Below the pieces are notes generated by a model. That model saw only the letters and a program-made list of their open reading frames with translations. It was not told where the DNA came from and searched no databases. A DNA stretch of 64,000 bases. Source: a virus. The position numbers and the translations under genes are program-made. How positions within the stretch are numbered: position 1 is the first letter of the stretch; every line of letters starts with the position of its first letter. The stretch covers positions 124,001 through 188,000 of IMG/VR virus record IMGVR_UViG_3300034073_003340; one strand, written 5' to 3'. Below are positions 1-64,000 of this stretch, one piece after another.

Positions 1-75
1 CTCGGTGCGTTGATCCGTAATCACCTCCTCAGGTATAAAGTATGGCAGGCTCCAGCAAAGCATTGTGCTTCAAGA

Positions 76-118
76 TGTGTCCGAAGACCTGCTTAGAATA
101 CAGGAGATCTTCGGACAC
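76..118 (-). terminator. Hairpin after the valyl-tRNA synthetase gene
   Basis: GTGTCCGAAGA (76-86) pairs with TCTTCGGACAC (108-118), and CCTG/CAGG extends the stem inward. It lies just past the synthetase stop on the minus strand. There is no U-tract, so it may be an RNA-processing or stabilising hairpin rather than an intrinsic terminator. Further left on the minus strand, a strong GAGGAG ribosome-binding sequence (about 25-35) suggests another minus gene starting near the window edge, but too little is present to call it. Confidence 0.4.
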
Positions 119-126
119 GTCATTAT

Positions 127-1646
127 TCACCAACGCTCTTGGATCAGCATTCCTGAAAAGAATCGCTGCCAGATGCGTTCACTAATAAAGGGCATAATAG
201 GATGTATCATGGGCAGAATCATTCGCAAACCTTCCAAGAGAGTCAAGAGAGCTTCGCGATCCCCCGCAAAGATTCGTTCCTTGATATCTTCCATGTAACC
301 GCTACAGAAGTCTTCGAACAAGATCCTATGACATTCTAAGGCAGCTTTGCTGTATTGGTAGTCCTTGTAGAGCTCTTTGAGATGCGTCTGTCGCGCTCTC
401 AGAAGCTCTATGAGCGCGATGTCGCGTTCATGCTTACTCGGATGCTGCGAAGGTTGCCCAATACGCTCCAAATGAATCTGAGCGAACTTAGCAGCATTCC
501 AAAGCTTGGTAGACATTCTTTTGCCAGCTTGGAACTTTTCATCCCATATTTTCATGTCCAGGCCCGGCTGGGTAGCTTCTGCCAACGCAAATCGCATGGC
601 ATCACAACCATACTGGTCAATGATCGTCAGAGGATCAATCCCGTTGCCAAGACTCTTGGACATCTTGCGACCCTGCTTATCCCGCATGATACCATGGAGG
701 TAGATGGTCTTGAATGGCATCTCACCCGTGAGCAAGAGTCCCATCATCAACATTCTGGCACACCAGAAGAACAAGATATCGTCGGCAGTCTCAATCATTT
801 CAGCGGGGTAGAATTTCCGCAGGTCTGGTGTGTCATTGGGCCAACCAAGAGTTGCGAAGGGCCAAAGAGCAGAGGAAAACCAAGTGTCTAGACAGCCTGC
901 TTCGCGTTGGAACCCTTTGGGTCCCTCTTGGCCAATTTGGATCTCTTCTCCCTGCCTCCAGATCGGCAACTTATGACCCCAGCGGATCTGCCTACTAATA
1001 CACCATGGTTCAATATTATTGAGAAAGTGGCGAAGAGTCTTGGCTTCGCTGGCTGGGCGAATTTCCAACTCGTCCTCATCCATTCTATCCAACAACTGCT
1101 TGGCTAGGTCGCGCATGTCTAGATACCATTGATCACCTTGCCTGTAGAGCATTCCTGCCCTATGGCACTTCTCAAGGGCCGTTGTGACCGCTCTTGAATA
1201 GTCCTCATCTAGAGTAAAGGTATAGCGGGACCAATCACATGAAGCGCCTGTTCTACGGATCTGTTGATTGATCTCTCCGCTAAGATTGGCTTTGTATGTT
1301 TCCGCGAAGTCATCAAAGGCAGGACCCATGGGATCCAATCCCTGATCCAACATAAGCTGGTCGAGTTTGTCCTGCGTTGCTAGTCCTGCGTGATCAGTGC
1401 CGGGAAGCCACAAAGCGGCCTTTCCCTGGGAGCGGGCAAAGCGAATAGAGATGTCTTGGAGCGTTGTGAACAACGCATGACCCATATGAAGTTTGCCCGT
1501 GATATTGGGCGGGGGCATGGGGATGAAATAGGGATCATCGCCCTTGGGTCTAAAGGCCCCGACAGTTTCCCACGCGCTGTAGAGCTCTTGCTCTTCAGTG
1601 TTGTGGTCGAAACGCTTGGTTAGTTGCTGACGTCCAACGTGGTCAT
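127..1646 (-). CDS. valS: Valyl-tRNA synthetase, compact form without editing domain; reading frame broken near the start
   Basis: Class I aminoacyl-tRNA synthetase that would charge tRNA-Val in the infected cell. The catalytic core is intact: PPPNITGKLHMGHAL (HIGH motif), GTDHAGLATQ, WCISRQIRWGHKLP and KMSKSLGN, followed by an anticodon-binding helical region. The CP1 editing domain of cellular ValRS is replaced by a short linker between the YRQGDQWYLD and WCISRQ segments, and the C-terminal coiled coil is absent. Length is about 506 residues against about 870-950 in bacteria. The only good start is ATG at 1646 with GGAGG 8 nt upstream, but that frame reads MTTLDVSN and then stops. A -1 shift there restores the conserved N-terminus LTKRFDHNTEEQELYSAWE. 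The alternative start inside MPPPN (1518) has no ribosome-binding site and would lose conserved residues. The family call is secure; the frame break could be real, programmed or a sequence error. Confidence 0.9.
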
Positions 1647-1673
1647 TTTGTTATCCTCCAAATAATCGTACGA

Positions 1674-1681
1674 TATTTATA
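1674..1681 (-). promoter_or_regulatory. T4-like late promoter motif TATAAATA upstream of valS
   Basis: The minus strand reads TATAAATA about 28 nt upstream of the ATG at 1646. It matches the T4 late consensus exactly, and no -35 box is seen. The same octamer occurs upstream of the genes at 47501 and tRNA-Pro. Confidence 0.6.
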
Positions 1682-1685
1682 CAAC

Positions 1686-1724
1686 GGAGGGGCTCAGTTC
1701 GCAAGAGCAAACCAAGCCCCCTCC
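1686..1724 (-). terminator. Stem-loop between small basic gene and valS
   Basis: GGAGGGGCT (1686-1694) pairs with AGCCCCCTCC (1715-1724) with one bulge. With the hairpin at 1756-1786 it forms a tandem pair downstream of the 42-residue gene. There is no clear U-tract. Confidence 0.4.
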
Positions 1725-1755
1725 TAGAAAGGCTAAATATTACAAACAAAGGCTC

Positions 1756-1786
1756 AGCTGGGGCCCTTGGAACAGAAACCCCAGCT
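1756..1786 (-). terminator. Stem-loop after small basic gene
   Basis: AGCTGGGG (1756-1763) pairs with CCCCAGCT (1779-1786) around a 15-nt loop. It lies 13 nt after the stop of the 42-residue gene. On the minus strand it is followed by a moderately T-rich stretch, so an intrinsic terminator is plausible. Confidence 0.45.
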
Positions 1787-1798
1787 TCGCTTCAGAAT

Positions 1799-1927
1799 TT
1801 ACCTAGTCTCAACGACAGTGGTGCGTGGACGCTTTTTGGCTTCCTTTAATGGAATGAATTTACCAGTTCCAGCATCTCTCGCACGTTTTGTCTTATTAGG
1901 ATTAGTAGACTTTATTTTCTTTGCCAT
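1799..1927 (-). CDS. Small basic protein with RDAGTGKF motif (42 aa)
   Basis: Begins MAKKIKSTNPNK and continues with RARDAGTGKFIPLKEA and a PRTTVVET tail. Short basic proteins of this pattern (R-[DS]-[AS]-x-TG-[KR]-F-V...PKTTV-E) are common in phages and bacteria; their role is not known to me. It sits between the sliding clamp and valS on the same strand. A hairpin pair follows it and a strong hairpin precedes it (1986-2020), so it is probably its own transcription unit. Confidence 0.7.
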   Translation of the reverse strand: MAKKIKSTNPNKTKRARDAGTGKFIPLKEAKKRPRTTVVETR

Positions 1928-1985
1928 AATATTGGCCTTTCTCTAACCATACTTTCCGAAATGGGAAGTTTCAATGGTTAGCTCG

Positions 1986-2020
1986 TTTGGGGAGTGTTCT
2001 ATTTTGGAACACTCCCCAAA
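1986..2020 (-). terminator. Strong hairpin after the sliding-clamp gene
   Basis: Perfect 14-bp stem: TTTGGGGAGTGTTC (1986-1999) with GAACACTCCCCAAA (2007-2020), loop of 7. It begins 13 nt beyond the clamp stop codon. It is symmetrical and without a long U-run; probable terminator. Confidence 0.6.
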
Positions 2021-2032
2021 ACCATAAAAGGC

Positions 2033-2785
2033 TTACTTCTTGCGCGCTGGCAGGATGAACTTGTATTCAGCCGACTTGCTGGCCATTGAAATCTGTAATG
2101 CGCCACGCGAAGAGAACTGAAGCTTGAGGTTCTCATCAGCACCCAGCTTGAGGATTGCGAGCACTGGAGCAATACCCCAATGTAGATCACCGCCGAGAGT
2201 GCCCTCGACGTCATCCGCGATGGTCAGGAATGCGCGGTGCATCGACGAACCTTCGTCACCAATGTAGAATCGCAGTTCGTTCTTGCCCTCGACCTCAACG
2301 GTCTTGACCATGAAGAAGTTCTCGAACTGACCATAGAGGCCGGCTAGTGCCTGAAGTTCCTTGAGTTTGCTTGCCGAGGGATCGATTTCAACGTCCCAAG
2401 TGGTGCCCAGGAACTTTGCCTGTTCAGGGATCAGATCCGAAGCCATCAGACGATAAGCACCGCTGCTCTTGCCGTCAGCTGACTTAAAAGAGATTTCCTC
2501 AGGGGTCATCTTGCCATTGCGCTCACGACGCTTGACTTCAATCTTGGCGTCATCGGTCTTGAACAGGGCATAGTTGACTAGACCTTGAAGAAGACCCAAG
2601 TGGCTCATACCAAATTCACCCTTGAGTTCAGGTTCGGCCTTGAGCAGCTGACCCTTGACGATCACAGTGCGCTCATTGTCCATGGCTTCAATGATGGTCT
2701 TGTCATCGTCGCCCGTGATCTTGATAGTATCGATATTGTTGACACCAATAGCATGACGCACAATATCCTGAATAGTTTCACGCAT
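2033..2785 (-). CDS. DNA polymerase sliding clamp (T4 gp45-like)
   Basis: Processivity clamp that would form a ring on DNA and hold the polymerase encoded just upstream. The 250-residue protein has the size of phage clamps and alternating hydrophobic strands. The C-terminal part (around FYIGDEGSSMHRAFLTIADD and LKLQFSSRGALQISM, ending in EYKFILPARKK) has the look of the last domain of T4-type clamps. Assignment rests on this pattern plus its place downstream of polymerase; sequence similarity to T4 gp45 is low. The ribosome-binding site is AGGAG about 7 nt before ATG. A weak palindrome GCATA-TTAA-TATGC overlaps the start codon. Confidence 0.7.
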   Translation of the reverse strand: MRETIQDIVRHAIGVNNIDTIKITGDDDKTIIEAMDNERTVIVKGQLLKAEPELKGEFGMSHLGLLQGLVNYALFKTDDAKIEVKRRERNGKMTPEEISFKSADGKSSGAYRLMASDLIPEQAKFLGTTWDVEIDPSASKLKELQALAGLYGQFENFFMVKTVEVEGKNELRFYIGDEGSSMHRAFLTIADDVEGTLGGDLHWGIAPVLAILKLGADENLKLQFSSRGALQISMASKSAEYKFILPARKK

Positions 2786-2853
2786 ATTAATATGCTCCTT
2801 TTCGTTTCTTGTTACCAGTTTTACATGAATTCTGGTGAAATATCAATAATTGG

Positions 2854-3150
2854 TTAAATCACCCGGATTTCACACTGGCCCTTGCCAATTGGTGAATTAC
2901 CATTGGTAAAAACAGCTACTTCGTAGCCTTCACATTCCACTGAACTGGCAAACTTGTGAAAATCTTCTACCTTGGATTCTGGGATGATCCAGTTGGCTGC
3001 TTTCTTACCGTTATTGACAGCAATCATATAACCAGCATAGGTGAGCTCTGGAAATTGAGCAAACAGGAGTTCTCCCGTTCGACGCTCACTTGTCTTGAGC
3101 TCTTCGCGGGTTGGGCCCTTGGTCTTGTTAATCAGGAGAACTCTGTTCAT
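2854..3150 (-). CDS. Unknown 98-residue protein between polymerase and clamp
   Basis: Begins MNRVLLINKTKGPTREEL. I chose the ATG at 3150 because GAGG lies 6 nt upstream within the polymerase stop region; a TTG at 3162 overlaps the stop and is less likely. Contains a Y-A-G-Y-M-I-A-V-N-N-G-K segment and a hydrophobic C-terminal strand. No family recognised. Close coupling to the polymerase and clamp suggests a replication-related accessory role (inference only). Confidence 0.6.
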   Translation of the reverse strand: MNRVLLINKTKGPTREELKTSERRTGELLFAQFPELTYAGYMIAVNNGKKAANWIIPESKVEDFHKFASSVECEGYEVAVFTNGNSPIGKGQCEIRVI

Positions 3151-3158
3151 TTTATTCC

Positions 3159-6146
3159 TCAAAAGCTGAATAGATCATTGAAAGTGGTGTCTTCTCGAGT
3201 GGCACTTAAATCCCACTTCAACACACCTATAAGATTCGAGACCTTTTTATCAATAATTGTTTCTTCCATCAGCTCATTATCAAAAGGCAGTTCCTTATAC
3301 CACTGAGGTAGATGCGGTTCATCAAAGGGATAGGCAACGCTATCCATCTTCAGAGGATTGGGCTTGAGCTTACAAACGATAACCTTCTGTCCGTCAGTAA
3401 TCTCCATGCTGAATCTGTCACCATACATTTCTCGCAAGGTATTCCAGTTCATTGCTGCGCGAACATGACCAGGGACCATGACCTTTTCCTTGGTCCCACT
3501 CTTCATGATATCCTTGCCATCGCCTTCTTGAATACGACTCATATAACCTGTGATACCATTGACCTTCTTTGGTGTTCCCTTGAGCCAGCCGTCTAGTGCC
3601 CTGAATTCCACTCGGAAATCTTTGATCATCTGGATGATTGTTTCCTTGGTACCACCATCCAACAAAGTTGTAATGATCTTTTCCAAGAATTCCTGCATCA
3701 TCTTTGGAGTGTCAGCGCGCTTGAGATCCAAACCAACTGCTTTGACCTTACCTGGCTTACCGTTAACATCTAGGCGGACGTTATCCTTGTCATACATCAA
3801 AAGAGCATAACGTTTCTTGGTGATAAACAAGCCACGACTCGCGATGAGCTCTCGACCTGCTTTGATAATTGCCCCTCTCTCAAGACCAGTATTGAACGCC
3901 ATATCCATGAATGGAGGAAAGCTTTCATTTACCGCTTCACCAATGCCATCATAAAGTTCGACCATTCGGTCTCGGTTTTGGAGCATTGGTGCCAGCTCAG
4001 GATCCGCTTCCAACATATCAACTGCGGTGAAATAAACCGAGTCAGTATCGTTGTAGAGGATCGCATCACCACGGACGTCGTAAACCCCTGTGATGATTTC
4101 ATTGGTCTTGCTGCTCATGTGTTTGGTAATTGAGCGACCCGACAGTGTAACTGACTGACCAATACGCGCATCGTAAAATCTACAACCTTCGTTGAGCAAA
4201 GCACCATAAAGAGAGTTCAGAAGAATTTTACGCGCTTGCTGTCGCTGGTTCCAAAATACTTCATGGCTTTTGGCTTCTTTTACAAAATCCGGTTCAATGA
4301 AGATACGGTCATCTTCAATACGGATAGCCTTGTCAGCAACTAGAAAATCAATCGCATCTTTGTCTCCTGATTTGATGAAATCAGGCAAATTAGCAAGATC
4401 TGCGCTATTTCTACCAGGCATGGCCCCAGTGGAAAACTTTTCCCAGTCGACCTTGAATCCTTTTACTTGAGCCGCAGCTTCAGAGAATACAGTTTCTTTG
4501 AACTGCATCTGCTTTCTCTGGGAATACCACTTGCCCAAGAGACCAGGAATAACTGCTTCTACGTCAGTTCGGAAGATTGTTCCGTTGGCAGTGATACAAT
4601 ATGGATTACCCTGAAGAAAGATGTATTCGTAGAGTTGTTCACCCGTGACTTCAATGCTCTGACCTTCTTCAAAGTCAACAACCATTGATTCCTGACTCTT
4701 GGTAGCAACCATGTCATACTCAAGGGTCGCAAATAGTCCTTCCCAACATTCAGGTCCGGGAATACCCTTGGCAAGTCTGGAGTCAATCAAAGCATTAGTG
4801 CGGTCCAGTCTTATCTGGCCCACCAGGGTCTCAGGACCCATGTTGAGGGCTCTCAGGGCAGATGGATACAGCGAGTTGATATCGCAACACGCGATTTCTC
4901 TATGGATGCCAATTTTCGGCTTAGCAACATACGCACCAACCACTGGTCGCTTTTCACCAGTATTCCTGAAAGGACGCGGACCATCATCTTCCTCATTCCA
5001 ATCATCCTCGTCATCATCCATATTGACGTCAAAGTCTGGACGTTTGCGATTAGGAACACACATACCACGCTGATGTGCTTCGTTGATGATTGCTTGCTCA
5101 ATTAGAGCAACTGATCCCATGGTTGTGGGCAGAAGAACGGTATTAGTATGGGCAATCTGGTTTGCTAGTTCGATAAAACGCTTTTTGGCGTCAATCTTCT
5201 GTAGGAGCGCAGTATCCTGGCGGTTATATTCCAGGAACTTACGAAAGTCTCGTTTGTAGAGGTTATCCAGAGTTCCGCTATATGGTGTCTTGTTTTCACC
5301 TACCTCAATTTCACCCACATAATCAAGTCGATAGCTGTGGAGTTCCTGTGGATTGTGCTTTTTGTAGAGTTCCAGATAGTCTAGATGAATACGTCCAATT
5401 AGCTCGTAAGTTTCCTGTTCCTTCTTGAACTGGATATACTTCTTGCGCTTGGGACGCTGGTTCCACAAACAAAGTTTCTTGGTATAATCCTTACCCATGA
5501 GCCGCTCAATACGGTTCACCACATAGGGAATATCGAAACCTTTGCTGTTCCAACCTGAGAGGACGTCGCAGTCCTCAATCAAGTCCAGGAACATAGTGAG
5601 GAGTTCAACCTCATCGTTACACAGATAAGTGTTGGGAAGACTTCTGCAGATCTCGTCAGCAGCTTCCCAAGTGAGGTGGTCCTTGTCGACCACAGGCAAG
5701 TTAGGCTTCAAACATACCGTGTAAAGTGTATCATCACTGGTACGATGGACTGAGATAGCCGTAATGGCACTGAATGGATCCCATGGACTCGCAAAACCTC
5801 GCTGTGGATCAAAGTCCACCTCAATATCGAAAAATCCAATATTCAGAACGGGAGATTCTACACCGAGGTAATTTTCTTCCAGACAGCGAAAAACAGGATT
5901 GATATCGCTTTCATAGGTGCGACGACCGCTTTGAAGCTTCAACTCACGCTGGAACGCTTTATTAGAGGTAAAGCTACTTTTGGATACAGGGCGACCCCAC
6001 ATATCCTTGAAACGACCACCACGAGCATCTTCATAATAGAACACATAGTTGGCGGGCAGAGATTTGAAAATTCTCTGACCATTAACGCGCTCTACGATAA
6101 GAATCTCATCCTTTTCTTTGTCATGCAGGGCATCAACGTAGGACAT
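3159..6146 (-). CDS. Family B DNA polymerase (T4 gp43-like)
   Basis: Replicative polymerase with 3'-5' exonuclease, 995 residues. Exonuclease motifs: FFDIEVDF (ExoI), DVLSGWNSKGFDIPYV (ExoII), YNRQDTALL (ExoIII). Polymerase motifs: CDINSLYPSALRALN (motif A), ARKILLNSLYGALLNEG (motif B), LYNDTDSVYFT (motif C, catalytic Asp pair), and KKRYALL. The C-terminus TTFNDLFSF resembles the T4 gp43 tail that docks on the clamp. Length is close to T4 gp43 (898) with small insertions, including an acidic stretch of D/E residues before motif A. It heads a minus-strand replication cluster with the 98-residue gene and the clamp. Confidence 0.95.
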   Translation of the reverse strand: MSYVDALHDKEKDEILIVERVNGQRIFKSLPANYVFYYEDARGGRFKDMWGRPVSKSSFTSNKAFQRELKLQSGRRTYESDINPVFRCLEENYLGVESPVLNIGFFDIEVDFDPQRGFASPWDPFSAITAISVHRTSDDTLYTVCLKPNLPVVDKDHLTWEAADEICRSLPNTYLCNDEVELLTMFLDLIEDCDVLSGWNSKGFDIPYVVNRIERLMGKDYTKKLCLWNQRPKRKKYIQFKKEQETYELIGRIHLDYLELYKKHNPQELHSYRLDYVGEIEVGENKTPYSGTLDNLYKRDFRKFLEYNRQDTALLQKIDAKKRFIELANQIAHTNTVLLPTTMGSVALIEQAIINEAHQRGMCVPNRKRPDFDVNMDDDEDDWNEEDDGPRPFRNTGEKRPVVGAYVAKPKIGIHREIACCDINSLYPSALRALNMGPETLVGQIRLDRTNALIDSRLAKGIPGPECWEGLFATLEYDMVATKSQESMVVDFEEGQSIEVTGEQLYEYIFLQGNPYCITANGTIFRTDVEAVIPGLLGKWYSQRKQMQFKETVFSEAAAQVKGFKVDWEKFSTGAMPGRNSADLANLPDFIKSGDKDAIDFLVADKAIRIEDDRIFIEPDFVKEAKSHEVFWNQRQQARKILLNSLYGALLNEGCRFYDARIGQSVTLSGRSITKHMSSKTNEIITGVYDVRGDAILYNDTDSVYFTAVDMLEADPELAPMLQNRDRMVELYDGIGEAVNESFPPFMDMAFNTGLERGAIIKAGRELIASRGLFITKKRYALLMYDKDNVRLDVNGKPGKVKAVGLDLKRADTPKMMQEFLEKIITTLLDGGTKETIIQMIKDFRVEFRALDGWLKGTPKKVNGITGYMSRIQEGDGKDIMKSGTKEKVMVPGHVRAAMNWNTLREMYGDRFSMEITDGQKVIVCKLKPNPLKMDSVAYPFDEPHLPQWYKELPFDNELMEETIIDKKVSNLIGVLKWDLSATREDTTFNDLFSF

Positions 6147-6184
6147 GGATTCTCCTTATTATTTTGTTTTATGGATATATTTTA

Positions 6185-6469
6185 TCATAACACCAGAATA
6201 GAGAGACCTACAATATTCAGGACGGTGTTAAAGGCCATGAGCACAAACATCCAAGATGCTTGGCGCATATAAGCCCCGATCATAATCATTGAACTGCCAA
6301 TAAACCAAAGGGTATAGCAGAGCAGCATTGGAGGCATCGCGGCTCCAAAGCTCATTATGGCGGTTGCCATAATGCTAAAAGCAGTACCTAAAAATTCAAA
6401 CCAGAACATCCGACGATTGTTTTCCCAATCGTTTTTCCAGTGATTGATCACGTCTTTTATGATTTTCAT
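6185..6469 (-). CDS. Small membrane protein (94 aa)
   Basis: N-terminal amphipathic segment rich in W, N and R (WKNDWENNRR), then three likely membrane helices (FLGTAFSIMATAIMSFGAA, MLLCYTLWFIGSSMIMIGA, FVLMAFNTVLNIVGLSILV). It lies between the DsbA-like gene and the DNA polymerase. Function unknown. A holin is called elsewhere, so I do not call this one a holin. Confidence 0.6.
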   Translation of the reverse strand: MKIIKDVINHWKNDWENNRRMFWFEFLGTAFSIMATAIMSFGAAMPPMLLCYTLWFIGSSMIMIGAYMRQASWMFVLMAFNTVLNIVGLSILVL

Positions 6470-6484
6470 GGTTTGCTCGTGATT

Positions 6485-6509
6485 ATGGGGAGGGACAAAC
6501 CCTCCCCAT
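6485..6509 (-). terminator. Hairpin after the DsbA-like gene
   Basis: ATGGGGAGGG pairs with CCCTCCCCAT around loop ACAAA, a 10-bp perfect stem 9 nt past the stop at 6518. No U-run follows on the minus strand. Confidence 0.5.
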
Positions 6510-6517
6510 ATCTTATA

Positions 6518-6775
6518 TTAGGCGCGACCAACAGCGGCAAGAATTTCTTCTACCTCATTGACAGCTTCCTTGTCAGCTTCAAGCGATGCCTTGTAAGCAG
6601 CCTTAATAGCTTTGTTGATGGCAGCTGGCTTCAGATTTAGTTCTTCAGCAACTGCCTTGACTACATCCTTGAAGCCTGCCTTGAGGTCATCAACTTCCTG
6701 TGTGATCTTGAGACCTTCGTCGATAACGCGCTTGAGCTTCTTGGTATCTTCGGTGGTCAGGTTAGTGGTGCTCAT
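6518..6775 (-). CDS. DsbA-like double-stranded DNA-binding protein
   Basis: 85 residues, entirely helical in appearance: KKLKRVIDEGLKI, then VVKAVAEELNLKPAAINKAI, then a KASLEADKEAVNEVEEI tail. The organisation (helical N-terminus, helix-turn-helix-like middle, acidic C-terminal helix) and size fit T4 DsbA, a DNA-binding protein implicated in late transcription. T4-like late promoter motifs in this window make that role fitting. Start chosen at 6775 (GGAGA 5 nt upstream) rather than the longer in-frame extension. Homology is judged by eye, so moderate confidence. Confidence 0.55.
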   Translation of the reverse strand: MSTTNLTTEDTKKLKRVIDEGLKITQEVDDLKAGFKDVVKAVAEELNLKPAAINKAIKAAYKASLEADKEAVNEVEEILAAVGRA

Positions 6776-6835
6776 ATTGTTCTCCATAATGAACGTTTGT
6801 GAGTTCACTATGAACAACCTGGTGTTATCTTGTCA

Positions 6836-7594
6836 TTATTTCCAACGCTTGACTATATGAACCGAACGAGCCGAAGAATCAGAGAACGGATCTAAGGACT
6901 TGATATCCATTTGCGCATCCTTGTGTAGCGCACGATAGCTCATCTCATGAGCGAGCTTCTCTGGGAGCGGAAGACCCTCTTTTTTAGCAAGTTTAGTCGC
7001 TAGTTTGTGATCGGCTTCTTCTCTAGCTAGCTCAAGATCCAAATCATCATCTAGGATTTCCTTGTCACTATTGGATGGAATAGCTGCCATGTTTTTTGAA
7101 GCAATAAAATCCAATACCTTGCTGTAGTCTTCTATGTTGTCAAAACAGATACATGCCACAGTTCTCGTTTCGCGATTGATAAAATCCCAACGACGTTTCA
7201 GGGCTTCATGAGCTTCTCGAACCTGATCTGGAGTCATAAAGGTCACACTGGTTGTCCCACGATTTACCCAGGGTATACCCTTATACATCAAGACACCCAT
7301 AGCTGTTTCCAGTTCTTCCTCGGAATCAAACTCAATTGTGTTATTGAGTTCGTCACTGGAATCTATGATATGCTCAACATTTGAATCATCTGACTCGTCT
7401 TCAATAACTGGCTTAGCTTTGGGCTTTGGAGCCTTCTTTACTCTAGCGGTCAACTCTGAGGTTTCAACAGAATCCAACTCCATTTCTGCTGAAACTTCAC
7501 TTATGGCCTCGTCAATGTTAACGCCGGTGATTGTCTTCTCTGCGACGCGGAACGAAGCCTCGGCGAGAAGAGTTTCGAAAATCAATTTGTTCAT
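6836..7594 (-). CDS. Unknown 252-residue protein with acidic linker
   Basis: N-terminal helical region with an E-A-S-F-R-V-A-E-K pattern, an acidic low-complexity linker (ESDDSNVEHIIDSSDE), then a compact domain with strand-helix-strand pattern (NTIEFDSEEELETAM, TSVTFMTPDQVREAHEALK, RTVACICFDNIEDYSKV). The repeated strand-then-helix units ending in aromatic residues are loosely like the FKL family fold, but the motif itself is absent. Not recognised. Its start codon abuts a hairpin that contains the Shine-Dalgarno sequence. Confidence 0.65.
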   Translation of the reverse strand: MNKLIFETLLAEASFRVAEKTITGVNIDEAISEVSAEMELDSVETSELTARVKKAPKPKAKPVIEDESDDSNVEHIIDSSDELNNTIEFDSEEELETAMGVLMYKGIPWVNRGTTSVTFMTPDQVREAHEALKRRWDFINRETRTVACICFDNIEDYSKVLDFIASKNMAAIPSNSDKEILDDDLDLELAREEADHKLATKLAKKEGLPLPEKLAHEMSYRALHKDAQMDIKSLDPFSDSSARSVHIVKRWK

Positions 7595-7617
7595 GGGGAA
7601 CCTCCTGAGGTTTCCCC
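7595..7617 (-). promoter_or_regulatory. Hairpin enclosing the ribosome-binding site of the 252-residue gene
   Basis: On the mRNA, GGGGAAACCT pairs with AGGTTCCCC with one bulged A. The AGGAGG Shine-Dalgarno lies in the loop and 3' arm, and the stem ends at the base before AUG. Translation would need the stem to open, so it could be a regulatory switch or coupled to translation of the gene ending at 7621. Confidence 0.5.
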
Positions 7618-7620
7618 TAT

Positions 7621-7869
7621 TTATTGGATATCAGGGGCTTGATCTGAAAAGCGCAATTTAAAGAGCGCAGCGTCGCGTGGGTCAGCAAACCACACGCCTG
7701 TTTCATGAGGATGACAATCATGATTGATTGCGGCCTTCATCCAAGGATCTACTTCGTCATCCCACCAGATGGCCAGCATATTCTTTTGGGGCTCACTTAG
7801 TAATTGTGGTAGTCCGATATCTTCCCAAAAGATAGTAACACTTCTGAGCTGTACAACAATCGGATCCAT
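7621..7869 (-). CDS. FKL-family small protein (82 aa)
   Basis: Carries the family signature WFADPRDAALFKLRF, here followed by a short extra tail (SDQAPDIQ). The start at 7869 overlaps the upstream stop as TAATG, and the GGGG of the upstream W-G codons gives its Shine-Dalgarno. N-terminal half has a strand (DPIVVQLRSVTIF) then a helix with tryptophans. Function unknown. Confidence 0.7.
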   Translation of the reverse strand: MDPIVVQLRSVTIFWEDIGLPQLLSEPQKNMLAIWWDDEVDPWMKAAINHDCHPHETGVWFADPRDAALFKLRFSDQAPDIQ

Positions 7870-8354
7870 TATCCCCAAGCCAACTTGAAGAATGCGGCAT
7901 CACCTTTGCGGAGAAAACGATAACGATATGGGTTTACTATGACCCAACGGCCTTTGGCACAATTGTCTGCCCAGTGGGCTATTGAATGTCTAATAGCCTC
8001 TGCTGATTCACCCTGTCGTTCCTGGTCCAATATCTTATCACGATTGACCTTGACATCATATCCAGTCATCATGGCCCACCAGTTTGTCATTGAGCCATAT
8101 CTAGCATACATGAATATCAACCATACCTGAAGTGGCGGAGCCAGCTTAGACATCTGCCACCAGATATCATTACCTGTTGATACCACCAGTATCAAGGGAA
8201 TAGCAAGACATCCAGTCAGGACAATGTTGAGACTTACAAGAAATTGTTGGAAATTCAGTCCACGTTGAATCCGCTTACTGTCATAAAACAGCGCCGATGC
8301 TTTTGGCTCGTTCGTATAATTGACGTGACGCAATTTGTTTTCCTTTTGCCTCAA
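7869..8354 (-). CDS. FKL-family protein with two membrane helices (161 aa)
   Basis: A polar N-terminus of about 35 residues, two hydrophobic helices (FLVSLNIVLTGCLAIPLILV and a W-rich one around LQVWLIFMYA), then an FKL domain with helix IRHSIAHWADNC and terminal FLRKGDAAFFKLAWG. The start at 8354 overlaps the 3' end of uvsE by 74 nt; no later ATG precedes the first helix, so the overlap seems real. The same architecture recurs at 32829-33212. Probably an inner-membrane protein with the FKL domain exposed. Function unknown. Confidence 0.65.
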   Translation of the reverse strand: MRQKENKLRHVNYTNEPKASALFYDSKRIQRGLNFQQFLVSLNIVLTGCLAIPLILVVSTGNDIWWQMSKLAPPLQVWLIFMYARYGSMTNWWAMMTGYDVKVNRDKILDQERQGESAEAIRHSIAHWADNCAKGRWVIVNPYRYRFLRKGDAAFFKLAWG

Positions 8355-9318
8355 CCTCTAGATCGGTCCAGATCAGATGACTGATAGCCCAATCATTGGA
8401 TCCCTGATTCCAGCAACCATAGCTATGAGCTCTAAGCTTACTAGGCTTGTAATTTTCTTCTCTGAGCACTTTATAGTCAGGTCGGGTGACTGAGCAAGCG
8501 TCTTCTAGCAAAGTCTCAGAACTTGTACTGAAATGACCAAGAGGTCGAATACCTCTCCATGACTCTTTTACCTTGTCAATTCGTGGATCAGAGGGCTGGA
8601 TATATTCACCGTTAGATTGAACCCAGTGATGATGGATATCAAGAATGATCGGAACTACTGAATGTAGACCAGCAGATATCATTGAGTCCAAAGAGCAGCC
8701 AAACTCATCATTCTCAATGGTCAGAAGATTGCGTAAAGTTGGGGATAATCTATTTTGAATTGTGCTCTTAAGTTGAACTAGATCTGGATCTAGATTGTTG
8801 TTGGCATGGATATTGATAGCAAAACCCTGCGTATGCCAATCAGCACCATAGCCCATTGATTGTGCCAGATAGCCATGGTATTCCAGATCTATAATGCTGT
8901 TGTCCACCACATCAGACCTTTGACTACAAAGTGTGGTGAATTGGCCCGGATGGGTACAAAGTCGTATCCCATGGATAGAAGCAAAGTTACTGGTATTCTT
9001 TAAGCCATTTTCAATGAGATTTTTCACATCGGAATGCCCATACACCCAAGCAAACTCAGTTACAGTAAAGGCAGGTAGAAAGTCACTAGTAATGCGAAAC
9101 AGACGCATTGCTTCCGGCTGTTTGGAAAGCCATTCCAACTGACGATTAAGAGCTTTGATATTGTGATCAACAAGACCATAGAGCTTGTCATAGACCTGCT
9201 CTTTTGTCATTTTGCGCAAAGCTGTAAGCGTCGTAGACGCTTGGTTCATAGAAGCTTTGAGGGTCTTATCGTCAGTTTCAAACTTACAACAGAAACCAAT
9301 GCGAGGAAATGTGTTCAT
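8281..9318 (-). CDS. uvsE: UV damage endonuclease UvsE/UvdE
   Basis: TIM-barrel, metal-dependent endonuclease that nicks DNA 5' of UV photoproducts. Key features: IGFCCKF at the N-terminus, RLCTHPGQFTTL, AINIHANN, ENDEFGCSL and PIILDIHHHW, which carry the histidine, glutamate and aspartate metal ligands of the family. 345 residues is a normal length. The start codon is inside an 11-bp hairpin (9314-9339). Probably lets the phage repair UV lesions before or during infection. Confidence 0.92.
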   Translation of the reverse strand: MNTFPRIGFCCKFETDDKTLKASMNQASTTLTALRKMTKEQVYDKLYGLVDHNIKALNRQLEWLSKQPEAMRLFRITSDFLPAFTVTEFAWVYGHSDVKNLIENGLKNTSNFASIHGIRLCTHPGQFTTLCSQRSDVVDNSIIDLEYHGYLAQSMGYGADWHTQGFAINIHANNNLDPDLVQLKSTIQNRLSPTLRNLLTIENDEFGCSLDSMISAGLHSVVPIILDIHHHWVQSNGEYIQPSDPRIDKVKESWRGIRPLGHFSTSSETLLEDACSVTRPDYKVLREENYKPSKLRAHSYGCWNQGSNDWAISHLIWTDLEVEAKGKQIASRQLYERAKSIGAVL

Positions 9319-9339
9319 ACCGCTACTTAGCGGTATGAA
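9314..9339 (-). promoter_or_regulatory. Perfect hairpin containing the uvsE start codon
   Basis: TTCATACCGCT and AGCGGTATGAA form an 11-bp stem with a 4-nt loop; the AUG of uvsE is in the 3' arm. It could also serve as terminator for the gene ending at 9361, though it has no U-tract. No strong Shine-Dalgarno is visible except AGGTGA just 5' of the stem, which would be brought near the AUG by folding. Confidence 0.5.
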
Positions 9340-9360
9340 TCACCTAAATCAACACCTAAT

Positions 9361-9765
9361 TTACCAGCGGGCAACAACCTGGATATCAATAATCTCGCCA
9401 AACTCGGTAGTCACTGTGCCAACCATATGCTTGCGATTGTCCATCCAGAAATCGTTTTCATACTCTCGCACCTCACGATTGGTTCCGCCGAGAGAATTAC
9501 CCTCTGCGTCGTGAGTGGGACGATGAGTTGAAATTCGGGTCCAGTTCGCTGGGTCCAAGAGTGCGGGCCAGTAAACGGTAGTCATCTCATTTGACTGGTC
9601 CTTGTTTACGATGTTGAACTGATTTCGCACAATCTCAGGCTCTGTACGAATCTTTTCGATCAGTGCTTGGAGACAATCCTGGGACGAGAATCGCTTCTCA
9701 CCCGGATCGCGGAATGCTGGCACCAGTCCGATGCCAGCAATGGGATTAAATCCACCGTTACTCAT
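9361..9765 (-). CDS. Unknown 134-residue protein coupled to DNA ligase
   Basis: Begins MSNGGFNPIAGIGLVPAF. The ATG at 9765 overlaps the ligase stop as TAATG, with GTGGGGA as Shine-Dalgarno. Rich in polar and aromatic residues (YWPALLDPANWTRI, YENDFWMDNRKHMVG). Ends in a beta-like segment FGEIIDIQVVARW. No family recognised. Tight coupling suggests co-expression with the ligase. Confidence 0.65.
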   Translation of the reverse strand: MSNGGFNPIAGIGLVPAFRDPGEKRFSSQDCLQALIEKIRTEPEIVRNQFNIVNKDQSNEMTTVYWPALLDPANWTRISTHRPTHDAEGNSLGGTNREVREYENDFWMDNRKHMVGTVTTEFGEIIDIQVVARW

Positions 9766-11750
9766 TATCCCCACATCTCCTTTGCCTGCGTGATCGAAAT
9801 CACATTGTCCTCACCGATGAGCTGTCGGGCCTTGACCAGCTTGCTCGAATTACCCGAAGGATCCTTGGCCACGAGGTAAGTCGTATCCTTGTTGACCGAG
9901 GAACCGATCCGTCCCGAACGAGCTTCAATCTTGGCTTCCAGGTCCTTGTCACGAATGCCCGTGAACACAACCGTGATGCCGTCGAGATCACCGCCGGTTA
10001 CCTTTTCCTTGGGAGCAACCAGCGTATAATAGCCGTCAATCTCCTTGAGGAAGTCCAGGAACTTGGGCAGATTGTCCACAATAGTCTGGGCGGTCTTGGC
10101 CTCAAAGCCTTCAAGCTTTGCGATTTCCTGAACCGTCACTGTGCCGTTGAGAATGGGATCATTGCCCAGTGCCTCAATGACCTTTGTCATCTTGCGCCGA
10201 CCAATGCCGCGACCCAGCAGTGAGGTGGCACCTGCGAGGATGCCAAGCTCTACATTGCCCAGCTTGAGCTTGAGACCGTTGTAGATCTTGGTGCCTGCGC
10301 TATCACCGGCTGCTGTCTTCAGCGTAGCTTCGTCGGCTTTGATGATCTGAGCGCAGGTTGTCAGCCCTGCATCGTAGAGCTTTTCGATGCTACCCTCGCG
10401 CAAGTGCGGAACATCCAGGCCAGTAACCCCGAAAGTGCCATTGATAATCTCAAGCTGGACTGCCCGATTGTTGGTAGTGTCGGTCATCATCAGATCGACC
10501 TGGCCATCTGTCCATTCCAGTGGTCCGAATTCATTTTCGCTGGGTTCGGCCCACTTTACTGCGGGTTCGACCACCTTCTGGATAAACGGAATAACATCAC
10601 CCGAGCGAGTGATTTGGATCTTAGCGCCAGGCGCGATCTTGTTATCCCGAATGAACTTGGCATTGAAGCCAGTAGCATAGGTGATCGTAACGCCGACCAA
10701 TTCCACCGGGTCAATTTCCACGCGCGGCTTCAAATAACCGGCCTTGCTGGGGTTCCAGTGGACTGCCTTGACCGTTGCGATTGCGACGTTGTCCTCGCTG
10801 CCGACCTTGAACTTCTTGCTGCTGATGGGGTTGATGCTGCTGGACTTGCGAGTCAGCGTTTCAACAATCGCGAGGTTGTCGAGATCGATCACGATACCGT
10901 CAATTGCTGTCGGACTCTTCGACCGTCGCTCATTGAGGTAGGCGATCAGGAACTCATCAGTGAGTTCGCGACCCTTTTTCGTGATATACGGCGTGACCTC
11001 ATACCCGGCTTCTTCGAGAACTCGGAACTGATCCGACTTACTCATCAGAGGCTTCACGACACTAGTAGCGATCAATTTGACATTGTCGTAAAAGCTGTCA
11101 GGCGATTCACTGGCGTTCATTCGACCCGCGACATAGTTGCGCGGATTCTTGTAAGTGCGACCACCTTCAGCTTCTGCCTTGGCCTTCATGTTTGCGAAGA
11201 CGTCATCTGCCATGATGACTTCCAGGCGGATGTCGTGATTTTCGATATTCATCACATCCAGGCTACGGGGAAGGCTCTTGATGCGCTTCATATGACGTGT
11301 AATGTCCGCGCCCTGAAAACCGTTGCCGCGGGAATAGGCAATACGAAGTTCTCCGGCCTTACCATGGCAGTTAAGTGCGGAAGTGCCGTCCTGTTTGTCC
11401 GAGATCACAAAGGTCTCGTCCAGCCAGCCGTTGGCTTCAATCCACTTGAGGGTTTCGCCTTCGTATACCTGATCCAGAGATCCCATGGGATGGGGCAGAT
11501 CGATCTTGCCGCCGCGCACATCACTACCAACAGAGACCAGGAAGAGGTTCTTGGGATCGAGAGCTCGGAGCATCTTCTCGAGCTCATCATACTGAGCGTC
11601 GGTGAGGAAGCTCTCTTCTTCCACTCCATTGTGGAAAAGGTCCGATGCTTCAGACAGGATGTGGACGAGCATTTCGGGGGTCGGTTCGACCTCGCCGTTG
11701 AGAATCTGCTGGGATGCTTCGACCGCATCGAAGAACTGAATTGTGGTCAT
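9765..11750 (-). CDS. ligA: NAD-dependent DNA ligase (LigA-type) without zinc finger
   Basis: 661 residues with the bacterial LigA order: N-terminal Ia-like region with a DAQYDELEKML pattern, adenylation domain with active-site ISDKQDGTSA (K of the KxDG motif), OB fold (ITRSGDVIPFI), helix-hairpin-helix array (GRGIGRRKMTKVIEAL, KLEGFEAKTAQTIVDNL), and a C-terminal BRCT domain (DGITVVFTGIRDKDLE...YLVAKD). The usual four-cysteine zinc finger between OB and HhH is missing: the stretch after GPLEWTDGQVDL contains no cysteine pairs. The BRCT domain is complete. Seals nicks during replication and repair using NAD+. Confidence 0.93.
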   Translation of the reverse strand: MTTIQFFDAVEASQQILNGEVEPTPEMLVHILSEASDLFHNGVEEESFLTDAQYDELEKMLRALDPKNLFLVSVGSDVRGGKIDLPHPMGSLDQVYEGETLKWIEANGWLDETFVISDKQDGTSALNCHGKAGELRIAYSRGNGFQGADITRHMKRIKSLPRSLDVMNIENHDIRLEVIMADDVFANMKAKAEAEGGRTYKNPRNYVAGRMNASESPDSFYDNVKLIATSVVKPLMSKSDQFRVLEEAGYEVTPYITKKGRELTDEFLIAYLNERRSKSPTAIDGIVIDLDNLAIVETLTRKSSSINPISSKKFKVGSEDNVAIATVKAVHWNPSKAGYLKPRVEIDPVELVGVTITYATGFNAKFIRDNKIAPGAKIQITRSGDVIPFIQKVVEPAVKWAEPSENEFGPLEWTDGQVDLMMTDTTNNRAVQLEIINGTFGVTGLDVPHLREGSIEKLYDAGLTTCAQIIKADEATLKTAAGDSAGTKIYNGLKLKLGNVELGILAGATSLLGRGIGRRKMTKVIEALGNDPILNGTVTVQEIAKLEGFEAKTAQTIVDNLPKFLDFLKEIDGYYTLVAPKEKVTGGDLDGITVVFTGIRDKDLEAKIEARSGRIGSSVNKDTTYLVAKDPSGNSSKLVKARQLIGEDNVISITQAKEMWG

Positions 11751-11765
11751 CTGGGCTCCTTGTGT

Positions 11766-11809
11766 TTCGATCTATATTCGATCTTTAACACAGGCTACTC
11801 AGTTGTCAA
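11766..11809 (-). promoter_or_regulatory. Sigma70-like promoter and paired AGATCGAA repeats upstream of ligase
   Basis: On the minus strand TTGACA (RC of 11804-11809), spacer 16, TAAAGA (RC of 11782-11787). Two copies of AGATCGAA (RC of 11766-11773 and 11777-11784) sit in the -10 and initiation region. AAGGAG precedes ATG 11750. The same AGATCGAA pair occurs at 24617-24643. Confidence 0.55.
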
Positions 11810-12196
11810 GCGGATAAGCTCTTCCTGGATTGTTTTCATTGGTAAGTGTTTGGACAAACTCTTCAACAAAATTCTACGATACCATAAGTTCCATTCCTTG
11901 GCATCAGCACTCAAGGCAGCATTTTCTATGGCATCTTGGGCAGATATACCAACCAAATCTCCATGATGTAATTTCAAAGCCAAATCATAAAATTCAGCAA
12001 AAGTTAGAGTTCCAGGTTCTTCGTCATCATCAGGAAGAGCTGGAACCTTAGTGACTTTGAAATCATAATCAGGCGAGGTTCCTAGACTCAAGCCAATCCA
12101 AAACTCTTCAGAATCTTGATCCCACGCTTGTTCCAAAGTGATTCGATGATTGTTTTCAGGGTCAAGAAGTGATTGAACAATTTCGATAGTCTTCAT
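11795..12196 (-). CDS. Unknown 133-residue acidic protein
   Basis: Begins MKTIEIVQSLLDPENN. Mixed alpha/beta, acidic (PALPDDDEEPGTLTF), with a helical C-terminal half. It starts 7 nt after the RyR-domain gene and its 3' end overlaps the ligase promoter. Not recognised. Confidence 0.55.
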   Translation of the reverse strand: MKTIEIVQSLLDPENNHRITLEQAWDQDSEEFWIGLSLGTSPDYDFKVTKVPALPDDDEEPGTLTFAEFYDLALKLHHGDLVGISAQDAIENAALSADAKEWNLWYRRILLKSLSKHLPMKTIQEELIRLTTE

Positions 12197-12203
12197 TGTT
12201 CAA

Positions 12204-12809
12204 TCACTTCTTGGCAAGCCATTTGTTTAGCTCGTCGCGAGAAACTACAACATACCCTTGTTCGACGAGCATATTCATGAATAGATGTGGTAATTCGTAA
12301 TCAACTTTACGGTATTGCTCTGGTAATTGTTCCCAGGGGCGCATAAGTGGGTGTTGTTTACTTTTCTCATTTACCAATAGACCAAATGACCAACCGGATT
12401 TTGCTCTAGCATCATACCAGCGTTGGTGTTGGTGCTTTGCCAGCGTTTCACAAAGATTGTTGTAATCATCTTCTTCCATTACAACGGCGTCTGCTGGACC
12501 TTGACGCGCGGCTTTCACTTCTTCAGAACTCGTTTCAATCTCGCCCTTGGGATATGCTTCTTCAATAACTTCCGTTTCTTTTTGGGTTAAATCACGGGTT
12601 AAAGGAATTTCATAATAATGGGTGCCACTTCGGGTTTCCTTGTGGACCATAAAAACCACATCTGGATTACCTTGGGGATTGGTAGTCTGCACACTGGAGA
12701 GAACTCCATCTGGCAAGTTATTCTTAACACAATGATACCACGCGAGAGCCTCTTCTTTTACAAGAGGCTCACTGGTTTTTAATCTAATGAAGAGGGGAAT
12801 CTCTGTCAT
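12204..12809 (-). CDS. RyR-domain protein (201 aa)
   Basis: The C-terminal part, about residues 120-190, fits the RyR repeat: HQRWYDARAKSGWSFG, then QHPLMRPWEQLPEQYRKVD, then a helix and GYVVVS. The W...GW.(F/Y)G, HP.L.PW..L spacing is characteristic. RyR domains occur in eukaryotic ryanodine receptors and in assorted bacterial and phage proteins where they are thought to bind small ligands or nucleotides. The N-terminal 110 residues are unassigned. It sits directly behind the holin gene. Confidence 0.7.
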   Translation of the reverse strand: MTEIPLFIRLKTSEPLVKEEALAWYHCVKNNLPDGVLSSVQTTNPQGNPDVVFMVHKETRSGTHYYEIPLTRDLTQKETEVIEEAYPKGEIETSSEEVKAARQGPADAVVMEEDDYNNLCETLAKHQHQRWYDARAKSGWSFGLLVNEKSKQHPLMRPWEQLPEQYRKVDYELPHLFMNMLVEQGYVVVSRDELNKWLAKK

Positions 12810-12810
12810 A

Positions 12811-13344
12811 TTAATACTTATCTGGTTCCACGTCAGGATTATCTAGATTTGTTGTATCATCACTTACAGGTTCAGCATTACCAGTATTTAAATTGACCTG
12901 GGTTACTGGCATTTGATTCACTGAAGGCTGAGCAACTTGTGATGGCATCACATAAGTAGGAACCATTACTGGTGTATTGGGTGAACGATCGCTTTCTCCA
13001 GTCTGGCGAATCTGCTCAATCTGCGCATTGCCTCTAGTCCAAGCAGCAACGCCTAATATCGCACCAAAAGCCACATGAAATAAGCCGCTACCACTCATTG
13101 TCAATGGTACCCAAGGTGTTCTATTCTGAACCAAGGCAATAGCAACTGAAGGATCGAGATCCTTCAAGCTTGCTGCCATTTGAGTTATGTTGGATGTCTT
13201 AAATCCCATAAATGCCGGGGCAATGATGAAATCAAAAAGACAGATGGCAAGATAAACCACGGCTGCGGCCGGGCGCCAGGTCCTGTTAAGCCAGGACTCA
13301 GTCTGGTCTAAATTGCCTAGACTGGTGACATTTTGATTCGTCAT
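12811..13344 (-). CDS. Putative holin (gene-transfer-agent 3TM type)
   Basis: 177 residues. N-terminal polar segment, then WLNRTWRPAAAVVYLAICLF, an intervening loop, and a second hydrophobic stretch GLFHVAFGAILGVAAWT. The WRP followed by membrane helices and a final helix ending in WTRG is the pattern of the holins described for alphaproteobacterial gene transfer agents. A long proline/threonine-rich C-terminal tail (about 60 residues) is unusual. It would permeabilise the inner membrane at lysis. No endolysin is identified next to it. Confidence 0.5.
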   Translation of the reverse strand: MTNQNVTSLGNLDQTESWLNRTWRPAAAVVYLAICLFDFIIAPAFMGFKTSNITQMAASLKDLDPSVAIALVQNRTPWVPLTMSGSGLFHVAFGAILGVAAWTRGNAQIEQIRQTGESDRSPNTPVMVPTYVMPSQVAQPSVNQMPVTQVNLNTGNAEPVSDDTTNLDNPDVEPDKY

Positions 13345-13364
13345 TGTCGATCTCCCTGATAAGA

Positions 13365-13400
13365 ATAGGGCGTGAAAAGCTATTGCCTCTCACGCCCTAT
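13365..13400 (-). terminator. Hairpin ending virion block 1
   Basis: ATAGGGCGTGA (13365-13375) pairs with TCACGCCCTAT (13390-13400). It lies between the stop at 13421 and the holin start at 13344. A TAAATA late-motif-like sequence overlaps its 5' arm on the minus strand. Confidence 0.6.
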
Positions 13401-13420
13401 TTACCAAGATTTATACCGAC

Positions 13421-14191
13421 TTATCGAGCAAAGGCATAACGCGCTGAGACGATATCTCCGGTATCTAGATCGTATGGAAGGGCATCAATATCAAGAACCA
13501 GATTACGGCCATCGACCGAATACTGGTTTGTTTGAATGCGCTGTCCATTGACTTCTACTGTAATTGTTCCAGTTTGTGGAGCAAATTCAAAGAAGTTCAA
13601 GAACGAATAGGTTCCAGAGGAAATAGAGTTTCCGGTGTATTCAACAGCGGTATCGCGTAGATTGACTCCGGCGCCTCCTAGACCTGTGGCACCAATATAA
13701 CGATGTCCAACAAGCCATAGGCTGGTAATACCAGCAGGAACGTTGTTAACAAAGCGTAGAACGCCAGCGGTATAGTCAAATACCCATTCTTGGTTGTTGA
13801 CACCACCATTCAGCTTGTTGGCAGGAACAGTAGGATCATTGCGATAGACATCAACTAGGTATCCAGCATCAACCGACGGAGCAATCCAGTTACCTAGCTT
13901 TGTGCCAAGATCATTGAACGTCTCAGTAGCAATCCAAGCAGCGTTTCCAGCAACAGTGATGTCAGCTGTCATTCGAATGGCTTGTGATGGACCATAATAG
14001 CGAACAATAGTATCGGTAGCAAAAGGCGCTGGAACTGGAATAGTTTCCGCAAAAATTGAGTTACTATATACTGGTGCAGGTGAACCAATGGTTTCTTCGA
14101 AACCCTGTTTGCCAGCGCCGCCAGTATTGGTAACGCCAAAAATGGTCTTTTTCCAGAGGAAGTCGACCTTCTGTGTATCAGAAATAGGCAT
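13421..14191 (-). CDS. Virion structural/fibre protein (256 aa)
   Basis: Begins MPISDTQKVDFLWKK; start at 14191 with AAGGAGG upstream rather than the TTG two codons earlier. The body is beta-rich with many G, T and N. The last 50 residues (TITVEVNGQRIQTNQYSV...LDTGDIVSARYAFAR) are a beta-sandwich-like module that recurs at the ends of other fibre genes here (15978, 18243). Last gene of virion block 1, just upstream of the holin. Likely part of a tail fibre or baseplate decoration. Confidence 0.6.
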   Translation of the reverse strand: MPISDTQKVDFLWKKTIFGVTNTGGAGKQGFEETIGSPAPVYSNSIFAETIPVPAPFATDTIVRYYGPSQAIRMTADITVAGNAAWIATETFNDLGTKLGNWIAPSVDAGYLVDVYRNDPTVPANKLNGGVNNQEWVFDYTAGVLRFVNNVPAGITSLWLVGHRYIGATGLGGAGVNLRDTAVEYTGNSISSGTYSFLNFFEFAPQTGTITVEVNGQRIQTNQYSVDGRNLVLDIDALPYDLDTGDIVSARYAFAR

Positions 14192-14204
14192 AGTCAATTC
14201 CTCC

Positions 14205-15917
14205 TTATGAGATGCTGATTGCCGAGATCGACTGACCTGCGTTCAGCTTAACACGGACGTAGACGAAGTTTCCGGTAGCACTTGATGACGAAGTAGTACC
14301 AAAAGTAATGACAGTGGATCCGGTAGTTCCCGAAGCAACCGAACCATTAGCACAACCAGCCGCAGTATCACCTGCTTTACCTGGGGCGCCCGAGCCACTG
14401 TAGAGCGCGCCTGCGTTCCACCACACGCCGTTGATCGCCGCAGGACTTACTGCTGGATTATCAGAGACGTTTGGCAAAGCAACCCACATACCGGCATAGG
14501 TGCCAGTGATGTTAACTGTGATCGAGCTCAATGCTGCCAGTGAGAACCTATAGGTAACATACTGGGTTGAGGGCTTCGATGAATAGTCTGGGTTTCCTGC
14601 TGGTAGATAGCCAGTGCTGTAGTTGGTCTGGTCGCAAGAAACAACACCACCTACAGTAGCGGCTTCATAGTTTGAACCACCAGCCAGCGAAGCAGTATTC
14701 GACCAAGCAGTGTTGACCAAGGAGTTTGGCGTGTCCACGTTGTTGGTTGTTAGAACCACGCGAGTCGCCGTAGTGGTTCTTGCTGTGATCGCGGTATCAG
14801 AAACACCCGTGTTACCGGTCCAAACTAGTAGATTACCAGCACTCTGAGCATTACCAGAACCGTTAGGGTTCGTGGCAGTCAACGTTACCTTACCAGTCTT
14901 CGTAGCATGAGTTCCACCAACAGTGAAAGTCTGACTAGTTAGATCAAATGATAGCGTATTTGTGCTCAGAACCGAAGGAAGACCACCAGCGCCAGCAGCA
15001 AAGTTCACCGTAGACCCAAATGGAGCCGATAGCGACAGAATTGTTCCGTTGGTATATGTCTGACCTGCTAGGTTAGTAGCGTTTCCGCTGATCAATAGTG
15101 TAGATGCTGCGTCATAATGCTCAATACCAGAAACAAAACGACCCACCTTGGATCCCTGAACTGCCGTTACGACTGAAACCGCAGGGCTTGCCGTGAGATC
15201 GTCGCGGACAAATGCTAGAACGTTAGTGTTACCACCAGCAGTATGGCGGAATTGTAGCTGGTTTAATCCAACCACGGCCGGAGCAGAGACTACCTGAGAA
15301 TCGAAGGTTTGGAAGAAACCATCAGGAGCAGGACCGCCACCGGTAGCAAAACCGCCCCACTTGTTATCAGTGATACGTAGAAGACCAGTCGTCTTGCTAT
15401 CACCGATATTCTCAGTAAAGCTGAATGTTTCACCTGCCACGCCCTGAGCAAATAACGAAATAGTTCCTTCGTTACCAGGTCCCAGATCCTGTAGGATAGT
15501 AGTGGACGCCGTTGCTAATGTGATACGAGAAACAAGTGATCCAGCAGCAGGAGCATTGGAGAGCGAATTGGTGTTGTAACCTTGGGCTGCTCTTGCTGAA
15601 GTGTTTGCGGTTGAAAGAGCAAGAGTTCCAGTGCTCAGGTTAGCAGGAGCAGTAGGAAGAAGAAGACCGAGAATTTCGTTAATAGAATCGATCGCGGTCG
15701 AAACTTTAGTGGTTGGTTCTAGGAAAGCTGCGGGCGGGCGGCCGCCGTCATAACGGGAAGCAACATAGCTTCCGTCTTCAGCAATACCTAGGAGTGTTTC
15801 TGATCCCGAGGCAATTTCTGGAACGACCCAGGAATTCTCACCAGAACCGTTCGTTGTTAGAACAGCACCTGCTGGTTGACCCTCGGAGTGAATCTGTTTG
15901 ATCTTAATCTTTGACAT
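14205..15917 (-). CDS. Large virion fibre-like protein (570 aa)
   Basis: Begins MSKIKIKQIHSEGQPAGAVLTTNG, a start resembling that of the neighbouring fibre at 15978 (MAQLRAKQIKLAAAGDLLV). Low-complexity, S/T/N/G-rich, with Ig-like strands (VTLTATNPNGSGNAQSAGN) and no cysteine-rich or catalytic motifs. The length and composition suit an extended beta-structured fibre. Preceded by a perfect 28-bp palindrome. No known family identified. Confidence 0.6.
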   Translation of the reverse strand: MSKIKIKQIHSEGQPAGAVLTTNGSGENSWVVPEIASGSETLLGIAEDGSYVASRYDGGRPPAAFLEPTTKVSTAIDSINEILGLLLPTAPANLSTGTLALSTANTSARAAQGYNTNSLSNAPAAGSLVSRITLATASTTILQDLGPGNEGTISLFAQGVAGETFSFTENIGDSKTTGLLRITDNKWGGFATGGGPAPDGFFQTFDSQVVSAPAVVGLNQLQFRHTAGGNTNVLAFVRDDLTASPAVSVVTAVQGSKVGRFVSGIEHYDAASTLLISGNATNLAGQTYTNGTILSLSAPFGSTVNFAAGAGGLPSVLSTNTLSFDLTSQTFTVGGTHATKTGKVTLTATNPNGSGNAQSAGNLLVWTGNTGVSDTAITARTTTATRVVLTTNNVDTPNSLVNTAWSNTASLAGGSNYEAATVGGVVSCDQTNYSTGYLPAGNPDYSSKPSTQYVTYRFSLAALSSITVNITGTYAGMWVALPNVSDNPAVSPAAINGVWWNAGALYSGSGAPGKAGDTAAGCANGSVASGTTGSTVITFGTTSSSSATGNFVYVRVKLNAGQSISAISIS

Positions 15918-15938
15918 CAACTACTCCTTATGGATTAA

Positions 15939-15966
15939 GAGGAGGAGATCCTAGGATCTCCTCCTC
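15939..15966 (-). terminator. Perfect 28-nt palindrome after coiled-coil fibre gene
   Basis: GAGGAGGAGATCCT is followed immediately by its complement AGGATCTCCTCCTC. It sits 12 nt past the stop at 15978. The arms contain Shine-Dalgarno-like sequence, but a separate AAGGAG lies nearer the next ATG. Intrinsic terminator or processing site. Confidence 0.55.
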
Positions 15967-15977
15967 TCATTAGTAAA

Positions 15978-18218
15978 TTAAGCAGCGCGGCTGTAGCTGA
16001 CCGATAGAGTATCACCAGTTTCGATACCGTAACCGTTGGCCGAGTCGACCAGAGTAACAGTGGAACCGGAGATGCTGAAACCAGCCTTCTTCAGCTTAAC
16101 ACCGTTGATGAACACCTGAATGTCACCAACTGGAGCATTTGCTAGCGTAACTTCTGCGTTAGCTGCGGTAACAGGAGCAAAGTCCTCTTCAACGCGGACA
16201 GTCGCACCAAGCTGAGCAGCAGTAACATACTCAATAGTCTTGGTGGTGTTGTTCCAGCGCAGGAAGCGTCCATCTTGACCAGCGCCTGGGAGACCAGACT
16301 CAGCCAGAGTGGAGAACTTGACCTTCGAAGGGTCTAGGCCAATGGTAACATCAGCAATAACAGCACCAGTGCCGCCAGTGATAACGATGGCATCAGCAGC
16401 ATCGCCAGAGTCAGCGCCTACGATGTCAGCCAGTTCAGCAACACCAGTACCACCATTGGCAACAGGAACAATGCCATCCAGTGCCACAGTGAAACCGGTA
16501 TCAGTGCTACCAGTTACCGCAATGTTAGCACCAGCAAGAACGTTGCTGTTGGTGTTGTCGATAACGTCAAAACCACCGAGGGTGTTGAATACGATACCGT
16601 CATTCTGCTTTACAAATACTGGAGTTCCAGCTTCGCCCATCTTGAAGTAGCCGTCGCCGCCTACCTTGTAATAGTCACCAGCGTCCTTCTGACCAGCAGC
16701 TAGACCCTCAAGGTCAGTTGCGCTAGCAGCATCTGCACCAGCAGCAAACGCAGTGAATGCGCCCGAACCTAGAACACCAACATAATTGAAAGCAGCACCA
16801 AGCGCATCAATACGCTCATTGGCAGCAACAATATCATCAGCGTTGGTCTTTACCTGGGTATCCAGCTTGTTGACCGCAGCAACTACCGTGTCACCGGCCG
16901 CAACATAGTTGGTCGAGGTGAACGCAGGCTTTGAACCATCGGCACCGAAACCAAGACCAGTTTCAATGAGATCAACTTCAGTCTGAAGAGCAGTTAGATC
17001 AGCACCCTGTGCCGTTTCAAGAGCTGCCAAGTCATCAGCAACTACCTTCAGGGCAGCATCCAGTAGGAGGTCCGCACCCTTGAGGGTGGTAGCAGTATTG
17101 AGATAGTTGGAAGTGGTTGGGGCTTCATAAGCACCAGTAGATGCCAGACCAGCACCTGCCTGCGTTGCGTCTAGTTCTGCCTGGATAAAGGTATCAGCAG
17201 CACCGCGAGCAATTTCTTCAGCCTTCAGAGCCGCGTCCAGCTTGCCAATAGCAGCGTGGTGGGTGTCTGGAGTAACAGCAGGAACAGCATCACCAACACC
17301 TTCAGAAGTTTCAGGAACTTCTGCCGCACCCTGGATGATATAGTTACCGTTTGCGTAGAATACTGGAGCACCGGAAGTAGCAGTACCAACAGTTGCCTGG
17401 GTTAGGTCCAGTTCAGCCTGTAGAGCAGAGTCAGCTGCGATGCGGGCCGCAACTTCATCAGCAAGGTCACCTTCCAGAGCAGTTACATCAGCCTGTAGGG
17501 TGTCAATTTCGCCTTCAGCAGTATCAAGTCTAGCATCTAGAGCATCATCAGCCGCAGCGCGGGCAGTTTCTTCAGCAGCAAGAGCAGCATCAACAGCTAG
17601 GATAGCACCCTTTACCGTGGTAGCCGCAGCAACCGCAGTGTGGGTAGAACCAGCATAACCAGTGTTATCAAAAGTACCGTCAGCGTTTAGACCAACTGCT
17701 GTCTGAATAGCATCAACTTCAGTCTGTAGCGAAGCCAGGGAAGTACCAGTGCCACCGCCAGCAAGTTCTGCCAGATCGTCAGCTAGTTCCTTGATCTTAC
17801 CGTCTAGGATGAAGTCTGCGTTCTTAAGCGAAGTAGCAGCATCTAGATATTCAGTTGTAGTATCTGCTACATACGAGCCATCAGCAGCAAGACCAGCGCC
17901 GGTCTGGGTTGCGTCTAGTTCATCCTGAAGATCCGAGATGGTTGCTTCAAGAGCGTCTGTAGCACCGGTGAGGGCGTCAGCCGCATCGGAAGCAACTTCA
18001 GCAATAGCGGCCTGAACTGTGGTTGCTTCAATGTCACCGAGAGGGCTAAAAGCAATGTCAGCAGCGGTGTTGTTAGCATATGCTAGACCGCCAGCAACGA
18101 TCTTAAGAATCTGCCCATCAGTGCCTTTGGTTAGAATGGTACCATTACCATCCTGACCGCCGACTAACAGATCACCAGCCGCTGCCAACTTGATCTGCTT
18201 TGCGCGTAATTGTGCCAT
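15978..18218 (-). CDS. Long coiled-coil and repeat tail-fibre protein (746 aa)
   Basis: Built from several imperfect repeats of about 90 residues with units such as LQTEVDAIQTAVGLNADGTF and VKGAILAVDAALAAEETARA, giving alternating helical coiled-coil and short beta segments. An N-terminal attachment-like part is followed by the repeats, then a globular region and the C-terminal NG...GD beta module (IQVFINGVKLKKAGFSI...IETGDTLSVSYSRAA). Likely a trimeric fibre shaft. Composition (A, D, T) differs from surrounding genes because of the repeats. Confidence 0.65.
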   Translation of the reverse strand: MAQLRAKQIKLAAAGDLLVGGQDGNGTILTKGTDGQILKIVAGGLAYANNTAADIAFSPLGDIEATTVQAAIAEVASDAADALTGATDALEATISDLQDELDATQTGAGLAADGSYVADTTTEYLDAATSLKNADFILDGKIKELADDLAELAGGGTGTSLASLQTEVDAIQTAVGLNADGTFDNTGYAGSTHTAVAAATTVKGAILAVDAALAAEETARAAADDALDARLDTAEGEIDTLQADVTALEGDLADEVAARIAADSALQAELDLTQATVGTATSGAPVFYANGNYIIQGAAEVPETSEGVGDAVPAVTPDTHHAAIGKLDAALKAEEIARGAADTFIQAELDATQAGAGLASTGAYEAPTTSNYLNTATTLKGADLLLDAALKVVADDLAALETAQGADLTALQTEVDLIETGLGFGADGSKPAFTSTNYVAAGDTVVAAVNKLDTQVKTNADDIVAANERIDALGAAFNYVGVLGSGAFTAFAAGADAASATDLEGLAAGQKDAGDYYKVGGDGYFKMGEAGTPVFVKQNDGIVFNTLGGFDVIDNTNSNVLAGANIAVTGSTDTGFTVALDGIVPVANGGTGVAELADIVGADSGDAADAIVITGGTGAVIADVTIGLDPSKVKFSTLAESGLPGAGQDGRFLRWNNTTKTIEYVTAAQLGATVRVEEDFAPVTAANAEVTLANAPVGDIQVFINGVKLKKAGFSISGSTVTLVDSANGYGIETGDTLSVSYSRAA

Positions 18219-18242
18219 ATATTATTCTCCTAGTTGATCAAC

Positions 18243-19322
18243 TTAGGTTTTGTAGATAAAGAATACTTCATCATCTACATCAACCCCATAACCGGTTTCT
18301 ATAGGGTCGAATACTAGAACTTTCGTAACCTGGTCGAAAGTAAAGTTTTCGTTTTCAATACCGTTGATTGCCATGTAGAGAACTTCGACAGTTTCTAACG
18401 GTAATGTGAATGTAGTTTGTCCGGAGACCACATTCTCGACGTCGTATTTATGCGTCTCGGAGTCTGTAGACTGTGAAGATTCTACACCTCTTGATAAAAG
18501 AATTGCTCTATTTGGCTCTAGCTGTAGATATACAGGGAACGCATTCACTGCTGGCTTAACATTGGTTAAACCCCCAGGTTCACTGGGATCTAGATAAAAG
18601 ATATCTCCGTGCTCTCCCCACAAAGTAGGACGAACGTTGGTGATTAGCTTTCCAAGAGGACGATAGCAGAAGTAATCCAAACCAGGAACATTGATTTCAG
18701 TTACGATACCAATTGCCCTGCTGATATTTGAAGAATCTGTTTTCTTGTATCCAGAGTTTGCTTCAAAGTCAGCATAGATAACATCGCCAGGAAACATCCC
18801 GTGATCTTCCTGTTTGACTAAAACAAACTCAGTTATCATATTGCGCGCAATAAATCGCGCCATCAAATCGTCAACTGTTTGGGAAGATAGATAGAGTTCG
18901 TCAATAGGTCCTAGGATTGGCAGACCACTTTCAGAGATCCTAAAGATGATCCCGTTGGAGAATGGATCACACAACCCATTGCCAGTTTGTGATTGATCAG
19001 TGAAGAGATTATATCTCTCGTAGTCCTCAATTATACAGTTAACTGAAAATGCGTCTTGAGATATAATTTCGGTTATCAGGTTCGCTCTTCCGCCCAAACC
19101 TGAAGCAAACCAGTCTCCAACCCTTACATCATTACCAGTATAGAACATAGACTCCATAGTGGTGTGATTACTATGAGGCTGAGCCTGTATATCAATTCTT
19201 ACCGTCCAGCGATATGGACTACCAATGAACATATCACCGGTGTTGTCGTCCTCAGTCCAATACTCGGTCTCAGCGAATTCAACGATCGTTGCTTTGAGCT
19301 GTAGGTTAGGGGTTATTGGCAT
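18243..19322 (-). CDS. Virion structural protein (359 aa)
   Basis: Begins MPITPNLQLKATIVEFAETEYW. Beta-rich with few charged patches. The C-terminus (VLYMAINGIENENFTFDQ...DVDDEVFFIYKT) is the same kind of terminal module seen in its neighbours. It lies between the collagen-like fibre (19334) and the coiled-coil fibre (15978), so probably a connector or fibre component. Not recognised otherwise. Confidence 0.55.
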   Translation of the reverse strand: MPITPNLQLKATIVEFAETEYWTEDDNTGDMFIGSPYRWTVRIDIQAQPHSNHTTMESMFYTGNDVRVGDWFASGLGGRANLITEIISQDAFSVNCIIEDYERYNLFTDQSQTGNGLCDPFSNGIIFRISESGLPILGPIDELYLSSQTVDDLMARFIARNMITEFVLVKQEDHGMFPGDVIYADFEANSGYKKTDSSNISRAIGIVTEINVPGLDYFCYRPLGKLITNVRPTLWGEHGDIFYLDPSEPGGLTNVKPAVNAFPVYLQLEPNRAILLSRGVESSQSTDSETHKYDVENVVSGQTTFTLPLETVEVLYMAINGIENENFTFDQVTKVLVFDPIETGYGVDVDDEVFFIYKT

Positions 19323-19333
19323 TTATATACTCC

Positions 19334-22021
19334 TTAACCAAACATTACATTGAATAGCGCGGTTCCTGCTGCTCCTGATCCTGTGGCGCTTGCTGAAGCG
19401 CCAACAATTTCGATTGCTCCTGGATTGGTGTATCTTATATTGAAAGCACCGGTTGGAATTCTCATAGTTCTGATACCACCAATTGTTCCATTGTCGCCGT
19501 AGCAACCAAAGGAAATTGGGTGACCATAAGAGGGTGTATAGGTAATATTGATCGAAGTTCCAGAGAACGATACAACGAAGTCAGCGTTTGAAACTCCTGA
19601 AATACTAGAAATCGCACCACCGGTATAATTGGCAATAAATCTTACTGAGGTAACATTGCCGGTACCACCTCCACTACCGCCTGACCCACCAGGAATGTTA
19701 ACTTGAGCAACACCGGTTGGGCTTTCTGTTACTGTTACACCAGCACCAGTAAAGTTGATGGTCGTTGGGTTAGAAACAATAGAAGTTCCATTGTTTGCTA
19801 CTGCGGTGATATTACCATTGGTTCCTGCCGGGCCTTGTGGGCCGGTTTCGCCTCGAACTAGTCCCACATCCTCAGAAGTAGCGTCAGTGTAGGTAAGAAT
19901 CAGTCGACCACTTGGGTTTACTGCGGCACTTGTAATACCTCGGCCATCTTCACCATCAATACCGTTGATACCAGCCGCACCAGCTGGGCCACGAGCATTA
20001 CCAGCATCAATAACGGTGCTGTCGCTCATAGCCAAAGTTAGGACACCGGTTGTTTGATTTATTGAGGCCGAAGTTACACTACGACCTGCAGGGCCGGTTA
20101 GTCCTTGTGGGCCCTGTGGTCCGGTATCACCACGAACACGACCCGCATCAACCACTGAGGAATCAGTGTAGGTGACAATCAGGTTACCTTCGGTATTAAC
20201 AGATAGGCTTGTTACACCACGACCAGCAGGACCGGTTTCACCCTGTGGACCAGTGGCACCAGTAACACCCTGCGGTCCTTGTGGACCAGTAGCACCTGTT
20301 TCACCTTGTGGACCTGTAATATTTCCTGCGTTGATGCTGGTGTTGTCACTCATCTCTAGGATGAGATCTTCATTAACTACGCTTGCGGAGACAACATTTC
20401 GACCGGCAGGTCCAGCAGGACCCTGTGGGCCCGCGGGACCGGTATCACCAGTATCACCCTTTGGACCCAATACTGAACCACCAACCACAATAGAGGTAGA
20501 GTCGTTCATCACCAAGGTAAGAGTGGAACCAGTTACACTAGCAGAAGCAATGCTGGTTCCTTGTGGACCGACTTCACCTTGAGGACCCTGCGGACCTGTA
20601 GCACCCGTAGCACCAGGAATTCCTTGGATACCTTGCGGGCCAGTGTCGCCGGTATCGCCTTTTTCTCCCTGCGGTCCTTGTGGCCCGGCCGGACCCGCTG
20701 GTCCTTGAGGACCAATTTCTCCCTGTGGACCTTGTGGTCCAACGATTCCAGTAGCACCAGTAGAACTAATGACTACCTTGTATTGTTGTGTTTCACCAGG
20801 AATGCCAGATGGTTGGTAATCTAAGGTAATTCCAGATCCGGCCTCTAGACGAATATTAGTCTGACGTCCATAATCGATATAACCGCCCGCACCGCCATTG
20901 GCTGTAGGGCTCCAATTCAATAGTCCAATACCGGTGGTTTCCAGAACAGTTCTGCCACTGTTGGGACCTTGTGTAAGGGTCCTAACATTGAGACCGTCGC
21001 CTACAACTAGGTTTCCAATAGGGAACTGCTGATTGCCGACCTCTGTTGGCTTCAACAAGATTACCTGTTGGCCCCCTCCGGATGATGGAGGAGTGTAATC
21101 AATAAAGGCTTCACCCGACAGCCCTCCATATCCTACAGTAAATCCTTCACCAAACGAAAACTTGAAAATGCCTTCTAGGGTCTCTTGATCTGGTGTTTGC
21201 TGTGGATCAATGGGCGTTTCTCCGGCACCATTGACTGTCATTCCTATTAGAATCTGAGCGTTGCTAGCATCCTCATCGTTCTGTTGAACCAAAACGCCGC
21301 CACCAAATGTCAAAGTAGATGCTGAAAACAGATCGCTAAGGACTGGAACTTCGTTACCGTTACCGTCTACCACAAACTGGAAGCCATTGACCTCTAGTCC
21401 TGGTATATGAGCAATGGCTGTAGAAGGTGCTCCGTTTTCAGTAAGAATTTCTACACCGGCACCAGTAAACGCCAATCGCGCAGTTGGGTTAATAGACGGG
21501 GCATCAACATAGCCACCACCCACTTCATCATAAGTTCGTTCAGTTACGATGATACTACCACCAGAACCGGCTGGACCCTGAGGACCTGCTGGACCTTGTG
21601 GACCGGCTGGTCCCTGTGGACCGGTTTCGCCTTGAGGACCAGTAGGACCTGCAGGACCCGCAGGTCCTTGCGGCCCCTGGGGTCCTTGTGGGCCGATAGG
21701 ACCCTGTGGACCAGTATCACCAGTATCGCCTTTATCGCCCTTTGGACCTTGCGGACCAGTTACCGGTGAAGCACTAGCGCCTTGAACTCGAACTGGGCCT
21801 CCAGTAGCAACCTCTCCAGTGCTCAGATATTTTTTACCATCGGCCGCGCCAGGCTGAACTCTAATTGAATTTGAAGTAGTTCCAGGCTCAGCGGCTGAAG
21901 AATTCTGAGCTGCTATCTGGGCAGCATTAGAAGCATCAGCATTTGATGGATCGTTAGGAGCAGTTACCCCTGGAACGGGCAAGTAAGTTCCTGGATTCTG
22001 CGGGGTTGGGACCTTGGCCAT
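19334..22021 (-). CDS. Collagen-like tail fibre (895 aa)
   Basis: N-terminal segment [15 protein letters not shown]...[17 protein letters not shown] is shared with the fibre at 56526 and is likely a virion-anchoring peptide. At least five separate G-x-y collagen-like runs ([19 protein letters not shown] type) follow, divided by short beta segments of the form [20 protein letters not shown]. The C-terminus is a glycine-rich globular region, probably the receptor-facing tip. Collagen-like triple helices are a known phage fibre shaft solution. Confidence 0.8.
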
Positions 22022-22051
22022 GTTCGATCATCCTCTCAAATGGGGTTCCGA

Positions 22052-22058
22052 TATTTAG
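22052..22058 (-). promoter_or_regulatory. Late-promoter-like CTAAATA upstream of collagen fibre
   Basis: Minus strand CTAAATATC about 30 nt before the ATG at 22021; no -35. Same motif and distance as at the paralogous fibre gene 56526-57920. Confidence 0.45.
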
Positions 22059-22079
22059 CCCATCTGTGGGCATTGCGCA

Positions 22080-22505
22080 TCAACGAGCGAGTGTGATTTT
22101 CACAACATTACCAAGCTTTGCCAGGGCTAACCTGTCTGCCTCGTATAGAATATCAGAAATATACGTTCGATCTAATTTTGCTCTCAACCACAAGGCGTTT
22201 ACCTTAAAGGTAAATCCAATAGTAGTAGAATCACCACCACTATCATAATCACCAGTTGGTTCATAAGGATTAAGTGGAAATTCAACATAATCAGAATTAT
22301 CTAGTTTGACTATGAACCAATCATTTTCTGTTGGATTCAGTTCTAGAGATGCTTCGATAGAGAGTCTGCCTGTGAAGTTTATGACCTGCATTACCACCGT
22401 ATGTAGGCCACCAACATGATTATACCAGCCGTCGGCCTTACAAGGCTCACCAATAAGATTAGCTTCTCGTTGGGAATTACCCATCATCAAAACGGTCTTG
22501 GGCAT
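22080..22505 (-). CDS. Virion-associated beta-rich protein (141 aa)
   Basis: Begins MPKTVLMMGNSQREANLIGEP. Alternating strands (HTVVMQVINFTGRLSIEASL, WFIVKLDNSDYVEFPL, IGFTFKVNALWLRAKL) resemble a small beta-sandwich. First gene of virion block 1, with a TTAAATA motif 22 nt upstream of its ATG. Probably a fibre adaptor or baseplate component; not recognised. Confidence 0.5.
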   Translation of the reverse strand: MPKTVLMMGNSQREANLIGEPCKADGWYNHVGGLHTVVMQVINFTGRLSIEASLELNPTENDWFIVKLDNSDYVEFPLNPYEPTGDYDSGGDSTTIGFTFKVNALWLRAKLDRTYISDILYEADRLALAKLGNVVKITLAR

Positions 22506-22526
22506 ATGACTCTCCTGCTATCTGGG

Positions 22527-22533
22527 TATTTAA
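22527..22533 (-). promoter_or_regulatory. Late-promoter-like TTAAATA for virion block 1
   Basis: Minus strand TTAAATACC about 22 nt upstream of ATG 22505. It lies in the 69-nt divergent gap to the plus-strand nucleotidyltransferase. Confidence 0.4.
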
Positions 22534-22539
22534 CGAATA

Positions 22540-22568
22540 ATGACTTATAGGTCACACACCAGTTAATA
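22540..22568 (+). promoter_or_regulatory. Sigma70-like promoter placed for a very short leader
   Basis: ATGACT, spacer 17, TTAATA, which ends 6 nt before ATG 22575. One of several promoters here with that exact spacing, although an AGGGG sequence also precedes the ATG. Confidence 0.4.
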
Positions 22569-22574
22569 GGGGAT

Positions 22575-23363
22575 ATGAGCAATCTATTCAACACGCTGAA
22601 CTTATTCGGAGCAATGGCTAAAGGATCTTGCGACGATATGATAGACCCACCAAGCGGAAGCCTTTCTTATGAGGTAATACCTATTCCAGAAGGTCCTGGA
22701 GTCGAGAAATTACAGCAAGTTCTTTCTCATCTTCCTCAAATAGATATCGAAAAAGGACCTTGGATTGCAGGTGGTTCAGCTAGACGGCTGCTTCAGGGTG
22801 AAGGCTTAGCGTCTGGAGATATCGATATCTTCTTTCCAAATTACGCCTCATGGGAGTTTTTCAGCAAGCATCTGTCTTCGTATGAGATCATCGTCAAAAC
22901 CAAAAAAGCCACTACCTTTTTGATAGAAGGTATGAAAGTTCAGATCATACGGAGAGCTTTCTACAAAGACCTCATTTCGGTATTCAAGGATTTTGACTTT
23001 ACCGTTTGTCAGATAGCGACCGATGGCAAGAATATTGCCTGTACCAAGCAGTCTCATTTGGATATTGTAGATCAAATCTTGCGGCTTGCTACACAGGGAA
23101 CAATCTCCAAGCATACCCTAGTTCAGAGAATGTCAAAATATGTAAACTACGGCTTCCTCCCAGAACTGGGGCTGTACGAAATAATTGTGCGGAGTGGTCT
23201 AGATTATACTAGCGCCTACAACATTTTTAGCGAAACAGAGGTAGCGATTTATGACATCTTTACCGGTGAATCTTCAGACGACAATATTCCGTCCGACTCA
23301 TTGAATGACGGTGTCTTAAGAACTATTGCTCGCAAGCTAGGATTGGAAAAAGAAGATGTCTGA
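22575..23363 (+). CDS. Nucleotidyltransferase-fold protein (262 aa)
   Basis: Polymerase-beta-type nucleotidyltransferase signature: WIAGGSARRLLQGEGLASGDIDIFF gives the GG[S/T]xR...hDhD pattern with two catalytic aspartates, and FKDFDFTVCQIATDG supplies a likely third acidic strand. The C-terminal half is helical. Phage proteins of this type are common but their substrates (tRNA, nucleotide or protein) are not established. Its ATG follows a sigma70-like promoter, and the next gene overlaps it by 8 nt. A second, unrelated-looking nucleotidyltransferase is at 31655. Confidence 0.75.
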   Translation: MSNLFNTLNLFGAMAKGSCDDMIDPPSGSLSYEVIPIPEGPGVEKLQQVLSHLPQIDIEKGPWIAGGSARRLLQGEGLASGDIDIFFPNYASWEFFSKHLSSYEIIVKTKKATTFLIEGMKVQIIRRAFYKDLISVFKDFDFTVCQIATDGKNIACTKQSHLDIVDQILRLATQGTISKHTLVQRMSKYVNYGFLPELGLYEIIVRSGLDYTSAYNIFSETEVAIYDIFTGESSDDNIPSDSLNDGVLRTIARKLGLEKEDV

Positions 23364-23790
23364 CCTACATGATTTTATCAAACAGCGGTGCGTCTACAGT
23401 AAGCTTGCTGAAAAGCCCGTAGTGGGTCAACACGGGTCACTAAAGCTTGTCTTTATACACGGCTACCCTATGACGCTCAGAGGTTTCTACGCCCTTACAA
23501 CTAGAGCCATCTTTGGCGCAACAGTTCCAATTTACAAACAAATTTGGGATGAACTGAATGCAGAAACTATCTTGCTCTGTGCTGGTCTCAATATCCCGTT
23601 GGTAGAAGGGCGCGAATCACAATCAGTAATTGAAGGGATTCGCGCCGCTGCTGGATGGAATGAGGAAACTGCCAAACAGTTTAACAGACATGGATTCGAT
23701 AGAGATTTTCTATTCAAATGGATAGAAATTGTTGAGAAGCAGGTGGCAGAATTGAGAGAGATTACTCTCCCAGATCAACTACCTCAATAA
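23356..23790 (+). CDS. Unknown 144-residue protein
   Basis: Begins MSDLHDFIKQRCVYSK and overlaps the nucleotidyltransferase end (same strand). Contains a strand-turn segment LKLVFIHGYPMTLRGFY and a helical C-terminus (FLFKWIEIVEKQVAELREI). The HGYP sequence is not enough to call a hydrolase. Its 3' end overlaps the convergent 59-residue gene by 29 nt. Confidence 0.55.
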   Translation: MSDLHDFIKQRCVYSKLAEKPVVGQHGSLKLVFIHGYPMTLRGFYALTTRAIFGATVPIYKQIWDELNAETILLCAGLNIPLVEGRESQSVIEGIRAAAGWNEETAKQFNRHGFDRDFLFKWIEIVEKQVAELREITLPDQLPQ

Positions 23791-23941
23791 GAAGCTTGGA
23801 AACATCTTCACCAAGCAACTGCTCAACCATCATGGTTAGAGCTTCTCTCATATCAGGATTCATGATGATTTCCTGGGTTTCACCGTCTTTGAGAAGCTTG
23901 CTGAGCTTCAATACAACGACTTCTTCGTGTAGCTTTGCCAT
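23762..23941 (-). CDS. Small acidic protein (59 aa)
   Basis: Begins MAKLHEEVVVLKLSKLLKDG and ends LLIEVVDLGE. GGAGG lies 6 nt before ATG. Helical with a strand at each end. CTAAATA sits upstream at 23969-23975. Runs convergently into the gene ending at 23790. Function unknown. Confidence 0.65.
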   Translation of the reverse strand: MAKLHEEVVVLKLSKLLKDGETQEIIMNPDMREALTMMVEQLLGEDVSKLLIEVVDLGE

Positions 23942-23967
23942 GAGTGGCCTCCTAATTAACTGACTAG

Positions 23968-24204
23968 TTATTTAGTTATAGAGGGAAGCTTGCCTAGAAG
24001 TCGATCCAAGTTGTTTTGAATAGCCTCCATTTGGAGAATATTTTTAGCAACCTGTTCTTTGAGATCCAAAATTTGAAGGGTGAGCATTTCGCTCACCCCA
24101 TTAACACTTGCTAGTTGGGAGCGTAGCTGATTACATTCAGCATCTTTGGCCGCAAGCTCATCACGAAGCTGAGCAGGGGTTTTAAAGTCAATAACGTTGG
24201 TCAT
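23968..24204 (-). CDS. Coiled-coil protein (78 aa)
   Basis: Begins MTNVIDFKTPAQLRDEL, then a continuous heptad-like helix (LRSQLASVNGVSEMLTLQIL, LKEQVAKNILQMEAIQNNLD). No catalytic residues. Downstream of the AT-hook-like gene on the same strand. Probably an oligomerising adaptor; unknown. Confidence 0.6.
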   Translation of the reverse strand: MTNVIDFKTPAQLRDELAAKDAECNQLRSQLASVNGVSEMLTLQILDLKEQVAKNILQMEAIQNNLDRLLGKLPSITK

Positions 24205-24223
24205 CTTCCGCTCCTATTATAAT

Positions 24224-24574
24224 CTAGTCTTCGATGACTCGATTTTTGGGCTTGCGACCACGGCGCTTACCGAGAACTGCCTTTCCACCATTGGCGGTGA
24301 TATTGAAAACGTTGGCGAATCTGACTGGATCCATACCATCAATTTCTTCAATATCTTCGGCAAAAACTCTCGAGGGAGCACCACTCCTCAGATCAGCCAA
24401 CTTGAAAATAACTCTTCCGTCCTCTCGAACGATAGCGTCAGTTACTGAAAAGTTATCCACTACCAACACATTGTTGACTGATCCCAATCCCATTGCTTTA
24501 TGACGAGCCCGCACTTCAGTGCCTGCCGGTAGAACTCCCTTGATGACAAGAGCCTCTGCTAGTTTATTATCCAT
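24224..24574 (-). CDS. Small protein with AT-hook-like C-terminus (116 aa)
   Basis: Start at 24574 chosen over the longer frame because of GGAG upstream. A beta-rich body (VLVVDNFSVTDAIVREDGRV) is followed by a basic tail GKRRGRKPKNRV, whose GRKPK core resembles an AT-hook for minor-groove DNA binding. It is preceded by paired AGATCGAA repeats and follows the ClpA hairpin. A DNA-binding role is inference. Confidence 0.55.
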   Translation of the reverse strand: MDNKLAEALVIKGVLPAGTEVRARHKAMGLGSVNNVLVVDNFSVTDAIVREDGRVIFKLADLRSGAPSRVFAEDIEEIDGMDPVRFANVFNITANGGKAVLGKRRGRKPKNRVIED

Positions 24575-24616
24575 TTCGAAACGACTCCAAACAATGATCC
24601 GATCCAGGAGCACCGC

Positions 24617-24643
24617 TTCGATCTATAGGATGTCGTTCGATCT
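24617..24643 (-). repeat. Paired AGATCGAA repeats in a promoter-like region
   Basis: Two ATAGATCGAA copies 19 nt apart on the minus strand, with TTGTTA 16 nt upstream of the first. The same pair occurs upstream of ligase (11766-11784), and single copies occur at 33267 and 36915. Possible initiator or activator element. Confidence 0.4.
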
Positions 24644-24716
24644 ATTGAACAGCCTGTTGCTTAACAACGCTGTGAATTTTGTTTAGCATATCTAGAGGAG
24701 TTATCAACACCAAAGG

Positions 24717-24751
24717 GACACCTGGTACAACTTTTTCTTGTACCAGGTGTC
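24717..24751 (-). terminator. Strong hairpin after clpA
   Basis: Perfect 14-bp stem GACACCTGGTACAA with TTGTACCAGGTGTC, 7-nt loop, 8 nt past the stop at 24759. The mRNA then reads CCCUUUGG. Confidence 0.6.
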
Positions 24752-24758
24752 TCTTATT

Positions 24759-27128
24759 TTAAGCGAATAGATCCGCTTGCGCTTCTGTCGTCTTGGATTC
24801 AGAGGAGTTGATAACAAGCTTGTCGTTATCAACTGTCACCGTAGCGTGGCCACCGTCCTTGAGGGCACCAAACAACATAATACGGCTCAGTGGCTTACTG
24901 AGTTCGTCCTGGATAAGGCGGCTCAGTGGTCGAGCACCCATCTTGGGATCATATCCCTTCTTCGCCAAGTAGTTACGAGCGACGTCATCAACGTCGATGG
25001 TAACACCCTTTTCCTGCGCTTGCTTGTTCAGTTGAGTCAGGAACTTTTCAACAATCATGAGCATGTTCTCGCTCTTGAGAGCCTTGAACTTCACGATAGC
25101 ATCAAGTCGGTTCCTAAACTCAGGAGCAAACATCTTTTCAATGACCTTGTCGTCATTTCCAACAGTGCTGTTGTCACCAAAGCCCAGAGTGTTTTTCTGG
25201 AGTTCACTAGCACCAGCATTGCTAGTCATAATGAGGATCACGTTGCGGAAGTTGACGGTCTTGCCTGCGCTATTAGTCAGTTGACCGTTATCCATGACCT
25301 GTAGGAAAATATTGAAGATATCCGGGTGAGCCTTCTCAAGTTCGTCAATGAGCAGAACGCAATGAGGACTGTTCTCGACCGCGTTAGTCAGAAGACCTGA
25401 ACCCGAGGCACCGTCACCAAATCCAACGTAACCCGGAGGCGAGCCAATGAACTTGCTGACCGAGTGCTTTTCCATATACTCGCTCATATCAAAACGATGT
25501 AGTGGAATGCTCAAGGTAGCAGCAAGCTGCTTCGCAAGTTCGGTCTTACCCACGCCAGTTGGCCCAGCGAAAAGATAATTGCCCTGCGGCTTGTTGGGAT
25601 CGCGAAGGCCTGCCCGGCTCAGGAATACAGCATCAACAACGTTATCAATTGCGTCATCCTGTCCAAACACTGCCTTATGCAGATCCTGTTCAAGATGCGC
25701 CAGCTTCTGTGTTTCGTCTTCCTTGACCGTGCGAGCTGGGATCTTCGCAATCCGGCTGACTTCTTCCTCAACCAATTCAATAGTGATCTCGGTCTTGCGG
25801 TCAGCCTCTGGCGTAATCTTCTGACGAGCACCGGCCGCGTCGATGACGTCAATAGCCTTGTCAGGCAGCATCCGGTCAGTCACATAGCGGGCAGTCAACT
25901 CAACGGCGGCTTCCAGGGCCTCCTGTGTGTAGGTAATGCCATGATATTCGGCATATACCTGACTAATACCCTGTAGAATACGCTTGGCGTCTTCTACGCT
26001 AGGCTCATTGACATCCAATTTCTGGAAACGTCGCAGGAGAGCACGGTCCTTTTCAAAATGCTTTCGATATTCCTCAAAAGTCGTGCCGCCAATACACCGC
26101 AGCTTGCCCTTGGCCAATGCCGGCTTCAAAAGGTTTGCCACATCAAGCCCGCCGCTACTGCCGGCTCCTGCTCCCATGATGGTGTGGATTTCGTCAATAA
26201 ACAACATGGGCATAATGCCCTTTTCTTCACCGACCTTTTCTACCGCATCAATAATTTGCTTGACCCGTTCCTCCATGTCACCACGGAACTTGGTTCCGGC
26301 CATGAGAGTTCCGATTTCCAACGAATACACGATGCTGCCCTTGATCGCATCTGGGACATTACCTTCGGCAATCATCTTGGCAAGCCCTTCAACTACCGCA
26401 GTCTTACCGACTCCAGGCTCACCAACTACGACCGCATTATTCTTGGTGCGACGAGCAGTAGTCAGAATAAGTGAATCCACCTCGGCCTCGCGACCAATAA
26501 GCGGGTCAATCTTTCCAGCAAGAGCCTGCTCATTGAGATTAACGCAGAACTTCTCCAAAAGGCGCTCACTCTTGCTCTTCTTAGAACCAGAGATGGGTTC
26601 ACCGTCTTCATCAACTTCAACGGCGGGAGAATCACCGGCGTCCTTGGCCTTGAGATCTGCCACCAGATCCGGTTCGTCATCATCTAGCAGATCATCATGA
26701 GCAATTGTGGTCTTGACATCAAAGGCATCAACATTCTGTTTTGCCAAGAAATAGACCGCATGACTATCCTGATCCTGCTCGGAAAGCAAAGAGACTAGAA
26801 TATCAACAGCGCGAATGGTATGACGACCACTGAAAAGCGCCTGTGTTACCGTTCTCTGAACCACTCGACTCAGAGGAAGAGTTTGACGTGGAGGAGTGCC
26901 ATTGGCTTTGCCAAGAGCACCGCTGGCAAAATGCGAAACCAGATCAGCAGAAATACCAGAGACGTTTGCTCCGATTTCGTGCAGAACTTCGATAACTCGC
27001 TGATCCTGGAGGATGCTGGCCAGCAAGTGTTCCAGCGTAACATATTCATGATCGTGGCGTTCAGCAATTTCTGCCGCACGATCAAAAATTTCCTGAGCCT
27101 TTGTTGGGTCAAATTGATCCAAGGACAT
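24759..27128 (-). CDS. clpA: ClpA-type AAA+ unfoldase
   Basis: 789 residues. Clp N-domain (HEYVTLEHLLASIL), first AAA+ with GEPGVGKTAVVEGLA and LFIDEIHTIMGAG, second AAA+ with GPTGVGKTELAKQLA and LLIDELEKAHPDIFN. There is no long ClpB middle coiled-coil, so it is ClpA/ClpC-like. Between the second Walker B and the sensor region is NTLGFGDNS, matching the [LIV]-G-[FL] loop that docks on ClpP. The phage also encodes ClpP (35518), so a phage ClpAP protease is likely. Directly follows peptide deformylase. Confidence 0.9.
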   Translation of the reverse strand: MSLDQFDPTKAQEIFDRAAEIAERHDHEYVTLEHLLASILQDQRVIEVLHEIGANVSGISADLVSHFASGALGKANGTPPRQTLPLSRVVQRTVTQALFSGRHTIRAVDILVSLLSEQDQDSHAVYFLAKQNVDAFDVKTTIAHDDLLDDDEPDLVADLKAKDAGDSPAVEVDEDGEPISGSKKSKSERLLEKFCVNLNEQALAGKIDPLIGREAEVDSLILTTARRTKNNAVVVGEPGVGKTAVVEGLAKMIAEGNVPDAIKGSIVYSLEIGTLMAGTKFRGDMEERVKQIIDAVEKVGEEKGIMPMLFIDEIHTIMGAGAGSSGGLDVANLLKPALAKGKLRCIGGTTFEEYRKHFEKDRALLRRFQKLDVNEPSVEDAKRILQGISQVYAEYHGITYTQEALEAAVELTARYVTDRMLPDKAIDVIDAAGARQKITPEADRKTEITIELVEEEVSRIAKIPARTVKEDETQKLAHLEQDLHKAVFGQDDAIDNVVDAVFLSRAGLRDPNKPQGNYLFAGPTGVGKTELAKQLAATLSIPLHRFDMSEYMEKHSVSKFIGSPPGYVGFGDGASGSGLLTNAVENSPHCVLLIDELEKAHPDIFNIFLQVMDNGQLTNSAGKTVNFRNVILIMTSNAGASELQKNTLGFGDNSTVGNDDKVIEKMFAPEFRNRLDAIVKFKALKSENMLMIVEKFLTQLNKQAQEKGVTIDVDDVARNYLAKKGYDPKMGARPLSRLIQDELSKPLSRIMLFGALKDGGHATVTVDNDKLVINSSESKTTEAQADLFA

Positions 27129-27626
27129 TCACTTTTTCCTTTCGCTTTTAGCTTGCTTTTTTCTCGCAAGATCGAGAGTTAGCTTGCTAACACGATCTGT
27201 AAAACAAACACCGTCGAGGTGATCTAATTCGTGCTGAAAGCACCGGGAAGCAATTCCAGAAAGCTCTTCAGTTATGACATTACCGTCCCGATCTTGATAG
27301 CGAACAGTGATTTCGTCCGGTCGCTTTACTTTGAGTTTGAGGTTTGGAAAACTCAAACAACCCTCAACAAAGGTAACAATTCTATCACCCTTGCTAATGA
27401 TCTCTGGATTATAATAGAAATTTGTCTGCCCACCTATATTCATGGCGAATATTCGGTAGAGAAACCCCATTTGATTGGCGGAGAACCCTATCCCGCCTTC
27501 TTCAATCATCAAACGTTCGAGTTCCGCTTCGATATTCTTTGAATCTGCGGGTGTTTTCTTGAAGTCCCAAACGGAACTCTTGGAGGAGAGACTCTCTGCC
27601 CCTTCGGTCTTTAGGGTGAACATCAC
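27129..27626 (-). CDS. def: Peptide deformylase
   Basis: Removes formyl from N-terminal methionine. Three motifs are present: GIGFSANQMG (motif 1), EGCLSFP (motif 2, metal-binding Cys) and QHELDHLDG (motif 3, HExxH). 165 residues is a normal size, with a lysine-rich C-terminus. The 5' end overlaps the upstream gene by about 125 nt in another frame, and the stop is adjacent to the clpA ATG. Phage PDFs are known in marine and other large phages. Together with the phage IF-1 and synthetase it points to translation modification. Confidence 0.92.
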   Translation of the reverse strand: MMFTLKTEGAESLSSKSSVWDFKKTPADSKNIEAELERLMIEEGGIGFSANQMGFLYRIFAMNIGGQTNFYYNPEIISKGDRIVTFVEGCLSFPNLKLKVKRPDEITVRYQDRDGNVITEELSGIASRCFQHELDHLDGVCFTDRVSKLTLDLARKKQAKSERKK

Positions 27627-27984
27627 GTAATAGGTGCCTCGCGTAAGTTTCGATCTGGTCGCGGGCAGTGAGCGTTATATCCATACAGTCCTGGGTTGAG
27701 GGCTGTTCGTCCCGAAACCTGGCTGTTTGAACATACTTGATATTCGTATGTACGTATTCACCTGCACTTACAAGAGCAAAATTCAAATCTCTGATAAGAG
27801 ATTCATCCACCCGACCACCATAGTCACTGGAATCTCGCTCAAACATGCGACGAAAGTTTAGGGCCCAGATATTATACCCCTGGGCTTCTAATGTACATTC
27901 ACGAATCGCCGGATCAGGTCCAGAAGGAGGCGTGGCTTCTGCGATACTACCAAACATCAATAATGTAAGAACAAAATATCGCAT
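27502..27984 (-). CDS. Exported protein with signal peptide (160 aa), overlapping def
   Basis: MRYFVLTLLMFGSIAEATPPSG is a typical short signal peptide, so export to the periplasm is likely. Two cysteines (CTLEAQG and DCMDITL) could form a disulfide. The C-terminal 40 residues are charged and overlap the def coding region. Function unknown. The long overlap is unusual and the C-terminus may be dispensable. Confidence 0.55.
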   Translation of the reverse strand: MRYFVLTLLMFGSIAEATPPSGPDPAIRECTLEAQGYNIWALNFRRMFERDSSDYGGRVDESLIRDLNFALVSAGEYVHTNIKYVQTARFRDEQPSTQDCMDITLTARDQIETYARHLLRDVHPKDRRGRESLLQEFRLGLQENTRRFKEYRSGTRTFDD

Positions 27985-28026
27985 TGTGCCTCCTTGACCA
28001 CCTAGATAGCAAAGAGAGGTTATATG

Positions 28027-28884
28027 TCAACCGTTATTCAAATTACGAGCCTTCTCGATAAGTTCGCGCTGTTCATCGGAAAGTTTTGATGGCGAGAAAA
28101 CGACCTCAACCATCATGTCCCCTCTTTGACCATTTCCCATTGGCATACCCTTACCAGCAGCTCTCAAACTTTGACCAGGTTGAATTCCTGCTGGGATTCG
28201 CATCTTGATCTTACTACCTTCTATTGTGGTAATCTCGCGATCGGCGCCCAACATTGCGTCCATATAATCAATAGTGGTACTGGTAACCAAATGGTATCCC
28301 ATTCTCACAAATACATTATGGGGAATGATGTTTATACGGATGTATAGATCACCCGGCGGGGCTTCGGCTATCGAATTATCCCCTTTTCCATGGAACCTGA
28401 GGCGGATTCCGTCTTGTATACCTGAAGGTATCTTAAACTGAATAGATTGCGCTTCCTTACCAGGTAGATTATATTTGACGTCAGCATCCTTACCCCAGAA
28501 CGCTTCCTCCAAAGTTATGGCATAAGAAATAACGATATCACGATTTACTACGGTATCATACTGATAATGTCTCGCTCGACGATTCTGAATATCACGCAAT
28601 ATATCGTCTAGATTGACAGATCCTCCAAATCCTCCCGGCTGATTACTCCAGTATGACTGTGATCCAGTGCGAAACCCACCAGATCTTTCTAAATCATATT
28701 GGGCCCGTTTGGTTGGGTCCTTGAGAGTATCATATGCTTCGTTGATTTCTTTGAACTTGGCCTCAGCATTTGAAGATTTGTTGGTATCAGGATGAAACTC
28801 TTTTGCCAGCTTGCGATAAGCAGATTTCAAGGTAGCATCATCTGCTGTCGAGGTGACCCCAAGGATCTGGTAAAAATCTTTCAT
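28027..28884 (-). CDS. DnaJ/CbpA-like J-domain co-chaperone
   Basis: N-terminal J domain with HPD (AKEFHPDTNK) and the YDTLKDPTKRAQYD helix, a G/S/N-rich linker, then the two beta-sandwich substrate-binding domains (IVISYAITLEEAFWG, GDLYIRINIIPHNVF, GDMMVEVVFSPSK). There are no CxxCxGxG zinc repeats, so it is CbpA/class B-like. 285 residues. It would recruit host DnaK. Same strand and near def/clpA, forming a protein-quality cluster. Confidence 0.9.
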   Translation of the reverse strand: MKDFYQILGVTSTADDATLKSAYRKLAKEFHPDTNKSSNAEAKFKEINEAYDTLKDPTKRAQYDLERSGGFRTGSQSYWSNQPGGFGGSVNLDDILRDIQNRRARHYQYDTVVNRDIVISYAITLEEAFWGKDADVKYNLPGKEAQSIQFKIPSGIQDGIRLRFHGKGDNSIAEAPPGDLYIRINIIPHNVFVRMGYHLVTSTTIDYMDAMLGADREITTIEGSKIKMRIPAGIQPGQSLRAAGKGMPMGNGQRGDMMVEVVFSPSKLSDEQRELIEKARNLNNG

Positions 28885-28970
28885 ATATCTGTTCTACACC
28901 TTATTGGCACCAAAGTCAAAATTGACACAATAGCAACTAGCTAATTAGTCGTATGACACAAGGAGCCAAA

Positions 28971-29309
28971 ATGAAAGATATCATCAGTAAAGTTCATGCC
29001 GCTAATCGAGACCGTAGAATGGAAATCTTCGCTCGCAGAATGCTGAAGCTTGGAGAGGAATACGGCGAAGCCAGCCAAGCATATCTAAGCGTTTCTAGCG
29101 AGAAGAACGGAAAAAACAAGACATGGGAAGATGTGCGAGAAGAACTTGTCGATGTTTTGGTGGTCACCGTTGATCTTCTCTGTCATGAGTTTCCAGATGA
29201 AAAAGACACCTCTTTAGAATCCAAACTTGCTAGCATTCATCACGAGCTTGATAGGAAACTTAAGAAGTGGGCCAAGAAGCAAGTTGGTGGCACGGATCAA
29301 AGCGTATGA
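28971..29309 (+). CDS. MazG-like nucleotide pyrophosphohydrolase (112 aa)
   Basis: All-helical NTP-PPase core: KLGEEYGEASQAYLSV (the EExxE metal site) and WEDVREELVDVLVVTVDLL (the ExxD site). Start taken at ATG 28971 because AGGAG lies 5 nt upstream; an earlier ATG at 28953 has no site. Likely hydrolyses non-canonical or regulatory nucleotides. A second MazG-like protein is at 49397. Overlaps the next tiny gene by ATGA. Confidence 0.8.
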   Translation: MKDIISKVHAANRDRRMEIFARRMLKLGEEYGEASQAYLSVSSEKNGKNKTWEDVREELVDVLVVTVDLLCHEFPDEKDTSLESKLASIHHELDRKLKKWAKKQVGGTDQSV

Positions 29310-29437
29310 TTATAGTCTATGCCTATCGTAACGGTTGGTGGGACGGCGATGGCGGATATGGAATTGCTGGTGGTTCTGAAGCTATCATGAGACAACAAAG
29401 TGGGAACGCCTACCCTGATTCATATATGATAGGTTAG
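29306..29437 (+). CDS. Tiny glycine/aromatic-rich ORF (43 aa)
   Basis: MIIVYAYRNGWWDGDGGYGI start overlaps the MazG stop as ATGA, implying translational coupling. Composition is unusual (W, G, Y, D). Conservation would decide whether it is real. Function unknown. Confidence 0.45.
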   Translation: MIIVYAYRNGWWDGDGGYGIAGGSEAIMRQQSGNAYPDSYMIG

Positions 29438-29477
29438 TGCGATGGTAAAAATAATCACCCACAACGCTTCTAAGATA

Positions 29478-29507
29478 TTGATCTATTGACCCGTGTAGTG
29501 CTTTACA
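29478..29507 (+). promoter_or_regulatory. Sigma70-like promoter predicting a leaderless mRNA
   Basis: TTGATC, spacer 18, TTTACA, ending 6 nt before ATG 29514. No Shine-Dalgarno is visible for that ATG. Confidence 0.4.
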
Positions 29508-29513
29508 CCCTAC

Positions 29514-30182
29514 ATGGACTACACCTATACTCCTCCTCCGCCCAAAGCCAACGACGGTTGGATGTCTCATCGCATATCTATTTTTGTAAATGTGGAAAAC
29601 CGAGACTCTTTTTGGAAGTTCTTGGAGAACTACTGTGGACCCAAGGGACAGGATTGGCGATTAGCAAAGAAGCAATCCAGATGGATCTGGGGTGATGAAG
29701 CAATTGACCTGCGCTTTCGTTTTAAAAAGCATGCCATGGTTGTCAAGCTTCAATGGCAAGAGGATGAAGATCCAAAGAAAAAGATCTTTGAACAGATGAA
29801 ATCTCTGCTTTCATCTGTTCAACCCCAAAGCGTTGGTAGAGTATCACGCTTCCCAAATCTGTATTCTTCAAATAGCACCGGCAAGACCTTGTTTCCGTGG
29901 TATTCCAAGTCAATTACCAGTCCAAGTAATAAAGTGCTTTTTGATTATGAATCATACCTTAAGGATTATACAGGGATCTTAAAAATCCTTACCGATGATC
30001 AGGCCAAAGAGCAGAAACCGGTTTCCTTTATAGAAAAATGTCGCGAGCGTGGAGATGCGATTATGACGCCAGCGATGTTAGGGGCTCGTCTCGCCGGCTC
30101 TACCTCTCTTCCAGCTCTGTACAAAGTCCGTCCTGGAGAACGAAGTGAAACAGGCTCGGACCGCACCTCTGGTGGAATTTAA
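29514..30182 (+). CDS. FKL-related protein with long C-terminal extension (222 aa)
   Basis: Residues about 20-85 match the FKL domain (strand ISIFVNVENRDSFWKFLENY, then FRFKKHAMVVKLQWQ), but here the motif is internal and followed by about 130 residues with no clear similarity. This shows that the FKL motif is a fold element rather than strictly a C-terminal tag. Function unknown. Confidence 0.55.
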   Translation: MDYTYTPPPPKANDGWMSHRISIFVNVENRDSFWKFLENYCGPKGQDWRLAKKQSRWIWGDEAIDLRFRFKKHAMVVKLQWQEDEDPKKKIFEQMKSLLSSVQPQSVGRVSRFPNLYSSNSTGKTLFPWYSKSITSPSNKVLFDYESYLKDYTGILKILTDDQAKEQKPVSFIEKCRERGDAIMTPAMLGARLAGSTSLPALYKVRPGERSETGSDRTSGGI

Positions 30183-30216
30183 ATTGAGTTATTGTGATAT
30201 TCATGTTATTCAGGGT

Positions 30217-30234
30217 CTACCCGCTGGCGGGTAG
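30217..30234 (+). other. Short GC hairpin in an intergenic gap
   Basis: CTACCC-GCTGGC-GGGTAG between the FKL-related gene and the HAD gene. No T-run follows, so it is a weak terminator at best. A TATAAT at 30258-30263 downstream may be the -10 of a promoter for the HAD gene. Confidence 0.3.
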
Positions 30235-30297
30235 CATCTAAATCACACGCATAACACTATAATTCAGTTCAAAGTCTACCGGAGTGGCGATAATATT

Positions 30298-30789
30298 ATG
30301 AATGAAATCATCTACAATGAATCAAAGCCTAACATATTTTGTGACTTTGACGGTGTCCTAGTAGACTTTGAAAGAGGATTCGAAATCCAATACGGGAAGA
30401 AGCATAACGAAGTTCCAGAGTTCGTTATGTGGAAGATCATTAAGAATAACATGGCCCATTGGGAACAATTACCCGCCATGCCAGGAGCCCTTCAGCTTTG
30501 GGCCTACATTGCTCCTTACGACCCAACGATTCTAACAGGCTGTCCCACAAATGGAAAACAGCAGGCGGAAGAAGGCAAGACGATCTGGAAAAATCGTGAA
30601 CTAGGTGAGCATGTCCCTATTATCACATGCCTGAGCCGCTACAAGCCCAAGTATATGAAGGCCCCGGGTGATATTCTCATTGACGACATGGAAAAGAACC
30701 TTATACGTTGGACTGAAGCCGGAGGAATTGGAATCCTACACACCTCTGCTTTTGATACAATTCAACAACTCAAGGCGTTAGGGTTTTAA
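30298..30789 (+). CDS. HAD-superfamily phosphatase, 5'-nucleotidase-like (163 aa)
   Basis: Motif I is NIFCDFDGVLVDF (DxD nucleophile), motif II is TILTGCP, and the acidic motif IV is ILIDDMEKNL. Size and the helical cap-like insert (MWKIIKNNMAHWEQLP) resemble small deoxyribonucleotidases. Probably acts on a nucleotide or phosphosugar. A second HAD protein is at 43113. The stop overlaps the next start. Confidence 0.8.
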   Translation: MNEIIYNESKPNIFCDFDGVLVDFERGFEIQYGKKHNEVPEFVMWKIIKNNMAHWEQLPAMPGALQLWAYIAPYDPTILTGCPTNGKQQAEEGKTIWKNRELGEHVPIITCLSRYKPKYMKAPGDILIDDMEKNLIRWTEAGGIGILHTSAFDTIQQLKALGF

Positions 30790-31268
30790 TGTTAGAGATA
30801 GTCGCTCTAATAGCTGGCATAGTCTTCTACATAGTGGTGGGAACCATTCTTGCGAAGATGTGGATAAGAAAATCCCTACAAAATGTTGATTTATGTCAAT
30901 CATCGGATGACATGATAGGTCGAAATCATTATAAGGGCGGCATGGCACAATTCAATATCAGCGGCCGCAGCTTTCGTGGCCAGAATATCACGATCACAAA
31001 CGATCGCATCATCATCGATGGCAAGGATGTCACCGACGAGTATGAAATCAAACCGGCAGGAATCCTTGAGATCAAGATCACAGAGGGAGTGGTAGAGAAT
31101 CTTACCACAGACGCCAACGTGAGCGCAGGCAGTATTTCCGGTAACGTTGATGCTGGTGGCAATGTCAGCTGTGGCAGCGTTGGCGGGAATGTCGACGCTG
31201 GTGGTAATGTCAGTTGCGGCACCGTTGGTGGTGATGTTGATGCAGGAGGTAATGTTCGTCATGGCTAA
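30789..31268 (+). CDS. Membrane-anchored protein with beta-solenoid repeats (159 aa)
   Basis: N-terminal membrane helix (LIAGIVFYIVVGTILAKMW) leads to a domain with strand ITITNDRIIIDGKDVTD. The C-terminal 60 residues are near-identical repeats of GGNVDAGGNVSCGSV type, about 11 residues per unit, as in bactofilin-like beta-helices. The repeats contain regularly spaced cysteines. It may be a scaffold or envelope-associated polymer. Function unknown. Confidence 0.65.
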   Translation: MLEIVALIAGIVFYIVVGTILAKMWIRKSLQNVDLCQSSDDMIGRNHYKGGMAQFNISGRSFRGQNITITNDRIIIDGKDVTDEYEIKPAGILEIKITEGVVENLTTDANVSAGSISGNVDAGGNVSCGSVGGNVDAGGNVSCGTVGGDVDAGGNVRHG

Positions 31269-31491
31269 AAATATTGGATACACTCTGAGAGCTATTCGCC
31301 CTTCTGATGGCGAAGGTTTTATGACGGCGGCTCTTATGACCTGTATGGTAACTGATAAGATCATTTCTTCATCCGGCGGCGGCCAGAACGCCATCTGTCC
31401 GGAGGTTTTTGATCTTTTGGAAAACGACGAGGAAGTCAGGGACCTCATCAGAAGAAGAGTTGCCGCTATGACAGCTAATGATTCTGATTGA
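31261..31491 (+). CDS. Unknown 76-residue protein
   Basis: Begins MAKNIGYTLRAIRPSDGEGF and overlaps the repeat gene's stop. An in-frame ATG at 31252 is also possible with GGAGG only 2 nt before it. Helical C-terminus (EVFDLLENDEEVRDLIRRRV). The stop codon overlaps the TTGACA of the following promoter. Confidence 0.55.
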   Translation: MAKNIGYTLRAIRPSDGEGFMTAALMTCMVTDKIISSSGGGQNAICPEVFDLLENDEEVRDLIRRRVAAMTANDSD

Positions 31492-31515
31492 CAGCTGACA
31501 ACGCATCTATTATAG
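31488..31515 (+). promoter_or_regulatory. Sigma70-like promoter before a leader-peptide/terminator unit
   Basis: TTGACA (31488-31493), spacer 16, TTATAG. Transcription would start near 31522, upstream of a 7-codon ORF and a terminator hairpin. Confidence 0.55.
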
Positions 31516-31541
31516 ATGTGACTCCAACAAAGGAAGTAGTC

Positions 31542-31565
31542 ATGATTATATGGTGTCAAGTTTGA
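31542..31565 (+). CDS. Putative 7-residue leader peptide (MIIWCQV)
   Basis: AGGA 7 nt before ATG, then MIIWCQV and stop. It lies between a promoter and an intrinsic terminator that directly precedes the next gene, the arrangement of an attenuator. The W and C codons might be sensed. May be fortuitous. Confidence 0.3.
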   Translation: MIIWCQV

Positions 31566-31610
31566 GATCGGCAGGGTCCTGAATACGCACCATCTTTGAT
31601 GTGACGATAT

Positions 31611-31653
31611 AAAGCCACCCTGCGAGTTGAACCTCGTTTAAGGGTGGTTTTTT
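31611..31653 (+). terminator. Intrinsic terminator whose 3' arm is the next gene's Shine-Dalgarno
   Basis: CCACCCT pairs with AGGGTGG, with an inner CGAG/CTCG stem, followed by TTTTTT and then C-ATG. The GGGTGG arm is 7 nt from ATG 31655. One hairpin could therefore control both termination and translation. Confidence 0.65.
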
Positions 31654-31654
31654 C

Positions 31655-32545
31655 ATGGGCGGAAATGCGTTTCCGAACCTGCAAATGGTGCGGGTTCGAA
31701 GAGAGGATGTTGCCTCTACAGTTGATCACGTTGTCATGGTTATGAACATGCCAGGCTTCACTAGCGAATACGCGATGGATAACCTTATGGGCAGCGCAGG
31801 CAAACAAGCCGATAGTGGTGACCTTGACTTCGCTCTGAATGACCGAAGGGCCAGATTTTATAGCGAACCTGATCTTCCTGTTTTCAGTCTCAAAGCTTTT
31901 GCGGCTAGGGCTCGAGAAGTCCTGCCGCCGGGGCATGTTCAGACTAAGACATTAAAGGGCGGTCAGTTCCAGACCGCTTTCCCTGTTGCGGGTGATCCCA
32001 GCAAGGGTTACGTTCAGGTCGACTTTGTGGCTGGAAATCCTGAATGGTTGAAGTTTAGTCATTTCTCTCCTGGTAAGGATTTTTCTCCCTACAAGGGAGT
32101 TATGGTTTCAACCATGTTGGGAGTTCTGGCCAAGATGAGAAAAGACTTTGAACTATACGAGGGAGAGGAACGGGTCGCTCGTGTTGGTCTTCGCTTTGAC
32201 TTGGAGAAAGGACTATATCGTCAGTGGAAGCTGCGAAAGCTTGAAAACCAGGGTATGAGTGTTGTTTCTGCCGACGAATTTGAGACGGCTGTCGCAACTT
32301 GTCCTCGCTTTGCGCGTTTGAGTCATGTCACAGCACCATGCGAGGTGCTGAGGCTGCTGTTCGGGGAGCCCGTCAGCTTGGAGGAGGTTAATACCTTTGA
32401 GAAACTGGTTGCCTCGGTTCGCAGGTATCTTCCTGAACGTTTTGAGGAAGCCCGAGAACGATTCCTCGAAGCATTCATGCGAAGTGCCGGAAAGAACGAC
32501 TACACGCTGGAAGAAGTTGCCTCCGACAGCGTTTGGTCACAGTAA
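31655..32545 (+). CDS. Nucleotidyltransferase-like protein (296 aa)
   Basis: Signature LMGSAGKQADSGDLDFALND (GS...hDhD) and a third acidic strand GYVQVDFVAG give a polymerase-beta-type active site. The C-terminal half is helical and charged. Proteins of this pattern are often annotated in phages as nucleotidyltransferases; the substrate is unknown. Start chosen at 31655 because GGGTGG of the terminator stem is correctly spaced. A strong stem-loop follows the stop. Confidence 0.7.
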   Translation: MGGNAFPNLQMVRVRREDVASTVDHVVMVMNMPGFTSEYAMDNLMGSAGKQADSGDLDFALNDRRARFYSEPDLPVFSLKAFAARAREVLPPGHVQTKTLKGGQFQTAFPVAGDPSKGYVQVDFVAGNPEWLKFSHFSPGKDFSPYKGVMVSTMLGVLAKMRKDFELYEGEERVARVGLRFDLEKGLYRQWKLRKLENQGMSVVSADEFETAVATCPRFARLSHVTAPCEVLRLLFGEPVSLEEVNTFEKLVASVRRYLPERFEEARERFLEAFMRSAGKNDYTLEEVASDSVWSQ

Positions 32546-32547
32546 GG

Positions 32548-32601
32548 TAACCGCGCCGTTGAGACATCGACACACCCCCCTCCCTGTCTCCGGCGCGGTT
32601 A
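32548..32601 (+). terminator. Long stem-loop after the nucleotidyltransferase
   Basis: TAACCGCGCC (32548-32557) pairs with GGCGCGGTTA (32592-32601), and GAGACA (32561-32566) pairs with TGTCTC (32585-32590), around a C-rich loop. No U-run follows. It begins 2 nt beyond the stop. Confidence 0.6.
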
Positions 32602-32684
32602 TCATAGCAATCGCGGGTGATATCGAACCACAGAACTGGTGCGATGAATGTTGTGTAGGGATCTGGTCTTGTGAACTAGCAGAC

Positions 32685-32819
32685 TTGGGGTCTCTGTGTC
32701 TTGGTTCTTTGACTCTTCCCCTCTACTGCTTTTACTTTTCCAATGCTGCTGATCTGAAGATGTTTAGTTTTGTTTTTTCCACAAATATGAGACTTGCTCT
32801 TGAAGTTACCACAGACTAA
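32685..32819 (+). pseudogene. Possible degenerate FKL-family remnant
   Basis: A frame ending at 32819 contains LPLYCFYFSNAADLKMF and then SFVF. Aligning its D-L-K-M-F-S-F-V-F with D-A-x-x-F-K-L-x-W keeps the D, the F and the aromatic end. There is no ATG; only a TTG at 32685 could start it. It lies right before an intact membrane FKL gene. Decayed copy or non-coding coincidence. The rest of 32602-32828 shows nothing else beyond the promoter. Confidence 0.2.
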
Positions 32820-32822
32820 AAG
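32794..32822 (+). promoter_or_regulatory. Sigma70-like promoter 6 nt before an ATG
   Basis: TTGCTC, spacer 17, TAAAAG, ending 6 nt before ATG 32829. Predicts an almost leaderless transcript. Confidence 0.35.
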
Positions 32823-32828
32823 AGCGAG

Positions 32829-33212
32829 ATGGAAGAAAAAGAGTTTCAGCAGCATACAGCTAAGATAGCTAGAACCATACAGCGCGACCTACGGTTGATC
32901 GTGGCTGCTTCCATTTCTTTTCCACTCTTTGCTGCGGCTGGATTCGTTTTTGGTATCACCAGCATAATAGTTTTGCTAGCTTCCTTGATATCAGTCATTG
33001 CGGTATATTTTCTACACTTTAATTCACACGGGCATCTCCATCAGTGGTGGTGGATGAGAAGTGGTCCAATTGTCGCATTGAATCTAGAAGATTATACTCC
33101 TGCTCGAAAGTGGTGTATAGAGAGTAACTATTCTTTCTTCGAGATTATGCCTGGCGTATTCAAATTCTTTCGCACCAAAGACGCAGTTCACTTCAAACTA
33201 ATTTGGTGTTGA
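32829..33212 (+). CDS. FKL-family protein with two membrane helices (127 aa)
   Basis: A charged N-terminus of about 20 residues, two hydrophobic helices (LIVAASISFPLFAAAGFVFG and IIVLLASLISVIAVYFL), then HQWWWMRSGP, helix ARKWCIESN and terminal FRTKDAVHFKLIWC. Same architecture as the gene at 7869-8354, although the sequences differ. Likely an inner-membrane protein exposing the FKL domain. Function unknown. Confidence 0.7.
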   Translation: MEEKEFQQHTAKIARTIQRDLRLIVAASISFPLFAAAGFVFGITSIIVLLASLISVIAVYFLHFNSHGHLHQWWWMRSGPIVALNLEDYTPARKWCIESNYSFFEIMPGVFKFFRTKDAVHFKLIWC

Positions 33213-33227
33213 TTACAAATTGCTTCC

Positions 33228-33287
33228 TAGAATTCTAGGTGCTAGGCTTTAAAAACTCGCAAGTTTAGATCGAACCGATCTTGCGAG
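33228..33287 (+). other. Two palindromes in the gap before the FKL cluster
   Basis: CCTAGAATTCTAGG (33228-33241) is a perfect palindrome. CTCGCAAG (from 33256) pairs with CTTGCGAG, with an inner ATCG/CGAT. An AGATCGAA copy is inside. They may terminate the preceding gene and regulate the next. Confidence 0.4.
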
Positions 33288-33290
33288 GCA

Positions 33291-33319
33291 TTGTGACTAC
33301 CGTCTACCAATACTTAAAA
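33291..33319 (+). promoter_or_regulatory. Sigma70-like promoter for FKL cluster 33-35 kb
   Basis: TTGTGA, spacer 17, TTAAAA, ending 9 nt before ATG 33329. Confidence 0.35.
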
Positions 33320-33328
33320 ACAGCCGTC

Positions 33329-33691
33329 ATGTCATATCAGACAGTGAGGATTGAAGAAATAATGAGCGACTGGGGGACATTCATTCCAGAATATCGTAAA
33401 GCCTGGCAGAGTAGTTACGATCCCAAGTTTCAGACCCCTATGAAGCCCAGAGAGCATCAATCACAGCTTGCCGGTATTGATTCTTTACCTAGCAACCGAT
33501 GGGTCAAACCTCGCATTCCTGAGGGCTCTAAGACGCAAAAATTAGAAGTTGAAAAAGCCATTCAGAGTTGGCTTCGAGAGAATAAGATAAAATATCGTTC
33601 ATGCCTGATTGAGCACGACAGTTCCATATTCTGGGTATATATCTTTAAGAGAATATCAGACGCGGTGTTGTTTAAGTTATCCTGGGGCTAG
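33329..33691 (+). CDS. FKL-family protein (120 aa)
   Basis: Longer N-terminal region (MSYQTVRIEEIMSDWG) of unknown nature, then the domain: helix VEKAIQSWLRENK, strand SIFWVYIF and terminal FKRISDAVLFKLSWG. Start at 33329 follows the promoter; 33362 is an alternative. The terminal codons TGG GGC supply GGGG, 5 nt from the next ATG. Heads a run of five chained paralogs. Function unknown. Confidence 0.7.
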   Translation: MSYQTVRIEEIMSDWGTFIPEYRKAWQSSYDPKFQTPMKPREHQSQLAGIDSLPSNRWVKPRIPEGSKTQKLEVEKAIQSWLRENKIKYRSCLIEHDSSIFWVYIFKRISDAVLFKLSWG

Positions 33692-33692
33692 A

Positions 33693-34043
33693 ATGAATCA
33701 TAGAAAGAAACCAAGATATCGTATTTCTAGAAGATCTCGACGTAGTCGAGTTCATAGGGCAAATCTCAAACTTAGAAGTTACAGACAAATAAAAACTGGC
33801 GGCTGGTATGTGATTTCTGAACTTGAATTCAGCAAACAAACTCTACGAGATATAGAGTTACTTTGGCTCAACCTTCATGCGCCTGATGTTGAGATAACCT
33901 ACAAGTTTGTTGAAAATTACCAACGTATGCCTCTTTATCGAAAAGGTCTCTGGAGTGGAAAGGCTTATTTTGTTAAGTTCGATCCAAAAGATTCATTAGT
34001 TGCCATGAATTTTAGAGTGTTTTGGTGGGATCTGGATGATTAG
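33693..34043 (+). CDS. Divergent FKL-family protein with basic N-terminus (116 aa)
   Basis: Begins MNHRKKPRYRISRRSRRSR, strongly basic and possibly nucleic-acid binding. The domain follows: LRDIELLWLNLH and a degenerate end FDPKDSLVAMNFRVFWW with a DLDD tail, so K and L of the motif are lost but the D, F and aromatic pattern remain. Shine-Dalgarno lies in the previous gene's last codons. Function unknown. Confidence 0.6.
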   Translation: MNHRKKPRYRISRRSRRSRVHRANLKLRSYRQIKTGGWYVISELEFSKQTLRDIELLWLNLHAPDVEITYKFVENYQRMPLYRKGLWSGKAYFVKFDPKDSLVAMNFRVFWWDLDD

Positions 34044-34344
34044 AAAACCATATACTATCGAATGTCATCAGTCTGAGCTATCATCGGACGCTATACATTG
34101 GATTGAAAATAGCACCTATGATCTAGCCTGGATAACACGTTGTTGGAGAACGTGGACGGAGCCGGCTCGGACGGATGAGTTCTCATTGGAAGAGTATTCT
34201 AAGATACTGCTTTCCAACACTTCCGATCCGGAGATACCTTTGAGAAGAAGAAAGATTGACGCTGTTCAATTTGTAAGCAAAAGAGATGCTTTGTATTTCA
34301 AATTGGTATTTTTAGATGACGCACAAGGAAATGGTCCGCACTGA
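34036..34344 (+). CDS. FKL-family protein (102 aa)
   Basis: ATG overlaps the previous stop by 8 nt, with GGTGGGA upstream. Helix DAIHWIENSTYD, then a longer charged insert, then FVSKRDALYFKLVF followed by a tail (LDDAQGNGPH) created by read-through into the next gene's start region. Function unknown. Confidence 0.65.
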   Translation: MIRKPYTIECHQSELSSDAIHWIENSTYDLAWITRCWRTWTEPARTDEFSLEEYSKILLSNTSDPEIPLRRRKIDAVQFVSKRDALYFKLVFLDDAQGNGPH

Positions 34345-34558
34345 TCTTATCATTCCAAAGCTACGGAATGGTAAACCAATTACATGGGCACGAAATCCCA
34401 TGGGCACTCGCTATACTGTGAAACCTGAAGTACGAGAATGGCTTCACCAAAACACAACCGGTCATTGGTATTTCTTCACTGATTCTAAGACTTCACAGCT
34501 TTCCATTGCTTTCCATAAAAAGCAAGATGCGGTCTTTTGGAAGCTAACGTGGCATTGA
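34316..34558 (+). CDS. FKL-family protein (80 aa)
   Basis: Helix EVREWLHQNT, strand HWYFFTD, and terminal FHKKQDAVFWKLTWH. The start at 34316 overlaps the previous gene by 29 nt; ATG 34331 is possible but poorly spaced. Function unknown. Confidence 0.7.
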   Translation: MTHKEMVRTDLIIPKLRNGKPITWARNPMGTRYTVKPEVREWLHQNTTGHWYFFTDSKTSQLSIAFHKKQDAVFWKLTWH

Positions 34559-34860
34559 AACCATTATTCTACATGCTGGCAAAACACGGCCCATGGAATC
34601 ACCATGTTCGTGTTAGTAGCGTGTCGATTATGCTAGATGTTGAGAACTGGCTCAACAGCACTGGGAAGGTGTTGAATGTTGACTATGAAAGTCTGATTGA
34701 GAGAATCGAGCACAAAACTACCAAGAAGACTTTTGTTCCAAACTTGAGCCCGAGTCGTTATTCCCCTCGGGCCCAAGTTACTCAATCAGTTGAACCGATC
34801 ATATTTTTCAATGATCCAAACATAGCGACCTATGTAAAGCTCACATGGGGCGGTCGGTGA
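34549..34860 (+). CDS. FKL-family protein, GTG start (103 aa)
   Basis: GTG at 34549 has GGAAG 5 nt upstream inside the previous gene; ATG 34573 is the alternative. Helix MLDVENWLNSTGK, long middle with K and T, and end FNDPNIATYVKLTWGG. Ends 1 nt from the convergent IF-1 stop. Function unknown. Confidence 0.65.
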   Translation: MALKPLFYMLAKHGPWNHHVRVSSVSIMLDVENWLNSTGKVLNVDYESLIERIEHKTTKKTFVPNLSPSRYSPRAQVTQSVEPIIFFNDPNIATYVKLTWGGR

Positions 34861-35079
34861 TCATTTATATCGGAATGTGATTCGACCCTTGGATAGGTCA
34901 TAGGGTGTCATTTCTAATTCCACTGCGTCGCCTACAAGCACTTTGATGTTGTTCTTGCGCATCTTGCCTGAGATGTGACCAATAATCATGGCGTCATTCT
35001 CTAGCTTTACACGGAATAGCGCGTTAGGAAGGATCTCAGTGACTTGACCCTTCATCTTCAATGTATCTTCTTTGCTCAT
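34861..35079 (-). CDS. infA: Translation initiation factor IF-1
   Basis: 72 residues, the size of bacterial IF-1, with a single S1/OB fold: [58 protein letters not shown]. The GKMRKN and [10 protein letters not shown] segments are diagnostic. The ITFRYK ending is close to alphaproteobacterial IF-1 (RITYRFK), suggesting capture from such a host. It would bind the 30S A site and could bias initiation toward phage mRNAs, which here often seem leaderless or hairpin-masked (inference). Confidence 0.95.
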
Positions 35080-35106
35080 ATATCTCTTCGTTAAGGAATC
35101 CCAGGG

Positions 35107-35113
35107 TATTTAG
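35107..35113 (-). promoter_or_regulatory. CTAAATA late motif in a hairpin loop upstream of infA
   Basis: Minus strand CTAAATA lies in the loop region of CAGGGTA...TACCCTG (35102-35121), which also overlaps the Nudix stop. About 28 nt before ATG 35079. Confidence 0.45.
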
Positions 35114-35518
35114 TTACCCTGAGACTTTGATAGTTTGACCTTCTACGCTATCGTCGTCTAGCATAGGTATGATCCACCTCAAATTGGGAATGATGTTATC
35201 GGGTAGATCATAGGTGTCAAATACTCCAATGACTTCGTCAGTGCAAGTTCTAATTTCCTCTAACGCCTCACTGTCATGGTATGAGAAGAAGTGAACCTTG
35301 AAGCCTGGTCCCACAAGGGTAATCCTCAGGTCCCAATCAAGATCCACTCCTGCCTCTTCGATGAACTCCCGGTTCATAGCGCCAAAGGAAAGTTCACCAG
35401 GCTCTATTTTTCCACCAATGGCGTTATAAAGACCAGCTTGCCAGGCTGGTCGATTCTTGAGAATCAATGCTACTTTTGATCCGTCGTCATTATACAGGAG
35501 TCCAGCGACATATTCCAT
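35114..35518 (-). CDS. Nudix hydrolase (134 aa)
   Basis: Complete Nudix box GGKIEPGELSFGAMNREFIEEAG (G-x5-E-x7-REx2EExG pattern), with a preceding LYNAIGG strand. Hydrolyses nucleoside diphosphates linked to another moiety; the exact substrate cannot be read. Start overlaps the clpP stop as TAATG. Between clpP and infA on the same strand. Confidence 0.88.
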   Translation of the reverse strand: MEYVAGLLYNDDGSKVALILKNRPAWQAGLYNAIGGKIEPGELSFGAMNREFIEEAGVDLDWDLRITLVGPGFKVHFFSYHDSEALEEIRTCTDEVIGVFDTYDLPDNIIPNLRWIIPMLDDDSVEGQTIKVSG

Positions 35519-36150
35519 TATCGTTTATTCCCTGCGCCCATGATCTTGATTTGATCACAAACACCGAGATCAAGGGCTTCTTCAGCAGATAACCAGACAT
35601 CATGAGCTGGTAGCAGCTTTTCTTCAATCTGTGACTTAGTCATACCGGTATGCTTGATATAATGATTCATCATTCGCTGCTGTGTGAGTTCGTATTCTCT
35701 AACAGTGGCAAAGAGTTCATGAGCCTTACCACGATCACCCCATGACCACTGGTGGCTTAAAATTGAAGTATTTGGTGTCAGAATTCTATGACCTTTGGCT
35801 CCCGCAATGAATGTTAAGAACCCACAGCTACCAATCATACCTAAGCCAATTGTATGAACTGGAATAGCCGAGCCTTCCATCGCATCAATAATAGCAAAAG
35901 CACTATTGACTTCACCACCTGGACTGTTGATTATCAGGGTGAGATGGTCAAAGTCATTCTGCGGTGTAAGGTTAGCTTCTAGAATCCAAGTTACGATTTT
36001 GGAAGCATTCTCACTATTGAAACCACCACTCAAAAAGTAGATACCTTTGTCTCGCAGGGTGGGTTGTGGATTGACCGGGGGCGACGTCAGCAAAGTTGTA
36101 GCGTCAGGTCCAACCGCGACCGCCTGATCCACTACGGCTTTCTTTTTCAT
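35518..36150 (-). CDS. clpP: ClpP-like serine protease
   Basis: 210 residues. A 20-30 residue N-terminal extension precedes the ClpP fold: LTLIINSPGGEVNSAFAI, GMIGSCGFLTFIAGAKG (nucleophile Ser in the GSCG turn), ILSHQWSWGDRGKAHE (catalytic His) and AHDVWLSAEEALDLGVCD (Asp). The triad is complete. Ser is in GSCG rather than ASMG. The phage's own ClpA (24759) carries a ClpP-docking loop. Could degrade host proteins or act in head maturation. Confidence 0.9.
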   Translation of the reverse strand: MKKKAVVDQAVAVGPDATTLLTSPPVNPQPTLRDKGIYFLSGGFNSENASKIVTWILEANLTPQNDFDHLTLIINSPGGEVNSAFAIIDAMEGSAIPVHTIGLGMIGSCGFLTFIAGAKGHRILTPNTSILSHQWSWGDRGKAHELFATVREYELTQQRMMNHYIKHTGMTKSQIEEKLLPAHDVWLSAEEALDLGVCDQIKIMGAGNKR

Positions 36151-36261
36151 GTTATCTCCTTAAACCCATAATCGGGCAACATCACCAATATATTAGAAAA
36201 ATGTCTGATTTGTCAGTAATCAAATTTTGCGTGATCTACCCAGCGACGCTAGAGCAACCGT

Positions 36262-36633
36262 ATGATTAAGAAAACTATTATGTTGTTACAGAGTTCATCG
36301 ACTGGTAAAATCTTGTTAAAAAAGAGAGGCAACGTCTGGGGTTTCACCGCTGATATCCAATGGGGTAAGGACCAATCAGATGTCTTTAATGGTATAAGTG
36401 AGATTAAGGAATTGATTGGCTTAGACGATGAAGATAATATGGTTCTGGATTATCTAGGAAATATAGCCAAGATAGGAGTATGGCACTGCGTCTACGATGG
36501 AGAACCTCAACCAAAGTCATCCAACGCCAGTTGGTTCCCCCTATTCAACTTCCCTGAAAATTTTGATCCAACCACTGACCGACTTTTTGAAAATGATCTC
36601 TTTGTGAGTAAATTAATATCACCAAGTAGTTGA
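36262..36633 (+). CDS. Nudix-like fold, possibly inactive (123 aa)
   Basis: Begins MIKKTIMLLQSSSTGKILLK. The order of strands and helix (GNVWGFTADI, DVFNGISEIKELIGLDDED) resembles a Nudix domain, but the REx2EE glutamates are not present, so any activity is doubtful. The stop overlaps the TTGACA of the tRNA-Leu promoter. Unrelated proteins are possible. Confidence 0.5.
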   Translation: MIKKTIMLLQSSSTGKILLKKRGNVWGFTADIQWGKDQSDVFNGISEIKELIGLDDEDNMVLDYLGNIAKIGVWHCVYDGEPQPKSSNASWFPLFNFPENFDPTTDRLFENDLFVSKLISPSS

Positions 36634-36656
36634 CAACGAGGTATCTTGAATACATA
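36630..36656 (+). promoter_or_regulatory. Promoter of the tRNA-Leu region
   Basis: TTGACA (36630-36635), spacer 15, TACATA. The tRNA begins 13 nt downstream of the -10. Confidence 0.45.
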
Positions 36657-36669
36657 AGTAAAGAGTAAC

Positions 36670-36754
36670 GCGCCTATGGTGGAATTGGTAGACACATCAG
36701 ATTTAGGTTCTGACGTCGAAAGGTGTGGGGGTTCGAGTCCCTCTAGGCGCACCA
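36670..36754 (+). tRNA. tRNA-Leu (anticodon UAG)
   Basis: Acceptor GCGCCTA/TAGGCGC, anticodon stem TCAGA/TCTGA with loop TTTAGGT (anticodon TAG), a long variable arm, T-arm with GTTCGAG loop, and encoded ACCA 3' end. Long variable arm confirms class II Leu. It would read CUA and other CUN codons. Confidence 0.93.
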
Positions 36755-36795
36755 AAACAAATAGATGGACACCAAGCCTAGAACTATTTGTTTTG
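36753..36795 (+). terminator. Hairpin after tRNA-Leu
   Basis: CAAAACAAATAG pairs with CTATTTGTTTTG, a 12-bp stem beginning at the tRNA CCA end. A/T-rich 3' arm; probable terminator or 3' processing signal. Confidence 0.55.
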
Positions 36796-36799
36796 ATTG

Positions 36800-36914
36800 C
36801 TGTAGGCGGGTTAAGACCCAAGCAAAAAGCCTAGCTGTTCATGGTAGCGGGTGGAGGATTCAGTGAACGTGACTGAGTCTATAGTGTTATGAACTCTCTT
36901 CTAGAGACCTACAG
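36800..36914 (+). ncRNA. Candidate structured RNA between two tRNAs
   Basis: A 7-bp closing stem CTGTAGG (36800-36806)/CCTACAG (36908-36914) encloses GGGT-TAAG-ACCC (36808-36819), then GTTCAT (36837-36842)/ATGAAC (36889-36894) capping GATTCAGT (36857-36864)/ACTGAGTC (36872-36879), then TCTCT/AGAGA (36895-36907), which abuts the closing stem as a T-arm would. No tRNA T-loop sequence and no CCA are present. It has no long ORF. May be a tRNA-like or regulatory RNA, or a leader of the next gene. Confidence 0.35.
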
Positions 36915-36938
36915 TAGATCGAACAATGGAGAGTTGTT

Positions 36939-37073
36939 ATGATCACCGAAATTCTTATAAAATCGTTCTTTGGGCTGTTAATGCTCGGTATGATCTATAG
37001 CGGGTGGAAACAGATTCCACCGGAAAGCCCTGAAATGCTAGCAGCTCGCAAGCGTTACGGAAAGTCCAAGTAA
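36939..37073 (+). CDS. Small membrane protein (44 aa)
   Basis: MITEILIKSFFGLLMLGMIY forms one hydrophobic helix, followed by SGWKQIPPESPEML and a basic end. GGAGAG lies 5 nt before ATG. Wedged between the structured-RNA candidate and tRNA-Arg. TAGATCGAA at 36915 is upstream. Function unknown. Confidence 0.6.
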   Translation: MITEILIKSFFGLLMLGMIYSGWKQIPPESPEMLAARKRYGKSK

Positions 37074-37078
37074 ACACT

Positions 37079-37154
37079 GGCTCCTTAGGCTAACTGGAAA
37101 AACCGGAGACCTCCTAAGTCTCATTTACAGGTTCGAGTCCTGTAGGGGTCACCA
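37079..37154 (+). tRNA. tRNA-Arg (anticodon CCU)
   Basis: Acceptor GGCTCCT/AGGGGTC (two G-U pairs), anticodon stem GAGAC/GTCTC with loop CTCCTAA (anticodon CCT), T-arm ACAGG-TTCGAGT-CCTGT, and encoded ACCA. The D-stem has one mismatch. Reads AGG, typically rare in many hosts. Confidence 0.88.
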
Positions 37155-37159
37155 TTACC

Positions 37160-37909
37160 ATGTTCAAATTCCAAACCAACAAATTCCCTCATCAACGATC
37201 TTTCATAGAAAAGATCCTGAGGAGATTCTATCTACCTTCTCCCAAGTATTACAAATTCAGATTGCTTTCGAGCAACAATCGCTATGAAATCAAGATAAAG
37301 AAAAAGTTCCCTATCAGGTGGTTTTTTTGGGAAACCATTCCTGATATCTGGCATAGGATGGTAGTGGAATCTTACAGATCAGTTGAAGATTTTATTCGTT
37401 ATAGAACCAAACATCGATATCATTTGGTCGATACCGGTTTGAAACCCGGTTACTACGACACTGATACCCGTATGCTCCATTCTTGTTTTAATCTATTTGT
37501 TGATTATGTGGAAATAGAACTTGCCGCGATGAACCTATCGCACGAGGCTGATGACGGAACCAGTAAGACCTTCTATGAAACCTGGTTTCAATTTAAAAGA
37601 AAAAGAATTCGAGATGCCAGTCAAGGTATTGCCTTACTGGATCGGGAAATACAGCAAAATAACTATCCGGGTTCGAGAAACCAGTTATTTGTGGAGAAAA
37701 AGTTCTTATATACTTGGTGGAAGGTTTATCGACCATTGCGGTCTGATCCCTATACAGATCAGTTGATCTGGGACGTAAATCCTAAAACTGGTGAGGCTAT
37801 CTTTAAAGATAGATATGCGATAGTTGATAACCTGGCCGATTTCTATGAGGCAGAAGATACTGAAATGCTGGTACGTCTCATGAACGTGAGATCAAGTCTT
37901 TGGACATAA
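37160..37909 (+). CDS. Unknown 249-residue basic/aromatic protein
   Basis: Begins MFKFQTNKFPHQRSFIEK 5 nt after tRNA-Arg. Very rich in aromatic and basic residues (KKKFPIRWFFWETIPDIWHR, FKRKRIRDASQG). Mostly helical in appearance. No catalytic motif recognised. Proteins of this look accompany tRNA clusters in some large phages, but I cannot name it. Confidence 0.6.
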   Translation: MFKFQTNKFPHQRSFIEKILRRFYLPSPKYYKFRLLSSNNRYEIKIKKKFPIRWFFWETIPDIWHRMVVESYRSVEDFIRYRTKHRYHLVDTGLKPGYYDTDTRMLHSCFNLFVDYVEIELAAMNLSHEADDGTSKTFYETWFQFKRKRIRDASQGIALLDREIQQNNYPGSRNQLFVEKKFLYTWWKVYRPLRSDPYTDQLIWDVNPKTGEAIFKDRYAIVDNLADFYEAEDTEMLVRLMNVRSSLWT

Positions 37910-37937
37910 AGTTCTTGCTCTTTATATAAAATGCTTG

Positions 37938-37945
37938 TATAAATA
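37938..37945 (+). promoter_or_regulatory. TATAAATA late motif upstream of tRNA-Pro
   Basis: Exact T4-like late octamer on the plus strand, 11 nt before the tRNA 5' end. Confidence 0.5.
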
Positions 37946-37956
37946 GAGCATAACAA

Positions 37957-38033
37957 CGGGGTTTAGCGCAGCCTGGTAGCGCACCTGCTTTGGGAGCAGG
38001 GGGCCGTAGGTTCGAATCCTACAATCCCGACCA
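37957..38033 (+). tRNA. tRNA-Pro (anticodon UGG)
   Basis: Acceptor CGGGGTT/AATCCCG, anticodon stem CCTGC/GCAGG with loop TTTGGGA (anticodon TGG), T-arm with GTTCGAATC, encoded ACCA. Followed by a classical terminator. Confidence 0.94.
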
Positions 38034-38061
38034 AAGGCCGAACAGAAATGTTCGGCCTTTT
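38033..38061 (+). terminator. Intrinsic terminator after tRNA-Pro
   Basis: AAAGGCCGAAC (38033-38043) pairs with GTTCGGCCTTT (38050-38060), followed by TTCCTT. Confidence 0.85.
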
Positions 38062-38063
38062 CC

Positions 38064-38091
38064 TTGACTTCTGTTCCTGTTCTGCTAACAT
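38064..38091 (+). promoter_or_regulatory. Sigma70-like promoter 6 nt before an ATG
   Basis: TTGACT, spacer 16, TAACAT, ending 6 nt before ATG 38098. No Shine-Dalgarno is present, so the mRNA should be leaderless. Confidence 0.55.
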
Positions 38092-38097
38092 CTTGGC

Positions 38098-38379
38098 ATG
38101 TATTATATAGAAAATACAGATTGGCACATCATTGTTCTTAATTCCAAAGAGACTGATGTCTTCTTTGAAGTATTCAATCTTGCAGATGAAGAAATACCTA
38201 GTCATCTGATTAACGCAGGCTGGCGATTTATCAGGGATGATGCTTACCAGTGGCTGCTAGACAATGTTGGTGTTGCTAATGTGGATTGGCGACACCAAGG
38301 AACACGCACCTCACGTGAATTTTTGTTTCGCGACAAGGAAAAAGCCATGCTATTCAAGCTGACATTCCACGGGACATAA
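38098..38379 (+). CDS. FKL-family protein, solitary copy (93 aa)
   Basis: Strand WHIIVLNSKETDVFFEV, helix DAYQWLLDNVG, and terminal FRDKEKAMLFKLTFHGT. It has its own promoter, unlike chained copies. Function unknown. Confidence 0.72.
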   Translation: MYYIENTDWHIIVLNSKETDVFFEVFNLADEEIPSHLINAGWRFIRDDAYQWLLDNVGVANVDWRHQGTRTSREFLFRDKEKAMLFKLTFHGT

Positions 38380-38394
38380 TCATATCCTTTTCGC

Positions 38395-38422
38395 TTGACT
38401 AGCACCCTAATCGTGTTATTCA
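38395..38422 (+). promoter_or_regulatory. Sigma70-like promoter 6 nt before an ATG
   Basis: TTGACT, spacer 16, TATTCA, ending 6 nt before ATG 38429. Same geometry as 38064-38091. Confidence 0.55.
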
Positions 38423-38428
38423 TAGGAC

Positions 38429-38626
38429 ATGGACATATTATCATTCATGGCAGAGCATCCCATCCTCACGGTGATCCTCGCCTTTATCGCAGGAAGCGTA
38501 GTCACCTCACCCTTTCGGTATGGTTTTCGCGCCTACAATAGACATCTTCGTTCCAAGAACATAGCGGCCCAGGGTTGGCCGCCTGAGCATTTGGACGCCG
38601 ATGGTGATTTCAAGAAGACGGAGTAA
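38429..38626 (+). CDS. Small membrane protein with GWPPEHLDADGDF motif (65 aa)
   Basis: One hydrophobic helix (PILTVILAFIAGSVVTSPF) and then the tail IAAQGWPPEHLDADGDFKKT. That tail pattern is familiar from many short phage and bacterial hypothetical proteins; its role is unknown. The leaderless-type promoter lies directly upstream. Confidence 0.65.
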   Translation: MDILSFMAEHPILTVILAFIAGSVVTSPFRYGFRAYNRHLRSKNIAAQGWPPEHLDADGDFKKTE

Positions 38627-38631
38627 AAATA

Positions 38632-39045
38632 ATGGGTCTCCAGGTTATTCTCAATTTCCAGTCAATGGACAATGTCGTATTTGACCTGCCTGCCATGAAC
38701 GCCCACTTCATGAAGCCGGGCTTTGGAAGTTTCAATGAGCTCTACTCGGAGTTCACGATCGGCGAAACGGCCTATCACACGGGCGAAACCTATCAGGGTC
38801 CGTTTATTCTCGACGGAAATGGCGATCTCAAGATCGCCTGTCGGGAAGAAGATTACTTTGCGCAGTATGCGGACTATACCGAGGTGTGGGGCTGCTTCAG
38901 CGAAGAAACAGCCGAGGATATGTCCAAGTTTATGAAGAGCGGGCGAATGGTCTTGCGTCTCGATATCGAGGGCAATGAAACCAAATACTTTATCATCGAA
39001 CCCAATCAGGTGACGATGAAGCTTCAAAGTCAGCTGACTATCTGA
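38632..39045 (+). CDS. Unknown 137-residue protein
   Basis: Begins MGLQVILNFQSMDNVVFDL. GGAG 8 nt before ATG. Beta-rich N-terminus, acidic middle (ACREEDYFAQYADYTEVW) and a C-terminal strand pair (RMVLRLDIEGNETKYFIIE). Codon use is more GC-rich than in neighbours, hinting at a different origin. Converges with the minus-strand gene at 39046. Confidence 0.55.
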   Translation: MGLQVILNFQSMDNVVFDLPAMNAHFMKPGFGSFNELYSEFTIGETAYHTGETYQGPFILDGNGDLKIACREEDYFAQYADYTEVWGCFSEETAEDMSKFMKSGRMVLRLDIEGNETKYFIIEPNQVTMKLQSQLTI

Positions 39046-39777
39046 TCACAGTCTAAACAACACTACATCTTCTTGGAGAGTATGTCTGACTAAGATATGC
39101 TCTCCACGTTGCTCTGCGATCCAAAAGTCACCCAACATTCGTTCAAGCCTTCTGGAATTGGCAATTGCTGTTTCGTCCAAACGGGTAGCAGAGCTCATCA
39201 CAGCGTTGCTCTCATAGACGGCTTCATGGCTACCATGGTCTACTAAGACAAGCTCTACGGACACCCCTCGGGCTTCTAAGACAACTTTTTTGCCCTCGAT
39301 TGTCATATTGTCTAGGTCGCTTGGCCTGAAGAACTCAACGAGGTCTGATGACTCAGACTCTTGATCTTCTTCCAATGATACCATTCTAACATTTGCCTTG
39401 AGGTTATCATCAGTAACCGGAAGGATATCCTCTACTCCATAAATCTGACTTTTCCACGACGAGATTCCAGTTAGACCTTTGAGACTACCTAGGGTATCCA
39501 GTAGCTTTTTGGGAAACTCCTCGTCTCTTAGAAATTCAATAAAGACCACATAATATCCATCCTCATTTGGCGCAGGACTAACATCAGTATCTAATATGGA
39601 AGAAGCACCCTTTTGGATAAAACGGTTCAAGTCCTGGCTGGGTTCACGATCTAGAACATAGAAGGCAACCACGATACTGTCGTCGTCTAGTTTGCTTTCA
39701 TATTCATCAACGGAAATCATTGGAAGAACTAGTTCTTCCAAATCATTTTCCTTAAGACCTTCAAACAGATTGGACAT
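39046..39777 (-). CDS. Unknown acidic 243-residue protein
   Basis: Begins MSNLFEGLKENDLEELVLPM. Alternating strands and helices: SIVVAFYVLDREPSQDL, YYVVFIEFLRDEEFP, KKVVLEARGVSVELVLVDHG. ATG overlaps the upstream stop (TAATG). No family recognised. May form a complex with the co-transcribed acidic protein at 39777. Confidence 0.55.
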   Translation of the reverse strand: MSNLFEGLKENDLEELVLPMISVDEYESKLDDDSIVVAFYVLDREPSQDLNRFIQKGASSILDTDVSPAPNEDGYYVVFIEFLRDEEFPKKLLDTLGSLKGLTGISSWKSQIYGVEDILPVTDDNLKANVRMVSLEEDQESESSDLVEFFRPSDLDNMTIEGKKVVLEARGVSVELVLVDHGSHEAVYESNAVMSSATRLDETAIANSRRLERMLGDFWIAEQRGEHILVRHTLQEDVVLFRL

Positions 39778-40313
39778 TAAGGTTCTCCAGTTTCATCATC
39801 TGTGCTGTTATCGCTATCCTTGACAAAGGCATCAGCGTCATCAATATTTTCGTCACGTGCGTCGCTTACATCTTCAACATCGACGATTTCATCGTCAACA
39901 TGAATTTCTAGATCGGAATCGTCCAGCTCTTCAATAAATCGGCGTGGTATCTGGACCTCTAGTAACCAAATGTCTTTTTGTTCCATTTTGGGTTTGCGAG
40001 TCGCTGGTTCATAGTCGTCTGGTGACTCTATTTCTACAGCGGTTTCTTCCTTGGCGCGACGATATGTAACCTTTACCCCATGGCGGATCAAACGCTCGGC
40101 CCCTGCGGGATCAGGCATCTGCTCATAATCATATTTGAGAGTCATAGACACCCAATATCTTCTGATTTCTGGACCGTCTACGACCTCGCCTTCAAACCAG
40201 TTTTTGAATACATAGATGTCAAGAGAATCTATAAAATCCTCCATCTGTATCAATACATCAGTCAAACTTGTTGAATCAGATAGACGCTTGAATAGTTGGG
40301 GATTTTCAGGCAT
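39777..40313 (-). CDS. Unknown acidic 178-residue protein
   Basis: Start at 40313 (MPENPQLFKRLSDSTSL) with GAGGAG 5 nt upstream; the 13-residue longer frame is unlikely. Beta-rich middle (VFKNWFEGEVVDGPEI, YWVSMTLKYDYEQM) and a very acidic C-terminus (D/E runs). Coupled to the next gene. Function unknown. Confidence 0.55.
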   Translation of the reverse strand: MPENPQLFKRLSDSTSLTDVLIQMEDFIDSLDIYVFKNWFEGEVVDGPEIRRYWVSMTLKYDYEQMPDPAGAERLIRHGVKVTYRRAKEETAVEIESPDDYEPATRKPKMEQKDIWLLEVQIPRRFIEELDDSDLEIHVDDEIVDVEDVSDARDENIDDADAFVKDSDNSTDDETGEP

Positions 40314-40356
40314 AGGTGTCTCCTCGTATCCATTACTTATCACTCGCCACAAATCG

Positions 40357-40363
40357 CTAAATA
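40357..40363 (+). promoter_or_regulatory. CTAAATA late-type motif
   Basis: Plus strand CTAAATAGG 29 nt upstream of ATG 40393. Confidence 0.35.
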
Positions 40364-40392
40364 GGAGTTAGGACATAAGACTGGAGGCTGTC

Positions 40393-40845
40393 ATGCGTCT
40401 ATGGGAACTATTCAGTGAACTTGGTGAAAAAAGCCTAGGCGCTATTGAAAAGGAACTAGATTCCAAGGATTATCAGCCACGAGCTAAGGTTCTTGCCAAT
40501 AAGCCAGTGGTTGACTTAGATCTGTCCAGTCCTCATCTACAGCAAAGAGTCCAGCAGAGAGGAAAAACCGCCGGTATAACTCCGGATGAGATCGAAGATC
40601 TGCTACATCGCGGCAGAGAAAAATACAAAATAGAAATAGGTTCAGCTTCCCGCCAAGATCAATTTGGTGGGCACATCAATTTCTTTGATCCTGAAACCAA
40701 ATTATTGATTCCAACAATAATCAAACCAAACCCAAAGTGTAAGCCTAACTCGCGCGGAAAGATCACATGCGACACAGTAGATGGCCCAGCACCGAAGAAC
40801 TCTCTGATTGCTAAGACCGTTCTTCGTAAAGGGGTTCCTGACTGA
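40393..40845 (+). CDS. Unknown 150-residue protein starting MRLWELFSE
   Basis: N-terminal MRLWELFSELGEKS is a short helix. The C-terminal domain (HLQQRVQQRGKTAGITPDEI, INFFDPETKLLIPTIIKPNP, LIAKTVLRKG) has the strand order of small RNase-like folds, but no catalytic set is certain. GGAGG is 5 nt upstream of ATG. Late-type motif upstream suggests late expression, possibly a virion-packaged protein. Confidence 0.5.
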   Translation: MRLWELFSELGEKSLGAIEKELDSKDYQPRAKVLANKPVVDLDLSSPHLQQRVQQRGKTAGITPDEIEDLLHRGREKYKIEIGSASRQDQFGGHINFFDPETKLLIPTIIKPNPKCKPNSRGKITCDTVDGPAPKNSLIAKTVLRKGVPD

Positions 40846-41563
40846 CCTGCTCCAAAGGCGCCACTACTGGCTTTGGAGTGAAACCACCGGCTGATGAACG
40901 ATCAAGTTCCAACATCACTTCATTGATATCTTCAATAGCCAGATCGTGGAATGCGGTCCAATTGGCTTCCAGCACCTTTGCGTACGGCGTATCGGGATCT
41001 TCTATCTTAAAAATACCTCGATCTGCCAAGAGTATAATCAGTTGCTGATCTCTGGCATCCATACTTTCAAGACGAGCATCTTGCTCCATTAGAGCAGCCA
41101 GACTCTTGCCTATTCTGTTCCAACGAGTCCGTATGGTAGACCGCACATCAGTCCATGACTTAGCCAGCTGGTTAGTGCGATTTTGCCATTCTTTTAGCTT
41201 AATCTGATATGAACGATCCTGCGCGTTCTTTTCTTCACTAACCTGACGTTCATGTTTGCGAGCCTTTTCAAGCTCGTCGTCGAGAACCAGCTTTGCCACC
41301 ATCAGGAATTTTTTGTAAAAGTGATGAAGAATCGGATAATTCTCCATCTCACGATATGCCGCCTCCTGGAGAACTTTGAACTCAAAGCCTCGTAGGCCAA
41401 ATTCTGCCGCCGTGCTATCCAGAGGATGGGTGGGGTAAGACCAGGGCTTGGGCTCTGGCTTTTCGATCTTATTGAGACGTTCCTCGATATCAGAGGCACC
41501 GAACTTGAGTCGCCCGGATATCTCTCTTAATAGGTTTTCATCTAGATAGGATTTACGCGGCAT
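40811..41563 (-). CDS. Coiled-coil protein (250 aa)
   Basis: Start at 41563 (MPRKSYLDENLLREISG). Long charged helix (DELEKARKHERQVSEEKNAQ, IKLKEWQNRTNQLAKSW), proline-rich ends. Overlaps the upstream gene by 11 nt. 3' end overlaps the convergent 40393 gene by 35 nt. Unknown; possibly structural. Confidence 0.55.
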   Translation of the reverse strand: MPRKSYLDENLLREISGRLKFGASDIEERLNKIEKPEPKPWSYPTHPLDSTAAEFGLRGFEFKVLQEAAYREMENYPILHHFYKKFLMVAKLVLDDELEKARKHERQVSEEKNAQDRSYQIKLKEWQNRTNQLAKSWTDVRSTIRTRWNRIGKSLAALMEQDARLESMDARDQQLIILLADRGIFKIEDPDTPYAKVLEANWTAFHDLAIEDINEVMLELDRSSAGGFTPKPVVAPLEQVSQEPLYEERS

Positions 41564-42062
41564 CAACCCGTCCGTAAATGACATCACCCTTACGTTGACC
41601 GCCGAGTTTGAAATAAACTAGCTCTGCTCGGAAATCCTTGAGAGCATCGGTCTTGGTTTCCAGCAGCAGATCGATATAACGCATCTCAATGCTGCCCTTA
41701 TTCAGCATGGCTCGATAATACTCGATAGTGGCGCGGTAATCAGGCTTTTGAGACTTGTTGTCCCAAAGGATACCAGCTTGAAGCGTCTGGAACGCATAAG
41801 TGCCAGTTTCGTTGAGGATCTTTTTAACAATCCAAAGACCATTCTCCATGACCGGCTTCTGGACGCTAACAAACGGTTTGAATGAACCCTGTGATGAGAT
41901 TTCAGCCTCGTAAATCTCGTAGGCAATTTCCTCGGGGGAATCGTCCTCTACGAGATCCTTGATCTTTTCCATATCGATCAAGATGTTCTTCTTGCCAGAA
42001 GCAATAGTCTCGAACATCTGGTGTTCGCGGGCGAAGGGCATATAGTGTGATTCGTTGCTCAT
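41553..42062 (-). CDS. Unknown 169-residue protein with leaderless promoter
   Basis: Start at 42062 (MSNESHYMPFAREHQMFETI). Contains an acidic helix (DMEKIKDLVEDDSPEEIAYE) and a C-terminal strand pair. The predicted transcription start coincides with ATG. Not recognised. The longer frame starting with TTG at 42101 would lie inside the promoter. Confidence 0.6.
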   Translation of the reverse strand: MSNESHYMPFAREHQMFETIASGKKNILIDMEKIKDLVEDDSPEEIAYEIYEAEISSQGSFKPFVSVQKPVMENGLWIVKKILNETGTYAFQTLQAGILWDNKSQKPDYRATIEYYRAMLNKGSIEMRYIDLLLETKTDALKDFRAELVYFKLGGQRKGDVIYGRVDAA

Positions 42063-42069
42063 GTGGGTA

Positions 42070-42097
42070 TTTGTAACAGGTGTGATTGTTCTGTCAA
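42070..42097 (-). promoter_or_regulatory. Sigma70-like promoter 7 nt before ATG 42062
   Basis: Minus strand TTGACA (RC of 42092-42097), spacer 16, TACAAA (RC of 42070-42075). It lies immediately after the phoH terminator's U-tract. Confidence 0.6.
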
Positions 42098-42099
42098 CC

Positions 42100-42139
42100 A
42101 AAAAAAAAAAGTGGGCCCGACACCTCTGCCGAACCCACC
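42100..42139 (-). terminator. Intrinsic terminator after phoH
   Basis: GTGGG...CCCAC stem with inner CGGC/GTCG pairing, followed on the minus strand by 11 T. The best classical terminator on this strand. Confidence 0.85.
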
Positions 42140-42162
42140 CTCAGAATTACAGGATATGCTCT

Positions 42163-42969
42163 TTAGATGTTTGCCTTGTCTCCGTAGATGCCAAGAAGTT
42201 CCTTGACGACTGGATGACGTTCAACATCGCCGCGTTCGAATTGAATAACATCAATATGCTTTGATCCCTGGAAACGCTTTAGAAAATCAGCGAGACCATT
42301 ATCTACTCCACGGTCACTCTGAGCAAGGTCACCAGTGACCACCATCTGCGAGCCTTCGCCAATACGGGTTAGGATCGAGAGTAGCGAGTTAGGGGTCGTG
42401 CCCTGGGCTTCATCTACTAGAATATAGGCATTCTTAAAAGTTCGACCACGAATGAACGCGATCGGAACCATTTCAATGATATTTTCTTCCAACATGACCT
42501 GAATTTCAGCCGCGTTGTAGAACTCTGCGAATACGTCCAGGACTGGCATCATCCAAGGAGTCATCTTCTTCAAGATGTCACCTGGGAGGTAACCAATATC
42601 CTTGTCGTCAACTGCGACGTTTGGACGTGTGATAACAATCTTCTCAACTAAGCCTGCCTTAAAACATTTGATGGCATGAAGGGTTGCGAGGAGAGTTTTA
42701 CCGGTACCTGCTGGGCCAACCGCAAACGTAACATACTTGGAAGGATCCTCTAAACTTGCCACCAGATTTTCCTGGTTCAAGTTGCGAGGGATAATGTCAA
42801 CGCGCTGCTTCTTTGGCTTTTGAGGGAAGTTTAGCTCAATAACATTCGAGGTGCGATCCTGTTGATTATATCGACCTGAACCTCGGGCACCTGGGGTAGC
42901 ACCAAAGCTGTTACGGTCATTTCTAGGATTGGCGCGATTTGCGCCTTTAGCACGGGGTTGTCTAGCCAC
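42163..42969 (-). CDS. phoH: PhoH-like ATPase
   Basis: 268 residues. A basic, low-complexity N-terminus of about 45 residues (R/N/G) precedes the PhoH domain: FAVGPAGTGKTLLATLHAI (Walker A), RPNVAVDDKDIGYLPGD, AYILVDEAQGTTPNS (Walker B DEAQ) and VVTGDLAQSD. P-loop NTPase common in large phages; the helicase-like core may act on RNA or in stress response. An intrinsic terminator follows. Confidence 0.92.
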   Translation of the reverse strand: MARQPRAKGANRANPRNDRNSFGATPGARGSGRYNQQDRTSNVIELNFPQKPKKQRVDIIPRNLNQENLVASLEDPSKYVTFAVGPAGTGKTLLATLHAIKCFKAGLVEKIVITRPNVAVDDKDIGYLPGDILKKMTPWMMPVLDVFAEFYNAAEIQVMLEENIIEMVPIAFIRGRTFKNAYILVDEAQGTTPNSLLSILTRIGEGSQMVVTGDLAQSDRGVDNGLADFLKRFQGSKHIDVIQFERGDVERHPVVKELLGIYGDKANI

Positions 42970-43014
42970 TTTCGACCTCCATGTTGGAGTTGGTGTTTAC
43001 GGGCTGCTCGAAAG

Positions 43015-43021
43015 TATTTAA
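43015..43021 (-). promoter_or_regulatory. TTAAATA late-type motif upstream of phoH
   Basis: Minus strand TTAAATACT about 46 nt upstream of ATG 42969; a weaker match and longer distance than others. Confidence 0.3.
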
Positions 43022-43058
43022 GCCAGATGGAAAGTGGAAACCTGGTAGTTAATCATAA

Positions 43059-43091
43059 CTGGAGCGGATACTAAATAGTGAACCGCTCCAG
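43059..43091 (-). terminator. Hairpin after the HAD gene
   Basis: CTGGAGCGG (43059-43067) pairs with CCGCTCCAG (43083-43091), 21 nt beyond the HAD stop. The loop carries CTAAATA on the plus strand. Confidence 0.55.
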
Positions 43092-43112
43092 TGCTTTTTG
43101 TAATAAAGTTAC

Positions 43113-43715
43113 TCAGACCAGAACTGGTCCCTTGACGTGGGCGTAGATATCATGCCAATCATCAACTCTCGTGACACCCGGTATGTTATGACCATCCCTT
43201 ATATTGTGCTGATAGTTGATGAGAAAACTTTGATGGCCAACCTCCGCACCATCTATTGCGTGACGGGCCTTGTCTTCAACCCAGATAGTAGGATGATATC
43301 GGGCTAGGTAGGGACGTTTACTCTCTGAGAGTCCCACACAATGGAGGGTATCAAATACACCATAGCCAAAGACTTCCTCTAAGTTCTTCCAACGACCCAA
43401 ATAGGTTTCCCGGTCAGTTGCGCAAGCTGTAATAGCCACAAAGCTATAGCCGTCCTGGTAAAACTTGTGAACATTTTCTACCACTCCTGGAAGTGGCTTA
43501 AAGGAAGTCCAAAACTCAGGATTGCCGTTGAAGATTCTAACCATGTCCCGTGATTCTTCGAGACTACATCCTAGCCAAGCTTCAATATGCCAATGGTCTT
43601 GTAGTTCACCCGGTGTGTCACGATATTCAGGGTAGGTTTCACGAATCCATTCTGCGAACGGGGTAGCCCAATCAAAAAGGACTTCGTCACAGTCAGTTAA
43701 TATTACTTTCGACAT
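43113..43715 (-). CDS. HAD-superfamily hydrolase (200 aa)
   Basis: Motif I VILTDCDEVLFDW (DxD), motif II AITACATDRETY, acidic motif TIWVEDKARHAIDGA. A cap-like helical insert with aromatic residues is present. Likely a 5'-nucleotidase-type phosphatase. Start overlaps the upstream gene by 23 nt. Sits next to dCMP deaminase, suggesting nucleotide metabolism. Confidence 0.78.
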   Translation of the reverse strand: MSKVILTDCDEVLFDWATPFAEWIRETYPEYRDTPGELQDHWHIEAWLGCSLEESRDMVRIFNGNPEFWTSFKPLPGVVENVHKFYQDGYSFVAITACATDRETYLGRWKNLEEVFGYGVFDTLHCVGLSESKRPYLARYHPTIWVEDKARHAIDGAEVGHQSFLINYQHNIRDGHNIPGVTRVDDWHDIYAHVKGPVLV

Positions 43716-44088
43716 CTACAGCCTCCTGAGGAGTTTTGAAACGTTCAACAAACGTTCTAACACGATCCATGTTTGAAGGATCCTTTTGAATCCATGTTGC
43801 GAGAGCAGATTTGATTTCATTGTAATGACGAGAAACAAAAGTCTGAATCAGATCAGCATCATTGATACTGGCGTCACGTGACTTGACTACCTTGTTTTCA
43901 AAGATATCAATCACAAGTTCTGCGTGCTGTAGTTGACGATCAGAAACTCGATCACAGATGATCATGTTTTCAATAGGTTCCCACTGGGCAGATTCCATAA
44001 ATCCCGGAGTGTTACTCTTTTGGCCGGCCGCCAAGACATAGGTATAGGTAATGACCATAAAGGGCCGATTGCGTAGGTATTTAGACAT
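43693..44088 (-). CDS. Unknown 131-residue protein
   Basis: Start at 44088 (MSKYLRNRPFMVITYTYVLA) with GAGGAA upstream. A hydrophobic strand is followed by helices (DLIQTFVSRHYNEIKSALAT, MDRVRTFVERFKT). Overlaps both the deaminase end and the HAD start. Not recognised. Confidence 0.6.
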   Translation of the reverse strand: MSKYLRNRPFMVITYTYVLAAGQKSNTPGFMESAQWEPIENMIICDRVSDRQLQHAELVIDIFENKVVKSRDASINDADLIQTFVSRHYNEIKSALATWIQKDPSNMDRVRTFVERFKTPQEAVDVESNIN

Positions 44089-44545
44089 TTGGTTCCTCAA
44101 AATTCTCGTAGGGGATTTCAACCCATTCTACATTTGCTTCTTCAAATCGTTTGCGACTCTCGGTGAGAATTGGCTCCCATCGATCAGCTTTATCGGGAGG
44201 GCAGGTTGGAGCCACAACCCTCTTGATACCGGCCTGGATCATATGCGGGGCGCATCTGTCACAACATAAAAGAGGCCAGAGAAATAAGGTATTCCCCCTT
44301 ACACTATCATGAGCGTTCAGAACCGCATTCATCTCAGCATGAATCATATGGCTATATTTGATATCTCGATTATTGAGACGCTCATCAGTATCTTCAATAC
44401 CTCGGGGAAAGCCGTTATATCCAATGCTGGCTACACTATTATCAGGTCTTACTAAAACCGCACCTACTTGCGTGCTAGGATCTTTGCTCCAAGTAGAAAC
44501 GAGACGAGCTAATTCAATATATCTGATATCCCACTTATCACTCAT
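44081..44545 (-). CDS. dCMP deaminase
   Basis: Zinc-dependent cytidine-deaminase fold: HAEMNAVL (His and catalytic Glu) and LLCCDRCAPHM (Cys pair of PCxxC type, here CCxxC). N-terminal QVGAVLVRPDN and GYNGFPRG match the dCMP branch. Supplies dUMP for dTTP synthesis. 154 residues, a normal length. Start overlaps the clamp-loader stop (ATGA). Confidence 0.92.
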   Translation of the reverse strand: MSDKWDIRYIELARLVSTWSKDPSTQVGAVLVRPDNSVASIGYNGFPRGIEDTDERLNNRDIKYSHMIHAEMNAVLNAHDSVRGNTLFLWPLLCCDRCAPHMIQAGIKRVVAPTCPPDKADRWEPILTESRKRFEEANVEWVEIPYENFEEPNV

Positions 44546-45480
44546 AGTTGACTGAGCTCAACAATGGTGGCCGCCAGATTAATCTCCGCATCAGCACAGA
44601 TAGCATGATTACGAAGGCCACGAGCAATGATAACAACCGCTGCGCTTTGAGTTCCTTCGTCATCACTGAATAGTCCAAGGTTCTTATAAAGGAACTTGTA
44701 GATCTCCTCGTAGTCGTTGATATCGGCATTGCTGACGATCATTTTACGAGCTTCAGTAAATCGTTTGGCTTTGAATAATTCAACTACGCCTTCCATATAA
44801 TTCAGGCTAGTAGCACTCGCTTCCTTTAGGGGAGACAGCTTGCCACCAAACGTATGCTGGTCAAGAAGATTGATACATTTTCGGAGATCAGGATAGGTAT
44901 TTGTCACATACGCTTCGAGATCGTTTATGTCATATGTGACATTTTCAGCAGCCAAGATTTCTAATGCTCTACCAAAAAAGCTTTCCATGTCGAGCGTATC
45001 AAAATGGATGCCCTGCATACGAGAATGAAGTGCGCTAATGATTTTGTGAGGCAGATTACAGGTGATAATGAAACGAACGCTTTCAGCGAATCTTTCCATT
45101 TCATTACGTAAGATCGCCTGGGCGTTCTGAGATAGGTAATCACCTTCATCAAGGAGAACTACCTTATAATCACCATTTGGATAAGTGGAACAAAAATTGA
45201 TAATGGTATCCCTCACGTCGTCAACACTGTTATTGCGCGATCCGTTGAGCTCCAAGATGTCATACTTGCTCACATTCAGTTCATTGAGCAAAAGCTTTGC
45301 CAGTGTAGTCTTACCAACTCCCGGTGATCCACTCAGCAATAGATGAGGAAAGGGAATAGCTTTACCTTCAGGGTTTTTGACCCAGTTTTCAATCTGAGCC
45401 CGAATAGAATCGTTTTTGAACACGTATCCTTCAAGAGTCTTTGGCCGATACTTTTCAACCCACAAATCGGGTGAACTCAT
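44542..45480 (-). CDS. Clamp-loader ATPase subunit (T4 gp44-like)
   Basis: 312 residues from ATG 45480. DLWVEKYRPKTLEGYV at the N-terminus, Walker A LLSGSPGVGKTTLAKLLL, Walker B KVVLLDEGDYLS, sensor FIITCNLPHKI and an arginine finger region ALHSRMQGIHF. Loads the phage sliding clamp. A gp62-like partner is not identified in this window. GGAAG precedes ATG. Confidence 0.92.
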   Translation of the reverse strand: MSSPDLWVEKYRPKTLEGYVFKNDSIRAQIENWVKNPEGKAIPFPHLLLSGSPGVGKTTLAKLLLNELNVSKYDILELNGSRNNSVDDVRDTIINFCSTYPNGDYKVVLLDEGDYLSQNAQAILRNEMERFAESVRFIITCNLPHKIISALHSRMQGIHFDTLDMESFFGRALEILAAENVTYDINDLEAYVTNTYPDLRKCINLLDQHTFGGKLSPLKEASATSLNYMEGVVELFKAKRFTEARKMIVSNADINDYEEIYKFLYKNLGLFSDDEGTQSAAVVIIARGLRNHAICADAEINLAATIVELSQL

Positions 45481-45525
45481 ATTTCTACTTCCTTGTGATC
45501 TAGGATTTTGCTTTTGCTGAAGTTC

Positions 45526-45555
45526 ATAATAGGTTAAAAGGAGGTAATACGTCAA
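45526..45555 (-). promoter_or_regulatory. Sigma70-like promoter upstream of clamp loader
   Basis: Minus strand TTGACG (RC of 45550-45555), spacer 18, TATTAT (RC of 45526-45531), about 45 nt upstream of ATG 45480. The rest of the gap to 45692 shows only a GTCAAC/GTTGAC hairpin. Confidence 0.5.
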
Positions 45556-45692
45556 TTTAGACGTGACACCTATTTTCTTTCCTATGATGCGTTGTCTGGG
45601 TCAACGTATAGTTGACTAGTCATGAAGCGCCGAGATCGATCTTGATGCTCTATGACGCTCTCTGGGCTTTGTAGGGTTTAGATTACAGTAGC

Positions 45693-45971
45693 TCAAGTCC
45701 ACCGTAGAATGAACATTCGAGCTTGTTTCTTTGTATGGAAGAAAAACGCATGGGAAGTATTGAGTTGCCAAGGACGATGGTCCCAAGGGAAGTCTTCAGA
45801 AACATCCTCGGCGATACGACGGACTTTATCACCAATGGTTTCTTGTATCCATTGTAAGACGTCTGATTCTAATCTATATGTTGGAACACCTGAATGGGTG
45901 ACTTGGAATATAGGAGAGTTGTGAGGGATACAGACTACCCATTTATCACGAACTCTGACAATTTCAATCAA
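45693..45971 (-). CDS. FKL-family protein, TTG start (92 aa)
   Basis: Strand KWVVCIPHNSPIFQVT, helix SDVLQWIQETIGD, terminal FHTKKQARMFILRWT, in which K-L is replaced by I-L. TTG at 45971 overlaps the previous stop. Last of a minus-strand run of four. Function unknown. Confidence 0.65.
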   Translation of the reverse strand: MIEIVRVRDKWVVCIPHNSPIFQVTHSGVPTYRLESDVLQWIQETIGDKVRRIAEDVSEDFPWDHRPWQLNTSHAFFFHTKKQARMFILRWT

Positions 45972-46242
45972 TGCTATATGCCAATTTGAATGTCATAGCA
46001 TCACGCTTGCTCTTAAAATAGAACGACCCTGCCAGAATGTTTTTGTAGGAAAATCGGCCATGAATCATGGCTCCCTTACACCATTCAACTGCTTCTTCCC
46101 GGCGATTGATATAACCAGACCATGAATGGTATGTTCCACCCCATGCGTTGGTTTCTATTGCCCTGTCAGATGGCCGATTGGGAAAAGCTATCTGGTGCCA
46201 TTCACTTTCCATTTTAGGGTTATATTCTCGAAATTGTCCCAT
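45964..46242 (-). CDS. FKL-family protein (92 aa)
   Basis: MGQFREYNPKMESEWHQIAF start overlaps the upstream stop (TAATG), with GGGTG of the upstream last codons as Shine-Dalgarno. Helix EEAVEWCKGAM and end FKSKRDAMTFKLAYSID. Function unknown. Confidence 0.68.
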   Translation of the reverse strand: MGQFREYNPKMESEWHQIAFPNRPSDRAIETNAWGGTYHSWSGYINRREEAVEWCKGAMIHGRFSYKNILAGSFYFKSKRDAMTFKLAYSID

Positions 46243-46559
46243 TACACCCAGCGTAGTTTGTATTCAATGGCATCTGAAGAATTTGTAAATGTTGTGAATA
46301 TCCTATAGACTCTGGATTCGAATCCATCAACTTCATTTTGAAGAGTGTCATATTTTATATCATGAACTATGTGGCTCTGAGCCAGCCACAATACTCTTTC
46401 TTTGAATATCCCATGGCGGAAATAATCATCTTCTTCGATAATAGAGACAAAGTCAGTGGTGTTGATAGGCTCAAAAGTCTGAACCAAGGATATAGGGAAG
46501 CGAAGCTTAGATAGCCAATTGCGTGGTGATTGGTCAGGTAGAATAGGTCCGGATCGCAT
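46242..46559 (-). CDS. FKL-family protein (105 aa)
   Basis: Strand KLRFPISLVQTFEPI, a longer helical middle with KERVLWLAQS, and terminal FTNSSDAIEYKLRWV. Starts 3 nt after the previous stop. Function unknown. Confidence 0.68.
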   Translation of the reverse strand: MRSGPILPDQSPRNWLSKLRFPISLVQTFEPINTTDFVSIIEEDDYFRHGIFKERVLWLAQSHIVHDIKYDTLQNEVDGFESRVYRIFTTFTNSSDAIEYKLRWV

Positions 46560-46562
46560 GAT

Positions 46563-46775
46563 TTAACCAAAAGTGAGTTTGAATATCAAAGCATCTACTT
46601 TATGATAGAATTCAACGGTCAGAACACTACAATCAGTCTCACAGTGTCCTCTATGAAACCATTCGTAAGTTTTAATCTTGGATCTTTGATAACAAATGTA
46701 GTCATTCATAGACTCAAAATGGTCGTGGTCCCTAACAACCACGACCATTTTAAATGGATCAGAGGGGGTATTCAT
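46563..46775 (-). CDS. FKL-family protein nested with the GroES end (70 aa)
   Basis: Start at 46775 (MNTPSDPFKMVVVVRDHD), overlapping the co-chaperonin end by 17 nt. Strand MVVVVRDHDHF, helix FESMNDYICYQ and terminal FYHKVDALIFKLTFG. An earlier in-frame start (46832) would lie deep inside the co-chaperonin and is rejected. Function unknown. Confidence 0.65.
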   Translation of the reverse strand: MNTPSDPFKMVVVVRDHDHFESMNDYICYQRSKIKTYEWFHRGHCETDCSVLTVEFYHKVDALIFKLTFG

Positions 46776-47103
46776 CCGAAACGCCAAGAATACCTTCAAT
46801 GTCCACTCTCTGAACATAAAAGATTTCTTCATCTGAACCCTCTGGAATAGCAGTTTCTACCCCATAGGTCCATCGACCATGCTCTACCAGAATCCACTGA
46901 CCTGGTTTGAGTTCATCCTGTTCAGGACCAACTTTCCAAACTTGACACCAACGTGGACGAATTCCTCTATCCTTACCATTGTCGTCAAGAATGATTAGGC
47001 CACCTTTGGTGATTTTGTCACCCTTTTCCATATTAACCACTAGCACGTGATTTTTAATAGGACGAATGTCGCCTCTGATTTTTGTGAAAATTGTTGCTGG
47101 CAT
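46759..47103 (-). CDS. GroES/gp31-like co-chaperonin
   Basis: 114 residues. IRPIKNHVLVVNMEKGDKIT, TKGGLIILDDN, WCQVWKVGPEQDELKPGQWI and LVEHGRWTYGVE follow the GroES fold with the mobile loop around KGGLIIL. T4 gp31 replaces GroES with GroEL to fold the major head protein, so a head-assembly role is expected. GGAGA is 5 nt before ATG. First gene of the small-protein run. Confidence 0.85.
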   Translation of the reverse strand: MPATIFTKIRGDIRPIKNHVLVVNMEKGDKITKGGLIILDDNGKDRGIRPRWCQVWKVGPEQDELKPGQWILVEHGRWTYGVETAIPEGSDEEIFYVQRVDIEGILGVSDEYPL

Positions 47104-47129
47104 GTTTGTCTCCGGTTACACCGAAGTCC

Positions 47130-47501
47130 TTAATCTTTGCTATCATTTACCAAGCGACGACCTTTTTTGGGAAGGACTCCCTGAGGCGCGTCTGTTTCTG
47201 CTTTGGGTTCTTCAACCTTTCCAGTTAAACGGCTGACTGCCTGTTCTGGTGTTTCAAAGCGATCAGGAACGGCTGGCTTGAGCGAAACTGGCATAGCAGC
47301 CATTGGGTTTCTATTATGATAGTCACGAGCAATCTGTTCTCTGCGGACTTCGATCTGTCCGTTAGGACCAATGATATCGCCTCTAGCATTCATTCTGCCA
47401 TTCCCAATTGCGCGAGAATCTTCATTCTGGGCTCGTAGAGCATCCATATCGATTACACGCCCGCGCATAGACGTGGTTGGTTTTTTGAAGTTGCGAGCCA
47501 T
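47130..47501 (-). CDS. Unknown basic, low-complexity protein (123 aa)
   Basis: Begins MARNFKKPTTSMRGRVIDMD. Highly charged and probably unstructured, with RMNARGDIIGPNGQIEVRRE in the middle and KKGRRLVNDSKD at the end. TATAAATA lies 33 nt upstream, so late expression is likely. Possibly a head or neck component; not recognised. Confidence 0.6.
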   Translation of the reverse strand: MARNFKKPTTSMRGRVIDMDALRAQNEDSRAIGNGRMNARGDIIGPNGQIEVRREQIARDYHNRNPMAAMPVSLKPAVPDRFETPEQAVSRLTGKVEEPKAETDAPQGVLPKKGRRLVNDSKD

Positions 47502-47533
47502 ATTATGCTCCTCCTGGTTACGACCTGTTGTTT

Positions 47534-47541
47534 TATTTATA
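47534..47541 (-). promoter_or_regulatory. TATAAATA late motif
   Basis: Exact octamer on the minus strand, 33 nt upstream of ATG 47501; no -35. Same as at 1674 and 37938. Confidence 0.6.
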
Positions 47542-47558
47542 CGTATTTAAATCGGTGT

Positions 47559-48092
47559 CTATTTGAGGAATTCTCTTACATCCAAGTCATATTTCATAGA
47601 ATCCACTTTATGTATTCCAATGAGATAAAGTATATAACTGGCTACGCTAGATCCTCTACCTACCCCCCAGACTACTTTTCTTTCTCTAAAAGTAGAAACC
47701 AAATAAACAAGACAACGCAATAAGGGGATCATATCTCTTTCTTCAAAGAGAAGCCACTCCTCTTCAACCCTATTAATTTGCTCCTGATTCTGACACTTTT
47801 CTAGAAGCCACTTATGAACATCTAGACTAGCATACGGTTCAGGAGTAAACCATTCTTTTTGAAATTGTTGATCCCAAGTTGGGACATCAATAGATGGTTT
47901 AGAATAGATTGAAACTATGTCTTCGGGATGGTCAAGTTCTTTACACAAGGCATTAAACTTGGCCACCCCGTCGCAGTCCAGGGCACTGAGCTCGCTCGAA
48001 AGCTCATTACCCCGCATTAGAAGATCTATTAAACCATCTGTTTCAAAGAGAACGTTTCCCCAGTCATCAATGGTTCGACCTTTTATCTTCAT
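47559..48092 (-). CDS. DnaE-like fragment (DNA polymerase III alpha GRGS motif), 177 aa
   Basis: The C-terminal 40 residues VVWGVGRGSSVASYILYLIG and then IHKVDSMKYDLDVREFL closely follow the alpha-subunit stretch PGRGS..GS.vaY.l.It.vdPl.ydLlFeRFl of bacterial family C polymerases. The catalytic aspartates (PDxDxD) that normally come next are absent because the protein ends there. The N-terminal region has no PHP histidines that I can see. It could be a repurposed fragment. Start overlaps the upstream stop (ATGA). Confidence 0.65.
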   Translation of the reverse strand: MKIKGRTIDDWGNVLFETDGLIDLLMRGNELSSELSALDCDGVAKFNALCKELDHPEDIVSIYSKPSIDVPTWDQQFQKEWFTPEPYASLDVHKWLLEKCQNQEQINRVEEEWLLFEERDMIPLLRCLVYLVSTFRERKVVWGVGRGSSVASYILYLIGIHKVDSMKYDLDVREFLK

Positions 48093-48796
48093 TTTCCTGT
48101 TTTACCACCCTCGATGACTTGCGGACGAAACTCCGGGCGAACCACCACATTACTTGGAATGTTATCGTCGGCCAATCTATCGGCAATAAAACCAAGACTA
48201 TAAGCCCATGCTGGCGGCTCATTCAGATCAGCATCCTCATCTGGGATAACATCCAAAGTGCTGGCATCTCCACGATGCCACCAGGGCTTACTAAAATAGT
48301 TTCGTTCGCTCAACCAAACTTCATTGTCAGGAAACGTTTCACCTGGATTGCTTCCCACAAACATAAAGCTCATATCCCTTGAATCACTTGATTCAATTTC
48401 AATGCTATGAAACTCAAATACGCCTTGTGACAAGGCCCTAAATTTACACAGAAGAATTTCACAGAGCAAAGCATCGGTGGGATCCTCTGGACAAATCATT
48501 AGAGTATTGTGGGTAGCCAACTCACCATCTTCGAAGAAGCAATTCAATGCCCATTCGTTGTCGCCCCCAAAAATAACAGTCTCAGAAAGAACTCTTTCAA
48601 CAAAGAACTTCATTTTGGCAAGAGCCACTTCCATCCGGTTAGTATATTCATCAGTATCCTCATCCAAAGGACTGATGTCCACCTTTACCTTGATAGTAGT
48701 GGGAGATAGTTTGTGCCCCATAATTCGAGTAGCCTTGAACTCATGGCGCAGGCTAATGAAGAGGTGGTTGGGCAGATTGATTTCGTCTTCGTCCAT
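48089..48796 (-). CDS. Unknown 235-residue protein
   Basis: Start at 48796 (MDEDEINLPNHLFISLRHEF) with GGGGA upstream. Beta-strand-rich N-terminus (SPTTIKVKVDISPLDED), acidic overall, with DMSFMFVGSNPGETFPDNE. Coupled to the DnaE-like fragment. Not recognised. Confidence 0.6.
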   Translation of the reverse strand: MDEDEINLPNHLFISLRHEFKATRIMGHKLSPTTIKVKVDISPLDEDTDEYTNRMEVALAKMKFFVERVLSETVIFGGDNEWALNCFFEDGELATHNTLMICPEDPTDALLCEILLCKFRALSQGVFEFHSIEIESSDSRDMSFMFVGSNPGETFPDNEVWLSERNYFSKPWWHRGDASTLDVIPDEDADLNEPPAWAYSLGFIADRLADDNIPSNVVVRPEFRPQVIEGGKTGK

Positions 48797-48813
48797 TACA
48801 GTCCCCAAAGTGG

Positions 48814-48982
48814 GACATAGGACACTAACGCGAAAAACGCGTCAAAAGAATTGCTGGCCAGCAACACAACTACAAGATTTGAGCAGCCCTTTGTTGAGCA
48901 TCCTGTTGTCGTTCGTTGTATTTAGCTTGAGAGGTTTTAACTCTCATTCAAAACCACCAAATCTAGACTAGTGTCCTATGTC
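48814..48982 (-). repeat. 14-bp inverted repeat enclosing several hairpins
   Basis: GACATAGGACACTA (48814-48827) and its complement TAGTGTCCTATGTC (48969-48982) bracket 141 nt containing TTGCTGGCCAGCAA, GAGAG-loop-CTCTC and a CGCG hairpin. It fills most of the gap between the genes at 48796 and 49023. A CTAAATA (48919-48925, minus) also lies inside. Possible structured leader RNA. Confidence 0.45.
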
Positions 48983-49022
48983 TGATTTTCACCAATATAG
49001 CGAAGACCTTGGAGTAAAGTCA

Positions 49023-49400
49023 CTATTTGCCAGACTTGCTATCTTTGTTGACATATTCTTTGTCAAAAAGGGGCATAGGCATCTGGGGGGTCTTTTTGGT
49101 TTGAGCAGGCTTGACCACCTTAGAATTTGTGTCATCCATACTACTCTTGGTCTGAGAATACTCTGGATCAGATTCAACGGTCTCTGGAAACATAGCTTTG
49201 ATGGTGTCAAAGTTCTGCTTCTTTAACCTTTCCATCTTTTCTTCCTCAATCATCTCCAACATCCACTCAAGTTGAGAGATGATATCACGACTGGATCCCC
49301 ACATATGGGCCTTACTAAGCTTTTTGTGGATATCAGCGGTTTTATCTTGGAGTTCATCCTCAGATAAATCCTTGAAGGAAAGAAAAGGATGATCAATCAA
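49023..49400 (-). CDS. Unknown 125-residue acidic helical protein
   Basis: Begins MIDHPFLSFKDLSEDELQDK. Helices HMWGSSRDIISQLEWMLEMI and EEEKMERLKKQNFDTI, with a lysine- and proline-rich end. Overlaps the MazG stop (ATGA). Not recognised. Confidence 0.55.
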   Translation of the reverse strand: MIDHPFLSFKDLSEDELQDKTADIHKKLSKAHMWGSSRDIISQLEWMLEMIEEEKMERLKKQNFDTIKAMFPETVESDPEYSQTKSSMDDTNSKVVKPAQTKKTPQMPMPLFDKEYVNKDSKSGK

Positions 49401-49807
49401 AGGTCACCGGCCTTTCGATTTTCACTCTTAGCAATCTCAAACTTGCCACCCGGAAAGCGACTTTCAAGCTTGCGAATGTTCTCCTCGAGAACATCATATG
49501 GGTTGAGATTCAGAGCCATACATGCGTTGGCCCAATACCAAGTTACGTCACCCAGTTCGCGCTTCATATGAAACTGATTTGCTTCATCATATGGCTTGCC
49601 CTGGAACAGGATTTTCTTGACGATTTCCATGAACTCCCCGCCTTCAGCCGAGAGCCCACAGGCTGCGGTCAGCAAGCGCTCTACATTACAACCCTGATCG
49701 TATAGTTCACTCATACGCGCCAGAAAAGCATCCTTGTCTTTGCTAGGACCGCTCGTGACCCCATCAACAAACCGAGAGTATTCGTGAAGGAATGATTCGT
49801 TATTCAT
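49397..49807 (-). CDS. MazG-like nucleotide pyrophosphohydrolase (136 aa)
   Basis: Start at 49807 (MNNESFLHEYSRFVDGVTSG), GGAGA 5 nt upstream. GLSAEGGEFMEIVKKILFQG and FHMKRELGDVTWYWANACM give the two acidic helices that bind Mg. Distinct from the smaller MazG-like protein at 28971. Could remove dNTP analogues or ppGpp-like alarmones (inference). Confidence 0.82.
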   Translation of the reverse strand: MNNESFLHEYSRFVDGVTSGPSKDKDAFLARMSELYDQGCNVERLLTAACGLSAEGGEFMEIVKKILFQGKPYDEANQFHMKRELGDVTWYWANACMALNLNPYDVLEENIRKLESRFPGGKFEIAKSENRKAGDL

Positions 49808-49879
49808 ATATTTCTCCAACTATGATTTGAACTACCATAACAAAAAGGTGGCAGAGAAATCATTAATTGGATAGTCTAG

Positions 49880-50536
49880 TCAGACAGGCCAGAAAAGCGC
49901 ACGACCAATTGTGACGTTCCTTAATCGTCCAGTCCATCTACGATTCAAAATCCCTGGAGTTGTGATACTGGGATCTGAATATGACCAGTCGGCCCCAAAG
50001 GAAAGGCCATTGGCTGAATTAAAGGGCTCTAAACATAGAACGTCGTTTGACTGAACTCCATTGGTGAAGGTTCTACATCTGAAGTCAGATCCACTCGTAT
50101 AAAACATCCAACCAAGGCGATACCAGCGATCAACCTGTAACGAGGGGACCATATCGAGTGTAAACTGGTTACCATTGTTACTGGCAGAGCTAACGAGGAC
50201 AATCTTGCCACCGCTTTGATAAAGTGACCATTCTCCCCAGCCGCCACCAAAGGCTTCTCCGTTTGTGGCAATATATTTTCCGTCCAGGGTATTACTACAC
50301 ATACATTCAAGCTCAACACTATATGGAGCGGTAACTTTCCAGTTATTGCTATTCTCGGAAAATCTGATAGCTTGTGTCCCGTTGAAGTTCATATAGTCAG
50401 ATACAGTGGTTGGCCCAAAGGCATTGTTTAAAGATGCCTGTCCTCCAGAAACCAAATTGGTCCTAGAGTTAGTCATGCGCAGGATTTGGTTTGTCCGCGT
50501 AGTCGTGGTATCGTATGGATGATAACTTAAAAGCAT
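49880..50536 (-). CDS. LamG-like virion protein (218 aa)
   Basis: Begins MLLSYHPYDTTTTRTNQILR. A concanavalin-like jelly-roll is suggested by YSVELECMCSNTLDGKYI, WGEWSLYQSGGKIVLVSSAS, QVDRWYRLGWMFYTSGSDF and RRWTGRLRNVTIGRALF. Such domains in tail fibres bind carbohydrates. Last gene of virion block 2. Start overlaps the upstream stop (TAATG). Confidence 0.7.
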   Translation of the reverse strand: MLLSYHPYDTTTTRTNQILRMTNSRTNLVSGGQASLNNAFGPTTVSDYMNFNGTQAIRFSENSNNWKVTAPYSVELECMCSNTLDGKYIATNGEAFGGGWGEWSLYQSGGKIVLVSSASNNGNQFTLDMVPSLQVDRWYRLGWMFYTSGSDFRCRTFTNGVQSNDVLCLEPFNSANGLSFGADWSYSDPSITTPGILNRRWTGRLRNVTIGRALFWPV

Positions 50537-51159
50537 TATGGTGTCTCTACAGTTGGATTGCCTACCTTTATGTAAGCACACTTGGGTTCAGCAATTTGTC
50601 CCCTTTCAGAAATGACTGTATAGGAAAATGCGTCAAACCCTTGAAAATCAGGATCAGGGCAATAGGCTAAGTTTAGGCCGTCGTCGGTAACTCTTACAAA
50701 GCCGTTGAGTGGCTCAGACAAAACGATAGGGGTACAGAAATATGAAACAAACAAATCACCTGGTCGGGTGGCTCTTGTTCTAGCCCCTTGCTCGTTCCTT
50801 ATTGGTATAATATTTTCCGGTGGGAGAAATGGACCAGTGGCTTCTCTTTCGATCACAATCTTGATATTTCCAGACTGTGGCCTCGCAAATACAATTCTAT
50901 CACCGATAATTTCGTAGTCTTCGTGGGTTTCACCAAAGTCATAGGAAGCATTTACTAAACGTAACCCATTTACATATATTTCCACCCACTCCTTTATGAT
51001 GTAAGGAGTCAAAAAGAAGATCTCAGTTACTGGTGTAGGGAAATCATCTTCCTGTATGACAGCACCGCGTCTGATATTCTCTAGATTTAGATTAACATTC
51101 AGATTTACGGTTTCAACGAAAGGCTGAACGAATCTAGCATTTAACAATTCATAATCCAT
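50536..51159 (-). CDS. Virion structural protein with NG-module (207 aa)
   Basis: Start at 51159 (MDYELLNARFVQPFVETV), GGAGGCGG of the upstream WLLGGG codons as Shine-Dalgarno. Contains EWVEIYVNGLRLVNASYDF and then DRIVFARPQSGNIKIVIE, the same NG...GD/GN strand module seen elsewhere, and a C-terminal Ig-like part (YCPDPDFQGFDAFSYTVISE). Probably part of a fibre or baseplate. Confidence 0.6.
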   Translation of the reverse strand: MDYELLNARFVQPFVETVNLNVNLNLENIRRGAVIQEDDFPTPVTEIFFLTPYIIKEWVEIYVNGLRLVNASYDFGETHEDYEIIGDRIVFARPQSGNIKIVIEREATGPFLPPENIIPIRNEQGARTRATRPGDLFVSYFCTPIVLSEPLNGFVRVTDDGLNLAYCPDPDFQGFDAFSYTVISERGQIAEPKCAYIKVGNPTVETP

Positions 51160-54100
51160 TATCCGCCTCCAAGTAGCCATTTAGTGCTGAAAATAGAACT
51201 CGGAATAATTGGACACACTAGCCCAGTCTCTCTTCTAATTATGTAACTAAACTTACCTTCCGGCTGTTGATATGGCTCAATCACCAATCCTGGGCGAGAT
51301 CCAGCCTGCAAGGCATCTTCTAGAGTATCAAATGCGCCAAGTGGTTGTAAATTTCTAACCAAGCGAGCTGGAACAAAATTTCCAACTGGCGCCATAGTGG
51401 AATAATCCATGGCAGATTGTCTTATGGCTGAGGTGCTATAGAGAATGGTTCTAAAGCTGGGGACAAAACCCACGTTCAAGGTCACCATCAAAAGCTTAGA
51501 ATCACTGTTAGCAAATACTGTTGTTCGACTTACTCCTCGATGAGGAGTCTCCAGATATTTTGTTCCCAACAGTGTTATCGGATTTGAATTCTCTAGAGCA
51601 TTGCGACTCCAGGTCATATCAACCAAATCCATACTAGACGCAAATTGCTTTTCCCAAAAAGGTTGACCGGTGATCATTACATCGGGCGAACCATATGAGA
51701 AGAAAGGAACAAAATTTCTCAGATCGTTTTCAATCAGATGGAAGAATTCCTTATCAACAACTCTTATTTCAACTGAGTAACCATATGCTGGTTCAAAAGA
51801 TTCAGAATTATCAAATATTCTAAAGGTGTCTGAACGATGTGAAATCCAAGGAACCACTTCAGATGTAGGGAAAGAGTTATTATCATACATCTCTGGCAGA
51901 GAGGAATCAGTCACCTGATTTACAAAGGACTCCTGCCACAGACCTTCCGAAGAAGGTGTTGGTAATTGAAGATAGCTTCGTTGCCAATCTCCAAATAAAC
52001 GAGGAGCCTCCAGTTCAGAGCTATCGGCATATCTAGAACCAATCAATAAATCAGATTCTTGTCCTTGGCCTCTGGTAAAGAAAGTAGCCGGGGCTACATC
52101 AGTTCCCACATAGTCATATTGGTAACTGTCTGGCCCAACAGATTCAAGTTCCTGGAAAGATAGGGTTTCATGTTCCATCCACATGGTGTTAAGAAGATAC
52201 GTTTCTTGTGCCGCATCAAAATTGATACCAAGTGGTGGATCAACATTAACCAACCCAAATTCGTATTCTTCGCCATCATCTAAGAGAACTTTGGCAAAAC
52301 GATTTTCCCATAGATTTCTAACGGTATAGGTAGCTGTAACGACGTCGCCGTTCTTCACCAAAGGCCTAGCAGTCAGTGGACCACCATTTACGGTGAATTC
52401 TAACCCATCGCCAAAGATCTCAACAGAGTATCCATCACTCAGACCCGAAATAGTGGCTTGACCGTCGGCTTGGAACGGGAAGTCAGGAATACCAAGACGC
52501 ACAAATCCAAAACTCACATTGTCAGGAGCACCGTCAACCTGAGTTATACCTACCACTCGATAATTTACGCTAGGCCCCAGAAGGATAGTAGATCTTTCGT
52601 CAAACCACCAAGAACTCATTCTGTTGTGAGTTATTTCAACCGTATCTCCTGCGGTCAAAGTCGTGGGGAAGTTAAGCTGACTACCGTTCTTGGATACCGA
52701 GGCATAGGTATAGTTGGGAAAGTCGTAAATTCCAGTTTCTTCAACCACGATTGTACTCTTGGTATCAGTGGCTAGATAGTTCTGGAAACGTTGGATATCA
52801 GAATTTCTTGTGGCGGCGGTGTTGATAGTGAGAGCAAATTGTGAATCAGCAATACTCAACATACTATAATAGGAGGTTGCTCCAGGAGGGACATTGATGG
52901 TAACTCTGATGATGTCACCAGCGTTCACTGGCGTTGTTCCATTGTAGGTAGCACCATTTAGACGAACCGTTCCATGACTTACTGCGAATGGTGCGCTGAC
53001 TACTCTAGGAGGAACCGTTACATCAAACACTACCTGGCTGTTAAGAAGCTGGTTTACTATATTTGCCTGAGTGCTAAAAGACGCATTCACATCAGCATTG
53101 ACTCTGAAGTCGTAGGCATAATTTCCCAGGACCAATGCTACTCGCTTTCGTCCTTCTTGGCTCCTAGTAAACAGAGATATTCTGTTTGAGTTATTGAACG
53201 TTGATACGTTTTTGACACCATTAACCAAAAGTGTAGTTCCTGGTGATGCCACACATCGTAAATCACTACCTTGTGTAGTGGCCACAAACTCACCAGTACC
53301 AACATCAACGTTTACTGGTGCTCTCCAAGTTGGAAAGTCCACACCAGAAATCGGTGGGTTAGCAGGGACAGTCATAGTGAACTCTCGCAGGTGGTGATTT
53401 GTGTAGAGAACGTTTTGATTTGTCTGTGCGAATGTGGCTTTTTGTGAAAAGGTTCTAGTTAAGGTTGGTGTAGGAGTACCAACGAGATTCGTGAATACTT
53501 CAACGGATGGACTATCAGCATAGGTGACAGCCACTGAAAGGTCTCGATATTCCGTTATAGCCCAAGGAAGCTTTGATCCAACACTAACGTCTCGAAGAAA
53601 AGTACCATTACTGGAGAACACTTTGAGAATGTATTCTTCAGTTACAGGAAATACGAACTCATTCTTAAAGGTCGTAGGAGCGCCAATGGTGGTTCCTTGA
53701 TAGGCGGTCTCAAGTGTCGTCCCATTAAGTCTGTAAATTCTTCCAGATGATCCACAGAACATAGCAGTGGTCCCAAGGGCTACTCCGTATAGAATAGTAT
53801 CGTTGGGAACCGTGATAGTGCTAGCGATAGTGAACATATCACTCAGAACGCTAACAAAGTTCACTCCGCCTACATAGAGATTGATGCCGTCACTGAAAAT
53901 ACTCTTAGCATTTGGGATAGGTGTGACTGTTTTAGAGATGGCACCTGTGTGTAGAATTCTATGAATATGACCATCTACTAGTAGAACGTACATCTCCCAA
54001 TTCAATGTGGCACTGTTGTATAGTTTGGTGATACCTTGCGGAACGTTGTCTAGCTGGACAATTCGTCTAGGTAGATTTTCACCTGGCTCATAGTAAACTG

Positions 54101-54551
54101 CCGTATTATTAGTTGGATTCAACAATACCGCGGTATCCACTACCCTAGTGGTATTTTGAATAAAAGCGGTTAGCAGTCCTCTTTCAAAGTTTTCTGTTGG
54201 TTCCCATCTTCTGACCAAGAAACCATTTGAAGTGGTAAAGTCAAACCAAGCTTTACCTCTGAACTCTCTTACTAATTTAGGGGTGTTGGTGGCTTCTCTA
54301 GTAACCACAGCAAAATAGCTCTGGACACCGTCAAAGGTCCAGGGAACAAATATATAGTTGTCAGGTCCAGGCGACAACACGTCTACCGCAATCACATCTC
54401 CTATTATAAGATTGATAGGACGAGTCGTTACGATTTGACCGTTTCTTCGAACGGTGTATTCTGAACCAATTCCAATTGAGCAAACTCTATCCGCGGTAAA
54501 CGAGGAAGTCACAATTGTATTGGGAGTCGCTGTAGAGATTGATCCAAACAT
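51159..54551 (-). CDS. Large tail-tip/fibre protein with beta-propeller-like and repeated beta modules (1130 aa)
   Basis: The N-terminal third shows repeated blades (INLYVGGVNFVSVLSDMF, ILYGVALGTTAMFCGSSGR), suggesting a beta-propeller. The middle carries several copies of a module with RNG or VNG and a later GD (AVSHGTVRLNGATYNGTT...NAGDIIRV, YASVSKNGSQLNFPTTLTAG, LEFTVNGGPLTARPLVKNGD). C-terminal 250 residues are globular. The largest gene of virion block 2. Likely a receptor-interaction or tail-tip protein; no enzyme motif. Confidence 0.6.
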   Translation of the reverse strand: MFGSISTATPNTIVTSSFTADRVCSIGIGSEYTVRRNGQIVTTRPINLIIGDVIAVDVLSPGPDNYIFVPWTFDGVQSYFAVVTREATNTPKLVREFRGKAWFDFTTSNGFLVRRWEPTENFERGLLTAFIQNTTRVVDTAVLLNPTNNTAVYYEPGENLPRRIVQLDNVPQGITKLYNSATLNWEMYVLLVDGHIHRILHTGAISKTVTPIPNAKSIFSDGINLYVGGVNFVSVLSDMFTIASTITVPNDTILYGVALGTTAMFCGSSGRIYRLNGTTLETAYQGTTIGAPTTFKNEFVFPVTEEYILKVFSSNGTFLRDVSVGSKLPWAITEYRDLSVAVTYADSPSVEVFTNLVGTPTPTLTRTFSQKATFAQTNQNVLYTNHHLREFTMTVPANPPISGVDFPTWRAPVNVDVGTGEFVATTQGSDLRCVASPGTTLLVNGVKNVSTFNNSNRISLFTRSQEGRKRVALVLGNYAYDFRVNADVNASFSTQANIVNQLLNSQVVFDVTVPPRVVSAPFAVSHGTVRLNGATYNGTTPVNAGDIIRVTINVPPGATSYYSMLSIADSQFALTINTAATRNSDIQRFQNYLATDTKSTIVVEETGIYDFPNYTYASVSKNGSQLNFPTTLTAGDTVEITHNRMSSWWFDERSTILLGPSVNYRVVGITQVDGAPDNVSFGFVRLGIPDFPFQADGQATISGLSDGYSVEIFGDGLEFTVNGGPLTARPLVKNGDVVTATYTVRNLWENRFAKVLLDDGEEYEFGLVNVDPPLGINFDAAQETYLLNTMWMEHETLSFQELESVGPDSYQYDYVGTDVAPATFFTRGQGQESDLLIGSRYADSSELEAPRLFGDWQRSYLQLPTPSSEGLWQESFVNQVTDSSLPEMYDNNSFPTSEVVPWISHRSDTFRIFDNSESFEPAYGYSVEIRVVDKEFFHLIENDLRNFVPFFSYGSPDVMITGQPFWEKQFASSMDLVDMTWSRNALENSNPITLLGTKYLETPHRGVSRTTVFANSDSKLLMVTLNVGFVPSFRTILYSTSAIRQSAMDYSTMAPVGNFVPARLVRNLQPLGAFDTLEDALQAGSRPGLVIEPYQQPEGKFSYIIRRETGLVCPIIPSSIFSTKWLLGGG

Positions 54552-54571
54552 TTACGAATCCCACAAGAGGG

Positions 54572-54597
54572 GATTGGGGGAGATATCTCCCCCAATC
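54572..54597 (-). terminator. Perfect 26-nt palindrome in virion block 2
   Basis: GATTGGGGGAGATATCTCCCCCAATC is its own complement; it starts 4 nt after the stop at 54601. On the minus strand it precedes the large fibre gene at 54551. Confidence 0.6.
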
Positions 54598-54600
54598 TCT

Positions 54601-55698
54601 TTAGCTAATACCACCGCCCTGCTGTAGAACAAGGATACGCATACCGGTGTTGTTGACACCGTTAGCCTGCATTGCCTTGTAAGAGCGAGGAGTGCTTTCA
54701 CCGTAAACAGTCAGTGGAACATCCGAGAACTGAGAAACAACGTCAGCCGATGTGATACCAATCATATCCAGTTCATGTGGATAGCGATAACGAGAAGTGT
54801 TCAAGCGGGATGGGAAAGTAACGATATACTTTCCATCTTCCGACAGGGCTACCTGATTTTTGGAGTTCAGGATACTTTCAGAGTCCGAAGTTGAGCTATC
54901 ACCTTCACGGATCGCACCAGGACGCAGAATATCCTTTTCGCGAACCACAAACTGCCAGTAGAGACCTCCGATGCCATTGACACAGAATACAGGGGCCTTA
55001 CCATCAACTAGAACATCACCAGTGGTTCTATCAACTGGACGCTGAACTAGAACCCAGTTGAATGCGGCCGACGTTTCAGTCGTGATAGCGTCTTCCCAGA
55101 TACCTAGCCACATACCACGATCACAAATTACTAGGCGATACGACATAGGATAAGCGGCAGCACCATTTGCCCCTGGATTAGTTGAAGTTCCGTTAGGATT
55201 TCCAGTAATACGGATAGGACGATTGATGAGACCTTTGTCAGTTTCATCAGTCTGGCCCTGCTGGCTATAAACACCGGATGCGTTTAGATTTTGAGTGCTA
55301 TATGTGCCTTGTGGTGTCCTATCAGCAACAGTGGCTCCTACGTTACCTGAGAAGTTGAAATAAACAACTTCACTTCCCTGGATCGCACGATCTAACGTAA
55401 TAGTTCCGTCGTCCATTAGCTGAAGAGGAGTGGCAACACTCATCCAAGCAAGCTGTGGATTTACAACGTTGAACGCAACTCTCCAAGGCTGCTTTTCAGC
55501 AACTGCCGCGGCATTGAGAGGATCAACTGATTCACCGGCTTCTAAGATGACCTTGTAGCTATTGGTGATCGACGCTGCGCTGAACGGCTCAGCTGGAAAT
55601 TTTTGAACAAAACCATTGGCGATCATGTCAGTGATGACTGCCGCAATAAGATCAGGAGCCGTCAAATATCCGTGACGCTCTACAACAAAACCTGGCAT
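54601..55698 (-). CDS. Virion structural protein (365 aa)
   Basis: Begins MPGFVVERHGYLTAPDLIAA. Contains YPMSYRLVICDRGMWLGIWED and FNWVLVQRPVDRTTGDVL, with many N, G and S. No enzyme motif. A CTAAATA lies 32 nt upstream and a perfect palindrome follows. Sized like a tail or baseplate plate protein; not recognised. Confidence 0.6.
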   Translation of the reverse strand: MPGFVVERHGYLTAPDLIAAVITDMIANGFVQKFPAEPFSAASITNSYKVILEAGESVDPLNAAAVAEKQPWRVAFNVVNPQLAWMSVATPLQLMDDGTITLDRAIQGSEVVYFNFSGNVGATVADRTPQGTYSTQNLNASGVYSQQGQTDETDKGLINRPIRITGNPNGTSTNPGANGAAAYPMSYRLVICDRGMWLGIWEDAITTETSAAFNWVLVQRPVDRTTGDVLVDGKAPVFCVNGIGGLYWQFVVREKDILRPGAIREGDSSTSDSESILNSKNQVALSEDGKYIVTFPSRLNTSRYRYPHELDMIGITSADVVSQFSDVPLTVYGESTPRSYKAMQANGVNNTGMRILVLQQGGGIS

Positions 55699-55729
55699 AA
55701 TTTTCTCCCTATAAGAATGGGCTTTTTGT

Positions 55730-55736
55730 TATTTAG
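55730..55736 (-). promoter_or_regulatory. CTAAATA late motif upstream of a virion gene
   Basis: Minus strand CTAAATAAC about 32 nt before ATG 55698. Confidence 0.45.
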
Positions 55737-55762
55737 TGGCGAGCGGATATCATTTTAACAGC

Positions 55763-56515
55763 TTATGGAACAACTGGATCCTCGGCAGAAGGGACCACTT
55801 CCAATGGAAGATAGGTTATTGTCAACGTAACCGGTCCTTCTGCGTCATCCACTGATTCAACGGTAAAGTAGATATCATCAGTTGGCGTTGGATCAAAGTT
55901 AGAGAAGATTGAAAAGTTCCTTGATCGGAATCTAGTTCCGTCCGACAATACCATTGAACCATCGTCTACTAGATGATCTTCAGTGGCTAGGAAGTCGTAA
56001 GGATTAGGTTCGTCTTTGGTTAAACTACCAAAAGCTGAAACTTTTACAGGCCTACTCACTTCCAGCCTCAGAACAATACAGCTTACCGCGAGTTGTAGAA
56101 CAAATTCAACGGATTCACTTACAGGAAGATTTTCAATATTGTGGATCACAACCTGGCGAGTGTTCAGTTGACCTCCGCCAGATACTTCTTCCCAAATGCC
56201 GTTTTTTCTACCATAGGTCTTACCATCAGAAGGAGCATCCTCCCTGATAGCACCAAGACTCAACTCCTCCCAAGTAACTGATTCAACAGCGTCTGGGTTT
56301 TCTCTGGAAGGTACAACAATTTCCGTAACTCGCCAAAGTTTGCTATCCTCGGTGGTAAGAACTAGCTGTCCCAACTTCAAATTGGATACAGCTATTTGAT
56401 CTCGAGTTTCAGTATTAGGGAGAGCCTGAAGCCCTCCCTTGATATATGTGTCTTCCAAAAGATAAAAGGTGCCACCACCAGCTGGGACCAGCTCAGAAGC
56501 AATCTGAAGTGCCAT
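55763..56515 (-). CDS. Virion structural protein (250 aa)
   Basis: Begins MALQIASELVPAGGGTFYLL. DTYIKGGLQALPNTETRDQI followed by GQLVLTTEDSKLWRVTEI is a pattern I associate with small baseplate or fibre-attachment proteins of large phages. The rest is beta-rich (SVEFVLQLAVSCIVLRLEV). Lies between a collagen-like fibre and a structural gene. Confidence 0.6.
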   Translation of the reverse strand: MALQIASELVPAGGGTFYLLEDTYIKGGLQALPNTETRDQIAVSNLKLGQLVLTTEDSKLWRVTEIVVPSRENPDAVESVTWEELSLGAIREDAPSDGKTYGRKNGIWEEVSGGGQLNTRQVVIHNIENLPVSESVEFVLQLAVSCIVLRLEVSRPVKVSAFGSLTKDEPNPYDFLATEDHLVDDGSMVLSDGTRFRSRNFSIFSNFDPTPTDDIYFTVESVDDAEGPVTLTITYLPLEVVPSAEDPVVP

Positions 56516-56525
56516 AAAAGTCTCC

Positions 56526-57920
56526 TTAAGGTGTTACTACCCATGTTTCAGTAAACGTCGTGGAAGCTGGTTTGTTGTCAGTTCGGTATATATAGAATGG
56601 CACTGCTGTCCCATTTATCGTCACATCTACTTGAAGAGGTCCACTAACCCCCCAGAAGCTACCAGTTCTACCGTTTGGGGCCAAGGCAGAGTCCCATCCT
56701 CCTGGTCCGGGTTGTCCATTACCTTTAATGTTAACTTGATTCATTAAACCATAGCTTACTGGATATGCGTACCAACCGTATTGATCTACTCCTTGGCTAA
56801 GGGTAAAGGTATTATTTCTACTTGCGCTGGTTCCTCGACCACTTAGTGATAATACGAATGCGCTCCAATCAGTTGATGTTGGAGATGGGTTGACATTGTT
56901 GGCTGTAGTTGGATGAGATGCTACCCCAAAGAATGGGAAAATCTGAGGAGCCACGACCGTGACGTTCCTGGTGGCATTTAGAGTAATTCCACGTTCAGTG
57001 AAGGTAGCCCTCACGACTCCACTAGTATTGGTTGATACAACTGGTGCGGTCAGCACGTTGTTATTCAGAGTTCCAATGCTACCGCTAGCAATAGACCAAG
57101 TAGCCTCATTGGTTACCACACGGGTAGATCCATCAGTATAGGTAACCGTGGCCGCATAAGTGCCAGTTCCCGCGCTATTAATGCTGGTAGGACCACTTAC
57201 CGACAAGCTCTGAATCTGTAGAGTTCTGATCAGAAGATTCGTCTGAGCCGTATAGTTTCGGTTTCCGCTATCAACATAATTGGCGGTAACCGTAATAGGA
57301 GTATCTACCAAAACATCGGCGGCCGTAAAAACACCCTGGAGTGTAATAGTTCCTGCGCCTGGGACTGATAAAATATATTCAGTTGGGATGACAACTGCTG
57401 CCGTGCTGGTCAACTGATCGATCAACTCAACTGGAAGATTAACTGTTTTGGTACCAAATACTTGTGTGGGAGTTGGTTCAACAAACTGGAAAGTCTTGAA
57501 ATTCAACATGTCATCAAGAATTTCCTGAATCATTTCACGAATCAGATCATAATCAACAACCCCAGCGGGTCCTTCAGGACCTTGTGGTCCTTGAGGGCCA
57601 ATGGGGCCGCGTGGTCCAGGCTCGCCGGGATCACCTTTGTCGCCTTTAGGACCTTTGGCAATTGTCGCACTATCGGTGAATTCTTGGATTCTCTGAATCG
57701 TAGCATCCACAATAGGAGTAGTTACTCCGGTAAAGATCTTACCATCACCATTGCGAATAACAATTTCGTTTATAGTTGCCGCGCCTTGTTGCGAACTAAC
57801 ATTTTGAGCTCTGATTCGCTCAGCGTTTTCAGCATCGCGATTTGAAGGATCAAGATTAGGAGACTGGCCTAGTGTTGGAAGATAGGTTCCAGGATTTCCT
57901 GGCGTCGGGGTATCAGACAT
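56526..57920 (-). CDS. Collagen-like and Ig-like tail fibre (464 aa)
   Basis: N-terminus TPGNPGTYLPTLGQSPNLD and DPSNRDAENAERIRAQN is clearly paralogous to the N-terminus of the fibre at 19334, so both probably plug into the same virion site. A single collagen-like run ([16 protein letters not shown]) and a short coiled coil (LIREMIQEILDDML) lead to bacterial Ig-like domains (ISLSV-type: SLSVSGPTSINSAGTGTY) and a C-terminal tip. First gene of virion block 2's fibre group. Confidence 0.8.
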   Translation of the reverse strand: MSDTPTPGNPGTYLPTLGQSPNLDPSNRDAENAERIRAQNVSSQQGAATINEIVIRNGDGKIFTGVTTPIVDATIQRIQEFTDSATIAKGPKGDKGDPGEPGPRGPIGPQGPQGPEGPAGVVDYDLIREMIQEILDDMLNFKTFQFVEPTPTQVFGTKTVNLPVELIDQLTSTAAVVIPTEYILSVPGAGTITLQGVFTAADVLVDTPITVTANYVDSGNRNYTAQTNLLIRTLQIQSLSVSGPTSINSAGTGTYAATVTYTDGSTRVVTNEATWSIASGSIGTLNNNVLTAPVVSTNTSGVVRATFTERGITLNATRNVTVVAPQIFPFFGVASHPTTANNVNPSPTSTDWSAFVLSLSGRGTSASRNNTFTLSQGVDQYGWYAYPVSYGLMNQVNIKGNGQPGPGGWDSALAPNGRTGSFWGVSGPLQVDVTINGTAVPFYIYRTDNKPASTTFTETWVVTP

Positions 57921-57947
57921 CTCGATCTCCTTAGAGAGGATTTCTGA

Positions 57948-57954
57948 TATTTAG
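57948..57954 (-). promoter_or_regulatory. CTAAATA late motif upstream of fibre
   Basis: Minus strand CTAAATATC 27 nt before ATG 57920; identical octamer and surroundings to the paralogous fibre at 22021. Confidence 0.5.
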
Positions 57955-57961
57955 CTAGACT

Positions 57962-58225
57962 TTACTTCTTGGTGGTTGGTGCCACGAACGCTGGGTTAGT
58001 AACTCTATGAAGGGCGCCGCAGCTAGCACAGTAAAAGTCTACTGATCTGAATATCATGTTTTTGGATTCAAAAACAGTCTTGGTATTACATTTGTGACAA
58101 GTGAAATTCCAAGGCCCAAGATGCATCTGCTGATTGACATCTGTTACCATTGCTACCGCGGGACGTAATGCTAAATCTCCGCGTGATGATTGAACAGCGT
58201 TTGGAAAATGGATAATCTCACCCAT
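57962..58225 (-). CDS. Zinc-ribbon protein (87 aa)
   Basis: Begins MGEIIHFPNAVQSSRGD. A CHKC...CASC four-cysteine zinc ribbon with spacing of about 23 residues, preceded by LGPWNFT and followed by GALHRVTNP. Zinc ribbons of this kind occur in transcription or nucleic-acid-binding proteins. CTAAATA lies 38 nt upstream. Confidence 0.65.
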   Translation of the reverse strand: MGEIIHFPNAVQSSRGDLALRPAVAMVTDVNQQMHLGPWNFTCHKCNTKTVFESKNMIFRSVDFYCASCGALHRVTNPAFVAPTTKK

Positions 58226-58263
58226 AGCTTACTCACTTATTACTCCAGTAGGCTGCTCGCAAA

Positions 58264-58270
58264 TATTTAG
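58264..58270 (-). promoter_or_regulatory. CTAAATA late motif upstream of zinc-ribbon gene
   Basis: Minus strand CTAAATATT about 38 nt before ATG 58225. The rest of 58226-58416 holds no gene that I can support. Confidence 0.4.
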
Positions 58271-58416
58271 TGGCTATTTCCGGATTGTGAACCACGTACT
58301 TTGCTCCTTTCTTTCTGTGATAACTTGACATCAAAAGAATTCACTCGTATTAGAAACGGATCTTGTTGGTGGTCTGACCTATTATCGGATTGCCTAATCT
58401 AGCTCTGTGGACGAAT

Positions 58417-58578
58417 ATGAGGTTCTGGCTCTTTTGCCTCCAAGAAGATTCCTACTTGCCGGAAATGACAGGATTTAATAGCGTTGCCGGGGTAGAGGAC
58501 ATTAAACGCGTCTACAGAAAAGCAAGGTTGCTGACTAGAGCCAGGACTTATTCCGCTAGTCATAAGCCAACCCCATAG
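58417..58578 (+). CDS. Possible small ORF (53 aa)
   Basis: ATG with GTGGA upstream opens MRFWLFCLQEDSYLPEM, then GFNSVAGVEDIKRVYRKARL and a basic end. No family recognised. The only candidate in the 430-nt gap between 58226 and 58656. May not be translated. Confidence 0.3.
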   Translation: MRFWLFCLQEDSYLPEMTGFNSVAGVEDIKRVYRKARLLTRARTYSASHKPTP

Positions 58579-58656
58579 GTCTTAGTCATTGGGGGACCGG
58601 TCAAATAGGGCCCTGTCCCCTTTACTCTACCCCACTTTGGTCATCCTAGGGTAAAT

Positions 58657-58881
58657 ATGCCTGGTGCAGAGCAAGAATTCTGTCCTACAACCATTAAAGA
58701 TATTGTATCTGAGCTCGAATTTTTAGTAGAGTTGGGTAAGAGAGGATATACCCATGCTCACCTTTTTGGCGAAACTGATACTAATAATCACTGGATTGTT
58801 GTCAGGTCTGAGTTTTCTGATTTTTCTATTGTTTACCCTATTAGCAGTTTTCATGCTAGTCCATGCTTGGCTAGACCGTGA
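58657..58881 (+). CDS. Small ORF overlapping a membrane protein (74 aa)
   Basis: ATG with AGGG 5 nt upstream gives MPGAEQEFCPTTIKDIVSEL. Its last 128 nt overlap the next gene in another frame. The N-terminal half looks protein-like, while the C-terminal half could be only a consequence of the overlap. Confidence 0.35.
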   Translation: MPGAEQEFCPTTIKDIVSELEFLVELGKRGYTHAHLFGETDTNNHWIVVRSEFSDFSIVYPISSFHASPCLARP

Positions 58882-58993
58882 TTTTGATTTCAAGGATCGC
58901 TTTCTGATGACAGGTATCCTTGGCTTTTCTGTTATGTGGGGTAGCTTGTTGACGTATCTAGCCGGATCTTTTACCGTCTACTGCTTGACATGA
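58754..58993 (+). CDS. Small two-helix membrane protein (79 aa)
   Basis: AGAGGA 7 nt before ATG. MLTFLAKLILIITGLLSGLS and FLIFLLFTLLAVFMLVHAWL form hydrophobic segments, then a charged loop DRDFDFKDR and a second hydrophobic stretch (GFSVMWGSLLTYLAGSF). Function unknown; a small membrane protein at the head of the early-type array. Confidence 0.5.
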   Translation: MLTFLAKLILIITGLLSGLSFLIFLLFTLLAVFMLVHAWLDRDFDFKDRFLMTGILGFSVMWGSLLTYLAGSFTVYCLT

Positions 58994-59047
58994 AAAATAT
59001 TGCTTTCTTGTGCTGCACCGCAATATGGGTGGTACAAGGAGTTCAAA

Positions 59048-59158
59048 ATGTTTCTACTAGAAGTCACTGTAACGTTCAATCTCGCTCTTGTTATCGCATA
59101 CACCGCATACGCTGCCTATAACGCCAGTGTAATGAGACAGGATCAATCCAAAGGCTGA
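59048..59158 (+). CDS. Tiny membrane peptide (36 aa)
   Basis: AAGGAG 6 nt before ATG. MFLLEVTVTFNLALVIAYTA followed by a Y/A-rich helix and a polar end (MRQDQSKG). Single membrane helix likely. Function unknown. Confidence 0.5.
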   Translation: MFLLEVTVTFNLALVIAYTAYAAYNASVMRQDQSKG

Positions 59159-59180
59159 TCTGATAATCTTAGTGACATAA

Positions 59181-59213
59181 ATTCCTTTCAGTGTAAAATA
59201 TACTGAAAGGAAT
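59181..59213 (+). promoter_or_regulatory. Perfect hairpin covering Shine-Dalgarno and start codon
   Basis: ATTCCTTTCAGT pairs with ACTGAAAGGAAT over 12 bp with a 9-nt A/T-rich loop. The 3' arm contains AAAGGA and the first two bases of ATG 59212. It should block initiation unless melted or bound. Confidence 0.55.
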
Positions 59214-59520
59214 GGATGTGGATACGTTAGATCAAGACGAGCATAATCCCAGTATGCTCCAATCAGAAAAAATTTCAAATAGTCGCAGCATCACCAGAGA
59301 GCCTCATATATTCAGGCTCACTCAAAGCTTTCTACCTGGCGGTGGAGTCAACATCGTCATAGTTAGCTTTGACGGTTCTATCGTTCATATCCTACAAAAC
59401 GATGACTATTGGAATAGCGAATTCAAGTGTGGCGAGAACCGCATATACGTCAAGGGTTATTGGGATCTCTTGGACAACAATATCTATCTTGGTGAAAGAG
59501 TAAACGACCAGTCATGGTAG
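59212..59520 (+). CDS. Unknown 102-residue protein with masked start
   Basis: Begins MDVDTLDQDEHNPSMLQSEK (acidic, probably flexible), then a strand-rich part (VNIVIVSFDGSIVHILQND, NRIYVKGYWDLLDNNIYLG). It lacks the FKL motif but heads the FKL array, and the next gene overlaps its stop. GTG 59218 is an alternative start with better spacing. Confidence 0.5.
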   Translation: MDVDTLDQDEHNPSMLQSEKISNSRSITREPHIFRLTQSFLPGGGVNIVIVSFDGSIVHILQNDDYWNSEFKCGENRIYVKGYWDLLDNNIYLGERVNDQSW

Positions 59521-59720
59521 TTGAAAAATTTAGCCAAGTCTGGCCTTACGTTGTAAGGATTCAGGAAGGTATCTCTTACGACGAGATACTCGCTTGGGCG
59601 TTTACTCGCGCTGAGTCCATGGGTCTCGAGTCACGTGATATCTATACTAGCTTTTCACGTCTTCATTTTGGTTTCAAAGACAAACAAATAGCCATGGAGT
59701 TTAAACTCCGATTTGGTTGA
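59514..59720 (+). CDS. FKL-family protein (68 aa)
   Basis: Among the shortest copies: strand WPYVVRIQEGI, helix YDEILAWAFTRAES, terminal FGFKDKQIAMEFKLRFG. Its stop codon forms part of the TTGACA for the next gene. Function unknown. Confidence 0.7.
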   Translation: MVVEKFSQVWPYVVRIQEGISYDEILAWAFTRAESMGLESRDIYTSFSRLHFGFKDKQIAMEFKLRFG

Positions 59721-59744
59721 CAGTTTATCTGAATGCGCTATTAT
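59717..59744 (+). promoter_or_regulatory. Sigma70-like promoter inside the FKL array
   Basis: TTGACA (59717-59722), spacer 16, TATTAT. Its -10 ends 3 or 6 nt before the tandem ATGs at 59748 and 59751, predicting a leaderless mRNA for the distal array. Confidence 0.65.
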
Positions 59745-59747
59745 GGT

Positions 59748-59984
59748 ATGATGCGCCAGATCGTAAGCAAATATCGTGAATTTCCGATCGCGTTGGAATG
59801 GAATTCCAACTCAAAAGATAGCGACTTTTCACAATGGAAAAACGATCTTGGACTCAGATATAACCGTGACTACATTCTATTCGAATATGAAGAGCAACGT
59901 CATCCTGCCAAATATTCAACAGCAGTAGCCTTCAAGAACAAAGACAACGCTTTGCTTTACAAAATCAGGTTTGCTGGACTATGA
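59748..59984 (+). CDS. FKL-family protein, leaderless start (78 aa)
   Basis: The tandem ATG ATG at 59748 and 59751 follows the promoter; the earlier in-frame ATG 59733 lies upstream of the predicted transcription start. Strand REFPIALEWNSNSK, helix FSQWKNDLG, end FKNKDNALLYKIRFAGL. Function unknown. Confidence 0.68.
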   Translation: MMRQIVSKYREFPIALEWNSNSKDSDFSQWKNDLGLRYNRDYILFEYEEQRHPAKYSTAVAFKNKDNALLYKIRFAGL

Positions 59985-60505
59985 TCGGTTGGTCATATAG
60001 AAACATCTTCATTCCATTGAAGACTATCACCCACACATACCAAGATGGTTTTACTATGCGGCCGGAAGTTTACGATTGGCTAGATAGAAATCATGGCTGG
60101 GATGGACCGGATCGCTACTTTGTTAGTGATCCCAACGAAGCACGTCCGTTTGAAACATGGCAAAACGTTGATAACGAATGGGCTAAGATGATATTCAATC
60201 ATCCCGAAATGGCCTATCAGTTTTTATTAGCGTTCACCGACCTAACACCCGAACACAAATATCAGGTAAAGATCTCCATTCCAACTCATTATTGGACTAA
60301 GAGGAATGACATCGTTTGCGCAATGGCATCGCAATTGATCTTTCTGGCTCAACGTGGCTTGGTAGAAGATAAAGACTTTGTCTGGTCTATGATCAAAATG
60401 AGTTATGAAGATCTTGATCTCAATGAGGAAAATAGCGAGATCGTTTTTTCTTTCTTAGATCGTAGTGCCGCTCTCATGTTCAAATTGTCTTGGGGTGGAT
60501 CATGA
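59981..60505 (+). CDS. FKL-family protein, longest copy, possibly duplicated (174 aa)
   Basis: Two half-domains: the first has PEVYDWLDRNHGW and FNHPEMAYQFLLAF (a degenerate FKL motif), the second VCAMASQLIFLAQR and FLDRSAALMFKLSWGGS. This suggests an internal duplication. Start overlaps the previous stop (ATGA). Function unknown. Confidence 0.68.
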   Translation: MIGWSYRNIFIPLKTITHTYQDGFTMRPEVYDWLDRNHGWDGPDRYFVSDPNEARPFETWQNVDNEWAKMIFNHPEMAYQFLLAFTDLTPEHKYQVKISIPTHYWTKRNDIVCAMASQLIFLAQRGLVEDKDFVWSMIKMSYEDLDLNEENSEIVFSFLDRSAALMFKLSWGGS

Positions 60506-60729
60506 TCTCTTCGGATATCATAGCATCAGGAAGGTATCATCAAGTCAACATACCATTTTGTGATGATAGTCTATATGGCAACGAGGTGATCAGCTGGCTA
60601 ACCGAACACGGTATCAAGTGGCATCTGGATTTTGATTTTGATATGAATGGCGGTCAGATTGGGTATTGTTCCTTTTTCTTTAGATCAAGAAAACATGCCA
60701 TCTGGACCGCACTGGTCTGGCTATCATGA
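60502..60729 (+). CDS. FKL-family protein (75 aa)
   Basis: ATGA overlap, Shine-Dalgarno GGGGTGG from the upstream W-G-G codons. Strand YHQVNIPFCDD, helix NEVISWLTEHGIK, end FRSRKHAIWTALVWLS, where FKL becomes TAL. Function unknown. Confidence 0.65.
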   Translation: MISSDIIASGRYHQVNIPFCDDSLYGNEVISWLTEHGIKWHLDFDFDMNGGQIGYCSFFFRSRKHAIWTALVWLS

Positions 60730-60971
60730 AAAGAATGAACAAAGACGAATGGTTGCGAGAATGCCCTTACCATTTTCTAATAGTAAACAGTCTAGACATT
60801 GACGCAGCCATTGAGTGGTGCTTGGACTCTCTTGAGCCAAGAGAGTGGTTTGTTGTAGAAAACTCTTCCATTTTTGATCCTTCAACTATGGAAAGAACTT
60901 CCGAAATGCTTTTTGCTTTTAGACACAAAAAGCACGCTATGATTTTCAAACTTAGATGGTGGAAAATCTAA
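60726..60971 (+). CDS. FKL-family protein (81 aa)
   Basis: ATGA overlap. Strand YHFLIVNSLD, helix DAAIEWCLDSLEPR, terminal FRHKKHAMIFKLRWWKI. Acidic/polar middle. Function unknown. Confidence 0.7.
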   Translation: MKRMNKDEWLRECPYHFLIVNSLDIDAAIEWCLDSLEPREWFVVENSSIFDPSTMERTSEMLFAFRHKKHAMIFKLRWWKI

Positions 60972-61010
60972 ATATTGATTTGTTGAATACCATCGCTCTA
61001 GATATTCCAT

Positions 61011-61283
61011 ATGAACGCCGCATTAGAGCTAAATCTGAATCCAGAATTCAAGCATATCGTATGGGTCAAAATGGATGGCCACATCATGAGCGAATCAGCG
61101 CAGGAACAGCGAGACCAGCTAGCTGTGTGGTTTCTTCGTAGCAACATCGAGGAATCCGACATTGAAAGTGTCTACGCCACTATCGATGAAAATAAGCCAT
61201 CATGGAAGATTCCTGCCACTCATATGATCTTCGCTTTCAAAGACCCTCAGAAAGCCGCGCTGTTTAAGCTTGCCTGGGGATAA
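61011..61283 (+). CDS. FKL-family protein (90 aa)
   Basis: Strand FKHIVWVKMDGH, helix RDQLAVWFLRSNIEE, end FKDPQKAALFKLAWG. It starts 39 nt after the previous stop. An overlapping frame from ATG 60956 encodes a different sequence and is probably not used. Function unknown. Confidence 0.68.
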   Translation: MNAALELNLNPEFKHIVWVKMDGHIMSESAQEQRDQLAVWFLRSNIEESDIESVYATIDENKPSWKIPATHMIFAFKDPQKAALFKLAWG

Positions 61284-61291
61284 AATAGAAC

Positions 61292-61522
61292 ATGGAAGAA
61301 ATCTATGTAAAAACCCGCAAGCTCACCATGGCTAATCTTGAGAATGTCAGCAAATGGCTTGATGACAATGTCACTGGTCCCGTAACGATAAGAGGCACTC
61401 ATTACCGAACTTATATCCAGCAATATTGCGGAGAAAACGATGGTAACAAAAAAATCCACGTCTTAAAAGTCAGTTTTTTCAACGAAACAGATGCTCGTCA
61501 CTTTTTGATGGCTTGGGGTTGA
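61292..61522 (+). CDS. FKL-family protein (76 aa)
   Basis: Strand MEEIYVKTRKLTM, helix LENVSKWLDDNVTG, end FFNETDARHFLMAWG, in which K-L becomes L-M. Starts 8 nt after the previous stop with TAAAAT near it. Function unknown. Confidence 0.68.
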   Translation: MEEIYVKTRKLTMANLENVSKWLDDNVTGPVTIRGTHYRTYIQQYCGENDGNKKIHVLKVSFFNETDARHFLMAWG

Positions 61523-61546
61523 CAAATCACCTCTTTTTGCTAAAAC
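61519..61546 (+). promoter_or_regulatory. Sigma70-like promoter within the FKL array
   Basis: TTGACA, spacer 16, TAAAAC; overlaps the preceding stop codon. Leader of about 12 nt carries AGGAGG for ATG 61565. Confidence 0.55.
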
Positions 61547-61564
61547 GTGGCGAAAGGAGGACAT

Positions 61565-61810
61565 ATGGCTGACTTGCGTGATATACCTGAGATCTACCCC
61601 AATGAGGTTACACTCAAGCATCAAGGCCGCCGCTATGACGTCAGCCTCGCAGTCGTCAAATGGCTTGAGTCCCACAAGATCATGAATATCGAGGATTTTC
61701 ACCTCGAGATGAATTTCTCTGAAGACAAGATCGCAGTTCTATTCAAGAAGAAAAAGAACGCCAAGATCTTCAAGAAAAACAAAAAGACTATTCGTGAGTC
61801 GGTCAATTGA
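61565..61810 (+). CDS. Degenerate FKL-family protein with lysine-rich end (81 aa)
   Basis: Strong AGGAGG 4 nt before ATG. Helix LAVVKWLESHKIM fits, then the motif degenerates to FKKKKNAKIFKKNKKT, a polylysine tail instead of L-x-W-G. May bind nucleic acid. Codon use is more GC-rich than its neighbours. Function un known. Confidence 0.6.
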   Translation: MADLRDIPEIYPNEVTLKHQGRRYDVSLAVVKWLESHKIMNIEDFHLEMNFSEDKIAVLFKKKKNAKIFKKNKKTIRESVN

Positions 61811-62103
61811 CAACCCACGTCGGTGTCTGGCTTGGTCCAACCCAGGAGGGTATGGACAAACTAGGCAAAATTACCAAATGGCTGAGTGAAGGAAACTTCG
61901 TACCAGCCTATAGTATGACAGATCTAGTTTGGGGCAAGAACAAATATTTCTCTCGTCTCACTCAAAATAAAACAAATCCATTTTCCTACACAGTGTCAGA
62001 ATCTTGTCCGCCAGACGAGATTAATGCTGATTTTTACCTTCACGTTTATTTTAAGTCAGCAGAAGATGCCCTACTTTTCAAGCTTACATGGGGTGGACAA
62101 TGA
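61807..62103 (+). CDS. FKL-family protein, TTG start (98 aa)
   Basis: TTGA start/stop overlap. Strand THVGVWLGPTQE, helix KLGKITKWLSEG, end YFKSAEDALLFKLTWGG, a full match to the consensus. Function unknown. Confidence 0.7.
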   Translation: MTTHVGVWLGPTQEGMDKLGKITKWLSEGNFVPAYSMTDLVWGKNKYFSRLTQNKTNPFSYTVSESCPPDEINADFYLHVYFKSAEDALLFKLTWGGQ

Positions 62104-62456
62104 AAGTTTGGCCAGGCTCTACAGTTGATACTCGACTAACAAAGGTCGAAGTGCCGTTACCGCATAGTCAGCTGGTTCTGAATAAACATATTCGCGAAAC
62201 CGCCCCGGAGATTCAACATCTCCTATTCATGCCTGAAATGGACTTGTGGTTTCAAGACCATAATCTCAATAGGGCGCCTGATCCTGTTGATGTTTATAAG
62301 AACTCTGGCTATGATTTCGCAACTGACCGACGGATCATAAACGTTCGGGGTCTTGGATCAGTAGGCGGTTGGGTCAAGGAAACCAATCAGATCAATTTTT
62401 ACTTTCTGGACCCCAAGATGGCTGTTTTGTTCAAACTAGTGTGGTGCGGCCAATGA
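62100..62456 (+). CDS. FKL-family protein (118 aa)
   Basis: ATGA overlap with GGGGTGG Shine-Dalgarno. Longer N-terminal part with TKVEVPLPHSQLVLNKHIRE, and end FLDPKMAVLFKLVWCGQ, where the first G of W-G-G is C. Function unknown. Confidence 0.7.
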   Translation: MKVWPGSTVDTRLTKVEVPLPHSQLVLNKHIRETAPEIQHLLFMPEMDLWFQDHNLNRAPDPVDVYKNSGYDFATDRRIINVRGLGSVGGWVKETNQINFYFLDPKMAVLFKLVWCGQ

Positions 62457-62677
62457 CAAAGAAGGAATGGCCATATAGGGTAACCGCAGTGGTTCATGAG
62501 CTCAAATTCAGAGAGCTGTTGACATGGCTTCATGATGCCGGCCATACTCTTCACGCTACGGTGAAATTTGGAAAACAACATCGTCTAACCATAGATAGTC
62601 CTATGGTAAAACAGGAAGTTGCTTTCAAGGACGGAAATCAAGCAATGATATTCAAACTAGCGTGGGGTGGAAAATGA
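62453..62677 (+). CDS. FKL-family protein (74 aa)
   Basis: ATGA overlap. A compact example of the fold: strand WPYRVTAVVHEL, helix FRELLTWLHDAGH, strand LHATVKFGKQ, end FKDGNQAMIFKLAWGGK. Function unknown. Confidence 0.72.
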   Translation: MTKKEWPYRVTAVVHELKFRELLTWLHDAGHTLHATVKFGKQHRLTIDSPMVKQEVAFKDGNQAMIFKLAWGGK

Positions 62678-62934
62678 CACCTCAACAAAAGGCAATGGCG
62701 CAAATTCTTCAAGTCACCTTGTTTAAGTTGGCAGAAGAAACCCATCAAATATTAGATCGACTCCGTCAAAGATATCCTGATTCACGAGAAAGATTTGACC
62801 TTTTGAGTCGGCAAGTAGAAACTGCCGTTGATAGGACTCTTGAAGATTATCATACCAACGGTAGAAATTTTTCAGTTCAAGAAATGGACAAGATCCATTC
62901 TGATATTATTGAGATAAGACGTCTCCTTGGGTAA
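62674..62934 (+). CDS. Unknown helical protein in the FKL array (86 aa)
   Basis: ATGA overlap, GGGGTGG Shine-Dalgarno. All-helical: MTPQQKAMAQILQVTLFKLA, then RLRQRYPDSRERFDLLSRQ and DKIHSDIIEIRRLLG. It lacks the family motif, so it is a guest gene or an extreme divergence. Function unknown. Confidence 0.6.
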   Translation: MTPQQKAMAQILQVTLFKLAEETHQILDRLRQRYPDSRERFDLLSRQVETAVDRTLEDYHTNGRNFSVQEMDKIHSDIIEIRRLLG

Positions 62935-63220
62935 AGAAACATATCTTGGTGTACAATGGACAACTGTTTTGATCCCTATTACCTCCATGGTTTGCGTAAC
63001 AAAATTGGCCTACGATGGATATGGCAAATATGATGTATTGAATTTGCCCGAAGACATGGAGAATTGGCTTTACAGCGAAACTGATGGCATACAGCACTCC
63101 AGAGTAGATAAGAGACACTGGTGGTGGGATATTGATGATATAGACCATGTTAAATTTTACTTTAGAGACGTCTCTACTGCTATCAAGTTCAAATTAACAT
63201 GGGGTGGCGTATGTCGCTGA
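62927..63220 (+). CDS. FKL-family protein, TTG start (97 aa)
   Basis: TTG at 62927 overlaps the previous stop. Strand WTTVLIPITSMVCV, helix PEDMENWLYSETDG, end YFRDVSTAIKFKLTWGG followed by VCR. Function unknown. Confidence 0.68.
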   Translation: MGKETYLGVQWTTVLIPITSMVCVTKLAYDGYGKYDVLNLPEDMENWLYSETDGIQHSRVDKRHWWWDIDDIDHVKFYFRDVSTAIKFKLTWGGVCR

Positions 63221-63540
63221 TACTCTGGGATAGTGATAATCCCCTTAAAGTTATCATCACACAGGCCATTGATTACAATCAATTAGTTTTGCGAGAACCT
63301 CGGTCGGACGCTGAAAAAGAAGAGAGGCGCAACAGAAGAAATAAACAAACGTCTTCAGAAAAGCTACGTGATCTATTTTGGGAGACTTTTCAGGCACATT
63401 GGCGGGCTTCTCCTTTTTATTCGTGGTTTGAAGAGTTCTGCCCGGGTTATAAAGTATTCAAGATGTCTGGAACCGATAGTGTGTCCATTGAGTTCGCAGA
63501 TCACAGACAGGCGGTCCTATTCAAATTGACATGGGGGTAG
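63211..63540 (+). CDS. FKL-family protein (109 aa)
   Basis: Start at 63211 (MSLILWDSDNPLKVI) just behind GGGGTGG; a charged segment (EKEERRNRRNKQ) is inserted before the helix, and the end is FADHRQAVLFKLTWG. Function unknown. Confidence 0.7.
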   Translation: MSLILWDSDNPLKVIITQAIDYNQLVLREPRSDAEKEERRNRRNKQTSSEKLRDLFWETFQAHWRASPFYSWFEEFCPGYKVFKMSGTDSVSIEFADHRQAVLFKLTWG

Positions 63541-63542
63541 GC

Positions 63543-63761
63543 GTGAGCGGCTGTATTCTACCTTTTGATAAAGTGGCCAGCTATGACTGGAATAGAGAAA
63601 TCAAAGTCCTTATAAACGAGGATATACGGATTTGGCTATCTGAACACCAGGGTTCATATGTTTGGTTGATCAACTCAGTATCACATATCGAAAGCTGGCA
63701 GGTATCCTTTGAATTCGTTAATCACTCTGACTTGGTGTTGTTCAAATTGACTTTTGGTTAA
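63543..63761 (+). CDS. FKL-family protein, GTG start (72 aa)
   Basis: GTG 63543 has GGGGG 5 nt upstream in the previous terminal codons; ATG 63531 lacks a site. Strand REIKVLINEDI, helix NEDIRIWLSEHQGS, end FVNHSDLVLFKLTFG. Its last codons contribute the -35 of the next promoter. Function unknown. Confidence 0.68.
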   Translation: MSGCILPFDKVASYDWNREIKVLINEDIRIWLSEHQGSYVWLINSVSHIESWQVSFEFVNHSDLVLFKLTFG

Positions 63762-63776
63762 ATGTGGCTTCATAAT
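63747..63776 (+). promoter_or_regulatory. Sigma70-like promoter overlapping FKL codons
   Basis: TTGACT (in the codons for K-L-T-F), spacer 18, CATAAT, ending 6 nt before ATG 63783. Confidence 0.45.
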
Positions 63777-63782
63777 AGTCAC

Positions 63783-64000
63783 ATGCGTATATGTAGAATC
63801 TACCAGGTAAAATTCAAGGGTAAAATGGCCAGTCTCAACTCGCCAGCGTCAGTTGAGTATTGGGTAGTTGATGATGATGGTAAACGATCTCAAGTTCGTA
63901 TACCCAATCATCCAAAGATCATAGAAGCTTTTGAATGGATGAATGAAAACGATTGTCTAAGACATCTCCAGAACGCCACACCTAGCTACCAGAACAACCA
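63783..64000 (+). CDS. Partial gene, probable FKL-family member (cut by window end)
   Basis: Open from ATG 63783 to the window end. MRICRIYQVKFKGKMASLNS, then YWVVDDDGKRSQVRIPNHPK and helix IIEAFEWMNENDCLRH, which fits the family's W helix. The C-terminal motif would lie beyond the window. Leaderless-type promoter upstream. Confidence 0.55.
   Translation, partial: MRICRIYQVKFKGKMASLNSPASVEYWVVDDDGKRSQVRIPNHPKIIEAFEWMNENDCLRHLQNATPSYQNN

Follow-up and report, generated by a model that had tools for sequence, protein, structure and literature searches.

Promoters ending 6 nt before ATG predict a class of leaderless genes in a jumbo phage and its relatives

Two adjacent promoters and their genes

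Two neighbouring genes of a jumbo phage are each preceded by a promoter-like sequence whose -10 box ends just 6 nt before an ATG. This arrangement raises the question of whether the phage makes leaderless mRNAs, and how many of its genes would be expressed in this way. The window analysed here is a stretch of 64,000 nucleotides, bases 124001–188000 of the 435,856-bp IMG/VR jumbo phage record IMGVR_UViG_3300034073_003340. Coordinates of sites are window positions unless labelled as G000 C1 (G000 being this phage) or as stretch L006, L009, L014, L015 or L018. The two sites and their immediate surroundings comprise the following features.

37957–38033, plus strand: tRNA-Pro (TGG), directly upstream of the promoter of gene 38098
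38033–38060, plus strand: terminator-like hairpin with a 9-bp stem, between tRNA-Pro and that promoter
38064–38091, plus strand: promoter of the first candidate leaderless gene, read directly as TTGACT (38064–38069), N16 and TAACAT (38086–38091)
38098–38379, plus strand: candidate leaderless gene of 93 aa, ATG 6 nt past the -10 box, no Shine-Dalgarno (SD) sequence
38395–38422, plus strand: promoter of the second candidate leaderless gene, TTGACT (38395–38400), N16 and TATTCA (38417–38422)
38429–38626, plus strand: candidate leaderless gene of 65 aa, ATG 6 nt past the -10 box

Direct reading confirmed exactly the original prediction, which had placed TTGACT-N16-TAACAT and TTGACT-N16-TATTCA 6 nt before ATG 38098 and ATG 38429, respectively. 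The N16 spacer of the first promoter ends in TGC, immediately before the -10 box. The 93-aa protein has the C-terminal tail LFKLTFHGT and gave no matches against Pfam and PHROG. The 6-nt geometry of its gene is kept in the orthologs of four close IMG/VR relatives (G002, G004, G005 and G006; protein identity 41–49%), and a gene of Sinorhizobium phage Phosso that follows tRNA-Pro, at 6673, has the same geometry. The second start, at 38429, is supported by Pseudomonas phage homologs of the 65-aa protein, which align from residue 1. Its geometry is not kept in the sole ortholog found (G002).

Phage genomes and gene calling

The DNA polymerase of this phage has Phosso (58%) and Agrobacterium phage Atu_ph07 (51%) as its nearest named phages, followed by GAP32/CBB-like jumbo phages. 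Relatives of the polymerase were found on 13 IMG/VR contigs, the majority of them 79–100% identical. The sequence compared covers most or all of G002, G004, G005, G006, Phosso, Atu_ph07 and GAP32. Genes were called with a home-made hexamer-based caller, which gave 644 genes in this phage and chose the same start as GenBank for 78 of 95 genes in part of Phosso. The caller awards a bonus for an SD and is therefore biased against SD-less starts, i.e. against the result described below.

Spacing between promoters and start codons

Within the window, TTGAC-N17-19-TA-N10-ATG occurs five times, compared to 0.63 expected, and none of 100 dinucleotide shuffles reaches five. One of the five matches (53212, plus strand) lies antisense within a long gene and is probably due to chance. 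Across the complete genome, a count of the pattern without any gene calling gives 30 occurrences, versus 2 times for the reversed pattern and 9 times with the ATG shifted 6 nt further. Corresponding counts (pattern/reversed) in six relatives are 41/0, 37/2, 37/0, 28/0, 16/1 and 12/0, while Phosso has 19 matches, 4 reversed and 2 at the shifted spacing. Besides 6673, predicted leaderless genes of Phosso include those at 72331 and 438864. Shifting the ATG by these 6 nt thus removes most of the excess. The motif-to-ATG spacing, on which the original prediction had turned, is far above chance both in the shuffled window and genome-wide.

The same picture emerged when the genome was scanned for sigma70-like promoters with a position weight matrix and their distances to all called starts were tabulated, with a sharp peak of 17 genes at 6 nt against about one per position nearby. 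An SD is missing from 14 of these 17 genes, while genes with an SD have their promoters 18–36 nt upstream in the same scan. The peak is present in five genomes (this phage, G002, G004, G005 and G006). Likewise, TTGAC precedes 34 of 629 called starts by 33–36 nt (4.0 expected, P ~2e-20), and does so 23–39 times in each of the four relatives (2–5 expected).

When the five genomes are pooled (TTGACn-N16-18-TA), 22, 103 and 19 genes have 5, 6 and 7 nt, respectively, between the -10 box and the start codon. Only 5 cases fall between 10 and 17 nt, whereas the range of 18–36 nt is well filled, with an SD in nearly all genes. An SD-like tetramer accompanies 29% of the close-promoter genes versus 93% of the leadered genes (P 8e-56), a contrast that holds for the class and not for each member. 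The description of such sites as mostly lacking an SD is accurate for both the peak and the pooled set. Close-promoter genes also start with ATG more often (161/164, 98%) than leadered genes (86%, P 5e-7). A chance origin of the spacing is excluded by the shuffles, the reversed patterns and the other offsets. A gene-caller artefact is also excluded, as the caller favoured an SD and the pattern counts are independent of it.

From the 6-nt peak, the nearly empty range of short leaders, the near-absence of SD, the prevalence of ATG and the conservation described below, we infer leaderless translation, with transcripts starting at the ATG. About 28–35 genes per genome very probably form a leaderless class, with promoters of the TTGAC family that also serves the leadered genes of the phage. 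The scarcity of distances between 10 and 17 nt is what leaderless expression predicts, because with a leader of a few bases the AUG no longer lies at the 5' end, yet there is no room for an SD. Part of the class may be mis-started or leadered, since about 29% of its genes carry a nearby SD-like tetramer.

Conservation and distribution

Alignments of the sequence upstream of orthologs show that TTGAC, TA and the spacing to ATG are kept while the remainder changes. Unconstrained spacer positions are mostly 30–50% identical between orthologs, and the flanking DNA has diverged to ~40% identity. The geometry is found in both members of 101 ortholog pairs and in one member only of 49, so one partner is without it in about a third of the pairs that have it at all.

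The promoters might be real and the 6-nt spacing a mere product of genome compaction, with transcript starts falling by chance within or ahead of the start codon, and translation relying on read-through from upstream operons. Intergenic gaps are indeed short (median 41 nt), and most genes of the class lie behind a gene on the same strand. Compaction, however, predicts a spread of distances rather than a peak at 6 nt with next to nothing at 10–17 nt, and it does not account for SD loss and ATG enrichment that are specific to the close-promoter class. Furthermore, Atu_ph07 and GAP32, which are also jumbo phages, display the leadered peak without the 6-nt peak. We consider the compaction explanation very unlikely. 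A general habit of alphaproteobacterial phages can be rejected as well, as the arrangement is not seen in Atu_ph07, and CcrColossus, phiM12 and Bajun have few pattern matches. Being far too regular for chance and kept in related phages, the arrangement suggests that the leaderless start, a rarely used translation mode, is routine among these phages.

Further sites in the window

Beyond the two adjacent genes, the window contains additional candidates with the same architecture.

59717–59744, plus strand: promoter TTGACA-N16-TATTAT (score 12.3); 6-nt geometry in G004, G005 and G006
59751–59984, plus strand: candidate leaderless gene of 77 aa
63747–63776, plus strand: promoter TTGACT-N18-CATAAT, 6 nt before ATG 63783 (score 9.8); geometry shared by G002, G004 and G005
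42070–42097, minus strand: promoter TTGACA-N16-TACAAA, 7 nt before ATG 42062 (score 7.8)
41553–42062, minus strand: candidate leaderless gene of 169 aa
28891–28919, minus strand: promoter TTGACT-N17-TAGAAC, 6 nt before ATG 28884; 6-nt geometry in 4/4 relatives
28027–28884, minus strand: DnaJ-like candidate leaderless gene (Pfam DnaJ and DnaJ_C)

The first of these promoters is followed by ATG 59748 at 3 nt and ATG 59751 at 6 nt, and its -35 box overlaps the stop codon of the preceding gene. The -35 box of the promoter at 63747–63776 sits in the FKLTFG codons of the preceding gene. At 42062 the geometry is kept, with 6 nt in G002 and G006 and 7 nt in G005. Among the further sites that had been put forward, 59751, 63783 and 42062 are borne out by strong scores and conservation, whereas several others are weak. 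Site 32829 (score 5.3, without an ortholog) and site 33329 (score 4.3, not kept in relatives) are unsupported, and sites 22575 and 29514 score at most 3.3, although part of their sequence is kept in relatives. The DnaJ-like gene at 28884 is among the best sites and was missing from the original prediction.

A C-terminal tail of the form A(M/L)LFKL(T/A)W(G)G ends 47 of the 644 called proteins, compared to ~0.6 expected by chance. Such tails number 33–55 in the relatives and Phosso and 1 each in Atu_ph07 and GAP32. They are found on otherwise different small proteins (38098–38379, 59514–59720 and 59981–63761 in the window; also in L009 and L018), and their codons sometimes provide the -35 box of the next gene.

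The position of the promoter is helpful for annotation, as it reveals starts that SD-based callers miss; 38429 and 59751 are examples for the caller used here.

Proposed mechanism

We propose that one sigma70-type promoter family (TTGAC, a spacer usually of 16–18 nt, often TG before a TAnnnn -10 box) would be used in two fixed arrangements. In the leadered arrangement (~100 genes), the -10 box lies 18–36 nt before the start, followed by an SD. In the leaderless arrangement (~28–35 genes), the -10 box ends 6 nt (5–7) before the ATG. With the usual sigma70 geometry, RNA polymerase would be expected to initiate at the A of this ATG or at a neighbouring base, yielding a leaderless mRNA. Such an mRNA could be read through its 5'-terminal AUG by 70S ribosomes or by 30S-fMet-tRNA, without an SD.

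The promoters are probably read by host RNA polymerase carrying the housekeeping sigma factor, since a search of the phage revealed no homolog of the beta subunit. The multisubunit RNA polymerase beta domain (PF00562) is absent in 6/6 phages and was detected in all 14 control genomes. Single-subunit (T7-type) RNA polymerase (PF00940) had no match in the phages, nor in any of the control genomes.

Predicted members of the class include DnaJ, RNase H, cysteinyl-tRNA synthetase, ATP-grasp, HD-domain, AAA kinase, T5orf172 and staphylococcal-nuclease homologs, along with many genes without an assignable function. No virion-protein family match was found among the 20 class members examined. Genes without TTGAC have TAAATA-type 7-mers upstream, which we take to resemble T4-type late promoters. 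As these late-like 7-mers mark the genes without TTGAC, promoters of the TTGAC type probably act in the early or middle phase of infection.

Inverted repeats at the promoters

Inverted repeats surround the -10 box in some of the promoters, a feature dispensable for an ordinary sigma70 promoter. They are centred on the -10 box in 14 of 143 elements of the leaderless class (~0.2 expected) and in 56 of 436 leadered elements (~3 expected). This excess might indicate that the element is not a promoter but an RNA hairpin within a longer transcript, with one arm in the "spacer" and the other after the "-10", and with a role in translation or processing. Several observations argue against such a hairpin. 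Most elements are without a long stem, and in this genome a 7-bp stem is present in 0 of 28 leaderless-class elements (scanned promoter region). TTGAC, the 16–18 nt spacing, TG and TA are classic sigma70 features. In addition, the elements are located in intergenic gaps and seldom lie less than 15 nt from the preceding gene. A hairpin in place of a promoter is accordingly highly improbable, and we retain the promoter interpretation.

Inverted repeats are also found just after TTGAC (32 versus ~1 expected). Stems of the repeats at the two positions reach up to 16 bp, and their arms vary from gene to gene among the TTGAC promoters of G000, G002, G004, G005 and G006 (e.g. ttgacgaATTCACCAGTTCtgctaGAACTGGTGAATaagcag). 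A search for base pairing at fixed positions between promoter columns gave weak signals, so the repeats do not share a single fixed geometry. They may represent operators, cruciforms or RNA hairpins.

Initiation factors

The phage had been predicted to encode its own IF-1, which is correct.

34861–35079, minus strand: translation initiation factor IF-1 (PF01176, E = 1e-23)

IF-1 is encoded by this phage, six IMG/VR relatives and Phosso, all with the 6-nt excess. It is absent from Atu_ph07, GAP32, XbC2 and a Vibrio phage, where the excess is not clear. The suggested link between IF-1 and leaderless initiation thus agrees with their co-occurrence, a correlation among carriers that make up one lineage.

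A phage-borne IF-1 could shift initiation toward leaderless mRNAs and so give rise to the class, in addition to the promoter mechanism proposed above rather than as an alternative to it. Presence and absence of IF-1 match the 6-nt excess across these phages, and IF1 and IF2 were reported to stimulate leaderless translation in vitro (reviewed in PMC9031893). On the other hand, the carriers form a single lineage and may reflect one evolutionary event; the FKL tails, another lineage-specific trait, are distributed as IF-1 is. LR756511, LR756508 and Acinetobacter phage MD-2021a encode IF-1 without a clear motif excess, although their promoters may differ, and these three records do not support IF-1 as a general predictor of the 6-nt motif. 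Of 8 phages tested, 7 (GAP32 among them) encode IF-3, a factor that tends to inhibit the translation of leaderless messages. Overall, a contribution of IF-1 seems rather unlikely.

This phage also encodes IF-3 and a homolog of ribosomal protein bS21, close together (G000 C1:361983-362234 and 358984-359121). It is conceivable, if doubtful, that the lineage keeps a leaderless regulon of ~30 genes with its own IF-1, IF-3 and bS21 such that leaderless and leadered messages are translated differently as infection proceeds.

Comparison with known leaderless systems

Leaderless genes are already known in bacteria and phages; the class in this phage is unusually clean and testable. A -10 box abutting the ORF was described for Deinococcus-Thermus (PMC12340547), where, as here, TANNNT just before ATG gives leaderless mRNAs and genes with an SD coexist. 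The phage class differs in its added strong -35 TTGAC, its carrier (the Atu_ph07/Phosso lineage) and its size (~5% of genes). In Sinorhizobium meliloti, the host of Phosso (the nearest cultured relative), 171 leaderless mRNAs were mapped by RNA-seq, all of them with AUG (PMC3616915), while for the phage the prediction draws on sequence and conservation.

Many leaderless transcripts occur in the large phages phiKZ and phiYS40, and lambda cI is transcribed from PRM. phiKZ uses its own multisubunit RNA polymerases, unlike this phage, which has no beta-subunit homolog and has TTGAC/TA promoters. lambda cI is a leaderless phage gene (PMC9031893) and shares with the present class a sigma70 promoter and a transcript start at AUG (predicted here); it and other such phage genes occur singly, compared to ~30 per genome with a fixed architecture. 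Our literature search, which covered few subscription papers, returned no report of such a leaderless class for these phages.

For proteobacteria, discussion of leaderless translation usually centres on individual genes or on stress. A conserved leaderless class beside a leadered class, both with one promoter family, offers a natural system for studying the purpose of leaderless starts and the relevance of IF-1.

Other features of the phage

At G000 C1:307501-327500 (L015), 51 predicted tRNA genes lie clustered, four of them tRNA-Met(CAT). Two tRNAs with a CTA anticodon (L006:19130-19204 and L014:5758-5833), labelled tRNA-Pyl by ARAGORN, are possibly amber suppressors. Within the window, a 789-aa gene (24759–27128) matches the phage ATP-dependent protease family phrog_4871 (E = 1e-261).
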